A stretch of DNA of 48,977 bases from Candidatus Vecturithrix granuli (GTDB lineage Bacteria; Moduliflexota; Moduliflexia; Moduliflexales; Moduliflexaceae), in the NCBI GenBank assembly GCA_000739535.1, contig DF820482.1:1-48977 (forward strand), written 5' to 3'. The translations under genes and the position numbers were made by a program. Positions 1 through 48,977 of the stretch are shown here, piece by piece. The notes beneath the pieces were generated by a model that was not told where the DNA came from, searched no databases, and saw only the letters and a list, made by a program, of their open reading frames with translations. Within the stretch, counting starts at the first letter, position 1. Every line of letters starts with the position of its first letter.

Positions 1-71
1 TCACGCCGATCAATTCGCCGTTAGAAATCCTTCCTACAGAAAATCCTTGTAGTTTCAAAGGAGAAAAATTC
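1..71 (+). repeat. Truncated palindromic leader element, copy 1 (upstream of aldo/keto reductase)
   Basis: The first bases of the window are the right half of an inverted-repeat element whose fuller copy lies at 39680-39799. Position 1 aligns with 39729, and both copies end in a Shine-Dalgarno sequence and an ATG exactly 71 nt downstream. The right arm (AATCCTTCCTACA followed by CCTTGTAGTTTC) is present; the left arm would lie outside the window. It probably forms the 5' leader of the aldo/keto reductase gene. Confidence 0.7.
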
Positions 72-1091
72 ATGCAAACAGTACGCTTAGGAAAAACGGA
101 ATTACAGGTGTCCAGAATTGGCTTTGGAGGCATACCGATTCAGCGTTTAGCTGAGGGAGACGCGGTGAAAGTCGTCCGGCGCTGTCTTGATCTCGGCGTC
201 AATTTTCTGGATACGGCCAATGCCTACACCACGAGTGAAGCACGCATTGGGAAAGCAATTGCCGGCCGACGCGAGCAGGTCATTCTTGCCACCAAAACAG
301 GCGTCAAAGATAAAAAAACTGCGTTGGAGCACCTGGAACTCAGTCTCAAACAGTTGCAAACCGACTATATTGATCTCTGGCAATTTCACAATGTCAGCAC
401 TGAGGCGGCTTATGAACAGATTCTTGGGCCTGACGGGGCCATGGAAGCGGCGCAGGAAGCTTTACAATCCGGCAAAATCAGACACCTTGGGGTCTCAAGC
501 CATTCTCTTGACCTTGCGCTCAAAATGGTCCCTTCCGGATATTTTGAAACTGTACAATTTCCTTTGAATTTTGTCACTGATGAAGCCTTAAGCGAATTGC
601 TGCCTCTGGCGCGGCAGCATGACGTCGGCTTTATTGCCATGAAGCCATTAGCTGGCGGTTTGCTCGATAACGCAGCCCTAGCGCTGAAATGGCTGCTGCA
701 ATTTGAAGATGTTCTCCCAGATCCTGGAATTGAACAGGCAGCCGAAATTGAAGAGATTGTCCGCATTGTGGAAGGCCCCTGGGAGTTATCGGCAGCGGAA
801 CGACAAGAGATCGAACGGATTCGCGCCGAAGTCGGCACCCGTTTCTGCCGGCGCTGTCAATACTGCCTGCCCTGTCCGCAAGGCATTAATATTACGCTCA
901 TGATGACGGTGCGCAGTTTCATAAAACGTTTTGCTGCTAACTGGTTTCAAGAGAATGATTTTTCAAAAGTGATCGAAACTGCCAAAACCTGTATTCACTG
1001 CGGACAATGTGAAGACCGCTGCCCGTATCATCTCCCTATACGGGAAATGCTTGCTGAGAATATCGTCTATTACGAACAGATGGTTTTATGA
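72..1091 (+). CDS. Aldo/keto reductase with C-terminal double 4Fe-4S ferredoxin domain
   Basis: This is a 339-residue cytosolic oxidoreductase of the aldo/keto reductase superfamily. The N-terminal TIM barrel carries the usual tetrad at Asp47, Tyr52, Lys75 and His106. The C-terminal third holds two cysteine clusters: CxxCxxCxxC at 259-268, and CxxCxxCxxxCP at 307-318, typical of a 4Fe-4S centre. Barrels with this tail form a known subgroup ('4Fe-4S dicluster aldo/keto reductase') that may pass electrons to or from ferredoxin; the substrate cannot be read from sequence. The start is supported by AAAGGAG just upstream. The gene stands alone, followed by a strong palindrome. A second, tail-less aldo/keto reductase at 39.8 kb shares its leader sequence. 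Confidence 0.93.
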   Translation: MQTVRLGKTELQVSRIGFGGIPIQRLAEGDAVKVVRRCLDLGVNFLDTANAYTTSEARIGKAIAGRREQVILATKTGVKDKKTALEHLELSLKQLQTDYIDLWQFHNVSTEAAYEQILGPDGAMEAAQEALQSGKIRHLGVSSHSLDLALKMVPSGYFETVQFPLNFVTDEALSELLPLARQHDVGFIAMKPLAGGLLDNAALALKWLLQFEDVLPDPGIEQAAEIEEIVRIVEGPWELSAAERQEIERIRAEVGTRFCRRCQYCLPCPQGINITLMMTVRSFIKRFAANWFQENDFSKVIETAKTCIHCGQCEDRCPYHLPIREMLAENIVYYEQMVL

Positions 1092-1096
1092 AAAAT

Positions 1097-1235
1097 AAAC
1101 CCTCACCCTGAGCCAAACTCTCACCCCCAATCCCTCTCCCAAAGGGCGAGGGGAGAAGAAAGCGATCAAATCTCCCCTCGCCCTTTGGGAGAGGGGTCGG
1201 AGATGAGGGTTTGGGCTAAAGGTGAGAGTTTTTTA
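1097..1235. repeat. Long perfect hairpin with T-rich end (palindromic repeat, possible terminator)
   Basis: A perfect 25-bp stem (1132-1156 with 1171-1195) encloses a 14-nt loop. It is flanked by weaker outer pairing (AACCCTCA at the left, TGAGGGTT at the right; CTCTCACC with GGTGAGAG). The right end runs into TTTTTT at about 1229. The C-rich arm resembles the dispersed CCCTCTCCC-type palindromes of many bacterial genomes. It could stop transcription from the reductase gene before the Bax1-like gene. Confidence 0.75.
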
Positions 1236-1241
1236 ACGTAG

Positions 1242-2468
1242 ATGCTCACGGCGGATTTGATCAGGACCTGGAAACAAGGTCCCTATATCGGGCCGAAATA
1301 TCTGAATGCCGAGGATTCTGGCTACCTTGAGTTAGCTCGCAGGCTGATTGACCTGTTTGTCGAGTATAAAGGTCATCCTCGCGGCGAACTTCAGGAAGCC
1401 TTACGGGATCTGCTGGCCGATAGCCCCGATTATCTTATTCATCGCGGCCTGAGTAAGCTGCTGATGGATCGCTGTGAGTTTCAGATCAGCCAGAAAAGCG
1501 GGCTTGATCCCAAATTGCTACGCGCAAAATTGTTTCACCTGGCTGTAGAAAACGCGCCAGTCGTGCTCGCTCCGGATATCATTCACCCGGTCACAAAATA
1601 TGATCTGTTGCACACAGTGGCGTTAGAATTGAATACAACGCCTGAAACCGTGGCAGCGGAAATGTACGCGGATTTGCCTCAGAACCATTTACTCTCAATT
1701 TTTGATGCTCCGACTCCGGAGTGGCTGCTGAATCGTTATAATGTCGCGCTGGCCCAGGGCATTCTCTATAAGTGCGTGCGGATGCGCCTGATTGCCTATC
1801 GCAACATTCCGGCGCGATATAAGCAACTGTTCAAATTTATCAAATTCTATCGCCTTCTGCATTCGATTACCGGCGATCTTGAGAGCGGCTATGAAATTTT
1901 GCTCGATGGCCCGGTCAGCCTGTTTCGCCTTTCTCAAAAATACGGGCTGCAAATGGCCTTATTTCTCCCGGCTCTATTGCTCTGTACAAAATGGAAGATG
2001 GAAGCGGAAATTGTGACTGGTGAAGATCAAAAACGTTATTTTGTCTTATCCAGCGATCAGCAGACTTTAGAATCGCACTATAAAGACGCCGCGCAATATG
2101 ATTCACTACTGGAAGAAAAATTCGCGCAGCGCTTTGAGCAATTGCAAAGCGAGTGGCGCATTGAACGGGAAACGGAAATTGTCAATTTGAAAGAGACGGT
2201 GTTTATTCCAGATTTCACCTTTCGGCATCAACACGATGGCCGCATGGCATTATTGGAAATTGTTGGGTTCTGGCGTTCCGATTATCTCAAACGTAAAATT
2301 GAAAAAATTCGCCGCGCCAACTTAACAAATCTGGTGATAGCGGTTTCCAGTACATTAAACGTGAGTGAATCTGATCTACAGGATTTACCTGGTTTCTGGT
2401 TCTTTTTCAAAACCGCTATAGATCCTAAGGAGGTATTGAAACGCATCGAAAGTGTGGCTCAAAGTTAA
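1242..2468 (+). CDS. Bax1-like endonuclease (DUF790 family)
   Basis: This 408-residue protein matches the DUF790/Bax1 family by its opening MLTADLIRTW segment and by its C-terminal nuclease block. That block holds IPDF at 322-325 (Asp324) and, 15 residues on, LEIVGFW at 338-344 (Glu339), followed by a Lys/Arg-rich helix. In archaea Bax1 is the structure-specific nuclease partner of the XPB helicase in nucleotide-excision-type repair and is usually encoded beside it. No helicase is present on either side here, so the partner must be elsewhere or absent. There is no clear Shine-Dalgarno before the ATG at 1242, and the palindrome with its T-run ends only a few bases upstream. The start is therefore less certain than the family. 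Confidence 0.85.
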   Translation: MLTADLIRTWKQGPYIGPKYLNAEDSGYLELARRLIDLFVEYKGHPRGELQEALRDLLADSPDYLIHRGLSKLLMDRCEFQISQKSGLDPKLLRAKLFHLAVENAPVVLAPDIIHPVTKYDLLHTVALELNTTPETVAAEMYADLPQNHLLSIFDAPTPEWLLNRYNVALAQGILYKCVRMRLIAYRNIPARYKQLFKFIKFYRLLHSITGDLESGYEILLDGPVSLFRLSQKYGLQMALFLPALLLCTKWKMEAEIVTGEDQKRYFVLSSDQQTLESHYKDAAQYDSLLEEKFAQRFEQLQSEWRIERETEIVNLKETVFIPDFTFRHQHDGRMALLEIVGFWRSDYLKRKIEKIRRANLTNLVIAVSSTLNVSESDLQDLPGFWFFFKTAIDPKEVLKRIESVAQS

Positions 2469-2470
2469 TC

Positions 2471-2519
2471 GGAGTGTGAAAGCTCTGCTTTCGCTGTCAA
2501 AGACGAGCTTTGACACTCC
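2471..2519. repeat. Small three-way-junction palindrome (outer stem plus two hairpins)
   Basis: GGAGTGT (2471-2477) pairs with ACACTCC (2513-2519). Inside are two hairpins, GAAAGC/GCTTTC (2478-2492) and GTCAAAG/CTTTGAC (2496-2514, sharing bases with the outer stem). It lies directly after the Bax1-like stop codon. A degenerate relative starting GGAGTGCGAAAG occurs near 35455. Confidence 0.6.
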
Positions 2520-2555
2520 TGAAAGTTTTCGTCAAAAGATAACATGATTTTTCTG

Positions 2556-2584
2556 TTGACAATGTGCTGTTTTTTTTAGAGAGT
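2556..2584 (+). promoter_or_regulatory. Possible sigma-70 promoter for the glutamine amidotransferase gene
   Basis: TTGACA at 2556-2561 is a perfect -35 box, but the hexamer 17 bp downstream (GAGAGT) is a poor -10. The assignment rests on the -35 box and on position, about 80 bp before the ATG. Confidence 0.3.
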
Positions 2585-2640
2585 TAAAATGAAATTACAA
2601 TGTCGTTTTACACTAATTTACCCTATTATGAGAGGACAGC

Positions 2641-3489
2641 ATGTGTGAATTATTCGGATTATGTTGTGATAAAACCGTGAATATTTCGTTTTCCTTTACC
2701 AAATTATCTGATCGTAATATTTTTCATGAAAGCGGATGGGGAGTCGGTTTCTATCGTACTGGCAATGAGGATCAACCCCCTTTTGCCACAATTATCAAAG
2801 AACCCGTCTCGGCCCGTGAAAGTATTTTTAATTATTTTTTAAAATATGGATATATCAGCAGCAATCTGTTCATTTCTCATTTTCGCCTTGCGAGTATAGG
2901 AGCGCAAGTGCCCTTAAATACCCATCCCTTTCAACTGATGCTCGATCCTCGTCCTGATGCGGTTCAGGAGAAATCCTGGATTTTTGCTCATAGCGGTACC
3001 ATGAGGGAGATTAAAAACGATCCGCGCTTCCAATCGGTGTTAAAACCCCATGGCAATACGGATTCTGAGCATATTTTCTGCTATTTGATTGAACAATTGC
3101 GCCAACAATATGTTGAAAATGGATTTACCCTGTCACTTGAGGAAAAAATCCGGATTATTGAAGAAGCTGCCATTGCCATGAGTCGCGCCCATCCTGATAG
3201 TTTGAATTTTATTCTGTCCGACGGCGGCCGCATGTATGCTTTTTACGGTGGGCATACGGCGATGCGAGGATCCGGAATGTGGTATCTCACCAGACGTCCG
3301 CCCCATCAGAAATTAGCGGTACTCGACCAATCCGATGGTATGACCGTGCAGTTACTCGACAAAGTTTCCGATGAAAGTGCGGCCATGATTGCAACCAACC
3401 CGCTCAGTCCGGTCACAGACGGAAAATGGATCGCTTTTCAGTTAAATGAACTCAAAGTGTTTGAAAACGGCGACGTGATTTATCCTTAA
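2641..3489 (+). CDS. Class II glutamine amidotransferase (YafJ-like)
   Basis: This 282-residue protein begins Met-Cys-Glu-Leu-Phe-Gly, placing the Ntn-type nucleophile Cys2 directly after the initiator Met. Family motifs follow: GWGVGFYR (oxyanion region), SHFRLAS with NTHPF, WIFAHSGTM, and GNTDSEHIF. These match stand-alone class II amidotransferases of the YafJ/DUG3 type, which hydrolyse the amide of glutamine or a gamma-glutamyl compound. No synthetase domain is fused, so the acceptor reaction is unknown. The start is well supported by AGAGGA just upstream. The gene is monocistronic and converges on the response regulator gene, with a 35-bp gap holding a short GCCAG/CTGGC hairpin. Confidence 0.9.
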   Translation: MCELFGLCCDKTVNISFSFTKLSDRNIFHESGWGVGFYRTGNEDQPPFATIIKEPVSARESIFNYFLKYGYISSNLFISHFRLASIGAQVPLNTHPFQLMLDPRPDAVQEKSWIFAHSGTMREIKNDPRFQSVLKPHGNTDSEHIFCYLIEQLRQQYVENGFTLSLEEKIRIIEEAAIAMSRAHPDSLNFILSDGGRMYAFYGGHTAMRGSGMWYLTRRPPHQKLAVLDQSDGMTVQLLDKVSDESAAMIATNPLSPVTDGKWIAFQLNELKVFENGDVIYP

Positions 3490-3524
3490 AATATGATGAG
3501 AAGCCAGCGGGACCCTGGCGCGCC

Positions 3525-4895
3525 TTAATCTTTGAGGTGATATTTCTGAATGCGGTATTGCAGGGTTTTGTAGCTGATACCCAGCAGTTCGGAGGCTTTT
3601 TTGATGCTCCAATTTGCTTTATTGAGGGCGGATTCAATTAAACTGCGCTCCAGATGTTCAAGGGAAATACCTTCGTCAGGAATGGTAAAATCTAGAGGAC
3701 TGGTCGGAGTTGACGGCGCAAGCGGCTCCTGGAGTTTCTGAGGCAAAGTATCCAGGTCAATGATGTCATGATCGGCCAGAATCACGCTGCGTTCGATCAC
3801 TGATTCTAATTCGCGCACGTTTCCTTCCCAACGATAATCCAGAAATCGTTTCATGACTGCGGGGGCCACACGCTTGACCGCTTTGCCATGTTTTTGCTGG
3901 TATTTTTGAAGAAAGTGCTCAATCAAATCGGGAATATCCTCTTTGCGTGTGCGTAAAGGAGGCAAAAAAATCGGCACGACATTCAGACGATAATACAAAT
4001 CCTGGCGGAATTGGCCTTCTTTGACCTCTTCTTCCAGGTTTTTATTTGTTGCGGCTAACAGGCGAACATTGACTTTAATGGTTTTCGAGCCGCCCACGCG
4101 TTGAAATTCGCCTTCCTGAAGGACGCGCAGCAACTTGGCCTGGAGGGTGACGTCCAGGTCGCCGATTTCATCAAGAAACAATGTGCCTTTATCCGCTTCC
4201 TCGAACAGTCCTTTTTTTTGAGCATACGCGCCAGTAAACGCGCCTTTTTCATAGCCGAACATTTCAGTTTCTAATAAAGTGTCAGGAATTGCAGCGCAGT
4301 TGACCGCCAGAAACTTCTGATCTTTGCGTTTGCTGTGGCTGTGTAACGCTCTGGCAACCAGTTCTTTACCAGTGCCGCTTTCGCCGTAAATAATAACAGT
4401 AGATTCACTGGGTGCAATTTTTTCGATCATTTTAAAGACCTGCTGCATGTTTTGCGAACGACCGATAATATTGTGAAACTCATAGCGTTCTTGCAATTCC
4501 CGGCGCAGAGAGCGGATCTCATCGGATTGCTGTTTGCTTTGCAGCGCGCGTTGCACCACTAACGTTAACTCATCTTTGCCTAATGGTTTTGAGAGGTAAT
4601 GATACGCCCCTTTTTTCATGGCGTCAACGGCAGATTCAACAGAACCATACGCGGTAATCACGACAACCACAGTTTCAGGCTCATGCTGCTTAATTTTTTC
4701 AAGCAATTCAACGCCATCCATGCCCGGCATACGCAGATCTGTGAGGATCACATCCACCGGAGAGGAGTTGATATACTCCAGGGCTTCCGGGCCGCTGCCA
4801 ACGGCAGCGACTTCACAGCCCTGATCTTCGAGAATATCGCGCACAATATCGCGCTGGATAGCTTCATCATCAACAACAAGAATTTTTCCGTTCAT
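3525..4895 (-). CDS. Sigma-54-dependent NtrC-family response regulator
   Basis: This 456-residue enhancer-binding protein has the full three-domain layout. The receiver (1-120) carries Asp8-Asp10, phospho-acceptor Asp53 and Lys103. The AAA+ domain (about 143-375) has Walker A GESGTGKE at 171-178, the sigma-54 contact loop GAFTGA at 218-223 and LLAATN as sensor I. A Fis-type helix-turn-helix ends the protein (about 430-452). It activates sigma-54 RNA polymerase when phosphorylated, most probably by the kinase encoded just upstream. The targets are not shown by the sequence. The window contains a clear sigma-54 promoter 14 kb away (18149-18167), but any link is speculation. Confidence 0.96.
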   Translation of the reverse strand: MNGKILVVDDEAIQRDIVRDILEDQGCEVAAVGSGPEALEYINSSPVDVILTDLRMPGMDGVELLEKIKQHEPETVVVVITAYGSVESAVDAMKKGAYHYLSKPLGKDELTLVVQRALQSKQQSDEIRSLRRELQERYEFHNIIGRSQNMQQVFKMIEKIAPSESTVIIYGESGTGKELVARALHSHSKRKDQKFLAVNCAAIPDTLLETEMFGYEKGAFTGAYAQKKGLFEEADKGTLFLDEIGDLDVTLQAKLLRVLQEGEFQRVGGSKTIKVNVRLLAATNKNLEEEVKEGQFRQDLYYRLNVVPIFLPPLRTRKEDIPDLIEHFLQKYQQKHGKAVKRVAPAVMKRFLDYRWEGNVRELESVIERSVILADHDIIDLDTLPQKLQEPLAPSTPTSPLDFTIPDEGISLEHLERSLIESALNKANWSIKKASELLGISYKTLQYRIQKYHLKD

Positions 4896-4903
4896 GGGCT
4901 TAT

Positions 4904-4988
4904 GACAATAGGGTAAAAGGTAAAAGGCAAAAAGGAAAACAATTGGACATGCCCAGTCTCAATTTTTGACTTTTTACCTTTCATCTCG
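4904..4988. repeat. A/T-rich imperfect inverted repeat between kinase and regulator genes
   Basis: GGTAAAAGGTAAAAGG on the left and CTTTTTACCTTT on the right form an imperfect hairpin in the gap between the kinase and regulator genes. The right arm covers the stop codon of the kinase gene, so the last kinase codons (ending Asp-Glu-Arg-stop) are built from the repeat. Confidence 0.4.
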
Positions 4989-6434
4989 TACCTTGTGTTT
5001 CTCATCTTCCGTTATTGGAAGCACAAGGGTCATGGTGGTTCCCTGACCTTGCTCACTGTTTATCAGGACACTCCCATGATGATCGGCGATAATCCGGTTC
5101 ACGATGGACAGGCCAAGTCCGGTGCCGTCTTTTTTGGTTGTAAAATAGGGTTGAAAAATATTTTCATGTAGTTCCGGCGGAATGCCAGGACCAGTATCGG
5201 AAAATATCAATAAGCATTTTCCCGGGCGCTGCTCATCAGGTTTAGCCTGAATGTTTAAGCGGCCTCCATCCTGCATGGCCTGAAGAGCATTCAGGGCGAT
5301 ATTCAGACATGCAGTTTTCAGAAGTTCTTCATCGCCCTGAATTTCCAAATCCTCCGGCAGAATATCCAGATTGAGTTGAATCTGATGCTTCTCGGCTTCC
5401 GTGTATAATAATTGCACAATTTGTTCAAGCAACGCTTGCACTCGAATCGGTCGTATTTCAGGATGTAAGGGGCGCGATACTTGCAGAAAATCAGTCACGA
5501 GTTTGTTCAGGCGTTTTAATTCGGTTTTTACATTCGCGGCATAACTTTCGAATCTTTGTCGTTCTCGTTCTTCTACCGGGGAAAAGCGGTCGCGCAGGTG
5601 ATCGATAATCAGGGAGATTGAATTCAACGGATTGCGGATTTCATGCGCCAGGCGCGCGCCCAATTCTCCTAAAGCGGCCATGTGTTCCGATCGGTGTACG
5701 CGCTCTTCCAGGGTTTTATGCTCACGAAGTTTTTGGGTCATCTCGTTAAATCCGGCCACCAGTGTATCAAACTCGCCGCTGCCGTTTGAGTGAATGGTCA
5801 CATCAAAGTTTCCTTCAGCCACGATTTTTGAGGCCGTGACCAGTTCATCAATCGGCATGGTAAACCGCTTAACCATCACAATCGCCACAATCGTTCCGGC
5901 AACAAAAATACTGATAATCCAGAACATATTCGAGTATTTCGCTTTTTTAATCAGAAATTCCAGATCATTCATGACCAGCACAATATTGAGATAACCTTTT
6001 TCACGTCCGTTTTCATAGACCGGAATGGTGACATCATATTTTTTAATGTGCTTTTTCAGCAGCGTTTCCCAAAAAGAGGCATTTATTCCCAATATTCGCC
6101 GATTCTCAAGTTCCTGCAATGTCAATCCCACATCTTCAGGATTTGAACTGGCAATCACGGTATAATCGGAATTCAGAAGCGAGACTTGCGAGACTCGTCC
6201 CCGTTGACTCATGCGCACCAGGATTTTGTGCTGCATACTTTGATCGATGTTGGTGGTCAGCAATTGTTGGATTTCGAACACATTCCCGACATTCTCAACA
6301 GATTTGATGTGTTGAATCACTTGTTGCAACAGTTCTTTTTCACTGCGCTCAAAAATGATGTATGAGACGAAGATCGTTGCGCCTAAAATGACTACCATTA
6401 ATCCGATCAGTTTGATTTTCAGGGAGATTCGCAT
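4974..6434 (-). CDS. Membrane sensor histidine kinase (HAMP, NtrB/ZraS type)
   Basis: This 486-residue inner-membrane kinase has a transmembrane helix at about 8-28 and a sensor region of about 140 residues facing the periplasm. A second helix lies at about 170-189, followed by HAMP (190-242) and a dimerisation domain with phospho-acceptor His264 in AHEIRNPLN. The ATPase domain shows the N box (NIALNALQAM), DTGPGIPPEL and GTGLGLSIV. It is the evident partner of the sigma-54 regulator 78 bp downstream. The sensed signal is unknown; the periplasmic region resembles a single Cache-like fold. The HtrA gene lies upstream on the same strand, separated by a strong terminator, so an envelope-stress link is possible but unproven. 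Confidence 0.95.
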   Translation of the reverse strand: MRISLKIKLIGLMVVILGATIFVSYIIFERSEKELLQQVIQHIKSVENVGNVFEIQQLLTTNIDQSMQHKILVRMSQRGRVSQVSLLNSDYTVIASSNPEDVGLTLQELENRRILGINASFWETLLKKHIKKYDVTIPVYENGREKGYLNIVLVMNDLEFLIKKAKYSNMFWIISIFVAGTIVAIVMVKRFTMPIDELVTASKIVAEGNFDVTIHSNGSGEFDTLVAGFNEMTQKLREHKTLEERVHRSEHMAALGELGARLAHEIRNPLNSISLIIDHLRDRFSPVEERERQRFESYAANVKTELKRLNKLVTDFLQVSRPLHPEIRPIRVQALLEQIVQLLYTEAEKHQIQLNLDILPEDLEIQGDEELLKTACLNIALNALQAMQDGGRLNIQAKPDEQRPGKCLLIFSDTGPGIPPELHENIFQPYFTTKKDGTGLGLSIVNRIIADHHGSVLINSEQGQGTTMTLVLPITEDEKHKVRDER

Positions 6435-6495
6435 AATTACCCAGACAACTCATCTCCTCACTGTTGGATTACACTTCAGAAACGGATTTGCAGGG

Positions 6496-6527
6496 AAAAA
6501 ATCGAGTTTTTGAAAAAACTCGATTTT
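6496..6527 (-). terminator. Hairpin terminator after htrA (member of the dispersed ACTCGGTTT-type hairpin family)
   Basis: Read on the minus strand, AAAATCGAGTTTTT pairs with AAAAACTCGATTTT and ends in a T-run, a good intrinsic terminator downstream of the protease gene. A second hairpin (CCTCTCT/AGAGAGG, about 6533-6559) sits between it and the stop codon. The sequence is a variant of the hairpin family at 11661, 31213, 33368 and 38239. Confidence 0.7.
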
Positions 6528-6580
6528 GAGGCCCCCTCTCTTTGTAGAGAGAGAGGGCGGAGATGAGTTGTTTCATAAGT

Positions 6581-8038
6581 CTATTGGGCATTTACTACAA
6601 CATACAGGGTATTTTCCCCGCGACGGACCAGAGCCAGGAAGCTTTCATCTTTGCCAATCCCTGCTAAGGCTGCGTTATACTCCTCAACAGACGTGATCGG
6701 TTGCCTGTTAATCTCTTTGATCAAATCACCGCGACGCAAGCCAGCTTCTTCCGCAGGACTTCCCGGTTCAACACTGGAGATAATTACCCCTTGATCACCG
6801 GTATAACCAAGCTGGCTGGCAATTTCCGGGGTGAGTTCCTGTACGCTTAACCCAAACTGCTCTTTCGCCCGAGAGGGGCTGCCGGTGCTCGCTTCCAGAT
6901 CACCAGGTTGTTCACCAATCTTGACTTGCACGGTGAGTTCTTTGCCATCGCGGATGATAAGCATATCAACCGTTTTGCCGACTTCTGTGGCAGCGACAAC
7001 GTTTTTGAGCGTATTTGGTCCATCAATCGGCTGCCCGTCAAACTTCATAATCACATCGCCATGTTTCAAGCCAGCTTGCTCGGCGGGGCCGCCTTTCAAA
7101 ACATCCCCCACCAGGGTGCCGGTGGCTTCCTTGAGATCAAATCCTTTGGCAATTTCCGGAGTGACTGGCTGAATCATGACGCCTAACCATCCACGTACGA
7201 CTTTGCCTTTTGTAATCAGGCTATCCATAATGGTTTTCGCCATGTTGATCGGAATCGCAAAGCCAATGCCCTGGTATCCGCCGCTGCGACTGTAAATCGC
7301 CGTGTTAATTCCGATTACTTCCCCGTCAATATTCACCAGGGGACCGCCGCTATTGCCGGGGTTGATGGCGGCGTCGGTCTGAATAAAATCTTCATAATCA
7401 TTGATGCCGATATTTGAGCGTCCTTCGGCGCTGATGATCCCGGCCGTCACGGTTTGCGACAACCCGAAGGGCGTTCCAATCGCCACAGCCCAATCTCCGA
7501 CTTCGATTGCGTTGGAATCTCCAAGTCGGACCACAGGCAGAGAATTTCCTTCAATTTTTATTACTGCAACATCACTTTTCGGATCTGTCCCGACAAGGGT
7601 GGCTTCAAATTCTCGTTTATCAGCTAACGTGACTTTGATCTTATCCGCCTCGGCGACCACATGATTATTCGTCAGAATATATCCGTCGGAATTTGTAATA
7701 AATCCTGAACCAAGTCCACGCCGTTTGTATTCACGATCTTGCGGCGTGTCGCCAAAAAAACGGCGGAAAAATTCATCTCCGAAAAACTCACGAAATTGAT
7801 CCGGGGCTTGTTGACCTTTCACCGTCTGTTCCGTACTAATATACACAACTGCGGGGCTGACTTGTTTGGCGATGTCGCGAAAGGCCTGGCTTAACCCCTG
7901 AAGTTGCTGTTTGGTGCTTTCTTGCGCCACCGTCGTTTCTGTTTTGAAAGCCGTCAAGGACAACAAAATCACTAAACTGAAAAATACGGTAATTGTTACC
8001 CAAAATGTTCTTTTTGATCCTAAAGTTTTCATAACCAT
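6581..8038 (-). CDS. degP: Periplasmic serine endoprotease, HtrA/DegP (Do) family
   Basis: This is an approximately 485-residue protease and chaperone of the periplasm. Following an N-terminal hydrophobic signal or anchor (about 11-32), the trypsin-like domain carries His126 (TNNHVV), Asp156 (SDVAVI) and Ser230 (GNSGGPL). Two PDZ domains follow, the layout of DegP/DegQ. I start at 8038 rather than 8050 because GGAGG lies 5 nt before the 8038 ATG and would be inside the coding sequence otherwise. The gene is followed by a terminator and then the kinase/regulator pair. A palindrome-containing leader lies upstream. DegP, DegQ and MucD types cannot be separated by sequence alone. Confidence 0.95.
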   Translation of the reverse strand: MVMKTLGSKRTFWVTITVFFSLVILLSLTAFKTETTVAQESTKQQLQGLSQAFRDIAKQVSPAVVYISTEQTVKGQQAPDQFREFFGDEFFRRFFGDTPQDREYKRRGLGSGFITNSDGYILTNNHVVAEADKIKVTLADKREFEATLVGTDPKSDVAVIKIEGNSLPVVRLGDSNAIEVGDWAVAIGTPFGLSQTVTAGIISAEGRSNIGINDYEDFIQTDAAINPGNSGGPLVNIDGEVIGINTAIYSRSGGYQGIGFAIPINMAKTIMDSLITKGKVVRGWLGVMIQPVTPEIAKGFDLKEATGTLVGDVLKGGPAEQAGLKHGDVIMKFDGQPIDGPNTLKNVVAATEVGKTVDMLIIRDGKELTVQVKIGEQPGDLEASTGSPSRAKEQFGLSVQELTPEIASQLGYTGDQGVIISSVEPGSPAEEAGLRRGDLIKEINRQPITSVEEYNAALAGIGKDESFLALVRRGENTLYVVVNAQ

Positions 8039-8065
8039 AATATCCTCCATTGTTACGGATAGTCA

Positions 8066-8146
8066 CCCGGACAATGATAAATTTTTGTCACTTCAGGAAC
8101 TCATTTCCCCGAAATAACCGGACCTGGCAAATTTATCATTGCCGGG
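8066..8146 (-). repeat. Structured palindrome in the htrA leader
   Basis: CCCGGACAATGATAAATTT (8066-8084) pairs with AAATTTATCATTGCCGGG (8129-8146) with one mismatch. On the minus strand the interior adds CAGG/CCTG and ATTTC/GAAAT stems, giving a nested hairpin within the probable 5' untranslated region of htrA. I do not recognise it as a known riboswitch. Confidence 0.6.
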
Positions 8147-8757
8147 CACTCTTTATACACTTTTTCAGCGATACTTCTTATGCTTTATAGAATATACAAA
8201 GATCATGCCAACTTGTGAATTACATTTTCATATCAGTCTCAACCATTATAACAGGAGAGATTTAGCAGGGTGAATCTCTCTGTGTATAAAAATGAGGCAA
8301 TACCTTATATGAGGTACGTGGCAGTGTGAAAAAAGTTTTCTATCGCCTAACCTATTGATTTAAAAAAAGATATGTCATCTCAGACTCGAGAAGAAAAATA
8401 CCTTATTTCAGGCAGAACTTCTTAGGTTCTGCCAGTATATTTTGTGAAACTACAAGAATGAAGAATAAGCAAGAATGAATTCCGTTATTTTGAAGGGTGG
8501 CGGATATTCAGCAAAAGTCCGAAAATTCTTGTCTATTCTTTATTCTTGGAGTGACTTATACGTTTTCAGGAGAGGGTATTTGCAAAGAATATCTTGACAC
8601 AAACAGAGAAAAATCATATACGTCATTAGAAGAATCGTCTATAAAAAAATTTTTGTTCCCAAAAAATTGATTCCAAAAACACTTGACTCCTTACACAGCA
8701 GATGAAGGTTGGGAGAAAAAAGAATACAAGTCAAAAAACAGGAGGGAGTAAAACAAC
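8147..8757. other. Intergenic region between htrA and hsp20 with two hairpins
   Basis: No gene is visible in about 610 bp. It holds a perfect 8-bp hairpin GGCAGAAC/GTTCTGCC (8411-8433). It also holds a large imperfect inverted repeat of about 25-bp arms (8453-8480 with 8524-8549) built from CAAGAAT/ATTCTTG units, and a promoter before hsp20. The rest is A/T-rich with nothing I can assign. Confidence 0.6.
8594..8622 (+). promoter_or_regulatory. Sigma-70-type promoter for hsp20-lon
   Basis: TTGACA (8594-8599) is separated by exactly 17 bp from TATACG (8617-8622). The transcript would have a leader of about 130 nt before the hsp20 ATG. No CIRCE inverted repeat is visible. Confidence 0.55.
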
Positions 8758-9216
8758 ATGCCTGTTATTATTAAATGGAATCCAACAGATGACCTCTTTG
8801 TCTTGAATGAAACGTTCAGTCAGATGTTAGATCAGGTTTCGAATATTTTTCAACAGCGTAAAACCCCAGAAACGAGTTCGGCCTGGGCGCCAATTGCGGA
8901 TATGTATGAAACCGATAATGCGTTTATTCTTCATATCGAGCTTGCTGGAATTGACAAAGAAACCCTGGAAATTTTATTTCAGGAAGGCGCGCTCATGATC
9001 CGAGGGAAACGTCCGTTTAATGCGCACATGCAATCTGCCAAGATTCACCGGATTGAACGCATGTACGGACTGTTCCAGCGCACATTCTGGATTCCTGCGC
9101 CCGTTGAGGCTCAGACCATTACCGCCTCTTATGACCGCGGAATATTGAACATTTATTTACCCAAATTGACACATCCTGACGTTGAACAGGTGAAAATACC
9201 GATTACGTTTAAATAG
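8758..9216 (+). CDS. Hsp20/alpha-crystallin family small heat-shock protein
   Basis: This 152-residue holdase chaperone has the alpha-crystallin domain at about 45-140. Its diagnostic pieces are AWAPIADMYET, the core with LAGIDKE and GALMIRGKR, and the closing strand YDRGILNIYLPK. Length and order fit the bacterial class A/B proteins that bind unfolding proteins in the cytosol as oligomers. AGGAGGGAG lies 12 nt before the ATG. It is followed after 31 bp by lon, so holdase and protease are probably co-expressed. Confidence 0.95.
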   Translation: MPVIIKWNPTDDLFVLNETFSQMLDQVSNIFQQRKTPETSSAWAPIADMYETDNAFILHIELAGIDKETLEILFQEGALMIRGKRPFNAHMQSAKIHRIERMYGLFQRTFWIPAPVEAQTITASYDRGILNIYLPKLTHPDVEQVKIPITFK

Positions 9217-9247
9217 CGTTGCGAGATGAAGGAGTAGAAAGCATATC

Positions 9248-11653
9248 ATGGAAAAATTAGAAGAAGCCACGAGAGAAGAACAGACTCGCCATATTCCTGA
9301 AGAAATTCCGATTTTGCCGTTGCGGAATGCGGTCATTTATCCATATCTGTCGATGCCGATTGCGGTTTCCAGACCAGAATCAATGAAGTTGATCGAAGAG
9401 ACCTTAGCCGGTCAAAAACTCTTTGGCGTTGTTGCACAAAAATTGGTTGACACCAATGATCCGTTGCCTGAAGATCTCTATACGGTAGGCACCCTGGTGA
9501 AACTTCTGAAAATGATCCGAACTCCCGACGGTGAGATGTACGTGCTTGCGCAAGGGGTTTCGCGCATGAAAATTCTGGAGTATGTTCGTCAAAAACCATA
9601 TTACATCTGCCGTATAGAAGAGTTGAACGATTTGCTGCCTGAAGAAGGGGATAAAGAATTGATTGCGACTGTCAAAAACCTCAAGGATCTGTTTAATTCT
9701 GTCGCGCAACTCGCCTATAATATTTCGAACGAAGTCCTCACGATGATTCTGAATGTCGAAGATCCGGGAACCCTGGCAGATATGATCGCCGAAAACCCGA
9801 GTTTTTCGATCCAGGAACGCCAGGAACTCCTGGAAACTCTGGATGTCAAAAACCGGCTGCAATGCGTCACTGTGTTACTTACGCGGGAAAAAGAGATTCT
9901 GGAACTCAGCCGCCAGATTCAATCGCAAGTTCAGAACGAAATGGATAAATCTCAGCGGGAATATTACTTGCGAGAACAGTTGAAAGCGATCCAGAAAGAA
10001 TTAGGTGAAGGGGATCAGCAGACGGTTGAAATTGAAGAATTGCGCGAACAGATTCAAAAGACCCAAATGCCTGAAGAGGCGCGCAAGGTTGCGGAAAAGG
10101 AATTGGAACGCCTCACCAAAATGCACCCCGCCGCCGGGGAATATACGGTGTCCCGAACCTATTTGGATTGGATTCTTGATGTACCCTGGGGAATAAGCAC
10201 GGAAGACAATTTAGACGTGAAACAAGCTGAACACGTGCTAAATGAAGATCATTACGGTCTGGAAAAGGTGAAAAAACGAATTCTTGAATACCTGGCAGTG
10301 CGACAACTGACGCACGAATCTAAAGGTCCGATTCTGTGTTTTGTGGGGCCTCCAGGAGTCGGGAAAACCTCATTGGGAAGGTCAATCGCCCGGGCTTTGA
10401 ATCGGAAATTCGTCAGAATTTCTTTGGGTGGCATTCGTGATGAAGCGGAAATTCGTGGACATCGTCGTACCTATGTAGGGGCTTTGCCGGGACGGATTAT
10501 TCAGGGGATTAAAAAGGCTGAATCCAATAATCCGGTGTTTATGCTCGATGAAATTGACAAAGTTGGTACGGATTTTCGAGGTGATCCGGCGTCAGCTCTG
10601 TTAGAGGTGCTTGATCCGGAGCAGAATAATACGTTTTCAGATCATTATTTGGAACTTGATTTTGATCTATCCAAAGTGATGTTTATTACTACCGCCAATG
10701 TACTGGTGACTATTCCGTCGCCTTTATTGGATCGCATGGAAGTGATTGAGATTTCGGGCTATACGGAAGAAGAAAAAATCATGATTGCAAAGAACTATCT
10801 CATTCCGCGACAGTTAAAAGCGAATGGTCTGCAACCGGAGCAATTGCGTTTTGACGACAGCGCGCTCAAAACGCTGATCCATTCCTACACCAGAGAATCG
10901 GGCCTGCGAAATTTAGAGCGGGAGATTGCCACGATTTGTCGCGGCGTTGCCAAAGAGGTGGTTGATGGGTTGCAAGACCCCGTGGCGGTTGATGCAGCCG
11001 TTGTACCCAAATATCTCGGCCCAATCAAATTTTTTCCGGAAATTGCCGAACGCACCGCTCAGGCCGGAGTTGCCACCGGACTGGCCTGGACTCCGGTGGG
11101 AGGAGATATTTTATTTATTGAGGCGACTAGAATGCGAGGCAAAGAGAAACTCATTCTGACAGGACAATTAGGGGATGTGATGAAGGAATCAGCTCAAATT
11201 GCGCTGAACTACGTTCGGTCGAAAGCGGCTGACTTGAAAATTGCTGAGGATTTCCACGAAAATTCTGACATTCACATTCATATTCCGTCCGGAGCCATTC
11301 CCAAAGACGGCCCTTCTGCCGGAGTGACGCTCTATACCGCGCTTGTGTCGCTTTTAACAGATCAGCCTGTGCGCAGCGATCTGGCCATGACCGGAGAAAT
11401 TACCTTGCGGGGTCTGGTGCTACCGATTGGGGGTGTGAAAGAGAAAGTATTGGCTGCTCGCAGCGCCGGGGTGAAACATGTCATTCTTCCGGCCAAAAAT
11501 CGGAAGGATTTGGAAGAAATTCCAGACAATGTCAAACAAGAACTTACGTTTCATTTTGTGGAACAGATGGACGAAGTGATCAAAATTGCACTGACCGGAA
11601 AAAAGTCTCGACGCCAAAAAACGACGAGGCAGAAAGAACAAAAAATAGCTTAG
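9248..11653 (+). CDS. lon: ATP-dependent Lon protease
   Basis: This 801-residue protein has the LonA layout. An N-terminal substrate-binding domain (about 20-210) opens with IPILPLRN and is followed by a coiled-coil region. The AAA+ module carries Walker A GPPGVGKT at 367-374. The C-terminal serine-lysine protease domain has Ser690 in PKDGPSAG and the catalytic Lys at about 733 in GGVKEK. It degrades misfolded and short-lived regulatory proteins in the cytosol. A very basic tail (about 786-801, [15 protein letters not shown]) extends beyond the usual end. It follows hsp20 closely and ends in a hairpin of the dispersed family. Confidence 0.97.
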
Positions 11654-11660
11654 GCTGCCA

Positions 11661-11693
11661 GAAAAACCGAGTTTTTGCCAAAACCCGGTTTTT
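11661..11693 (+). terminator. Hairpin terminator after lon (dispersed hairpin family)
   Basis: GAAAAACC.GAGTTTT pairs with AAAAC.CGGTTTTTC around a short loop, ending in a T-run. It lies 7 bp after the lon stop and 22 bp before the OmpA-family start, where a GGGGGGAG ribosome-binding site follows. Confidence 0.6.
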
Positions 11694-11715
11694 CACAATA
11701 ACAAGGGGGGAGATT

Positions 11716-13341
11716 ATGAATAAGCGGCTTGTGTTGATTAGCGTGTCTTTTCTTATTTCCTGGAGTCTGACCTGGTCATGGACGGTGACCGGGGAAGAGC
11801 TTGCATCCGGATCGTTTCCGAACAGATTCGGCGTCAGTGGATTGTATTCATTAATCGGAACGGATACGTTGGGAGACAAGGCGTTGTCTTTCGGGCTGAT
11901 CGGCGATTTTTCAGAATTTAGTCTGCCTGAAGACCCGCGAACGCCTCAATTGTTTGAACTCGGATTTCATGCAGGTTTCAGCCTCAACCAGCAGATTGAA
12001 TTTGCGGTGCTGACGCCATATCGGCGGCTCAGCGTGTCGGATGAGGGAGATCTCAAGGGATTTGATGAGAGCGGGATCGGGGATATTCTCGCCACGGCGA
12101 AATTCCGACTTCTTGATGAACAAGAGATTCTTCCGGCGCTGGGCCTATATGCGCAGCTTTCCTTCCCAACTGGCGACGAAGAAAAAGGGATGGGAAGCGG
12201 AAGCATTGACGCCACACTGGGGGGAATGTTGACCAAACGCCTTAGCGTACTCAAATTGTATGGAAATGTGGGCTTTCTCCTCTCAGGATGGGAACGGGGG
12301 GATCCGAACCCGCTGTTTGATGATTATCAGCATTCTCTGCTTTATGGCATTGGCGCTGAATTTCCTGCCGATAATTCCACATTTCGCCTTTTTTCGGAAT
12401 TCACCTTTCTGCACGAGTTTGGCGACGAAGATGAAGATCGTATCGTGACCTTTCTTGACGAGGAAATTGAGGATGTTGTTGATAACGCCGGACAGATGAG
12501 CCTTGGCGTTATGCTCAACGCGTTTGATGGATTCGCAATACGCGGTGGAGCCGCATTTCGTATAATGGGCGAAGAGCCTGTGCCGGATGCTCCTGTATGG
12601 CGAGGCTTTTTACAATTGTCCTATATATTTGGCAGAAAAAAAGCCTCTAAAGTTGAGCCAAGTGAAGAACAGACGCAGCCAGTTTCTATTGAGCGCCCGG
12701 CCAATCGTTGTCCTGAGATTACGGAAGTATCTTTAAGCGATTCCAGCGTGCGCGGGGGGGAACAGGTACGAATCGCGGTGATGGCGACGGATCCTGATGG
12801 AGATCAATTGTATTATGTATGGAATACCAGCGGTGGAACGCTGACCGGATGGGAATCGCAAATCGTCTGGACAGCCCCGGAATGCCTGACGCAAGAATCC
12901 GCAACGACCTCCTATGATGTGATCGTAGAAGTCAGCGACCGGACCTGCACTGTGAATCGCGTAATGACGATTGCGGTGACATGCGGGCCTGAAGGACGCC
13001 CCGGGCAGCCAGCGGCCGTGATTCTCTTTCCTTCTGGCAGTACGCGTTTAAACAATATTGCCAAAGCACAATTAGATAATCTGGCCCCGCTTCTCAAACA
13101 ATTTCCGGATCAAACGATTATGCTTGACGGACACACAGATGCCACTGGCGATGAAACATCAAATCAGCGAATTGGCTTACAACGGGCAGAAAGCGTGAAA
13201 GAATATCTGGTACAACGCCATGAGATTGATCCGAAGCGTATAACAACGAATTCTTATGGTTCCAGTCGTCCGGTTGCCAGTAATGAAACGCAAGAAGGTC
13301 GAAATCAAAATCGTCGGGTAGAAATTTACCGACTTGATTAG
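11716..13341 (+). CDS. Outer-membrane beta-barrel protein with C-terminal OmpA peptidoglycan-binding domain
   Basis: This 541-residue exported protein has three parts. A signal peptide (about 1-24, ending near VTGEELA) leads into an N-terminal region of about 270 residues with alternating aromatic/hydrophobic strands typical of an outer-membrane barrel. A middle segment (about 325-425) resembles an Ig-like/PKD fold (MATDPDGDQLYYVWNTSGG). The C-terminal OmpA domain (about 430-541) contains LDGHTDATGDE and the conserved NQRIGLQRAESV and GRNQNRRVEI motifs that bind peptidoglycan. It probably links the outer membrane to the cell wall. The combination with an Ig-like spacer is less usual than plain OmpA. 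Start supported by a strong ribosome-binding site. Confidence 0.9.
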   Translation: MNKRLVLISVSFLISWSLTWSWTVTGEELASGSFPNRFGVSGLYSLIGTDTLGDKALSFGLIGDFSEFSLPEDPRTPQLFELGFHAGFSLNQQIEFAVLTPYRRLSVSDEGDLKGFDESGIGDILATAKFRLLDEQEILPALGLYAQLSFPTGDEEKGMGSGSIDATLGGMLTKRLSVLKLYGNVGFLLSGWERGDPNPLFDDYQHSLLYGIGAEFPADNSTFRLFSEFTFLHEFGDEDEDRIVTFLDEEIEDVVDNAGQMSLGVMLNAFDGFAIRGGAAFRIMGEEPVPDAPVWRGFLQLSYIFGRKKASKVEPSEEQTQPVSIERPANRCPEITEVSLSDSSVRGGEQVRIAVMATDPDGDQLYYVWNTSGGTLTGWESQIVWTAPECLTQESATTSYDVIVEVSDRTCTVNRVMTIAVTCGPEGRPGQPAAVILFPSGSTRLNNIAKAQLDNLAPLLKQFPDQTIMLDGHTDATGDETSNQRIGLQRAESVKEYLVQRHEIDPKRITTNSYGSSRPVASNETQEGRNQNRRVEIYRLD

Positions 13342-13370
13342 TGGTCTGTCAGGTTAGATTTGATAGATTT

Positions 13371-13414
13371 GTAGTTTGCGCTTTAGCGAGTTTTCCGCTT
13401 GAAGGCGGAACTAC
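13371..13414. repeat. Small three-way-junction palindrome flanked by imperfect direct repeats
   Basis: GTAGTT (13371-13376) pairs with AACTAC (13409-13414). Inside are CGCTTTAGCG (13379-13388) and CCGCTTGAAGGCGG (13395-13408). Imperfect direct repeats (CAGGTTAGATTTGATA and CAGTTAAACTTTGATA) flank it at about 13350 and 13422, which hints at insertion of a small mobile palindrome. Confidence 0.55.
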
Positions 13415-13509
13415 GAACCTGCCAGTTAAACTTTGATAAAGCATTAGTGTGAGTGTGCTGAGGGTAGATTTTTGAAGCTTGCGAGACTTGGGAAGTTTCA
13501 GCCCTATCA

Positions 13510-15516
13510 ATGGTACGGCATTTGTTTGATGGCCTCATGAGAAATGCTCTTTTACATAGCGGATTTCAAAAATATCTGATTTGTTTTCTGGTTGTATGGC
13601 AAATATACGGCCTGATCGCAATCGGGTACGCTCAGGTTGCGGCACTGACGTTTTTCAATAATGGAAACTGGGTTGCTGATGGACCCGAGGGGGGGACTAT
13701 CGCGGTGCTTCGTATTCACCCTGCTGAATCACATATCTTGTTTGCCGGCACTGACGACGGGAATCTTTATCGTAGTGAGAACTCTGGTGAAAGCTGGACT
13801 CCGGTGACGCCCGGGCTGAACATGCCTGGCAGCCGCATTTCCTGTTTGGAGTTTTACCCGGCGAATCCTGATATTATGTATGCCGGAACAGCCGGCGTCT
13901 GGAATCGTGGAGGGTTATACCGCAGTCTTGACCGGGGCGAAACCTGGAACCAGATTCCCGGCGAGATAGGAAAACGCAATGTTCATGCGCTTCAGTTTGC
14001 CCCCGAAAATCCTTCTCTCGTGTATGCCGGCACAGAGGATGGCGTATATAAAAGTCTTGATGGCGGTTCAAGCTGGAAACATATCAGTGCGGGTTTCCAG
14101 CACCAGTATGTCAAATCTTTAGTGGTTCATCCCCAAAACAGCAAGATCGTTTATGCCGGAACCTGGCGTCAGGTCTATAAAAGTCTTGATGGAGGCAGTA
14201 CGTGGAAACGCATGCCCACAGGCATGGATACGGATACCGATGTTTTTGCCCTGGAAATTGATCCGCGCGCTCCGGAAACTCTTTATGCCGCCACCTGCAA
14301 CGGCATTTTTATCAGTACAAACGGCGGTAATCAGTGGAGAAAATTAGCAGAGAAACAGGGGCTTCAAACGTCGCGGGTTCACACTCTGTGTGTTTCACAA
14401 CATGTTTCCGGAATGATTTATGCAGGCACCATTGGTGGGATCTATGTCAGTTTAAATAAGGGGGCATCCTGGACTCGTTTGACGCCAGCGTCAATTGTAG
14501 TGTTATCACTTCAGGAAGATACGTTCAACCCAGAAGTTTTGTATGCAGGTATTGAAGGTGGAGCCGTATATAAGAGCAACGACCGCGGCAAAACCTGGCA
14601 GCCAAAAACAAGCGGTATAATCAATACCCATGTCAGAACCCTGGCACTCGATGTCGAGAACCCTGAGATTCTCTATGCTGGAACGCTTTATGGACGTGGA
14701 TTTGGCGGTGTTTTTCGGAGCGCTGATGGTGGGAAAAGTTGGGAGAAACGTTCGCAGGGACTGGCTGATACCTCGATTGAAGCCTTAGCCATTCTTCCAG
14801 GAGATTCGAATGTGGTCTATGCCGGTACCCATCGCGGACTCTTTTACACACGAGACGCTGGCAAACAATGGACACGAATCGGAAAACAGACCTTTGAAGG
14901 GATACGTATTTCTTCGCTGCTGATTCCGGTTTCTCGCCCTGAAATGCTCTATGTTGGCTCCTGGCAGGGGATGTATCGCAGCCATGACCAGGGCCTCACC
15001 TGGGAGGAAATTCAGGGAGTGTCTGGCCTGAAAATTTTTACGCTGGCTGTTCATCCTTTCCAGGAACATGTATTATATGCCGGCACCGATCAGGGCCTCT
15101 ATACCAGTTCTGATGGTGGAACAACATGGCAAGAGGTCAGTACATTTTTTCGAAATTTGACTATCAGCAGCCTTGTGATTGATCCTGAAAATCCCCGTCA
15201 TCTCTTGCTTGGAACGCCGCAGGGATTGTATCGGAGCAGCGACGCAGGATTCTCCTGGCAAAAAATCGAACTAAAACGAGGAGCATTTTCTGTCAGCGCC
15301 CTGGCAATGGCACCCTATGATCGGAACTATGTGTATGCTGGCGGACTTATGCATCACGGTATTTATTTTTCCCCGGATGCAGGGGCAACCTGGCAGCGAA
15401 TCGATCAGAATATGTCCCATAATCATGTTTGGGCCTTTGCGGTCAATTCGTTCTATCCGGAGCAACTGTATGTTGGCGTCTCTGGAGGAGGGGTGTATCG
15501 TTTTGTTCCAAAGTAA
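13510..15516 (+). CDS. Exported beta-propeller protein with about 13 Asp-box (BNR) repeats
   Basis: This 668-residue protein has an N-terminal hydrophobic segment (about 22-43) that should act as signal peptide. The rest is almost entirely Asp-box repeats, Ser-x-Asp-x-Gly-x-x-Trp. I count 13 examples from SENSGESW near residue 94 to SPDAGATW near 628, most preceded by YAGT. Such repeats build one or two beta-propellers of the sialidase/VPS10/photosynthesis-assembly-like fold. No sialidase catalytic residues can be identified, so a binding or scaffold role outside the cytoplasm is more likely than glycosidase activity. The start is uncertain: no good ribosome-binding site precedes 13510, and the ATG at 13537 is possible. 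Confidence 0.85.
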   Translation: MVRHLFDGLMRNALLHSGFQKYLICFLVVWQIYGLIAIGYAQVAALTFFNNGNWVADGPEGGTIAVLRIHPAESHILFAGTDDGNLYRSENSGESWTPVTPGLNMPGSRISCLEFYPANPDIMYAGTAGVWNRGGLYRSLDRGETWNQIPGEIGKRNVHALQFAPENPSLVYAGTEDGVYKSLDGGSSWKHISAGFQHQYVKSLVVHPQNSKIVYAGTWRQVYKSLDGGSTWKRMPTGMDTDTDVFALEIDPRAPETLYAATCNGIFISTNGGNQWRKLAEKQGLQTSRVHTLCVSQHVSGMIYAGTIGGIYVSLNKGASWTRLTPASIVVLSLQEDTFNPEVLYAGIEGGAVYKSNDRGKTWQPKTSGIINTHVRTLALDVENPEILYAGTLYGRGFGGVFRSADGGKSWEKRSQGLADTSIEALAILPGDSNVVYAGTHRGLFYTRDAGKQWTRIGKQTFEGIRISSLLIPVSRPEMLYVGSWQGMYRSHDQGLTWEEIQGVSGLKIFTLAVHPFQEHVLYAGTDQGLYTSSDGGTTWQEVSTFFRNLTISSLVIDPENPRHLLLGTPQGLYRSSDAGFSWQKIELKRGAFSVSALAMAPYDRNYVYAGGLMHHGIYFSPDAGATWQRIDQNMSHNHVWAFAVNSFYPEQLYVGVSGGGVYRFVPK

Positions 15517-15551
15517 TTCAACCATGTTTAACAATCGGAAAGGAGGACTTT

Positions 15552-16397
15552 ATGCGGAATCGTCAACAATCCGTTTTACTGTATAGCGTATGTGTAGTAT
15601 TCGTTTCAGTCTTATGGGGGGAAATCGCATTGGCCTCAGCTCGTACGCAACTGATGGAAGATATTCAGCAGCAAATTCTTACCCTGCGCAAGGAATTCAA
15701 ACTGCAAATGGAGAGAAGCGAAGATGCGCAGCATGCGATTGCTGAGAAGTTGCAGGATAAGATCACCAACCTATTGTCAACTCAGGAATCAATCTATTCG
15801 TCGCAGCCTGAAGTTGCCCAAAAAATTCAACAGCTTCAGACATTATTAGACGCCTATGCTGTTCAGATGGATAGTCTTGAGCATATTACTGATGCGATGG
15901 AAATGACGATGCAAAACACCCTGGATCAGATTGAACAGCGATTTTCTCAGATCAAAAAACAAGGCATACGCCGCCCTCGCCCGGTAACGGCTGCGCCAAC
16001 GCCGCCGCAAGAAGGGACGATCCCAGAATTTGCGCCCGGACAATTCTTTCGCGGCGTCTATCGTATCTTCATGGATGGCGATTACGAAACCGCCATTGCA
16101 GGCTTCCAAAAATTCCTGACCGATTTTCCCAGTAGTCCGCTTGCCGGAGCCGCTCAGTATTGGATTGCGGAAGCTTTTGTGCGGCAAGAAGAATATGATC
16201 GCGCACTTCAGGAATATGATCGGTTAATCAAAACATATCCGTCCAATGATAAAATTCCTGACGCCTATTACGGAATTGGGATTGTGCTGATGAGACTCGG
16301 ACGCCCTGAAGAAGCGAAGACGCAGTTTCGCTATGTTCTCGATCATTTTTCAGGAACGCTTGCGGCGCAAAAGGCTCAGAATCGTCTGCAAGAATGA
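15552..16397 (+). CDS. CpoB/YbgF-like periplasmic protein (coiled coil plus TPR)
   Basis: This is an approximately 281-residue exported protein. The signal peptide (1-28, ending ALASA) is followed by a long coiled coil (about 32-140) and a Pro/Ala-rich linker. TPR repeats (about 165-280) follow, with motifs AQYWIAEAFVRQEEYDRALQ and PDAYYGIGIVLMRLG. This is the layout of the Tol-Pal-associated CpoB (YbgF), which coordinates outer-membrane constriction with cell-wall synthesis. No tolQRAB or pal gene is adjacent, so the name is by structure only. The start at 15552 is preceded by AAAGGAGGACTT, a near-perfect ribosome-binding site; a longer frame upstream overlaps the propeller gene and is not needed. 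Confidence 0.82.
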   Translation: MRNRQQSVLLYSVCVVFVSVLWGEIALASARTQLMEDIQQQILTLRKEFKLQMERSEDAQHAIAEKLQDKITNLLSTQESIYSSQPEVAQKIQQLQTLLDAYAVQMDSLEHITDAMEMTMQNTLDQIEQRFSQIKKQGIRRPRPVTAAPTPPQEGTIPEFAPGQFFRGVYRIFMDGDYETAIAGFQKFLTDFPSSPLAGAAQYWIAEAFVRQEEYDRALQEYDRLIKTYPSNDKIPDAYYGIGIVLMRLGRPEEAKTQFRYVLDHFSGTLAAQKAQNRLQE

Positions 16398-16401
16398 AGA
16401 A

Positions 16402-17052
16402 ATGCTGAAAATTCTGACAATTAGCGATGACGTGAAACGTCAACTGTATAACCTGAAATTCAAGGAAGAATATCATGATGTTGATTTAATTCTTTCCTGT
16501 GGGGACTTACCGTTCTATTATCTTGAATTCCTGGTATCCATGCTCAATGTGCCATTGTATTATGTGTTTGGGAATCATCACATTCAGCCGATGATTACCG
16601 CCAATGGGGCTGAGATGAAAAGTCCGGGAGGGTGCGTGAACATTGATAACCGGATTGTTGCATATAAGGGCTTGTTGATTGGCGGTTTTGAAGGCTGCAT
16701 GAAGTACAACTATGGGCCGAAACAATATTCAGATTTTGAAATGTGGCAGAAAGTCCAGAAAATGAAACCAGCTTTTTGGAAAAATAAACTGTTGCACCAG
16801 CGTTATGTGGATATTATTATTACTCACGCTCCCCCTTATGGCATTCATGATAAACCCGATCGCTGTCATCGCGGATTTAAAAGTTTTCGCTCCGTTATCG
16901 AAAAATATGCTCCCCGGTATTTTATTCACGGCCATATTCATCGCTATCACCTTAACGAGGAATGGAAAACCGAATATCAGCGCACCACAGTGATCAATAC
17001 ATGCGGCTATCAAATTCTGGAAATCGACGAAACTGATCTCTCTCGCTGCTAA
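16402..17052 (+). CDS. Calcineurin-like metallophosphoesterase
   Basis: This is an approximately 216-residue cytosolic phosphoesterase. Metal-binding motifs appear in order: SCGDLPF (Asp of GD), FGNHH (GNHxx), DIIITHAPP (THAP) and FIHGHIHR (GHxH). The first DxH block is represented only by ISDD near residue 8, which is atypical. A 'GFEGCMKYNYGPKQYSD' segment matches a subgroup of YfcE-unrelated bacterial metallophosphoesterases of unknown substrate. The start at 16402 lies 4 nt after the stop of the CpoB-like gene, indicating co-transcription. A longer frame from 16333 would overlap that gene. Confidence 0.88.
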   Translation: MLKILTISDDVKRQLYNLKFKEEYHDVDLILSCGDLPFYYLEFLVSMLNVPLYYVFGNHHIQPMITANGAEMKSPGGCVNIDNRIVAYKGLLIGGFEGCMKYNYGPKQYSDFEMWQKVQKMKPAFWKNKLLHQRYVDIIITHAPPYGIHDKPDRCHRGFKSFRSVIEKYAPRYFIHGHIHRYHLNEEWKTEYQRTTVINTCGYQILEIDETDLSRC

Positions 17053-17089
17053 AAACAATGTCCTCTTCTGAATTCGAACTTCATTCCAA

Positions 17090-17124
17090 TAAAAAACCCC
17101 TGTTTACATTGCTGTAAACAGGGG
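17090..17124 (-). terminator. Intrinsic terminator of the PEP-CTERM gene
   Basis: CCCCTGTTTAC (17097-17107) pairs perfectly with GTAAACAGGGG (17114-17124). On the minus strand the stem is followed by TTTTTTATT, giving a textbook terminator after the minus-strand gene. It may also serve the convergent metallophosphoesterase gene. Confidence 0.85.
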
Positions 17125-17150
17125 TGCGTGAAGCTTACTTTAGAGATTAT

Positions 17151-17789
17151 TTACTTTTGGATACGTTTGCGGCTCAGGCCAAGCAGTCCTAACAATCCAA
17201 CGCCCAGAAGTAATACCGTACCAGGTTCAGGAATCGGGGCGATATCATGTACTTCAACTTTCATATCGTTCCAATCCCAGTTCGAGTTAGCTGAAAGCAT
17301 ACTTTCGAGATAGAATCTAGCATTCTCAATCCCATCCCATTCCGAGCGAATGTGCTGAATGCCTACATCTGTAGTATTGAGACTTGAGTCTGTAAAGAAG
17401 GTATATTTATAGTCGTTGCCATCATATACCTTGAAGTAAAATCCGAAGTTCACGTCAAAACCCTGCCATGTTTTGTTATCCAAACTGACTTGCCATGTCC
17501 CACTGTTGTTTTTGAAATATACACTCTTAGCAGACAATGGCTCAAGGGATGGCTCTTCGTTTGCAGCAAAAATCCGAAGCATATTCGTCGGATCCTTTTG
17601 TGAGAATATCCCAAAATCAGATTCAAAGCTTGGACTTTCACCAAAAAGGATGTTGTAAGTGGAACCTGTCTCTCCCGTTGTAAAATCTGTAAGCGTCCAA
17701 TATGGAGCATTTACTACCCCATAAGCAAATACGTTACCTGCAATGAGAACACAACTTAAGAGTACTGTAATTGTTAAGAACTTTTTCAT
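17151..17789 (-). CDS. PEP-CTERM sorting-domain protein
   Basis: This 212-residue exported protein has a signal peptide (1-22, ending NVFA). The mature region of about 160 residues is rich in aromatic and polar residues. At the C-terminus is a PEP-CTERM tripartite signal: IPEPG at about 186-190, a hydrophobic helix (TVLLLGVGLLGLLGL) and the basic tail SRKRIQK. Such proteins are cut by an exosortase and delivered to the surface or matrix. The segment FYFKVYDG through NWDWNDMKVEV resembles a DUF4114-type domain, but I am not certain. No exosortase is in the window. Its upstream region is remarkable: sigma-54 promoter, then two c-di-GMP-I riboswitches. Ribosome-binding site GGAGG is held in a hairpin. 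Confidence 0.93.
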   Translation of the reverse strand: MKKFLTITVLLSCVLIAGNVFAYGVVNAPYWTLTDFTTGETGSTYNILFGESPSFESDFGIFSQKDPTNMLRIFAANEEPSLEPLSAKSVYFKNNSGTWQVSLDNKTWQGFDVNFGFYFKVYDGNDYKYTFFTDSSLNTTDVGIQHIRSEWDGIENARFYLESMLSANSNWDWNDMKVEVHDIAPIPEPGTVLLLGVGLLGLLGLSRKRIQK

Positions 17790-17793
17790 ACTA

Positions 17794-17817
17794 TTGCCTC
17801 CATTTTCATGGTGGCAA
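17794..17817 (-). promoter_or_regulatory. Shine-Dalgarno-sequestering hairpin (expression platform of proximal riboswitch)
   Basis: On the minus strand TTGCCACCAT pairs with ATGGAGGCAA around a GAAA loop with one mismatch. This buries the GGAGG ribosome-binding site of the PEP-CTERM gene. The left arm reuses the 3' strand (GGGTTGCC) of the adjacent c-di-GMP aptamer, so a folded aptamer and a closed hairpin probably exclude each other. The switch would then be turned on by ligand. Confidence 0.7.
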
Positions 17818-17890
17818 CCCGGCTATCTTCTTATTGAAGACCCGTGGCTTTCCGTCCCCGCCTCACAACGGGTTTGGCCTTTTCACGACT
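17811..17890 (-). promoter_or_regulatory. Cyclic di-GMP-I riboswitch aptamer, proximal (GEMM)
   Basis: Read on the minus strand, the class I hallmarks appear in order. These are GGCCAAACC, the P2 hairpin closing in GCGGGGACGGAAAGCC (tetraloop-receptor region), CACGGGTCTT, and the 3' block AGATAGCCGGGTTGCC. It lies about 20 nt upstream of the PEP-CTERM start and feeds a hairpin that covers the Shine-Dalgarno sequence. The recognition is from consensus; a covariance-model search (Rfam GEMM/c-di-GMP-I) should confirm it. Confidence 0.9.
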
Positions 17891-18016
17891 TCCTATTTCT
17901 ACCGAAATGGCTCACAAGTTTCACTTACGAATCATTTCATCGGAGTTAAATTTTTCTGACCGTGCCAAATCGACTCACTTTTCAACTTTAATCCTTTCCC
18001 ATAACTGTCAGGAAAG

Positions 18017-18051
18017 AAAAAAACCGGATTACCTTGATCCAGGTAACCCGG
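18017..18051 (-). terminator. Intrinsic terminator of the distal c-di-GMP riboswitch
   Basis: On the minus strand CCGGGTTACCT pairs with AGGTAATCCGG and is followed by TTTTTTT. The left arm is the 3' strand of the distal aptamer. Terminator formation should therefore compete with ligand-bound aptamer, which predicts read-through when c-di-GMP is high. Confidence 0.8.
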
Positions 18052-18117
18052 CTATCTTATTCTAAGACCCGTGGCTTTCCGTCCCCGCCTCACGACGAGT
18101 TTGGCTTTATCAGGACA
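18041..18117 (-). promoter_or_regulatory. Cyclic di-GMP-I riboswitch aptamer, distal (GEMM)
   Basis: A second class I aptamer on the minus strand: AAAGCCAAAC, GCGGGGACGGAAAGCC, CACGGGTCTT and AGATAGCCGGGTTACC. The core is nearly identical to the proximal copy about 150 nt downstream, whereas the loops and expression platform differ. It begins just after the expected start of transcription from the sigma-54 promoter. Confidence 0.9.
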
Positions 18118-18148
18118 TTTTTTATTTCAATGCTTCGCGCTCTTATAG

Positions 18149-18167
18149 AATGCAAGTGAGATGCCAA
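18149..18167 (-). promoter_or_regulatory. Sigma-54 (RpoN) -24/-12 promoter of the PEP-CTERM transcript
   Basis: On the minus strand TTGGCAT-N5-TTGCA matches the consensus TTGGCACG-N4-TTGCA, with exactly 10 bp between the invariant GG and GC. Transcription would begin near 18140, about 20 nt before the distal aptamer. Confidence 0.8.
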
Positions 18168-18747
18168 AAGCAGTTATTTTACAAATTTTCTGAAAAATTT
18201 TTTTCAATTCCCCTTAATAACAGCCAAAAAGAGGAGTTATAAAAAAACCTCTGTTGGAATTGCCCGAATAAATTTCACCTCAAAAAGACCTGAAAGTGAA
18301 AACTTTTTCGACACCTCATTGCCAAAAATCAATTCTTATGGCAGCTAACTCTCTATAAAATCAAGGTTTATGTCCAAAACTCATTATTGTAAAATTTTTC
18401 GACACCATTTTTGATTCATTCGATATTTTTATCGCTAATTTATTATAAAATAATGAGATCTCTCACAATAACATACTGTAAAGAATGTCGACAGCCTTGA
18501 TATTTGGGAACTTCTAACTGTTTATCGTTGTATTCCTCTTGACAGCCTCTTCAGTAGAAGAAATAGTGACCCATTCGAGAATTTCGGACAGAATATTTTA
18601 TATTCTTGACATTCTCAAAGACGATCATTAGGTTATTGCGAGAAGCTTATTGGCAAGACTATCATGCACTTCAAAAAGAGAAAGCACACGCTCTTATTTC
18701 ACGGGATCTTACAGAAAAAAGCGTGTTTTTTCTGAACATATAAAAAT
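18168..18747. other. Large regulatory intergenic region between PEP-CTERM and TPR genes
   Basis: About 580 bp of A/T-rich DNA without a gene. It contains the three TCGACA boxes, and a weak plus-strand promoter-like pair (TTGACA 18606-18611, TAGGTT 18629-18634). Immediately before the TPR start is the palindrome CAGAAAAAA/TTTTTTCTG (about 18711-18733). A TTGACAGCC string at 18540 repeats part of the 18489 box. Nothing else is recognisable. Confidence 0.6.
18306..18493. promoter_or_regulatory. Three T(T/G)TCGACA boxes upstream of the sigma-54 promoter (candidate enhancer sites)
   Basis: TTTCGACA occurs at 18306-18313 and 18397-18404, and the perfect palindrome TGTCGACA at 18486-18493. The spacings are 91 and 89 bp. 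They lie about 140-340 bp upstream of the -24/-12 promoter, the usual range for NtrC-type enhancer-binding proteins. The two TTTCGACA boxes share the longer string TTTTTCGACACC. Confidence 0.5.
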
Positions 18748-20565
18748 ATGATGAGAAAAAAACAGATTCGAAAATATATGCTGGGGCTCATGTTGAATTT
18801 TCTTGTACTTATACTTGTTTCGTGTACAAGCAGTGGAGTTTCGCATCCACCGGAAAACGCGACCCACCAGGAATCCCCCATTCGCCCGCAGCGTGACGAA
18901 GTTGCCGAACAACACCGCATAGGAACTCCGACAGCGTATTATTATTATCAGTTAGGAACGCTCTCTGCGGCCTCCGGGAATCTGGAACAGGCCATCAGCT
19001 ACTACCAGAGAGCCTTACAAATTGATGAAAATTCCCTCTTTCTTAAGTTTGAACTGACAAAACTTCTGCTCAGCGAAGAGTTGGATGAGGAAGCAGAATC
19101 ATACATCCACAAGGTATTGCAGCAAGAGCCGGAGAATGTTGAAGCTCTCATGCTTCTCGCTCATATCTATACCAACCGACAAAAATATGAAGAGGCGATT
19201 GCACTCTATGCCAAAATTTTAGAAATTGACCCTGAGAATGCCGATACATATTTGCTGCTCGCCACTCTGTATAATCGCCAGAAGAATGCGCCCAAAGTCA
19301 TTGAGACGCTGCAACAACTCCTCACAATTCACCCGGATTCGATTAGCGGCTTATATCATCTGGGACGAATCTATCTGGAAATGAAGGAATATGACCGGGC
19401 CGCAGAGATGTTTGAACGCGCGTTACAGTTGAATCCGGAAGATGTGCATATTTCCTCGGCCCTGGCGATTGTGTACGAATTTCAGCAAAAATATGAACAA
19501 GCTGTGGCCCTCTATAAAAAACTGTCGGTCCTGGACCCCGGAAATCCCAATATCGTGGAACAATTAATGCGGTTACATGTGTACCTGGATCAATCCGAAC
19601 AGGCGTTGGAATATGCGCAGCAGCTCCAGGATATCGATCCTCAGAACGACAAAATTCTTTTACAAATCGGGATTCTTCAATATAACCTGGAAGACTATGA
19701 GGCAGCAGAGACGACATTTCAACGTTATCTGGAGCAGTATCCGGAAAACCTTGATGCGCTGAGCTACCTGGCTTTAAGTCTGGAAAAAACGGAGCGATAC
19801 GAAGAGGCCCTTACTTATTGGCAAAAAGTGATTGCCCTCGATCCGAACTCCTTTGAGGCGCATTCCCGAATCGGGTTGATTTATGATCAACTTGAACAGC
19901 ACGATCGCGCCTTACAAGTTTTTCAAGAAAATCGGGACTTATTTCCCGAAGAAACGCAAACCTATCTCTTTTTAGGGATTGCCTATAACCGTAAACAGGA
20001 ATATCAGTCAGCGTTGCAGGTATTCGAAGAAGGTTTGCAGCACAAGCCAGATCATGTGGCCTTAAATTTTTACAAAGGGGTCGCGCTTGAACGTCTGGGA
20101 GAATTCGAAAAGGCCCTGGCAGCTTTTGAGTATGTGGTTCAACTGCAAGCCGATCATGCCAGCGCCTATAATTATATTGGGTACATGCTGGCTGAACGTG
20201 GACTTCGCCTGGATGAAGCGTATCAGGCCGTTCAAAAGGCGTTGGAGCTTGAGCCGGAGAACGGGGCCTATATTGACAGCCTGGGATGGGTGTATTATCA
20301 GAAAGGAATGATTGATGACGCGATCCGAGAATTAGAGCGCGCTGCAAAACTACTTGACAGTGATCCGATTATCCATGAGCATCTGGGAGATGCCTATAGC
20401 AAAAAGGGGATGATCGAGAAAGCAATTGAGCACTATCAAAAATCTTTAGAACGTGAATTTTCTGAAGGCGTGCAAAAAAAGCTGCTTGAACTCCAAGCGA
20501 AAATGAAATCTGCTAAAAACCATGTTACACCGGAAACACCAAAGGAAAGTGAGGAAATGCCGTGA
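18748..20565 (+). CDS. TPR-repeat lipoprotein
   Basis: This 605-residue protein has a lipoprotein signal (about 1-26, lipobox LVSC) followed by about 13 consecutive tetratricopeptide repeats from residue about 60 to 590 (for example ISYYQRALQIDE, AIALYAKILEIDPENADTY). It is anchored to a membrane and probably scaffolds a protein complex. Its size and lipobox recall TPR lipoproteins found with surface-polymer systems, but there are no adjacent polymer genes. The ATG at 18748 has no clear ribosome-binding site; it follows an A/T-rich palindrome. The stop overlaps the GTG start of the next lipoprotein gene by 4 bp, so the two are translationally coupled. Confidence 0.88.
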   Translation: MMRKKQIRKYMLGLMLNFLVLILVSCTSSGVSHPPENATHQESPIRPQRDEVAEQHRIGTPTAYYYYQLGTLSAASGNLEQAISYYQRALQIDENSLFLKFELTKLLLSEELDEEAESYIHKVLQQEPENVEALMLLAHIYTNRQKYEEAIALYAKILEIDPENADTYLLLATLYNRQKNAPKVIETLQQLLTIHPDSISGLYHLGRIYLEMKEYDRAAEMFERALQLNPEDVHISSALAIVYEFQQKYEQAVALYKKLSVLDPGNPNIVEQLMRLHVYLDQSEQALEYAQQLQDIDPQNDKILLQIGILQYNLEDYEAAETTFQRYLEQYPENLDALSYLALSLEKTERYEEALTYWQKVIALDPNSFEAHSRIGLIYDQLEQHDRALQVFQENRDLFPEETQTYLFLGIAYNRKQEYQSALQVFEEGLQHKPDHVALNFYKGVALERLGEFEKALAAFEYVVQLQADHASAYNYIGYMLAERGLRLDEAYQAVQKALELEPENGAYIDSLGWVYYQKGMIDDAIRELERAAKLLDSDPIIHEHLGDAYSKKGMIEKAIEHYQKSLEREFSEGVQKKLLELQAKMKSAKNHVTPETPKESEEMP

Positions 20566-21500
20566 ATAGACATCTACATCTGAATCAGGGAGAACAATCA
20601 CGTAATACATTACAAATTTTAGGACAATCATGGCTGTTGCTTTTCATCATTATTGGCTCCATGTTTTTATTATCAGGTTGCCCGGGAAAACCTCAGCTCG
20701 CGCCAATTTACCCGCCGCAGCCGGAATTTCCCTTGACAACAGAGCTTGTTTCCCAATTAATCAACGACCGCATAAGCTCTTTTGAGAATCTGGTCGGGGC
20801 CGGAAAAGTCTCGATCAATACCTGGCAAGAAAAATATAAATTTTCTGAAACTTTTGTCTTGCAAAAACCAGGGAAATTTCGTTTAGAAACCCTCGGGTTT
20901 TTGGATCAACCGGCAGTTTTTCTGACATCAAATGAAAGCCTGTTAACCTTATACTCCAAGAAGCAGAATATCTGTTACAAAGGGGTCGCCTCGCAGGAAA
21001 ATCTGTTCAGATTGAGCGGAATCAATTTAGCGGTTGAAGATGCGATTCTGGTGCTCTCCGGCAATCCGACGCGCATCGTGTCGCCCAACATCGAATGGGG
21101 AATGCCGCTTCCTGATCAGCAGCAGTATTATTTCGAACGGATTTCGCTGCTCCAGGAAATTGTTCAGCGCATCTGGTTTGATGCGGAACGCTATGTCATC
21201 ACATATTTTGAAGAAGCCATGCTTACCAATGGCGAAATCCTGCTAAAGGTTCAATTCAGCGATTACAGGGCTGAGGCTGGGACATATCCTGTTCCGGCAG
21301 TCATTCAGATTGATAGACCCTTTGATAACACCAGGGTACAGGTTGACTATAAATTTTTTGACATCAATCAGCAGATAGACCAGGATCTCTTTGTTTTTGC
21401 GCCGCCATCGGATGCAAAAATCCACAATATTGACGACCGAACTCTTGAGGAGATCGAGCAATTAGCTCCTTATAAAGAGTTTCGGACAACTGAAGAATAA
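20562..21500 (+). CDS. Lipoprotein, DUF4292/LolB-like
   Basis: This 312-residue protein starts at GTG, overlapping the previous stop. A hydrophobic signal ends in the lipobox LLSGC (Cys near residue 40). The mature part has the pattern of lipoprotein-binding half-barrels: SFENLVGAGKVSI, FVLQKPGKFRLETLG, a YSKKQNICYKG segment and YRAEAGTYPVPAVIQI. This resembles DUF4292/LolB-LolA-like proteins that carry or accept lipid groups. With the TPR lipoprotein it forms a two-gene unit also seen in deltaproteobacteria-like genomes (from memory, unverified). The role is unproven. Confidence 0.8.
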   Translation: MNRHLHLNQGEQSRNTLQILGQSWLLLFIIIGSMFLLSGCPGKPQLAPIYPPQPEFPLTTELVSQLINDRISSFENLVGAGKVSINTWQEKYKFSETFVLQKPGKFRLETLGFLDQPAVFLTSNESLLTLYSKKQNICYKGVASQENLFRLSGINLAVEDAILVLSGNPTRIVSPNIEWGMPLPDQQQYYFERISLLQEIVQRIWFDAERYVITYFEEAMLTNGEILLKVQFSDYRAEAGTYPVPAVIQIDRPFDNTRVQVDYKFFDINQQIDQDLFVFAPPSDAKIHNIDDRTLEEIEQLAPYKEFRTTEE

Positions 21501-21603
21501 AGCGACCTGTCTGTTGAAATTGAAATTTTGATACGCACCGAATGGACATGCAAGTCTTTTATGAACAAAAAAGAAATTTTGTTCTACATTGATAAATAAG
21601 AAT

Positions 21604-23895
21604 ATGGCAAAACAGGGAAAAAAAGAAAAAACGCCCCGTGCAAAAACACTACGAACTCCCAGGATCACCAATTTTGCTGAAGGACGAACACCTGGCGACA
21701 TGCGGCAGAGTGGGGCCTCTGAGGCTTTAGATCAGTTTCCCGATTCCCGGAACTCGCGCCATGAAATTCAGGGGATTCTGTTTGGAGCGCTGACGCTGCT
21801 GTTGGTAGTCAGCCTTATTTCCCAACATATTCAAACGATCCATGCAGTTTCGGGACAAACAGACGTGCAAAATATCGCTGGGGTTGTCGGCGCAATGTTA
21901 GCGGATTTTTTGTTTCGATTCTTTGGATATATTGCCTACATCTTCCCGATCATGACCTTGCTGATCAGTATTGACAAGTTCAGCACCACGTCTCGAATTG
22001 TAAATTATGGCAATGTGCTTGCGGGGTTGCTGGTGATGTTCAGCCTTTGCGCTTTATTCGGGTTACTCACAATGGGTATGGAAACGCAATTTTCGCCAGG
22101 GGGGTTCGTTGGAGTCACGCTGGCGGCGTTACTTATCAGTTATTTGAATATTTTCGGCACGATTATCGTTATTGGCACCGGACTCCTGACCGCCGGTCTG
22201 CTCTTACAAAAGTATTTCGTTGAGCCGATTTTCCGGTCCGGTGAAACGGTGTTTGAAGAAAAAACTGGAGAATCTTTTCCTCAAATTATTACATCCACAG
22301 AGAAATCTGCGTCAGCCAAAAAGGAAAAAGCCGACACTGAAACTTTGGGACAAAAATTGGTACGTTCGATTGCTGGAAGAAAGAAGCACACCCAGAAACT
22401 CCCGCCAGAACCTCCGAAAAGCGAGAATGCCGAACAAACGGGATATCAACTCCCCTCCCCTTCCTTGTTAAATAAGCCAGCCACTGAGAAAATGCACGCG
22501 GGTATGAAACAAAACCTGTTAAAAAATTCGCACATTTTGGAAGAAAAACTGTTAGATTTTGGTATTGAAGGCCAGGTTGTTGGAGTATTACCCGGGCCAG
22601 TGATCACGCGTTATGAATTTCAACCTGCACCAGGCGTCAAAGTGAGCCGGATTGTCAATCTGGCTGATGACTTAGCGTTGGGCATGAAAGCGATCTCTAT
22701 TCGGATTGTGGCTCCGGTGCCTGGCAAAGATGTCGTTGGCATCGAAATTCCGAACGCCTCGCGCGAGATCGTATATTTACGCGATCTGATTGATTCGAAT
22801 AATTTTTTGAACCACCCGTCTAGATTGCTCTTGGCTTTTGGAAAAGATATCGGCGGGCATCCGTATTACGCGGACCTGGCGAAAATGCCTCACCTGCTGA
22901 TTGCCGGTGCGACTGGTTCAGGCAAAAGTGTATGTCTGAACTCCTTAATTTGCAGTATTTTATTCCATGCGACCCCGGATGAGGTACGCTTTATCATGGT
23001 CGATCCGAAAATGTTGGAGCTTGGAGTCTATGATAATATCCCGCATTTATTGATTCCGGTCGTGAAAGATCCACAAAAAGCTTCGAATGCTTTAAACTGG
23101 GCAACCGAGGAAATGACCAGGCGTTACGGAATTCTGGCCCAAAAGGGTGTGCGAAATATTGCGCAATATAATGAAGCTATTCTCGATTCTCAGAAGCAGC
23201 AACGTTCTGAAGCATCGCAAAAACAAGAAGAGACTTTGCCTTATATTGTGATTATTGTTGATGAATTAGCGGATTTAATGATGGTGTCCTCAGGGGTTGA
23301 AAAACCAATTACCCGCTTAGCTCAGATGGCTCGCGCGGTTGGCATTCACTTAATTCTGGCAACCCAGCGCCCCTCGGTTGATGTCATTACCGGAGTGATC
23401 AAGGCCAACTTTACTGCCAGAATCTCTTTTCGGGTATCATCGAAAGTTGATTCTCGCACTATTCTTGATGCGAATGGGGCTGAACTTTTGTTAGGTGATG
23501 GCGACATGCTGTTCCTACTTCCGGGCACCTCCCGTATTCGCCGCTTACACGGGTCTTTTCTTACAGAAAAAGAGATCAAACGCCTGACAACCGCATTAAA
23601 GAAAATGGGACCGCCCCACTATGATCAGGCAGTGATGAATTATAATCCCGATGGCGAGGACGAAAATGAAGATGATAGCGTTCTTTATCAAAAAGCTGCC
23701 TATCTGGTGGTTAAGAGTGGAGAGGCGTCCATTTCGATGTTGCGCCGCGCACTCAAAATCGGCCATAGTCGAGCAGCACGAATGATTGATATGATGGAGA
23801 GAGACGGGATTGTCGGAACTTTTCAGGGTACCCGTCCGCGCGATATTATTATGACAACAGCGCAGCTTGATGAACGCTTTCGCACTGAAAAATAA
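21604..23895 (+). CDS. ftsK: DNA translocase FtsK/SpoIIIE
   Basis: This is an approximately 763-residue inner-membrane ATPase that pumps DNA at the division septum. The N-terminus is very basic. Transmembrane helices follow between about 55 and 205. A linker leads to the alpha domain, the motor with Walker A GATGSGKS and Walker B IIVDELADLM, and ATQRPSVDVITG. At the C-terminus a winged-helix gamma domain (about 695-763) reads KSGEASISMLRRALKIGHSRA, which recognises orienting sequences. I chose the ATG at 21604 over the TTG at 21589; neither has a good ribosome-binding site. The N-terminal linker is short compared with E. coli. Confidence 0.96.
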   Translation: MAKQGKKEKTPRAKTLRTPRITNFAEGRTPGDMRQSGASEALDQFPDSRNSRHEIQGILFGALTLLLVVSLISQHIQTIHAVSGQTDVQNIAGVVGAMLADFLFRFFGYIAYIFPIMTLLISIDKFSTTSRIVNYGNVLAGLLVMFSLCALFGLLTMGMETQFSPGGFVGVTLAALLISYLNIFGTIIVIGTGLLTAGLLLQKYFVEPIFRSGETVFEEKTGESFPQIITSTEKSASAKKEKADTETLGQKLVRSIAGRKKHTQKLPPEPPKSENAEQTGYQLPSPSLLNKPATEKMHAGMKQNLLKNSHILEEKLLDFGIEGQVVGVLPGPVITRYEFQPAPGVKVSRIVNLADDLALGMKAISIRIVAPVPGKDVVGIEIPNASREIVYLRDLIDSNNFLNHPSRLLLAFGKDIGGHPYYADLAKMPHLLIAGATGSGKSVCLNSLICSILFHATPDEVRFIMVDPKMLELGVYDNIPHLLIPVVKDPQKASNALNWATEEMTRRYGILAQKGVRNIAQYNEAILDSQKQQRSEASQKQEETLPYIVIIVDELADLMMVSSGVEKPITRLAQMARAVGIHLILATQRPSVDVITGVIKANFTARISFRVSSKVDSRTILDANGAELLLGDGDMLFLLPGTSRIRRLHGSFLTEKEIKRLTTALKKMGPPHYDQAVMNYNPDGEDENEDDSVLYQKAAYLVVKSGEASISMLRRALKIGHSRAARMIDMMERDGIVGTFQGTRPRDIIMTTAQLDERFRTEK

Positions 23896-23960
23896 GTACT
23901 TGTTCAGAATTAAAAACCAGGGGCTCTTGAAAAAATCTGATTTTTCCTCAGGAGATTATT

Positions 23961-25499
23961 ATGCGAACATATCTGACGCGTGGTTTGGCATTACTGTTAA
24001 TGTGTCTTTGCGGGTTCTCCTCTCCAGGAGCAGCGGAAAACGTCTTAACGATTGCGATTGGGAGCGATCCGGCCAATATTGATCCTCGTTTTGGTATTGA
24101 CGCCAATTCATACCGGGTGTGGCAATTGACCTCTAATGGCTTACTCCAGAAAGATCCTTTATCTAACCTGATTCCGGATCTTGCGGAACGTTGGGAAAAT
24201 CCGGATAACAAAACCTATATCTTTTATTTGAAAAAAGGGATCACCTTTCATGACGGAACCGAATTCACTGCCGAGGATGTCAAATATACCTTTGAAACAA
24301 TCCTTGATCCGGAACTGAAATCGCCCCGGTCCGCGGGATTACAACACATTAAGAACATTGATATCCTTGATCCCTATACGATTCGATTTACCCTGAAAGA
24401 TGTGTACTCGCCCTTCTTGATCGAAATGGTACAGGCAATTGTGCCTAAAACCGCTGTGGAACAACAAGCAGGGAAAAGATTTACTGAACACCTGATCGGT
24501 ACCGGAGCCTTTAGATTAGTCGAATGGACGCATGATGAACAACTTGTGTTTGAAGCGAATCCTGAATATTTTGAGGGTGCGCCAAAGTTGGATAAGATCA
24601 TTATCAAAATTATTCCGGATGATGCGAGCCGGTTTCTTCAGCTAAAGGAGGGTGATGTTGATTTTATCCAAAACGCCGTTTCGCCGGATATGGTTGCCAT
24701 TGCTCAGGAATCACAAGGGATGCAAGTGCTGACAGATGAAAGCGTCATCATTTATTATTTGGGATTTAATCTTGAAGATCCTATTCTGAAAAATGTGAAG
24801 GTGCGGCAAGCCATAGCCTATGCGATTGACCGGCAAGCCCTTGTCGATCACCTCATGAAAGGCCAGGCGTCTCTGGCTACGGGACTTCTTGCACCCAATA
24901 ACTGGGCCTATGAGCCAGAGGTTAACACCTACGATTATGATCTCGAAAAGGCCAAACAACTTCTCGATGAGGCCGGATATCCTGACCCTGACGACGATGG
25001 CCCGGAACCGCGTTTTTCCCTGATATATAAAACCTCTACTGCTCCCCTGAGAATCCGCATTGGAGAACTGCTGCAAGAACAACTGAAAAAAGTCGGGATC
25101 AAAATTTCGGGCATTGAGGCGTATGAGTGGGAAAAGTTCTATGAGGACGTGAAATCTGGAAATGTGCAAATTTTCTCATTACGATGGGTTGGAATTACCG
25201 AACCAAATATTTTTCATTCCATCTTTCATTCCAGCATGGCTCCGCCCGATGGAAGAAATCGGGGCCACTATCATAATCCGCGCATTGACGAGTTGACCGA
25301 ATTGGGGTATCAGACGATCAATCTTGAAGAACGCAAGAAGATCTATAGCGAGATTCAAAAAATTCTGGCAGAAGATCTCCCTTATATTTTTCTCTGGTAT
25401 CCCTATAATATCGTGGTGATGGATAAACGTATCAAGGGCTTTACGCTCTATCCTGACGGAGATTTTACCTCATTCAAACATGTATGGATTGAAGAATAA
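23961..25499 (+). CDS. ABC transporter substrate-binding protein, family 5 (peptide/nickel type)
   Basis: This 512-residue periplasmic protein has a signal peptide (1-23, ending GAAE) and the family 5 fold of OppA/DppA. Marks are IGSDPANIDPRFG, the block FYLKKGITFHDGTEFTAEDVKYTFE, KNVKVRQAIAYAIDR and IQKILAEDLPYIFLWYP. It should bind oligopeptides or a similar ligand for import. No permease or ATPase gene is adjacent, so it either serves a transporter encoded elsewhere or acts as an orphan receptor. AGGAG lies 7 nt before the ATG. It sits between ftsK and pssA on the same strand. Confidence 0.93.
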   Translation: MRTYLTRGLALLLMCLCGFSSPGAAENVLTIAIGSDPANIDPRFGIDANSYRVWQLTSNGLLQKDPLSNLIPDLAERWENPDNKTYIFYLKKGITFHDGTEFTAEDVKYTFETILDPELKSPRSAGLQHIKNIDILDPYTIRFTLKDVYSPFLIEMVQAIVPKTAVEQQAGKRFTEHLIGTGAFRLVEWTHDEQLVFEANPEYFEGAPKLDKIIIKIIPDDASRFLQLKEGDVDFIQNAVSPDMVAIAQESQGMQVLTDESVIIYYLGFNLEDPILKNVKVRQAIAYAIDRQALVDHLMKGQASLATGLLAPNNWAYEPEVNTYDYDLEKAKQLLDEAGYPDPDDDGPEPRFSLIYKTSTAPLRIRIGELLQEQLKKVGIKISGIEAYEWEKFYEDVKSGNVQIFSLRWVGITEPNIFHSIFHSSMAPPDGRNRGHYHNPRIDELTELGYQTINLEERKKIYSEIQKILAEDLPYIFLWYPYNIVVMDKRIKGFTLYPDGDFTSFKHVWIEE

Positions 25500-25568
25500 G
25501 AGGACGGTTCAGATGGAAGCAACCGACAAGATTGTTTCTATCTTTGCCATTTTTCTCACGAGTATTGT

Positions 25569-26387
25569 ATGAAAAAAATTTATCTGCTTCCTAATCTATT
25601 TACCTTAGGGAACATCTTTTTTGGTTTTTATTCAATTGTTTCTTCTATTAGCGGACTTTTTGTACGCGCGGCGTATATGATTATTATCGCAGGATTTTTC
25701 GATGTTTTTGACGGCAAAATTGCCCGCGCTACCAATTCAACCAGTAAATTTGGAGTGGAGTTCGATTCTTTGGCGGATCTCGTATCGTTTGGCGTTGCGC
25801 CGGGGGTGTTGGTGTATTTATGGGCCTTAAAACCACTGGGAAGAATCGGGTGGCTGGGGGCGTTCCTCTTTTTAGTCTGTGGCGCATTGCGATTGGCTCG
25901 CTTTAATGTGCAAGTGGATACGGTCAGCAGCGCGCGGTTTGTCGGCCTTCCTATCCCTTGCGGGGCGGGGATGTTGGCTTCAACCGTAATTTTTTATTAC
26001 CACTATATCACTCCGGAACCGCCTCAGGAACCTCACTCTTTCCTGATCACATTGCTTGTCTACGTTCTTGCAATTTTAATGGTGAGTAATATTAAATATC
26101 GAAGTTCAAAAAATATTACGACCAGAGGAAAAAGTCCGTTTAAAGTAATGGTCGTCGCTGCAATTATTTTGATTGTCGTCGCGTTAAAACCTGAGATCAC
26201 TTTTTTTCTTATAGGCCTGGCCTATGTGACTTTTGGACTGTTAGAAGCGATTCCGGGCTTTAGTAAATCCTTTGCTTCTCTTCGCAAGAAAAAGGCTCAA
26301 GAGGATGAGGATGAGGACGAGGACGAGGATGAGGACGAGGACATGAACACTGATATTGACGATGATGCTGACGATGAAATGGATTGA
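25569..26387 (+). CDS. pssA: CDP-diacylglycerol--serine O-phosphatidyltransferase with acidic tail
   Basis: This 272-residue inner-membrane enzyme makes phosphatidylserine, the precursor of phosphatidylethanolamine. The CDP-alcohol phosphotransferase signature DxxDGxxARx8GxxxDxxxD is present, with aspartates 45, 48, 66 and 70, amid about seven hydrophobic helices. The N-terminus (KIYLLPNLFTLGNIFFGF) is that of the type II, PssA-like subfamily. Unusual is the C-terminal tail of about 30 residues (243-272), almost purely Asp/Glu, encoded by GAGGAT/GAGGAC tandem units. This tail is not part of the enzyme fold. It lies 3 nt before the GTG of the longer possible AmrS frame; the chosen AmrS start is 72 bp after the stop. 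Confidence 0.94.
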   Translation: MKKIYLLPNLFTLGNIFFGFYSIVSSISGLFVRAAYMIIIAGFFDVFDGKIARATNSTSKFGVEFDSLADLVSFGVAPGVLVYLWALKPLGRIGWLGAFLFLVCGALRLARFNVQVDTVSSARFVGLPIPCGAGMLASTVIFYYHYITPEPPQEPHSFLITLLVYVLAILMVSNIKYRSSKNITTRGKSPFKVMVVAAIILIVVALKPEITFFLIGLAYVTFGLLEAIPGFSKSFASLRKKKAQEDEDEDEDEDEDEDMNTDIDDDADDEMD

Positions 26388-26459
26388 TCTGTGAAAAGAG
26401 CTTATGCAAGCCTGGTTTCCATAAGCACCATCACACTGTTCAACGTCCAGGGAAATTCT

Positions 26460-27488
26460 ATGAAAGAAGCCATGCTTTATACCAAACAGGCAGACCGACA
26501 GGTTGCCTGCCATCTTTGCGCCCATCGCTGCGTCATAGCCGAAGGGAAGTTCGGAATCTGCGGCGTGCGACAAAATCGCAATGGCGTCTTATACACACAG
26601 GTGTATGATAAAATTATTTCCGCCCATATTGATCCAATAGAAAAAAAACCCTTTTACCATGTTTTACCTGGCTCAGCTTCATTTTCGATTGCAACAGTGG
26701 GCTGCAATTTTCATTGTTTTCATTGCCAGAACCACGATATTGCTCAATTTCCCAAAGAACACCCTGGCGCAACGCTGCCAGGGTCGTCTATGGCTCCCGA
26801 GGAGATTGTCAACGCCGCAGTGCGTCATGGCTGTCAATCTATTGCCTATACCTATACCGAACCAACGATTTTTTTTGAACTCGCCTATCATACCGCAAAA
26901 ACAGCGCATGAGCGGGGGTTGAAGAATCTGTTTGTCACCAATGGCTACATGACCCGAGAAGCATTGGAAATGATCAGCCCCTATCTTGATGGCGCAAATG
27001 TGGATCTTAAAGGATTTGACGATCTAAGATACCGCAAGGTCTGCGGCGGCAAATTGGAACCGGTCAAAGAATCCATTCAACACATGCGCGAATTGGATAT
27101 CTGGGTAGAAGTCACGACGCTGATCATTCCGACTCATAACGATTCTGAGACTGAATTACGACAAATTGCGGCGTTTCTCGTTCAGGTTGATCCCAGCATG
27201 CCCTGGCATGTGAGCGCGTTTTATCCCCAATATAAGATGAGGCATCTCCCCCCCACTTCGCCAGCTATCATCCACAGGGCTGTTAAGATCGGCAAAGAGG
27301 AAGGCATACGTTATGTCTATAGTGGAAACATTCAGAGCGATGATACGGCCGATACCTGGTGTTATGCTTGCGGGAAACAACTTATTCAGCGGGCAGGCTT
27401 TGACGTCAGAGAAAACCATCTCGACTCAGGAAAGTGTCCAGCATGTCGGACGCCCATAGATGGGATTTTTGAAAGGAGAAGCGAGTAG
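26460..27488 (+). CDS. amrS: AmmeMemoRadiSam-type radical SAM protein (AmrS)
   Basis: This is an approximately 342-residue radical SAM enzyme. The CX3CX2C cluster that binds the 4Fe-4S centre is at Cys82, Cys86 and Cys89 (CNFHCFHC). An N-terminal CHLCAHRC segment with GICGVRQNRNG is the mark of the AmrS family, related to pyruvate formate-lyase activases. AmrS normally accompanies AMMECR1 (AmrA) and Memo (AmrB) proteins in a system of unknown chemistry; neither is in this window. I start at 26460 because family members begin MKEA-x-LY and CCAGGGAA precedes it; a GTG at 26391 would add 23 atypical residues. The stop codon lies inside the left arm of a long palindrome. Confidence 0.88.
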   Translation: MKEAMLYTKQADRQVACHLCAHRCVIAEGKFGICGVRQNRNGVLYTQVYDKIISAHIDPIEKKPFYHVLPGSASFSIATVGCNFHCFHCQNHDIAQFPKEHPGATLPGSSMAPEEIVNAAVRHGCQSIAYTYTEPTIFFELAYHTAKTAHERGLKNLFVTNGYMTREALEMISPYLDGANVDLKGFDDLRYRKVCGGKLEPVKESIQHMRELDIWVEVTTLIIPTHNDSETELRQIAAFLVQVDPSMPWHVSAFYPQYKMRHLPPTSPAIIHRAVKIGKEEGIRYVYSGNIQSDDTADTWCYACGKQLIQRAGFDVRENHLDSGKCPACRTPIDGIFERRSE

Positions 27489-27675
27489 CTGACAGGGTAG
27501 GTATAAATTGAGATACGCCCGTCTGGCGATCAATCGCCAGTCTCAAAGCTGAAGGACGCTGAAGCGCTTTCCGGAATTCAACAGCGGGCTTCAGCCTGCT
27601 TCAGCTTTGAGACCGGCCATTTATGGCTGGGCGGAGGAGACATCAGCACCAAATGCCTACCCTTGTCAGCTACTC
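27483..27675. repeat. Multi-branched palindromic element spanning both convergent gene ends
   Basis: Arms GAGTAGCTGACAGGGTAGG (27483-27501) and CCTACCCTTGTCAGCTACTC (right, ending 27675) pair over about 20 bp with one extra base. Inside are three hairpins: CTGGCGAT/ATCGCCAG (about 27533-27550), TCTCAAAGCTGAAG/CTTCAGCTTTGAGA (about 27541-27612) and GGCCAT/ATGGCT (about 27615-27630). The arms supply the TAG stop codons of both the amrS gene and the opposing epimerase gene. It can act as a bidirectional transcription barrier. Confidence 0.8.
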
Positions 27676-28650
27676 CCTACTCTCCCCATTTTCAGATCGA
27701 ATCCAATCAATCACTTCCTGCAATGTGATATCAAGCGATTTTTGAGGCGTAAAACCGATATAGCGTTGTAATTTCGAGACATCCGGCATGCGGCGCAGCA
27801 TATCTTCAAACCCTTCGGCGTAGGCCTGTTCATAAGGAACATATACCACTTCCGATTGGCTATTCGTCATGGTTTTGATTTTCTCTGCCAGATCTTCGAT
27901 GCTAATCTGCTCAGTACTGCCAACATTAAAAATCTCTCCAATCGCCTGGTCCTTTTCAAGCAACAATTTCAGCACGTGTACCACATCTGTTACATTCGTA
28001 AAACAGCGAGTCTGTTTGCCTGTGCCATACACTGTAATCGGCTCATTTTTAAGGGCCGCTCGTACAAAGCGCGGCACAACCATACCATAGCGCCCGGTTT
28101 GCCGCGGGCCAATCGTGTTGAATAACCGCACAACCACCATCGGCAGTTTGCGTTCTCTCCAATAGGCCAGAGCCAGAAACTCATCAATAGCCTTAGAGCA
28201 TGCATAACTCCATCGCCCCTTGGTAGTCGCGCCAAGCACAAGATCATCCTCTTCTGAAAATTGTTTTTTCATGCTTTTCCCGTACACTTCTGATGTTGAG
28301 GCGATCATCACTTTTTTACGTTTCAGGCTGGCATATTGCAACACTAATTCCGTACCGTAAATGTTGGTTTCAATCGTGTTGACCGGACTTTCAACAATCA
28401 GTTGGACGCCAACCGCCGCTGCTAGATGCACCACAACGTGACATTTATCAATCAATTCCCGCAATAGCTGGCGATTGGTGATTGTATCCAGATAATAGTG
28501 AAAATGCGGGTTCGGTTTCAGATGTTCAATATTTTCAATGCTTCCCGTTGATAAATCGTCAATCACAAATACCTGATATCCTTGCTGTAAGTATAATTCC
28601 GCAAGATGTGACCCGATAAATCCGGCTCCTCCGGTGATCAAGATTTTCAT
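27670..28650 (-). CDS. NAD-dependent epimerase/dehydratase (nucleotide-sugar, SDR family)
   Basis: This 326-residue enzyme belongs to the extended short-chain dehydrogenases. NAD-binding GGAGFIGSH occupies residues 7-15, and the acidic pair IDDLSTG follows. STSEVYGKS is at about 117 and the catalytic YxxxK is in YACSKAIDEF at about 149-153. It acts on UDP- or GDP-sugars, as UDP-glucose 4-epimerase, UDP-glucuronate decarboxylase or similar; subfamily cannot be fixed here. Its ATG overlaps the stop of the upstream glycosyltransferase by 4 bp, so both probably work in one surface-glycan pathway. Confidence 0.9.
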   Translation of the reverse strand: MKILITGGAGFIGSHLAELYLQQGYQVFVIDDLSTGSIENIEHLKPNPHFHYYLDTITNRQLLRELIDKCHVVVHLAAAVGVQLIVESPVNTIETNIYGTELVLQYASLKRKKVMIASTSEVYGKSMKKQFSEEDDLVLGATTKGRWSYACSKAIDEFLALAYWRERKLPMVVVRLFNTIGPRQTGRYGMVVPRFVRAALKNEPITVYGTGKQTRCFTNVTDVVHVLKLLLEKDQAIGEIFNVGSTEQISIEDLAEKIKTMTNSQSEVVYVPYEQAYAEGFEDMLRRMPDVSKLQRYIGFTPQKSLDITLQEVIDWIRSENGESRE

Positions 28651-29840
28651 GGACGCGCTCCTTGAGAAAGAGAATTTTCAACGTAGTGATAAACTTGCGC
28701 AGTCTTTTCCAGGTAGGCTTCGTAACTATATTTTTCCTCGCTCAGGCGCAGGGCATTCTCAGCCAGACGTTTTCCGAATTCCCGATCATTGATCAGTTTC
28801 AGAGTGCCTTCCGCAAAGGCCTCAGCGTTATTTTCAGTTAATACCGCGACTTCATCGTGCAGCACTTGTGTGTGCGTTAAAATATTGGTTGCTACAATGG
28901 GTTTGCCTGATTTCAAGTAGGAATAAATTTTTAACGGCGTATTTTTGCCGTCATTGCGCGGAGAAACTAAAATATCAGCCAGTTGCATGTATAAAGGCAT
29001 GTCTTCAACAGGCTGTTGTCCAAGAAAGTGGGTGATTTTATCCACGCCAAGCAATTTCGCAAATTCTCGTTTCTGCTCCACTTGTTCCGGTTGTCCGCCG
29101 ACAATTACATAGCGTACCTTCTCATAACATTTGGACACATGTTTTGCACTTTCCAGCAGCAAATCAATTCCCTGATACGGTTCCATCGTTCCGGTGTAGA
29201 GAATTACCACTTCGTTGCTGATGTCGAGTTTCTGCTGTAACGTCGTAATTTCATGTGGTTCCACGACACGATTGCCATCTGTGACTGGCACATTTTCAAT
29301 CACCAGATAGCGTGGATTGGAGTTGAGCTTTTCGACACGTTCCCCTAAATACGGGCAGATCACAATGGTTTTACTGGAATGTTTGAGCACCCATCTTTCT
29401 ATCGATTCCCCTAATTTAAACAGCATTGGTGAACGACTAATGCCGAAATTGCTCATTTGTTCGGGCAGACTGGAGTGCATATCATACACATGGGCATATC
29501 CAAAAAATTTGCGCAACAGAGATCCAACGATGACCGCTTCTTCATGGGTATGAATACAATCGTAATGGCGGGTCAACACCATCCAAAGCGCCTGAATAAA
29601 CAAGGGAATATCTAAAAGAATTTTGACAAAAGATGGGCCGATTTTGACATTATCCACAAAAGGTAATTTCAACGAGCGGTAAATAGTGACACGGGCAATG
29701 TCAACATTTTCGCCAATCGGATAGGTGATGAAATCCACCTCGTGCCCCAGCTTCGATAAGGCTTTCAGGCGATGGTATTCGCTGAACGGGGTTCCACGGG
29801 GTTGGAAAAACGGTTCGGGAGCAATCATTAAAATCTTCAT
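28647..29840 (-). CDS. Glycosyltransferase family 4
   Basis: This 397-residue GT-B glycosyltransferase has an N-terminal acceptor domain (MKILMIAPEPFFQPRGTP, typical of GT4) and a C-terminal donor domain. The donor domain holds ILYTGTMEPYQGIDLLLE, YVIVGG, and the EX7E-region segment LVSPRNDGKNTPLKIYSYLKSGKPIVATN. It should be cytosolic or peripheral on the inner membrane, transferring a sugar from a nucleotide donor. It is translationally coupled to the epimerase downstream. A weak promoter-like TTGACA lies upstream near 29920 on the minus strand, with no good -10. Confidence 0.92.
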   Translation of the reverse strand: MKILMIAPEPFFQPRGTPFSEYHRLKALSKLGHEVDFITYPIGENVDIARVTIYRSLKLPFVDNVKIGPSFVKILLDIPLFIQALWMVLTRHYDCIHTHEEAVIVGSLLRKFFGYAHVYDMHSSLPEQMSNFGISRSPMLFKLGESIERWVLKHSSKTIVICPYLGERVEKLNSNPRYLVIENVPVTDGNRVVEPHEITTLQQKLDISNEVVILYTGTMEPYQGIDLLLESAKHVSKCYEKVRYVIVGGQPEQVEQKREFAKLLGVDKITHFLGQQPVEDMPLYMQLADILVSPRNDGKNTPLKIYSYLKSGKPIVATNILTHTQVLHDEVAVLTENNAEAFAEGTLKLINDREFGKRLAENALRLSEEKYSYEAYLEKTAQVYHYVENSLSQGARP

Positions 29841-29944
29841 GATCCAAACTTCCTTTACGTAATATAAATTGATCTTTGCAATGTTCGAGTTATTCCAATC
29901 AGTATTTTGTGTCTGAATCTGTCAAGAAAAAGCCTTCATCTTCT

Positions 29945-31195
29945 TTAAGGCGCAATCGGAATGCGAAGCAGCGTAAAGGGGGCAAGCTCATGCTCTGCCG
30001 CGATCAGAATATTTTCTGCGCCGCCGTGTGCTGCTGAAATAGGCTGACGATTCAGATCATACATTGCTGTCAGTGTTTGCGATACAACGCTTTGCGGCGA
30101 CACAAATTCGACCTTATCTTCAGGGCGAAGCTGATTTTTGACTTCAATTTCGGCCAAACGTTCTGCCGGATGATATGTTCGGACAATTCCGCCAAATTGA
30201 TAACGGGAATAGAACGAATGTCCCAATTCGTAATTTTGACGAACTTCTTCAGGCAATTGAATCAGAAATCCGGCCATCAATCCCCGATTTGCCGTGGCAT
30301 GAATATCGTCAAACACAGCAGCATCAACGCTCTGCCCTTGCAACATTCTATCAATCGCTCTGCGATACGCTCGCCCAATATGCGCAAGATAGTACACCGA
30401 TTTTGTGCGGCCTTCGACTTTCATTCTGGAAACCCCGGCCTCCCAAAGGTCCTGAAGGTATCCGATTGCGCATAAATCCTTTGAATTGAGGATATAGGTG
30501 CCATGTTCATCTTCCTCAATGGGAAACAATTCTCCCGACCGTTCCGCCTCTTCCAGTGCATACGCCCGACGGCCTTCCCACACCTTGAACTTCCAGCGGC
30601 AGCTATTTGTACAGACGCCCAGATTCGCTTCACGGTGAGCCAGGTAACTTGACAACAAGCAGCGGCCGGAATAAGAAATGCACATCGCTCCATGTACAAA
30701 GACTTCAAGCTCCATATCCGGAATCTGCGCATGAATTTCTTTGATTTCTGCGATAGAAAGTTCCCGCGGTAAAATGATCCGTTGAATCCCCTGGGTTTTC
30801 CAAAATTGAACTGCCGCCCAGTTCATGGTATTCGCTTGCGTCGAAAGGTGGAGGACAATATCTGGAAATTCTTGACGCGCCAGCATGATCAGACCCGGAT
30901 CAGACATGACAATCGCGTCCGGTTTCAGAGGAATTAAGGCGCGGAGAGCATCGAGGGACGAAGCAATCCGCGTATTCCTGGCAAAAATATTGAGGGTGAC
31001 ATACACTTTTACGCCGCGTTCATGAGCATATTCAATGCCTTCCGCCAGTTGTTCCTGAGTGAAACTATTGGTTCTGGCGCGTAATGAAAACCTGGGCATA
31101 CCGGCGTAAACGGCGTCGGCTCCGTAGGCGCAGGCAAATTGTAATTTTTCTAAAGTTCCGGCCGGTAAAATCAGTTCAGGCCTCACATTATCCAT
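29945..31195 (-). CDS. Peptidase U32 family protein (TrhP/YegQ-like)
   Basis: This 416-residue protein opens with PELILPAGTLEKLQFACAYGADAVY, the U32 start, and carries the family signature EVFVHGAMCISYSGRCLLS followed by NLGVCTNSCRWKF. The cysteines at these sites are those proposed to hold an iron-sulfur cluster. U32 members called TrhP/YegQ take part in forming 5-hydroxyuridine at tRNA position 34. Others (RlhA, UbiU/V) hydroxylate rRNA or ubiquinone precursors, and some are annotated as collagenases. TrhP is the best match in length and N-terminus, but not certain. It lies downstream of ftsH on the same strand, separated by a hairpin. Confidence 0.85.
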   Translation of the reverse strand: MDNVRPELILPAGTLEKLQFACAYGADAVYAGMPRFSLRARTNSFTQEQLAEGIEYAHERGVKVYVTLNIFARNTRIASSLDALRALIPLKPDAIVMSDPGLIMLARQEFPDIVLHLSTQANTMNWAAVQFWKTQGIQRIILPRELSIAEIKEIHAQIPDMELEVFVHGAMCISYSGRCLLSSYLAHREANLGVCTNSCRWKFKVWEGRRAYALEEAERSGELFPIEEDEHGTYILNSKDLCAIGYLQDLWEAGVSRMKVEGRTKSVYYLAHIGRAYRRAIDRMLQGQSVDAAVFDDIHATANRGLMAGFLIQLPEEVRQNYELGHSFYSRYQFGGIVRTYHPAERLAEIEVKNQLRPEDKVEFVSPQSVVSQTLTAMYDLNRQPISAAHGGAENILIAAEHELAPFTLLRIPIAP

Positions 31196-31212
31196 TTTTC
31201 CACCACTGCGAG

Positions 31213-31243
31213 AAACCAGGTTTTTTCAAAAAACCTGGTTTCT
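31213..31243 (-). repeat. Dispersed hairpin GAAACC-AGGTTTTTT after ftsH
   Basis: GAAACCAGGTTTTTT pairs perfectly with AAAAAACCTGGTTTC around a 2-nt loop, the most perfect member of the dispersed hairpin family. It touches the ftsH stop codon and lies 17 bp before the U32 gene. It may terminate or attenuate between the two. Confidence 0.75.
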
Positions 31244-33149
31244 ACGCCTCTTGCCCCTCCGGAAGAGCTTGAATTTCGGCTTTGCCCATAATTTTCCGTA
31301 AAGCTGCCCCTTCAACCACTTCCTGCTCCATCAAGAGTTGATAGAGATCTTCTAACACCTGGCGTTTCTCATTCAGAATCTGTTGGACACGTTGATGTGC
31401 CTTGTTGAAAATATGTTCAACTTCCTCGTCAATTTGTTTAGCCTTTTCCTCGCTATAATCCCGGGGAGATGCGGCCATTTGCGTTTCCAGAAAAACGGAA
31501 CGGCGTTCCTTCTCAAAAGTGCGCAACCCGAGCTTTGCGCTCATGCCATATTCCGTCACCATACTTCTGGCAATGTCTGTCGCACGTTGCAAATCGTTTT
31601 GCGCCCCGGTCGAGACATCCGCAAACAGAATTTCTTCGGCCACACGCCCGCCTAAGAGGACGCAGAGTTTATCTTCAAGTTCTGAGCGCGTCATCAGATA
31701 GCGATCATCAGTTGGAAGCTGCTGGGTATAGCCCAATGCGGCAATACCACGCGGAATAATGGAGACTTTGTGCACCGGGTCGCCGGTGGGCACGGATTCA
31801 GCGACAATGGCATGACCGGCTTCATGATAGGCTACAATGGTTTTCTCTTTTTTGCTGATCATGCGATTTTTCTTTTCCAGGCCACCGACAATCCGGTCAA
31901 CAGCCTCGTCAAACTCATGCATTCCCACATGATCTTTATTTCGCCGGGCTGATAACAAGGCCGCTTCGTTCACCAGGTTGGCTAAATCAGCCCCGACAAA
32001 GCCAGGGGTTCGGGCGGCGATCACATCCAAATCCACATTGTCAGCGAGTTTGACTCCACGCGTGTGCACAAGTAAAATCGCTTTACGTCCTTTGACATCG
32101 GGGCGATCCACCGCCACCTGACGATCAAAGCGTCCGGCGCGTAACAAAGCCGGGTCCAGGATTTCAGGGCGGTTTGTGGCGCCCATAATAATCACCCCGG
32201 TATTCGGCGCAAACCCATCCATTTCGACCAGGAGTTGGTTCAAGGTTTGCTCGCGTTCATCATGCCCTCCCATCGGGTTGATCCCACGGGCTTTTCCCAG
32301 AGCGTCAAGTTCATCAATAAACACGATACATGGGGCGTGCTCCAGGGCTTGCTTAAACAGGTCGCGTACGCGCGAGGCCCCGACACCAACAAACATTTCC
32401 ACAAAATCAGACCCACTCATACTGAAAAATGGCACCTGAGCTTCTCCGGCAACTGCCCGCGCAAGTAACGTTTTTCCGGTGCCAGGAGCGCCTATCAGTA
32501 ATACGCCTTTGGGAATCTTGCCCCCAAGCTGCTGAAATTTTTCAGGCGTTTTTAAAAACTCGACCACCTCTTGCAATTCTGCTTTCGCCTCATCAATACC
32601 GGCGACATCCGCAAAGGTGGTTTTGGTTTCATCTTCAGCAAAGAGTTTGGCTTTACTCTTGCCAAAAGACATCATCGCGCCGCCTGGCCCCATGCGTTTA
32701 AAGGCCCATTGCCAGATCAGAAAGAAAATCGCCAATGGAACGATCCACGATAAAATTGCGCCGATCACTTTGTTTTCGTATTTTCCTGAATAATCGACCC
32801 TCTGGGCATCCAATTGTTCGACTAACTTCGGATCATCGACGCGAATGGTCACAAACGATTGACCGTTAGCGAATGCGCCCTGAATTAATTGCGGAGTAAT
32901 ATTGACATATTTGATCTTTCCTTCAGATAACGACTTTTTGAAGGCTCCATACGTAATATTCTGCACCGTACCTGATAAAAATATTTGCTGAATCAACGAC
33001 AGTACAAAAAACACAATAATGACATACCAGATGGTAAAATGAGTACGTTTGGGGATTTTGACTTTCTTCTTGCGGCTATCCGGTTTAATATCCAATTGCT
33101 TACAAATCCACTCTTTGAGATGAAACTGATTATTCGAATTGTCCGGCAT
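31242..33149 (-). CDS. ftsH: ATP-dependent zinc metalloprotease FtsH
   Basis: This 635-residue inner-membrane protease has two transmembrane helices (about 40-58 and 128-147) around a periplasmic domain. The AAA+ module has Walker A GAPGTGKT at 220-227, Walker [10 protein letters not shown] and the second region of homology. The M41 domain has the zinc motif HEAGH at 442-446 with the third ligand Asp near 520. It degrades membrane proteins and some regulators. The start has CGGAGGAAG just upstream. The N-terminal cytosolic part of about 35 residues is longer than in E. coli. Confidence 0.97.
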
Positions 33150-33293
33150 ATTCTTCCTCCGTTTCTTTTTGTATAATATGAGTATTCAGTTCAATATCAC
33201 TTAATAAAATATACTAAAACAGGAGTAGCAAAAGTAGTCAAGAAAATTAGTTCATCTGAGAATACTTGTAGTTACGAGAATAGTCAAATATCC

Positions 33294-33323
33294 TTGACAA
33301 CTTTTCCTGATGTGGCGTAAATT
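33294..33323 (+). promoter_or_regulatory. Sigma-70-type promoter for mbtH
   Basis: TTGACA (33294-33299) lies 18 bp before TAAATT (33318-33323). It would give a leader of about 110 nt that contains the dispersed hairpin at 33368. Confidence 0.45.
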
Positions 33324-33367
33324 GTACTTTGTGGATGCAAAAAACTTTTTGCATAAGAAGATGCCGA

Positions 33368-33401
33368 GAAAAACCGGGTTTTTTGAAAAAACTCGGTTTT
33401 T
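33368..33401 (+). repeat. Dispersed hairpin in the mbtH leader
   Basis: GAAAAACCGGGTTTTTT pairs with AAAAAACTCGGTTTTT around a very short loop. The ATG of mbtH follows 74 nt after the hairpin start. The bases between (ACGAAATTTTTATTTA, then GGGAGAAA) closely resemble those in front of dctM. Confidence 0.75.
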
Positions 33402-33441
33402 ACACGCATACACGAAATTTTTATTTATCAGGGAGAAACAG

Positions 33442-33657
33442 ATGTCACAAGACATGTATGAAGATCACATCACGTATAATGTGGTGGTAAATCACGAAGA
33501 ACAATATTCCATCTGGCCGGTCGAGAAAGATATGCCTTTGGGATGGAAGGCGGTCGGAAAAACCGGTTCGAAAGCCGAATGTTTAGCGTATATCAAAGAG
33601 GTTTGGACGGACATGCGCCCCCTGAGTTTACGTAAGGCAATGGAGGAGAAGATGTAA
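33442..33657 (+). CDS. MbtH-like protein
   Basis: This is a 71-residue protein with an almost complete MbtH signature: [33 protein letters not shown] and [11 protein letters not shown], including the conserved tryptophans. MbtH proteins bind and activate adenylation domains of nonribosomal peptide synthetases. No synthetase, thioesterase or siderophore gene is present within 15 kb on either side, so this copy is an orphan that must act on a synthetase elsewhere. GGGAGAAA lies just before the ATG; a longer frame from 33310 would run through the promoter and hairpin and is rejected. Confidence 0.93.
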
Positions 33658-33702
33658 ATGCGTATGCTCTGCCTGGTACGCGTTTGACAATACTTCTGCC
33701 CA

Positions 33703-35256
33703 TTAAATATAGTTCTTTGCCAGGGGCCAAATCTCATCGAGCGGCTGACGTAACCCTCGACCGATATAAATCGGCAGGTTATTTTCGTAGGGCATACAGT
33801 ATTCACAGGTGAACACCGCTGCCTGTCGGACGTCCGTATAGATTTGTTGGAGTTGTGTGAGATTTCCGCCAACATGGATCATCACTTCACCGCTGGCCTC
33901 GCCCGGTCCCCAGAGCCAGTAATTGTTGTGACCACTGATTGCGCGGGGCAGGCCATATTGAGTGCCGAAAAAATCAATCGCTCCGGCTTCGCCGTAATTT
34001 TCGATAAAAATACCACAGATCGCTTGTTCCTGCGGAGAAAGAGACTGGTACACGCGCGCGACGGCTGCCGCCATCTCCGGCCAGCCATACCGGTCGGCAT
34101 AGTGTTGCGGGAGTTGGCCGAGCGCAGTCTTCTCCTCTGACGACGGAGCAATCCCAAGTTTCGCCTGATAGCGGATATATGTCTCTACCGGCAAAACAGG
34201 CAGAACCAAAGGCAGGGTAATCAGACCTCCGATAAGCAGCAGAATGAGACTGAGCGGTTTTAACCAGGGGCGGCGGCGATAACGTGTGAGTTGTTCGATG
34301 ACAATTGCTCCGGCCGCAAAGAGCATCGGATACGCGGGGGCCAGATAATAATCGCGGCTGGCACCATTGAAGAACAGGAAGAGAAATACAGCGATATAGA
34401 TCCAGCCGAAAATTTGGAATCTTCTGAGCGGCTTGAAGCCAAAATAGGCGTACAAACCACTCAGCCAGATCGGCAGCGTGAAAGGGTGCATCCCCAATAT
34501 TTGCCCGCCAAAAAACTCCAGTGGAGATTTCAACACCATTTTTAGAGAGGCGGCTCGCTGCATAAACTCCAGGGTCGGCCAGTCATAAGCGATTTGCCAG
34601 AGAACATGCGGCAGAAAAAGCATAAAGGCAATTGCCGCGGCGATCCAGGGCCATTTTGTGAGAAAATACCGGCGCAGCGGCGTCAGCAGCAAACCGATGG
34701 TCAGGCCGAACCCAAACCATAACATGCTGATTTTGTTCAACAAGCCTAAACCGAGCACAAATCCCAGGAGCAGCCACCAACGAGGGTTGTGCGTCTTAAT
34801 CAGCCGCGCCAGAATGTAAACGCTGAGCACCCAGAAGAGATGATCGAAACTGTTCATGGAATAAAATCCATGGATCGCCAGGAACAGCGGCGCAATGCTC
34901 ACGGCCAGAGCTGCCAGAACTTGCGCAAATCGTCGTCCGCCAAACTCGCAGGCAATCAGCCCCGTCCACCAAACCACCAATGCTCCGGCAATGGCCGGCA
35001 GCAGCCGTAACGCCGGTAACGAGTCTCCCAGAAATGTCCGCGATAGCCACAGCAGCCCAATTGATAGCGGAGGATGGTCAACATATCCCCAGGCTAAATG
35101 GTCTGCACAGGCCAGATAATAGAACTCATCGCGGAAATACCCGTATCCGCCCGAAAAATTCACACCCACATGCAACAGAAATTTGCCTGATACAACTGCC
35201 AATAAAGCAATCGTATCATAAAAACGCTCTGATTGAACATCCGATCTTCGTATCAT
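33703..35256 (-). CDS. GT39-family membrane glycosyltransferase (ArnT/PMT-like)
   Basis: This 517-residue integral membrane protein has about ten to twelve hydrophobic helices in the first 365 residues and a soluble periplasmic tail (about 365-517). The first periplasmic loop has the acidic pair of the fold in YFRDEFYYLACADHLAWGYVDHPPL, followed by DHLFWVLSVY. Such GT-C enzymes use a polyprenyl-phosphate sugar to glycosylate lipids or proteins. The substrate is unknown. It is convergent with mbtH and transcribed alone. Confidence 0.88.
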   Translation of the reverse strand: MIRRSDVQSERFYDTIALLAVVSGKFLLHVGVNFSGGYGYFRDEFYYLACADHLAWGYVDHPPLSIGLLWLSRTFLGDSLPALRLLPAIAGALVVWWTGLIACEFGGRRFAQVLAALAVSIAPLFLAIHGFYSMNSFDHLFWVLSVYILARLIKTHNPRWWLLLGFVLGLGLLNKISMLWFGFGLTIGLLLTPLRRYFLTKWPWIAAAIAFMLFLPHVLWQIAYDWPTLEFMQRAASLKMVLKSPLEFFGGQILGMHPFTLPIWLSGLYAYFGFKPLRRFQIFGWIYIAVFLFLFFNGASRDYYLAPAYPMLFAAGAIVIEQLTRYRRRPWLKPLSLILLLIGGLITLPLVLPVLPVETYIRYQAKLGIAPSSEEKTALGQLPQHYADRYGWPEMAAAVARVYQSLSPQEQAICGIFIENYGEAGAIDFFGTQYGLPRAISGHNNYWLWGPGEASGEVMIHVGGNLTQLQQIYTDVRQAAVFTCEYCMPYENNLPIYIGRGLRQPLDEIWPLAKNYI

Positions 35257-35717
35257 ATAGACATCCTAAATGATTCGTGTCTCGACTTCGCTCGATAACC
35301 GCCCGGACACTGAGCGGAGTCGAAGTGTCATGACACAACTCACATAGGATCACTATAGAGCTATGTGAATGACCATGTACCTGCGTACATAGCAATTCAT
35401 CCTGAGCATTTCACAAAAGTTGTTTCTGCAAATGATTCTGTATCGGAGTGCGAAAGTTCTACTTTCGCGCGTGTACAGGCGATAGAAAGCTGACAGGCGA
35501 AAGCAGAACATTCGTTCAGCCAGCGAGCACAGAATTATTTACAGCAACCAAAATTTGAACATCGAGTGACATGATATAATCGAGACTACAGGATGAAAGA
35601 GCAAGAAAAAGTCAAAAAAATTCTGTTATAGTGAACAAGAAACTTGACAAAATTTTCAATCGTTTAAATATCTACTAGTCTATTAGTTAACTAGTCTATT
35701 TTTATCTAGTCAAGATC
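35257..35717. other. Intergenic region with several hairpins and the promoter of the FadR-type regulator
   Basis: The region contains four palindromes. They are CGACTTCGCTC/GAGCGGAGTCG (35283-35322), CACATAG/CTATGTG (about 35341-35367), CATGTAC/GTACATAG (about 35373-35391) and GCGAAAGT/ACTTTCGC (about 35460-35478). The last belongs to a degenerate copy of the 2471 palindrome. No gene is visible. The final 80 bp hold a promoter-like TTGACA (35644-35649) and the repeated operator-like sites. Confidence 0.6.
35675..35711 (+). promoter_or_regulatory. Triple CTAGTC direct repeat, candidate operator of the GntR-family regulator
   Basis: CTAGTC occurs at 35675, 35691 and 35706, 16 and 15 bp apart; the first two sit in the longer repeat ACTAGTCTATT. 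The array starts about 25 bp after a TTGACA -35 box and ends 7 bp before the regulator's ATG. This placement suits autoregulation. Confidence 0.5.
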
Positions 35718-36461
35718 ATGAAGAAAAATAGAAAACTCGTTGAACAGATCAAAAAAATCGAGATTCAAAAACCTGCGGATCTTATCATTGAACAGATCAA
35801 AGAACTCATTATGAGTGGGGTATTAAAACCAGGCGACCGTCTTCCGTCTGAAAATATGCTGGCAGAAGCTTTTGAGGTGGGACGCAGTCAGGTGCGTGAA
35901 GCCTTAAAACGCCTGGAATTTTACGGCGTTCTTACCACCATTCCTCAAACCGGCACGTTCGTCGCCAGTATGGGAGTTAAATCCATTGCAGGCGTGATTG
36001 CGAATATCCTGCACTTACAAAAAGAGGATGTCGAATCCTTAATTGACACCAGAACAGTATTAGAAATTCATTCGGCAGAACTCGCGGCCCAACGGGCGAC
36101 AGAGGAGGAAATCGAGGAGATTGCACAAGCGCACAGAGCCTTCTGCGCACGGCGCGAACAAGGCGACCGCGCCTTAGATGAAGATATTTATTTTCATCTG
36201 AAAATCTCTGAATATGCGCATAGTTCGATTCTGGCGTCGTTGATTGCGCTGTTGACGCCCGACATTTTGAAACAGACGGGTCAGTTCGATCAAATGCAGC
36301 ATCGTCATCCGTCGCAAACAATCAACGAACATGCCCGGATTGTTGAAGCGATTCAGAGCCGTGATGCGGAACAGGCGCGAAATGCCATGGCGGCTCACAT
36401 GGAGCATACGCGCGAATTCGGTCAAAAACTACTTCAAGGGCGCAGCAACTCGAAGGAATAA
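35718..36461 (+). CDS. GntR-family regulator, FadR subfamily (FCD domain)
   Basis: This 247-residue repressor has an N-terminal winged helix (about 15-85; GVLKPGDRLPSENMLAEAFEVGRSQVREALKRLE is the classic GntR segment). The all-helical FCD domain (about 95-235) has metal or ligand histidines suggested by DIYFHLKI and NEHARIVEAI. FadR-type regulators usually sense an organic acid. Placed 150 bp before a complete TRAP transporter, it probably controls uptake of the transporter's substrate. No ribosome-binding site is evident before 35718, where the operator-like repeats run almost to the ATG. Confidence 0.93.
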   Translation: MKKNRKLVEQIKKIEIQKPADLIIEQIKELIMSGVLKPGDRLPSENMLAEAFEVGRSQVREALKRLEFYGVLTTIPQTGTFVASMGVKSIAGVIANILHLQKEDVESLIDTRTVLEIHSAELAAQRATEEEIEEIAQAHRAFCARREQGDRALDEDIYFHLKISEYAHSSILASLIALLTPDILKQTGQFDQMQHRHPSQTINEHARIVEAIQSRDAEQARNAMAAHMEHTREFGQKLLQGRSNSKE

Positions 36462-36611
36462 ACTTCCTCTCATGGCAAGGCCAGAAGAGGGCAAAAGCGT
36501 AAAGGAGGTGAGGCGGGGACAGGTAATTCAGGTCATCGCATTGTGATCACTCTTCGATTCATTATGAGCGAGAATATACGTTCGCTCTCTATTTACCAGG
36601 AGGAAAAACCT

Positions 36612-37604
36612 ATGTCGCGTAAAATGTTTTCTCTTATCGCCTGTGTTTTGTGTATGCTAATCATTTTTTCTGCCTCAGCGTTTGCTGAAAAAAAAGTGAT
36701 TAAACTCTCCCACAGTCATCAAGCCGATTTTGCCTCAGAAATTCATACGGCCGCCTGGATTTTTCAAAAATGGGTGCATGATAATTCTGACACCCTGGAA
36801 GTGAAAATCTATGCGGCAAACGCATTGGGTGAAGAACGTGATGTCTATGAAGGGATGCAGCTTGGCTCCGGTGCGTCCTGCGTGATTAGCGGCACCGCGA
36901 TCCTCAATAATTTCACTGAAAAAATCGGAGTACTTGATCTGCCATTTCTCTGGAAAGGCTATGATCATGTGCATAAAGTGTTAGATGGCGAAGCCGGGGA
37001 GATGCTCGCCAAAGAATTGGATGAGTCCGGATTCATAGTGCTGGCCTGGATGGATAGCTGGGGTTATCGCAATGTCGTCACCTCGAAAAAAGAGGTGCAA
37101 ACGCCTGAAGATTTGAAAGGCTTAAAGATTCGTACCATTCAAACCCCGATTTATGTTGCAGCGTTGAATGCGATGGGCGCCAATGCCACGCCGATGGCCT
37201 TTGGTGAAGTTTATACTGCGATGCAAACCGGCGTACTCGATGGTTTTGAGCATGGGGCGGCGGTGGTGAAAGCTCAGAAATTCTACGAAATCTCCAAATA
37301 TATCGCCTTGACACGCCACCTGTTCGGCCCGCTCGTCTTTGCCTACTCTAAATCCGAATGGGAAAAATTGACGGATGCAGAAAAGCAAGTCATCATGGAT
37401 GCTGCGATCATGGCGCGAGACGTTCAGCGTGGCCTGGCCCCGATTCGCGAAGCTGAAGCGTTTAATTTCTTGAAAGAGAAAGGCATGGTGATTCACGAAA
37501 TTGATACCAGCACGTTCCGCCAAAACGCCCTGGCGATTCAGGATGAAATCGCCAAAGAACGTAATGCGACAGATCTGTTGGCACTTATTCGTGCCGTAGA
37601 GTAA
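36612..37604 (+). CDS. dctP: TRAP transporter solute receptor, DctP family
   Basis: This is an approximately 330-residue periplasmic binding protein. A signal peptide (1-24, ending AFA) precedes the DctP fold: VIKLSHSHQADFASEI, VKIYAANALGEERDVYEGMQLGSG and the carboxylate-binding arginine region DLKGLKIRTIQTPIYV. GFEHGAAV and HLFGPLVFAYSK follow. It captures a small carboxylate and hands it to the DctQM permease encoded next. The ATG at 36612 follows AGGAGGAAAAA; the upstream in-frame ATG at 36543 would precede that site. A terminator follows the stop codon. Confidence 0.95.
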   Translation: MSRKMFSLIACVLCMLIIFSASAFAEKKVIKLSHSHQADFASEIHTAAWIFQKWVHDNSDTLEVKIYAANALGEERDVYEGMQLGSGASCVISGTAILNNFTEKIGVLDLPFLWKGYDHVHKVLDGEAGEMLAKELDESGFIVLAWMDSWGYRNVVTSKKEVQTPEDLKGLKIRTIQTPIYVAALNAMGANATPMAFGEVYTAMQTGVLDGFEHGAAVVKAQKFYEISKYIALTRHLFGPLVFAYSKSEWEKLTDAEKQVIMDAAIMARDVQRGLAPIREAEAFNFLKEKGMVIHEIDTSTFRQNALAIQDEIAKERNATDLLALIRAVE

Positions 37605-37615
37605 GGAAGTTTCAA

Positions 37616-37658
37616 CCCCCTTCTGGACCCTTATTGAAGGAGCCAGAAGGGGGTTTTT
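37616..37658 (+). terminator. Intrinsic terminator between dctP and dctQ
   Basis: CCCCCTTCTGG (37616-37626) pairs with CCAGAAGGGGG (37643-37653), followed by TTTTT. It lies inside the transporter operon, 10 bp before the dctQ start, and probably leaves the receptor mRNA in excess over the permease message. Confidence 0.85.
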
Positions 37659-37667
37659 GAAAAATTT

Positions 37668-38162
37668 ATGCTTAAAAAAGCCCTGTCCTATCTGGATCAC
37701 ACAGTCGAACTCTGTATTTTTGCCATCTTTGTGGCGATGGTCATCGTCGGCGGAATGCAAGTATTCAACCGTTTTGTGCTCAACCAATCGCTCAGTTGGA
37801 GTGAAGAATTTCAAAAATTTTCGCATATCTGGCTTATTTTCTTGACCATTCCGGTTGGTTATCACCGCGGATCACATATCGGTATGAATATGCTTGTCGG
37901 GAAATTTCCTGAGAATGTCCAAAAATTCATTATTCTGATCACAGACATCATGTGGCTGGGACTGGCCGTAGCCATCGTCACTTATACTCATGTGATTATG
38001 CGTGTTGCCAGGCGTCAAACCAGTCCGGGTTTGGGCCTTCGCATGGATCTGGTGTATCTGGGGGTAATGCTTGGAGGTATCTACCTGGCGATTGTTGCTC
38101 TCCGTAAAATTGGCGGACATGTTCTTGAACGACGTTCTATTCAGCAACAGAAGCTAGCCTAG
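37668..38162 (+). CDS. dctQ: TRAP transporter small permease subunit, DctQ family
   Basis: This 164-residue inner-membrane protein has four hydrophobic helices (about 12-33, 48-66, 86-108 and 127-149). Family motifs are VFNRFVLNQSLSWSEEFQKF and YHRGSHIGMN. DctQ stabilises the large DctM subunit in the sodium-driven transporter. The ATG follows directly on the T-run of a terminator with no clear ribosome-binding site, so translation may be weak. A 151-bp gap with a hairpin separates it from dctM. Confidence 0.94.
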   Translation: MLKKALSYLDHTVELCIFAIFVAMVIVGGMQVFNRFVLNQSLSWSEEFQKFSHIWLIFLTIPVGYHRGSHIGMNMLVGKFPENVQKFIILITDIMWLGLAVAIVTYTHVIMRVARRQTSPGLGLRMDLVYLGVMLGGIYLAIVALRKIGGHVLERRSIQQQKLA

Positions 38163-38238
38163 CTTGAAATAAATTTAATCACAACAACGCATTGGAGAAA
38201 TCAACGAAGTGCTCAGGTATAAATAGGAGTCAGGTATA

Positions 38239-38269
38239 GAAACCGGGTTTTTCGAAAAAACTCGGTTTC
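38239..38269 (+). repeat. Dispersed hairpin in the dctM leader
   Basis: GAAACCGGGTTTTT pairs with AAAAAACTCGGTTTC. The dctM ATG is 75 nt downstream, after ACGAAAAATTTCATTTAC and GGGAGAAA, matching the layout in front of mbtH. Confidence 0.75.
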
Positions 38270-38313
38270 TGAACCGTACGCACGAAAAATTTCATTTACA
38301 TGGGAGAAAAATT

Positions 38314-39606
38314 ATGCTCATTGGCCTGTTTGTTGCCCTTTTACTCCTGATTCTCTTTGGAATTCCGGTGCTTCTGGCGATCGGCACTGTCGCGCTGTCA
38401 GGAATTCTGATTGTACCGGAACTGGTGCCGGCCATGTTTCCCCAGAAAATGTTTACCATGCTCGATTCCTTCAGTCTGCTGGCCATGCCTTATTTTATTT
38501 TGGCCGGAGAATTGATGGCAAAAGGAGGTATCAGCAAAAAACTGGTCGAATTTGCGGAAACTGTTGTCGGACATTTACGCGGCGGATTGGGTATGGCGGC
38601 CGTGGTCGCCAGCATGATCTTTGCCGGGGTTTCCGGATCGGCAACCGCCGACACCTCGGCTATCGGTTCGATTCTGATCCCGTCCATGAAAGAACGTGGC
38701 TACAAACCTGGATTTGCGGCCTCGCTCCTGGCAACCGCCGGAACAATTGGGCCGATCATCCCGCCCAGCATGACGATGATCGTCTATGGTTCCATGGCCG
38801 GCGTTTCAATCGGCGGGTTGTTTTTAGGGGGCATCATTCCCGGAATTCTGATCGGAGTGGGGTTAATGTTGACCATTTATTTACATTCCTTCTTTCCTCA
38901 ATTTCCGGAGCTTCGCCAAACGAGCGGGAAATTCAACCTGAAAAAAGTGCTCAAAGCCTCTTCCCGGGTCTGGTTGGCACTAATTGCGCCGCTGATTATT
39001 TTAGGCGGCATTCTCGGCGGGATCTTTACCGCGACCGAAGCCGGAGTGGTCGCGTGCTTTTATTCCTTCATCGTCACGTTTTTCATCTATCGTTCCGTGA
39101 GTTGGAAAGCATTACCCAAAATTCTGGTTGATGCGGCCGTCACGACCACGATGGTCGTGGGTATCATTTCTGTCGCTGGCGCGTTTGGCTGGCTGCTGGC
39201 GTATTTGGATTTTAATGAGGTGGTGCTGGACTTACTGAAAAGTATCTCCAATACGCCCATGGTGGTGTTATTGGTGCTTCTGGCGACTATGCTGGTGCTG
39301 ACCATGTTCGTCGAATCCCTGGCAATTCTGGTGATTTTGATTCCGGTGGCCGTGTTTGTCAGCAAAAATTTCGGCTTCGACCAGTATCATTTTGGCTTGT
39401 TAATGGTCATGGCAACCCAAATCGGTGCCACGACCCCACCGGTCGCAGTGTTACTCTTTGTGGCGACCAGCATCGCAGATACCACCTATGACCAGACGAT
39501 TAAATATTGCCTGCCCTTTATTGCCACCCTGATCATTGTCATGCTGTTGGTGGCCTTTATCCCGGGCTTAGCCGCCTGGATTCCGAACCATTTTCTGGGA
39601 CCGTAA
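38314..39606 (+). CDS. dctM: TRAP transporter large permease subunit, DctM family
   Basis: This 430-residue inner-membrane protein has about twelve hydrophobic segments and family motifs: SFSLLAMPYFILAGELM, MIFAGVSGSATADTSAIGSILIP, ATAGTIGPIIPPSMTMIVYG and MATQIGATTPPVAVLLF. It forms the elevator-type channel of the TRAP system and, with DctP and DctQ, imports an organic acid driven by sodium. A good GGGAGAAA ribosome-binding site precedes the ATG. It is followed by the palindromic leader of an aldo/keto reductase gene that may act on the imported compound. Confidence 0.96.
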   Translation: MLIGLFVALLLLILFGIPVLLAIGTVALSGILIVPELVPAMFPQKMFTMLDSFSLLAMPYFILAGELMAKGGISKKLVEFAETVVGHLRGGLGMAAVVASMIFAGVSGSATADTSAIGSILIPSMKERGYKPGFAASLLATAGTIGPIIPPSMTMIVYGSMAGVSIGGLFLGGIIPGILIGVGLMLTIYLHSFFPQFPELRQTSGKFNLKKVLKASSRVWLALIAPLIILGGILGGIFTATEAGVVACFYSFIVTFFIYRSVSWKALPKILVDAAVTTTMVVGIISVAGAFGWLLAYLDFNEVVLDLLKSISNTPMVVLLVLLATMLVLTMFVESLAILVILIPVAVFVSKNFGFDQYHFGLLMVMATQIGATTPPVAVLLFVATSIADTTYDQTIKYCLPFIATLIIVMLLVAFIPGLAAWIPNHFLGP

Positions 39607-39679
39607 CTAATTGAGAATTGGTAATTTTTGCTTGCTTTTGTGAGGAGGTGGCATGAGTTCATACTCACCCGAAGCTATC

Positions 39680-39799
39680 AAACTACAAGGATTTCGTGTA
39701 GAAAGGATTTCAGAGGCATAGCTTGGTGTCACGCCGACCAATTCGCCGTTAAGAATCCTTCCTACACAACATTCCTGGAGTTTCAAGGAGAAGAGATCC
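39680..39799 (+). repeat. Palindromic leader element, copy 2 (upstream of second aldo/keto reductase)
   Basis: Arms at 39680-39711 (AAACTACAAGGATTT, GTGTAGAAAGGATTT) and 39752-39783 (GAATCCTTCCTACAC, CATTCCTGGAGTTT) form an imperfect hairpin of about 30 bp. An inner TTGGT/ACCAA stem sits in the loop. The bases from 39729 to the ATG at 39800 match window positions 1-71 with only scattered differences and no length change. Confidence 0.75.
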
Positions 39800-40852
39800 A
39801 TGGAATTACGCCAATGTGGAACATCAGATTTGACATTATCAGCCCTGGGTTTGGGCTGTTGGGAGTTTGGCGGAGGCGACTATTGGGGCGAATCCGACCA
39901 GCAGAACGTCACGCGCATCGTTCGGCGCGCCGTTGATCTGGGCGTTACATACTTCGATACGGCTGAAGCATATAACGAAGGCCGCAGTGAGGAATTTCTC
40001 GGTAATGCTATCAAAGGTGTTCCTCGCGATCGAGTAATTGTGGGCAGCAAAATTTTGCCTTCCAATTTATACCCCAAAATATTAGTTGAACATTGCGAGG
40101 CTTCTCTCAGGCGACTGGGAATGGATTACATTGATCTTTACATGATTCACTGGCCTTTACACCCGCAATCCATCAAATTTTTTACCAAAGATGAGACGGT
40201 GGTGAAGCATCCGCCAACTCTGGAACAAGCCGTGCCGGCACTGCTCAAATTCCAGGAACAGGGGAAAATTCGTTACCTGGGACTGAGTAATTTCGGCGTT
40301 CCCCGCTTTGAAGAAATTGCCCGGCTTGGCGGAAGATATGTGGTGAATCAGTTAGGATACAGCCTGTTGACGCGCGCGCCGGAAATCGAAATTTTTCCGT
40401 ATTGCAAAGAGCGCGGTGTGGGCGTAATTGCCTATATGGTCTTGATGCAGGCGTTATTGACGGATAAATATCAAAGCTTCGACGAGATGCCGGATTGGCA
40501 TACCCGCACGCGGCATTTTCATTGTCGGCGCAGTCCCTTATGTCGTCATGGCGAGGAGGGTGCGGAGGCAGAAACCTGGCAGGCGCTGACCGACATCCGC
40601 GCGATTGCCAAAGAATGCGGACTCAGCACCGCTGACGTGGCATTGAAATGGGTGCTGGCGAACGACGCCGTGACCTGCGCGTTAATGGGCACTCAGAATC
40701 TTTCACGCTTAGAAGCCAATATCAAAGCTGCTGAAGAACCGCTGCCGCAGGAAATCATTGCGCGGCTGAACAGCGTGACCCAACCGCTTAAAACCAAACT
40801 CGGCCCCAGTCTTGACATTTTTGAAAGCGCGACCAATGATCGAACCCGGTAA
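39800..40852 (+). CDS. Aldo/keto reductase (AKR11/YhdN-like)
   Basis: This 350-residue cytosolic NADPH-dependent oxidoreductase shows the tetrad in FDTAEAYNEG (Asp, Tyr), VIVGSKIL (Lys) and YMIHWP (His). The cofactor segment is VALKWVLANDAVTCALMGTQNLSRLEAN. It lacks the iron-sulfur tail of the window's other aldo/keto reductase. A stretch near residues 233-255 (HTRTRHFHCRRSPLCRHGEEG) is unusually rich in His, Arg and Cys. It follows the TRAP transporter genes on the same strand and may reduce or oxidise the imported substrate. Ribosome-binding site CAAGGAG is provided by the palindromic leader. Confidence 0.93.
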   Translation: MELRQCGTSDLTLSALGLGCWEFGGGDYWGESDQQNVTRIVRRAVDLGVTYFDTAEAYNEGRSEEFLGNAIKGVPRDRVIVGSKILPSNLYPKILVEHCEASLRRLGMDYIDLYMIHWPLHPQSIKFFTKDETVVKHPPTLEQAVPALLKFQEQGKIRYLGLSNFGVPRFEEIARLGGRYVVNQLGYSLLTRAPEIEIFPYCKERGVGVIAYMVLMQALLTDKYQSFDEMPDWHTRTRHFHCRRSPLCRHGEEGAEAETWQALTDIRAIAKECGLSTADVALKWVLANDAVTCALMGTQNLSRLEANIKAAEEPLPQEIIARLNSVTQPLKTKLGPSLDIFESATNDRTR

Positions 40853-40990
40853 AGGCGATGATAAAAAAGCTGCTTCCGAATGCTCTGATCTGGTTTGCCA
40901 ATCATTGAGACATGCCGAACCGGCAAGAGGGCAGAGATCTCGTTGGAGCACAAAAGCTCTGCAAATGACATAACAGGAGGGTTGCTGAAA

Positions 40991-42730
40991 GTGAAGAAGA
41001 TGATAAAACCTTTTCATTGGCATATTAGCGGGTTGCTTTTCCTGTGTATACTTGCCTTTGGTTTCAACATCGATCAGAATGATTTTTGGAAGTGGCAGGA
41101 AGATCGTCGCCCAGAAATAAGCCGTGAGATGGTCGCTTCCGGCGATTGGCTCATTCCGCGTCTGAACGGAATGATTTTTACCACAAAACCGCCCTTATAT
41201 TATTGGAGCGTGGCGGCCTCGTTCTGTTTGAGCGGGAAGTTTGATGAAATGAGTGCGCGCGTACCTTCCCTACTCAGTGCGATTGGAGGTGTGTTGATTA
41301 CCTATTGTTGGGCAAATGCGCTATTGTCTGCTCGTATCGGCTTGCTGGCGGGAATCATGCTGACAACAACATTTCTGTATGTGCTGATGGCGCGCATGGC
41401 GCAAATCGATATGCTGCTCACGATGTTCACCACGGCGTCATTAGCTTGTTTTTCTGTCGGCATGCACAAAAGGAAGACAGGATGGTATTATCTGGGGTAT
41501 GTCTGTGCCGGTCTCGGGGCGCTCACCAAAAATCCGATTGGAGTTGTTATCCCCTTTTTAGCCGTTCTGGGATTCATCCTGGTCACACGACAATTCCGGC
41601 TAATCCGGGAAATGAAACCATGCTGGGGAGGCATTATCGTTCTATTGATCGTGTTACCCTGGTACATAGCCGTTTATCAACGCTATCCGGAAGTTCTTGA
41701 GGTAGTGTGGACTGAAACGGTCGGACGCTATGTTGATCCTGAAAATACCCCCCGCCTGGAGCCATTTTATTATTACCTTCCGGTATTGTTCACATTTGCC
41801 CCCTGGATCTTATTTCTGCCCGGGGCTGTCATGCGTGTCGTCCGTGACCATGCTCAAAAAGTTTCGTTGTTCTTGCTTATAGCGGCGATGGGCATCTTTC
41901 TGTTGTTTTCCTCGGTAGGGAGCAAAAAATCATATTATCTTTTACCGATGGCGCCGGTTTTAGCGATGCTGTCTGCCACGGTTTGGGATGACTATCTGAC
42001 ACGTCCTTTCTCTGAATTAAGCTGTTGGAGAAGGCGACTGATGACCGGAGCGATATTTTTCTCTCTGAGCGCCCTCTGTCTGGTTGGCACTCTGCTTCCT
42101 GTGGCAAGCTTCATCTATCTACCTCAGCAGGCAATCGTAAGTACCGGCGTTGGAATTGTGCTGTGCTGTCTGGGGGTCTCGCTGTTTCTAACGTTTCGAC
42201 GCGGTATGCCATGGATGGTGTTTGGATTGTATGTGACCGCAGTCCTGATACTCTATCTGTTCACTGTGAAGATCATTATCCCACCGTTGAATGCCTATGC
42301 TTCCCACAAGCCTTTTTTTCAGGAGACTGCCCGTATTGTCGGCGATCAGAAAATCGTTGCATACAAATATACCGGAGCCGACGCACATTTTTATATGCAA
42401 CGTGTTTTCCCGAATTTTGAGGACGTAAAGATCTTTGAGCAGATCGGCTCTGAAAAAGGGACCGTGTTTGTGATTATCCATGGAAACCATTATGATAAGC
42501 TGCAACGCGAACAACCTCACCTGATGAAACACTTACAGATCGTCTTTGAATATGTTATGGTTGATCGGTTTCAACCTGGAAAATCGAAAAGGTTGTTGCT
42601 CTTACAGACCAAGTCCGCCGAAGATAAAGGACATGTTTTCCAGACATCTCAGTTGGCGATACAGGTTGAAGCTGAAGTTTCGCCGCCGCGCCCGGTCCAG
42701 TTGGTGTGGAAAAATTCGCTACTGTCGTGA
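40991..42730 (+). CDS. GT39-family membrane glycosyltransferase (ArnT-like)
   Basis: This is an approximately 579-residue integral membrane GT-C enzyme. Motifs of the ArnT group are present: DQNDFWKWQEDRRPEISREMVASGDWLIPRLNG (Asp-Glu pair of the first loop), TKPPLYYW and the following run of about eleven helices to about 445, with a soluble C-terminal part. ArnT transfers a sugar from undecaprenyl phosphate to lipid A; here the acceptor is unknown. I start at GTG 40991 because AGGAGG lies 10 nt upstream; an in-frame ATG at 41000 is possible and the frame from 40895 is too long. It is unrelated in sequence to the GT39 protein at 33.7 kb beyond the family fold. Confidence 0.88.
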   Translation: MKKMIKPFHWHISGLLFLCILAFGFNIDQNDFWKWQEDRRPEISREMVASGDWLIPRLNGMIFTTKPPLYYWSVAASFCLSGKFDEMSARVPSLLSAIGGVLITYCWANALLSARIGLLAGIMLTTTFLYVLMARMAQIDMLLTMFTTASLACFSVGMHKRKTGWYYLGYVCAGLGALTKNPIGVVIPFLAVLGFILVTRQFRLIREMKPCWGGIIVLLIVLPWYIAVYQRYPEVLEVVWTETVGRYVDPENTPRLEPFYYYLPVLFTFAPWILFLPGAVMRVVRDHAQKVSLFLLIAAMGIFLLFSSVGSKKSYYLLPMAPVLAMLSATVWDDYLTRPFSELSCWRRRLMTGAIFFSLSALCLVGTLLPVASFIYLPQQAIVSTGVGIVLCCLGVSLFLTFRRGMPWMVFGLYVTAVLILYLFTVKIIIPPLNAYASHKPFFQETARIVGDQKIVAYKYTGADAHFYMQRVFPNFEDVKIFEQIGSEKGTVFVIIHGNHYDKLQREQPHLMKHLQIVFEYVMVDRFQPGKSKRLLLLQTKSAEDKGHVFQTSQLAIQVEAEVSPPRPVQLVWKNSLLS

Positions 42731-42797
42731 TGGCGCTAGCTGCCTTCGCGCCCACGCTGATGGTCTTTGAAACTACCGCATTTCGAACTCTACCAGG

Positions 42798-44408
42798 TCA
42801 TGCCTTGAAGTGTTCCACTTTCCAGGCGACGATGTTGCGCTGTTCGGGACTGAATTCGATGCCGATCAAAATAATAGGTTTGCCGTCAGCGCGATACGGC
42901 TCGGCATAGCCCTTGTCGTGAATTTGCTGCAGCGCGGCTTCAGGATGCTGATTGCACTTGAATTCGATAATGTAAGTCAGGTTCGGGAAGAACACGGCCA
43001 TGTCAATGCGGCCCTTGCACGTTAAGACGCTGCTGCGAGCGTCTGCGCCCGAGGCCGTCAGCATCAGATAAAACAGGGCATGAAAATAGGCTTCATCGCG
43101 TTTGGATTCGATGTCGTAAGGAATTGCGGCAAAGATAGCAGTCATGGTCTCGAAAAAGGCATCGAAGTCTTCATGGCGTAAATATTCTGTCAATCGCAGG
43201 ACATGAGAATTCACATCCTGTTGCGCCTCACGGGTCAGCGAGAGCAGCAGGGATTCGGTAAAGGCGCGTCTGACTTCTTGATTGGGATAAGCCAGCGTGT
43301 AGAGGCGACCCTGTACATCGGTGATAGTCACATAGCCGGTTTGAAATAATAAAGCGGTAGGCTCGAGTTGTTCGATGTCAAAGGTGCTGAAAATCGTTTT
43401 ACTGACCTGTACGCCTTCGATGTCCGGCAGATAGAAATCCATCTGTTTCAGCACATTGATTAAAAACGTCGGGGTCGCCGTTTCGAACCAGAAGTCGTCA
43501 AATTTTTTCAGGTTCAAGCATTTCAGAATCGAACAGGGATTATACACTTTGATCTCCGATTCAGCAAAACGATACCCGTTGTACTGTTCTGCAAGTTTTG
43601 CAAGCACCTGCTCCTCAGACCAGTTCAGGTGTTCGCTCAACTGCCGGATATAGGGCGTGAAATACCTTTCCAATTCCTCTTGCGTATACCCGAGCAGCGC
43701 GGCGTAGGCATCGTGCATGGAAATATCATCCAGATTGTTGAGCTCCGAAAAAATCGAAACCTTGCTGAAGCGCGTGACGCCGGTAAGAAAAATGAATTGC
43801 AGTTTGGGCGCGATGGTGACGTCCTTTAGTACTCCAAAAAAACGCTTTAAGACATCTCGATTGGCTTTGGCAATCGTGAATTCCTGCGGCCCTTTGCCAA
43901 GATGATCGATAATCGGTTTGTCATATTCATCAATCAACACCGCAACCGACATGCCGGTTTGCTGCGATAAGCCCAGGATCAACTCGGTAAATTTCGACAT
44001 CAGCAGCGGACTTTTAAGCTGAATATCATATTCCCCCGCAATGCGGAGCAAACAGGTTTCCAATCCCTGTTGCAGATGTTCCGGCGTATCATTACTGATC
44101 CCGGTAAAATCCAACAGCACAACCGGATGTTTCTGCCAGTCCCATTTCCCTTGTTCTGCAATCCATAACCCTTCGAATAACTTTTTGCGCCCTTCGTACA
44201 GGCATTTCAGCGTCGTGATCAGCACCGACTTGCCGAAACGCCGCGGGCGGGACAAAAAATAGAACTTGCCCTGCGTGACCATGCGGTAAATGTAAGGGGT
44301 TTTATCCACATACACATAACCCTGCGTGCGCATGGTCTCAAAATCATTAATGCTCACAGGGAGCTTTGCTCTGTCTAAAAATTCGTGATCCGCAAAATTT
44401 GTCTCCAT
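42798..44408 (-). CDS. AAA-ATPase-like protein with C-terminal PD-(D/E)XK nuclease domain (DUF1703)
   Basis: This is an approximately 536-residue protein. The N-terminal AAA-ATPase-like domain (PF09820 type) starts KLPVSINDFETMRTQGYVYVDKT and has the P-loop-like FLSRPRRFGKSVL and SVAVLIDEYDKPI as Walker B. The C-terminal PD-(D/E)XK domain (PF08011 type) ends with GRIDMAVFF-x5-IIEFKC, giving the Asp and Glu-x-Lys residues. These proteins occur in many paralogous copies in some bacteria. Function is unknown; a mobile or defence-related role has been suggested. I start at 44408, where CAGGAG precedes the ATG; an upstream in-frame ATG would add 45 atypical residues. Confidence 0.92.
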   Translation of the reverse strand: METNFADHEFLDRAKLPVSINDFETMRTQGYVYVDKTPYIYRMVTQGKFYFLSRPRRFGKSVLITTLKCLYEGRKKLFEGLWIAEQGKWDWQKHPVVLLDFTGISNDTPEHLQQGLETCLLRIAGEYDIQLKSPLLMSKFTELILGLSQQTGMSVAVLIDEYDKPIIDHLGKGPQEFTIAKANRDVLKRFFGVLKDVTIAPKLQFIFLTGVTRFSKVSIFSELNNLDDISMHDAYAALLGYTQEELERYFTPYIRQLSEHLNWSEEQVLAKLAEQYNGYRFAESEIKVYNPCSILKCLNLKKFDDFWFETATPTFLINVLKQMDFYLPDIEGVQVSKTIFSTFDIEQLEPTALLFQTGYVTITDVQGRLYTLAYPNQEVRRAFTESLLLSLTREAQQDVNSHVLRLTEYLRHEDFDAFFETMTAIFAAIPYDIESKRDEAYFHALFYLMLTASGADARSSVLTCKGRIDMAVFFPNLTYIIEFKCNQHPEAALQQIHDKGYAEPYRADGKPIILIGIEFSPEQRNIVAWKVEHFKA

Positions 44409-44520
44409 AAGATTTACTCCTGAGAAGATGACGCCGTAAAATAACCTGTTCGCCCGATTCAATGAAAGCGCATTGACTGAAAATTTGTCAATAAAAATGA
44501 CAGATTCGGTTGAATTCTCT

Positions 44521-44594
44521 CGCAAAGTCCGCAAAGTCCGCAAAGAATGGATATTCCAAGGCTTTGTATCTTTGAGGGCTTTACGAACTTTGTG
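44521..44594. repeat. Palindrome with triple CGCAAAG units
   Basis: CGCAAAGTC is repeated and followed by CGCAAAG at 44521-44545, and the arm CAAAGTCCGCAAAG pairs imperfectly with CTTTACGAACTTTG near 44579-44592. The following CAAAGAATGGATATTCC string resembles CAAGAATGGATATTTC at 46181, within the other large palindrome's flank. Confidence 0.5.
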
Positions 44595-44706
44595 CAGAAA
44601 GCATTACAAGCGCGTTTATCATGATCGCGGTGTTAGCAAAAGCCAAAGGCATGTCAGGCAAGTCGTAATGTTCATCAGATTGCTCATATTTAGTATTTCA
44701 CGCTCA

Positions 44707-44957
44707 TCACAATAATTGTTCGATGGCCCGCAGAGTATGTTTCATCTTCTCGAAAAGATCAAGCATTTCACTTTTAGAAAACGTTGTCAGCACGTCGTTA
44801 ATCGCCCTTCATTGTATTCACGCGCTGTGCCGTCAATCTGAGAACCAAACACAAGGAGTTGATCGATCTGTTCCGAGTATTTCTTGACTATGAGCGATTT
44901 TAATTCTTGCAGCGCGGCCTGATTGTCCAACGAATGAGTGCGTGCCAGTTCAGACAT
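44707..44957 (-). pseudogene. Decayed MNT-type nucleotidyltransferase
   Basis: A start at 44957 (overlapping the stop of the intact MNT gene) encodes MSELARTHSLDNQ through LLVFGSQIDGTAREY. That is the GS motif of minimal nucleotidyltransferases, but the expected SDID is absent and the frame stops at about 44787. Another frame continues as DVLTTFSKSEMLDLFEKMKHTLRAIEQLL to a stop at 44707. The combination looks like a frameshifted copy of an MNT antitoxin-type gene. The break could also be a sequencing or assembly error. Confidence 0.6.
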
Positions 44958-45309
44958 GCGATATTTTTCTCGGTTTATCTGATGCCAGTGATTCATCATG
45001 CCATGGTATCCCGTAGCGTTGAATTTCATAGACTAACGGATTATTGGGCGTAAAGGTATCTTCCGTAAAGGGAAGTGGTTCAATGCGGTCATCAATGCGA
45101 GCGGCCAAACGCATCAGGGACACCTGGTCTTCATAAGGATCATGTAAAAATGTTCGCAAAATCAACGCAAGATCAATGTCGCTCCATGGCGTGGCCGTAC
45201 CTTTGGCATAGGAACCATAGAGATAGGCCGCTGTGAGAGGATAGGATGTTTTTACAGCCGCCAGAAATAGATCTACACTGTTGCGGATGGAAGCTGCGAT
45301 TTCAGCCAT
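44950..45309 (-). CDS. MNT-type nucleotidyltransferase (HEPN-MNT module)
   Basis: This 119-residue minimal nucleotidyltransferase has the motif AYLYGSYAKGTATPWSDIDLALIL, GS followed by the DxD pair, and a later Asp in the helix-strand region. In HEPN-MNT systems this protein usually neutralises the partner HEPN protein, in some cases by adding AMP to it. AAGGAGATC precedes the ATG. It overlaps the HEPN gene by 37 bp, so the two are co-translated. The tail after about residue 105 overlaps the decayed second MNT. Confidence 0.9.
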   Translation of the reverse strand: MAEIAASIRNSVDLFLAAVKTSYPLTAAYLYGSYAKGTATPWSDIDLALILRTFLHDPYEDQVSLMRLAARIDDRIEPLPFTEDTFTPNNPLVYEIQRYGIPWHDESLASDKPRKISHV

Positions 45310-45719
45310 ATAAAGATCTCCTTAATCGTCTTCAGTTGTTGCTCGGTATATTCCCGGGTGCATTTTGCGCGGAAGGTTCTTTGTTCATCAGGATACCGCG
45401 CTTGAATATTAAAGCTCGTAATCAAAATCAACGCATCACTGCGAGGGGTGGTTAACTCAATCTGGGCAAGCGTCGCCAATCGGTGGAGATTGTGGAGTAA
45501 CGGCGCATGGGTGCGATGCTGATGAACATACAGAGCTTTTAACAGTTTCTCAATCGCTAAATGACCGAAAAATAAGGCATAAGAAAAATCCTGTTTTTCA
45601 AAAAGATGATCTGCAACCTGTAAAGCTTCTTGCGCTTCAACCTCCCAATATTGTGTAATCTGCTTAATGTCTAATTGAGTATTTTCGGGAGGATCTATCT
45701 GATGACATGCTGAATTCAT
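45273..45719 (-). CDS. HEPN-domain protein (toxin-like partner of MNT)
   Basis: This 148-residue all-helical protein has the HEPN core: YWEVEAQEALQVADHLFEKQDFSYALFFGHLAIEKLLKALYV, then HNLHRLATLA and a region with FNIQARYPDE. HEPN domains of active toxins carry an R-x4-6-H pair for RNA cleavage; that motif is not evident here (the closest is RYPDEQ), so nuclease activity is doubtful. It is the first gene of the module; GAGGAA lies 8 nt upstream of the ATG. The module sits between an AAA/nuclease protein and a large palindrome, a typical accessory spot. Confidence 0.85.
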   Translation of the reverse strand: MNSACHQIDPPENTQLDIKQITQYWEVEAQEALQVADHLFEKQDFSYALFFGHLAIEKLLKALYVHQHRTHAPLLHNLHRLATLAQIELTTPRSDALILITSFNIQARYPDEQRTFRAKCTREYTEQQLKTIKEIFIWLKSQLPSATV

Positions 45720-45990
45720 GCGTCTTTTTCCTCAAATCTGAGATTTCAACAGTCCTGGAGACGTTGGAATATTTACAGCAACAATTTTTATCCGGCAGTT
45801 CATGTAATATGCGCCTTTTCAGAGCCAAAACATTCTACAAAAGCAAGTTTTTATAAATCAATCTAATCTAATTCTGGATGAAAAGACTGTCAAACAAAAA
45901 AGTGAACTGAAAACTTCGGCACAAAAATTTCTGAGAAATAGAAACGGGCGTCGCCTGTGCTGGCGACGCCTGATACTTGATAGATGATTT
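45720..45990. other. Intergenic region upstream of the HEPN gene
   Basis: A/T-rich DNA with no gene. The only clear structure is the perfect 9-bp hairpin GGCGTCGCC/GGCGACGCC at about 45946-45970, immediately left of the large palindromic element. Confidence 0.5.
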
Positions 45991-46175
45991 GGTAGTGGTG
46001 AAATAGTAAGTGATGGCTGATGCTCAGCGCTTCGGTCAGGAGTGCGGCGCGGTCGTCGCAACGGCATCTCCGATGCCGCGCCTGTCAGGGCGTTGCCCTG
46101 ATGCGATGACCTCATCGCCCTCCTGGGAGCTGAGTAGTGTTCCGGGCACCCATCACTTACAATTTAACCACTACC
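45991..46175. repeat. Multi-branched palindromic element (outer 26-bp arms, three inner hairpins)
   Basis: GGTAGTGGTGAAATAGTAAG... (45991-46016) pairs with 46150-46175 at 24 of 26 positions. Within are CTCAGC/GCTGAG and CAGGAG/CTCCTG stems. These enclose three hairpins: GGCGC-GGCAT/ATGCC-GCGCC, CAGGGC/GCCCTG and GCGATGA/TCATCGC. The layout resembles either a structured RNA or a mobile cruciform element. No protein frame is convincing. Confidence 0.75.
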
Positions 46176-46235
46176 GTCCGCAAGAATGGATATTTCAGGA
46201 CGTTGCATCTAAATTCTTGAAAATTTTGCTTGACG

Positions 46236-46265
46236 TTGACATGAACGATAACGCTATCGTTATAG
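46236..46265 (+). promoter_or_regulatory. Candidate promoter with overlapping palindromic operator before the sugar ABC genes
   Basis: TTGACA at 46236-46241 is followed by the palindrome AACGATA-ACGC-TATCGTT at 46244-46261. The possible -10 (TTATAG, 46260) is weak. An operator placed just after the -35 box fits repression by a LacI-type or similar sugar regulator, but no regulator gene is in the window. Confidence 0.4.
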
Positions 46266-46351
46266 CAACGATCATGAGATTGAGAATATCCCGGGTGTTT
46301 GCGCATTCTAATGATGTGATGGCGGAATTTTTCAGTGAATAGGGTATGTTG

Positions 46352-47893
46352 ATGGAAGAGCGACGGTCAATCTTAGCGTTAAAGAATATCACCAAAGGTC
46401 TGTATGATATTAGCGGAAAAACCATCAATAAAAACGTTATTGTGCTGAAATCGGTGAATTTCGATATACGGCCGGGAGAAGTGCATGTGTTCCTGGGAGA
46501 GAACGGGGCGGGCAAATCAACGTTGATGAAAATCCTCTGCGGGGCTGTGCCTGCGGATTCTGGCTCAATTTACTATAACGGAGCAGAAGTCAGCATTAAT
46601 AATCCTCACATTGCGCATGAACTCGGCGTTGGTCTTGTAGCCCAGGAATTCAGCCTTTTCCCGAATCTGACGGTCGCGCAGAATATTTTTCTGGGCAGAG
46701 AACCTGTCAAAGGCCGCTGGGGTACGATCGATCAGGTTAAACTTGCAAAGGATGCCGCTGAACAGCTTGCCCGCCTGAAAATAGAGATTGACATCACTTC
46801 TTACGTCAGAGATCTCACTGTGGCTCAACAGCAAATGGTTGAAATCGCCAAAGCCCTCTCCTTGAACCCCAAAGTCCTGATCCTCGATGAACCAACCTCA
46901 GCTCTGGCTGATGATCAAGTCGAACAATTGTTCGACGTCATTCGCACCCTGACCCAAAAAGGCGTGAGTATCATCTATATTACCCACAAACTAAATGAAG
47001 TCCTGGAAATAGGGGATCGCGTAACCGTCCTGCGCGACGGTCAAACCGTAGGAACAGAAGAGGTGGCGCAGATCAGCGACATGGACAATATTGTTCAAAT
47101 GATGGTGGGACAAAAACTCGAGAACCTTTTTCAGCGCAGTTCGATCCCTCCCGGAGAAATGGCGATTGAAGTCAAGAGCTTGCAGCGCAAGGGGGTATTA
47201 GAGGATATCAATCTTCATGTCCATTGCGGTGAAATCGTCGGTCTGGCCGGAATTGTGGGCGCAGGGAGAACAGAACTGGCCAGGGCGATCTTTGGGGCAG
47301 ACCCTTATGATGCAGGTGAAATCCGGGTGTTTGGCAAAGCCATGAAGGCTTCTTCGCCGATCCAATCAATTACGCATGGCATTGGCTTTCTCCCAGAAGA
47401 TCGAGCGCGTCAGGGGATCGTGCCGCTGTGTTCCGTGATGGAGAATATTAATCACGTTGTCATGCTGCAATTGGCCTGGAAAGGATGGATTGGGAAGCGG
47501 CGAAGAAGAGACGTGGCGGCGAAGTATGTGCAGGATTTGAGTATTGTCGTATCTTCCTTACAACAAGACGTGCGCTATTTAAGCGGCGGCAACCAGCAAA
47601 AAGTGGTGTTGGCAAAATGGTTGAGCGCACGCTCGAAGATGTTCATTTTTGACGAACCCACGCGGGGCATTGACGTGGGAGTGAAGGCTGCGATCTATGC
47701 TTTGATGGATGAATTGACCAGGAGAGGGGCCGCAATCTTGATGATCTCCTCGGAACTGCCGGAGATTATCGGGATGAGCGACCGAATTTATGTCATGCGT
47801 GAAGGCAAGATCGTGGCTGAAATGAAGCGCGGAGCAATTCATGGCGAGGAAATTCTTCGCTATGCAATGGGTGGTCATGACATCGGGTCATGA
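46352..47893 (+). CDS. Sugar ABC transporter ATP-binding protein (RbsA/MglA/XylG type)
   Basis: This is an approximately 513-residue double ATPase. The first cassette has Walker A GENGAGKST and the Walker B block VLILDEPTSAL. The second has the degenerate P-loop GIVGAGRTELAR typical of RbsA, the signature LSGGNQQKV and FIFDEPTRGIDVGVK. It energises import of a monosaccharide. I start at ATG 46352, 7 nt after AGGG; the ATG at 46346 would be too close. The binding protein follows after 41 bp; the permease gene is not seen before the window ends. Confidence 0.94.
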   Translation: MEERRSILALKNITKGLYDISGKTINKNVIVLKSVNFDIRPGEVHVFLGENGAGKSTLMKILCGAVPADSGSIYYNGAEVSINNPHIAHELGVGLVAQEFSLFPNLTVAQNIFLGREPVKGRWGTIDQVKLAKDAAEQLARLKIEIDITSYVRDLTVAQQQMVEIAKALSLNPKVLILDEPTSALADDQVEQLFDVIRTLTQKGVSIIYITHKLNEVLEIGDRVTVLRDGQTVGTEEVAQISDMDNIVQMMVGQKLENLFQRSSIPPGEMAIEVKSLQRKGVLEDINLHVHCGEIVGLAGIVGAGRTELARAIFGADPYDAGEIRVFGKAMKASSPIQSITHGIGFLPEDRARQGIVPLCSVMENINHVVMLQLAWKGWIGKRRRRDVAAKYVQDLSIVVSSLQQDVRYLSGGNQQKVVLAKWLSARSKMFIFDEPTRGIDVGVKAAIYALMDELTRRGAAILMISSELPEIIGMSDRIYVMREGKIVAEMKRGAIHGEEILRYAMGGHDIGS

Positions 47894-47934
47894 CCCTGTA
47901 ACACACAATAACATTAACATGATGAGGTAGCAAC

Positions 47935-48906
47935 ATGTTCAGAAAAAACAGCAGTATGCTTCACGTCGTAGCTCTGGGTCTGGTGGTCTTGTTTGCGCTA
48001 TGGGTCGGACAGCAGCAAGCTGCCGCAGCCGATAAACCACGAGTGGCGGTGGTGGTCAAAACTCTTACCGGCGATGTTTTCCAGCTTAAAATGGCAGAAG
48101 CCGCGAGAGATAAGGCGATTGCGTTAGGGGCCGACGCCGAAATCTATCAGGCCGGTGGACAGACAGCGGTGCAGAAAATGGTCAGCATTGTGGAAGACCT
48201 GATTACTAAGCAAGTGGATATTATCTTGATCAGCCCGCTGGATTCTAAAGCTGTGGTGCCAGTGTTCAAACAGGCTAAAGAAGAAGGCATTATTATCGTC
48301 TGTATGGATCAGGTGGCGGAAGGCGATGATTGGGTCACGTTTATCTCGACCGATAACTATAAAGCGGCGGCGATTGGCGCGGAATACGCCAAAAAAGTGC
48401 TCAATGGCGCCGGGAAAATCCTGGTGGTTGAGGGCGCGCCGGGAAGCAGCGTCGGCGATCAGCGGCGCGATGGGTTCAAAGAAACGGTGGTCAAAGACTC
48501 GCAGATTGAAATCGTGGGGTCCCAGTCCGGGTTCTGGCAGAATGACAAGGCCATGGAAGTCACGGAAAATATGCTTCAGGCGCATCCTGATGTGGACCTG
48601 ATCTTCTCCTGCTCGGACGTGATGGTCGGCGGAATCCTGGAAGCCATCAAGTTAGCGGAAAAAGAGGGACAGATTAAGGTAATCAGCTTCGACGGGTCAA
48701 AATTCGGGATTAACCTGATTAAGGAAGGCAAGTTAATTGCTGATGTTTCGCAGTTCCCGATTAAGATTGGGGAACAAGCCGCGGAAACCGGAATCGGGGT
48801 GTGGAATAAAACCATCGATCCGGCCACGCTGCCAAAGTTTATTGATTCCGGCACAAAACTGATCACAGCGGAAAACGCCGACGAAGCCTTAAAAGATGCT
48901 TTTTAA
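47935..48906 (+). CDS. Sugar ABC transporter periplasmic binding protein (RbsB type)
   Basis: This 323-residue periplasmic protein has a signal peptide (1-32, ending AAAA) and the type 1 periplasmic-binding fold. Marks are VAVVVKTLTGDVFQLKMAEAARDKA, DIILISPLDSKAVVPVFKQAKEEGI, VEGAPGSSVGDQRRDGFKE and VISFDGSKFGINLIKEGKLIADVSQFP. These match ribose/galactose/allose-type receptors; the sugar cannot be named. ATGAGG precedes the start. It closes the visible operon; 71 bp of A/T-rich DNA follow to the window edge. Confidence 0.94.
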   Translation: MFRKNSSMLHVVALGLVVLFALWVGQQQAAAADKPRVAVVVKTLTGDVFQLKMAEAARDKAIALGADAEIYQAGGQTAVQKMVSIVEDLITKQVDIILISPLDSKAVVPVFKQAKEEGIIIVCMDQVAEGDDWVTFISTDNYKAAAIGAEYAKKVLNGAGKILVVEGAPGSSVGDQRRDGFKETVVKDSQIEIVGSQSGFWQNDKAMEVTENMLQAHPDVDLIFSCSDVMVGGILEAIKLAEKEGQIKVISFDGSKFGINLIKEGKLIADVSQFPIKIGEQAAETGIGVWNKTIDPATLPKFIDSGTKLITAENADEALKDAF

Positions 48907-48977
48907 GTAACTCACATTACGCACTCATATAAAAAAGTCAGATATTATACATTGTTTTTAACTGTGTTAGCTCTTTG

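Follow-up and report, generated by a model that had tools for sequence, protein, structure and literature searches.

Tandem c-di-GMP-I aptamers with predicted transcriptional and translational platforms upstream of a PEP-CTERM gene in Candidatus Vecturithrix granuli

Two aptamers in series upstream of a PEP-CTERM gene

We analyzed a 48,977-nucleotide stretch of the Candidatus Vecturithrix granuli genome (here, the window). Its minus strand carries a leader with two c-di-GMP-I aptamers in series, followed by a single-gene unit for a secreted PEP-CTERM protein (Table 1). As in known PEP-CTERM/exosortase systems, the protein has the motif at its C terminus and the genome encodes an exosortase, of which we found one (257.5 bits), along with 25 PEP-CTERM motifs. 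No named PEP-CTERM subfamily scored above its cut-off for the window protein, the THxN family (NF038125) reaching 32.7 bits against a cut-off of 85, and a search of the contigs of other genomes returned no orthologs of the protein or of its leader.

The Rfam covariance models matched both aptamer sites. RF03167 (c-di-GMP-I-GGC; gathering threshold, 59) scored 69.1 bits for the distal aptamer at 18114-18038 (E = 2.2e-14) and 71.7 bits for the proximal aptamer at 17887-17809 (E = 3.9e-15), while RF01051 (c-di-GMP-I; gathering score, 35) gave 66.5 and 67.8 bits at the same two sites. In a scan against all Rfam families, these two aptamers were the only gathering-level matches in the window, and nothing above chance was found in the spacer between them (17888-18015). 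The aptamers are 86% identical to each other and have the same pocket residues. With 29 such aptamers in 8.4 Mb, the chance expectation for a same-strand pair less than 300 nt apart is about 0.015. The first-pass annotation had proposed two class I aptamers with near-identical cores on one leader before a PEP-CTERM gene, with a c-di-GMP-I model search as the check, and our results bear out each of these points.

Table 1. Features of the leader and the downstream gene in the window, listed in the direction of transcription
Feature	Position	Strand	Basis or remark
17-nt box TGTCGAAAAATTTTACA, upstream copy	18388..18404	-	Fits "motif 1" of Haft 2006
Second box copy TGTCGAAAAAGTTTTCA, 2 mismatches	18297..18313	-	Same box search
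Sigma-54-like -24/-12 promoter TTGGCATCTCACTTGCA (GG-N10-GC)	18151..18167	-	Implied +1 near 18140
Distal c-di-GMP-I aptamer	18038..18114	-	Covariance-model match; G20, C21-G46, A47, C92
Intrinsic terminator CCGGGUUACC plus U-run, from aptamer 3' strand	18016..18053	-	Stem 18053-18022, 13 bp
Spacer between the riboswitches	17888..18015	-	128 nt; without further Rfam family or sigma-54 site
Proximal c-di-GMP-I aptamer (L002)	17809..17887	-	Covariance-model match; G20, C21-G46, A47, C92
Shine-Dalgarno (SD)-hiding hairpin UUGCCACCAU-GAAA-AUGGAGGCAA	17794..17817	-	Folding; shares C92 and P1 3' strand with proximal aptamer
SD sequence GGAGG	17801-17797	-	Within the SD-hiding hairpin
PEP-CTERM protein gene, 212 aa, secreted	17151..17789	-	PF07589; signal peptide by eye
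PEP-CTERM motif	17237-17166	-	PF07589, 28.8 bits (cut-off, 20.7)
Terminator after the PEP-CTERM gene	17096..17125	-	Single-gene unit

Competing hairpins at the two aptamers

The 5' arm of the intrinsic terminator is the distal aptamer's own 3' strand. In our folding calculations, the pairing probability of this terminator arm was 1.00 with the aptamer free and 0.20 with the aptamer protected, and the terminator displaced the aptamer once its 3' arm emerged. The energy of the terminator duplex (z = -3.8) lay beyond that of all but one of 200 shuffled sequences. As the aptamer's 3' strand is common to the terminator and its pairing depends on whether the aptamer is free or protected, ligand is predicted to permit read-through, making the distal unit an ON switch of transcription.

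At the proximal aptamer, the GGAGG of the SD sequence pairs with CC-A-CC of the aptamer end. The stability of this hairpin (17817-17794) was equaled by 2 of 5,000 shuffles of the 19 nt that follow the aptamer and by 1 of 5,000 with the SD sequence held fixed. Opening the SD sequence costs 7 to 9 kcal/mol in the free RNA versus 1.3 to 1.6 kcal/mol (short RNAs) or 4 to 4.7 kcal/mol (longer RNAs) in the aptamer conformer; in a longer RNA, the freed SD sequence can pair again with the coding sequence, at a cost of about 4 to 5 kcal/mol. Because the SD sequence is hidden in the free ensemble and cheaper to open in the bound conformer, ligand is predicted to permit translation, and the proximal unit would likewise be ON with ligand. 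In a model that leaves out ligand and tertiary contacts, the bound conformer lies 7 to 13 kcal/mol above the free ensemble, so that ligand and tertiary contacts must pay this cost.

These calculations agree with the first-pass annotation in that the competing hairpin uses the aptamer's 3' strand at both sites. Its SD-hiding hairpin has exactly the coordinates found here, and its terminator (given as 18017-18051) is present, with a stem and U-run that lie a few nucleotides off. Its proposal that c-di-GMP permits both transcription and translation is what sequence and thermodynamics predict for the two platforms. The same region contains a seven-codon frame, MKMEAIV (17809-17786, minus strand); it begins at an ATG inside the SD hairpin, and its TGA stop shares bases with the start codon of the PEP-CTERM gene (ATGA). 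The overlap may be due to chance or, possibly, to translational coupling.

Two aptamers of the same class in series, with one transcriptional and one translational platform in silico, make it likely that the leader is a bi-mechanism tandem c-di-GMP-I riboswitch, in which low c-di-GMP would lead to termination and a hidden SD sequence and ligand would turn both units on. At low c-di-GMP, the 3' strand of the distal aptamer would pair into the terminator and most transcripts would end at about 18016; with c-di-GMP bound, the aptamer would retain this strand and the polymerase would read on. Translation of the resulting full-length message would be gated likewise: the 3' strand of the unbound proximal aptamer would hide the SD sequence and ligand binding would free it. 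Two serial ON gates would make the response steeper and less leaky and would allow existing mRNA to be silenced as c-di-GMP drops. Processing of the PEP-CTERM product is expected to fall to the genome's only exosortase.

There is a modest chance that the distal terminator switch alone matters in cells, the proximal aptamer being retained or decaying and the SD hairpin acting as a static brake or being opened by ribosomes regardless of ligand. The pairing of the SD sequence with the coding sequence in the bound conformer would fit this reading, as would the fact that terminators are the platform of most aptamers in the genome. Against it, the proximal aptamer is intact and outscores the distal one, the stability of its SD hairpin far exceeds that of shuffled sequences, and SD-type platforms occur at two further single aptamers of the genome.

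Ligand pocket and promoter

Both aptamers have G20 and A47, as read column by column from the alignment, and C92, which is the C of UUGCC/UUACC (located by eye in the RF03167 alignment and then checked). We take the GGC in the name of RF03167 to mean G20-G47-C92. At position 47, the GGC consensus reads GACGCGAAGCC (G47) and both window aptamers read GACGGAAAGCC (A47), which is why we reject this label as the mark of a new ligand. The best-scoring Rfam label is thus misleading because of the pocket itself: going by the residue roles in c-di-GMP-I riboswitches (PMC3764141), the sequence of both aptamers carries the ordinary c-di-GMP-binder set of G20, A47, and C92. The P1b helix is closed in both by C21-G46 instead of G21-C46. 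An exact-pattern scan found this pair in at least 115 stretches from many proteobacterial, desulfobacterial, and campylobacterial genomes; it is widespread in other phyla and is therefore not a phylum-specific novelty.

Given the top match to c-di-GMP-I-GGC and the inverted P1b pair, one might suppose that the ligand is a different cyclic dinucleotide, for example, cGAMP or whatever compound the GGC label implies. We consider this improbable, as both aptamers have G at position 20, where c-AMP-GMP (GEMM-Ib) aptamers have A, and A at position 47, where the GGC consensus has G; in addition, the C21-G46 pair is common elsewhere. The GGDEF domains of the genome also look canonical: a strict scan recovered the canonical ND-type/GD motif in 16 of the 20 matches. 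A serine in the GGDEF domain marks cGAMP synthases, and no obvious case was seen among the GGDEF domains of this genome. For the window aptamers, we reject cGAMP as the ligand on the basis of G20. Four other aptamers in the genome (L017, L023, L026, and L027) have the cGAMP-type residue A20.

The sign of the leader could also be reversed, or the leader could be insensitive in cells, if slow folding or excess stability of the free aptamer kept the terminator or the SD hairpin from winning. The free aptamers are predicted to be quite stable alone, and the single c-di-GMP-I riboswitch Bc1 binds its ligand with expression barely changed (PMC11218506). This outcome nevertheless seems very unlikely here, since the terminator outcompetes the distal aptamer as its 3' arm emerges and the SD sequence is hidden in the full-length free ensemble.

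Upstream of the distal aptamer lie a sigma-54-like promoter and two copies of a 17-nt box (Table 1). The promoter scores 16.9 of 17.4 (P = 0.002 against 20,000 windows of the same genome). Allowing two mismatches, the box occurs at 40 sites in the genome, versus 3 for the reversed control, and 11 of the 14 perfect sites precede c-di-GMP-I aptamers. A 17-nt motif ending in TTTACA is the predicted site of PrsR and was described only from Proteobacteria among the genomes known at the time (Haft 2006; PMC1569441); our box was compared with it on its length and TTTACA end. The genome also encodes PrsR (613.7 bits; cut-off, 502.6), so that the box, the -24/-12 promoter, and the regulator of the PrsR/sigma-54 PEP-CTERM system are all present, and expression of the PEP-CTERM gene pepA in Aquincola is RpoN dependent (PMC9850573). 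The window leader differs from the genes of PMC1569441 in having a riboswitch between promoter and gene and in a wider gap between the promoter and its nearest box (∼129 nt versus a mean of 63 and a range of 32 to 92). Transcription probably starts near 18140 at the sigma-54 promoter, activated via the PrsR-type boxes. The first-pass annotation proposed a direct tie of matrix or surface-protein export to c-di-GMP; this upstream sigma-54/PrsR-type promoter was missing from its account. PrsR-type boxes elsewhere in the genome cluster in twos or threes, spaced ∼77 to 101 bp apart and often ∼80 or 90 (for example, C2:54155-54327, C16:391546-391741, and C13:283745-283940).

No sigma-54 site was found in the spacer for the proximal aptamer, and no sigma-70 match on the minus strand from 18010 to 17890, so a single promoter probably serves both aptamers; although the 128-nt spacer separates the switches, it is highly improbable that a second promoter within it gives two transcripts, with the proximal riboswitch acting alone.

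Related leaders in the genome and in other bacteria

The genome contains 29 aptamers of the c-di-GMP-I clan, which make up 26 leaders when one doublet and one triplet are each counted once. PEP-CTERM genes follow 11 of these (the window leader, L001, L003, L008, L010, L011, L016, L021, L025, L026, and L028; P ∼ 1e-21 under the rough assumption of 7,000 genes). Sigma-54 sites (P ≤ 0.05) lie upstream of 16 of the 26 leaders, including 10 of the 11 PEP-CTERM leaders versus 1 of the 7 leaders of LLWT-tailed proteins (described below), and are absent from the downstream tandem copies. A genome of the same family (G001) shows a similar arrangement, with a sigma-54 site plus a weaker box-like sequence at all three of its PEP-CTERM leaders. 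Among the matches from other bacteria listed by the C21-G46 pattern scan, none of the 91 aptamers with usable flanks had both a PrsR box and a sigma-54 site.

An ON terminator as in the distal unit was assigned to ∼17 of the 29 aptamers and an SD-type platform to three (L002 of the window, L009, and L028). In four clear cases (L001, L003, L006, and L025), the 3' strand of the aptamer instead serves as an antiterminator, an OFF design; L008, L012, and L014 are likely similar, although their two states are not told apart by the calculation. The class counts thus given draw on two calculations and on judgment by eye, and L013 and L029 were ambiguous. Because OFF designs occur in the same genome, the sign of a switch must be argued aptamer by aptamer. 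OFF-type and ON-type platforms are built with the same kind of aptamer, and some of the OFF type precede PEP-CTERM genes. The modeled platforms of both signs suggest that c-di-GMP controls surface proteins reciprocally.

In the triplet (L020/L024/L018; C14:491404-491910), each aptamer has its own complementary terminator-like arm, and the downstream gene has an LLWTR tail. The P3 loops of L022, L023, L025, and L026 contain AT-rich inverted-repeat insertions of ∼20 to 60 nt with similar sequences, a pattern that resembles the insertion of a small repeat element. Downstream of L001, L010, and L021, the PEP-CTERM motif lies in midframe, followed by a second signal-peptide-like segment and an apparent second secreted domain with no stop codon between; by sequence, these frames are possible polyproteins.

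Many unrelated proteins of the genome have (N)SYLLWT[KR] as their exact C terminus, directly before the stop codon (for example, L015, L017, L018, L022, L023, L027, L029, and L069 to L098). Those whose start was read look secreted, and 7 of the 26 c-di-GMP leaders precede genes of this kind. The corresponding DNA pattern occurs 46 times in this genome versus 6 times for a reversed control, and 0 to 3 times in each of eight other genomes, including three relatives. Five tails compared with NCBIfam and Pfam gave no family in the former and no meaningful match in the latter. Stop-codon read-through is ruled out, as no frame runs on past the stop. The tail is possibly an undescribed C-terminal sorting tag.

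Each ingredient of the window leader has a precedent. Bi-mechanism tandem riboswitches are a named class, with SAM-II/SAM-V and mixed SAM-II doublets as examples (PMC9481103). Like the window leader, these have two same-ligand aptamers in series, with a terminator first and control of the ribosome-binding site second; they consist of SAM classes and are described as OFF with ligand, whereas both window aptamers are c-di-GMP-I and predicted ON. Tandems of the window's aptamer class are also known, with 347 doublets, the commonest tandem in that survey, and 12 triplets (PMC9481103), as well as the triplet Bc3-5 (PMC4759541). The survey filed the doublets as pseudo-cooperative without comprehensively surveying their platforms. 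Such tandems are treated as repeated switches with a more digital response; in contrast, the platforms of the window leader are predicted to act at different levels.

Tandem c-di-GMP-I riboswitches also precede yebA transglutaminase genes in Bacillota (PMC12452182). We examined nine c-di-GMP-I tandems from a group of genomes around G055, which are of Paenibacillaceae type judging from gene content. Eight of the nine place a U-run terminator-like element downstream of the first aptamer and an SD sequence 1 to 2 nt from the second and so share the terminator-then-SD layout of the window leader; they differ in their weak predicted SD masking (a difference of 0.2 to 2.6 kcal/mol), gene, and lineage and in lacking a PEP-CTERM gene. 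In Methylophaga strain GP59, c-di-GMP riboswitches precede three PEP-CTERM genes and one VPLPA-CTERM gene (PMC12530212). This ties the same ligand class to the same gene family, but through four separate riboswitches, with no tandem bi-mechanism leader described.

Within the open-licence literature, a stack of both switches behind an RpoN-type promoter seems to be a new combination; the novelty is the combination and its genome-wide wiring, not any part, and how c-di-GMP-I aptamers work is left unchanged by this tandem. If our reading is true, the leader would be a bi-mechanism tandem in which two same-class c-di-GMP aptamers both act as ON switches for a defined surface-protein gene, and disabling single units would make it possible to measure directly what is gained by adding translational control to control of termination. 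The leader would also join PrsR/sigma-54 control and c-di-GMP riboswitches, described separately for PEP-CTERM genes, on the same leaders. More tentatively, and with somewhat less than an even chance in our estimation, the PEP-CTERM regulon of this lineage may be a multilayer gate, with PrsR/sigma-54 acting at initiation and c-di-GMP at termination, and at translation as well for the window gene, while c-di-GMP, through near-identical aptamers of ON and OFF design, swaps one set of surface proteins for another. The window gene would then be the most tightly gated member of this regulon.
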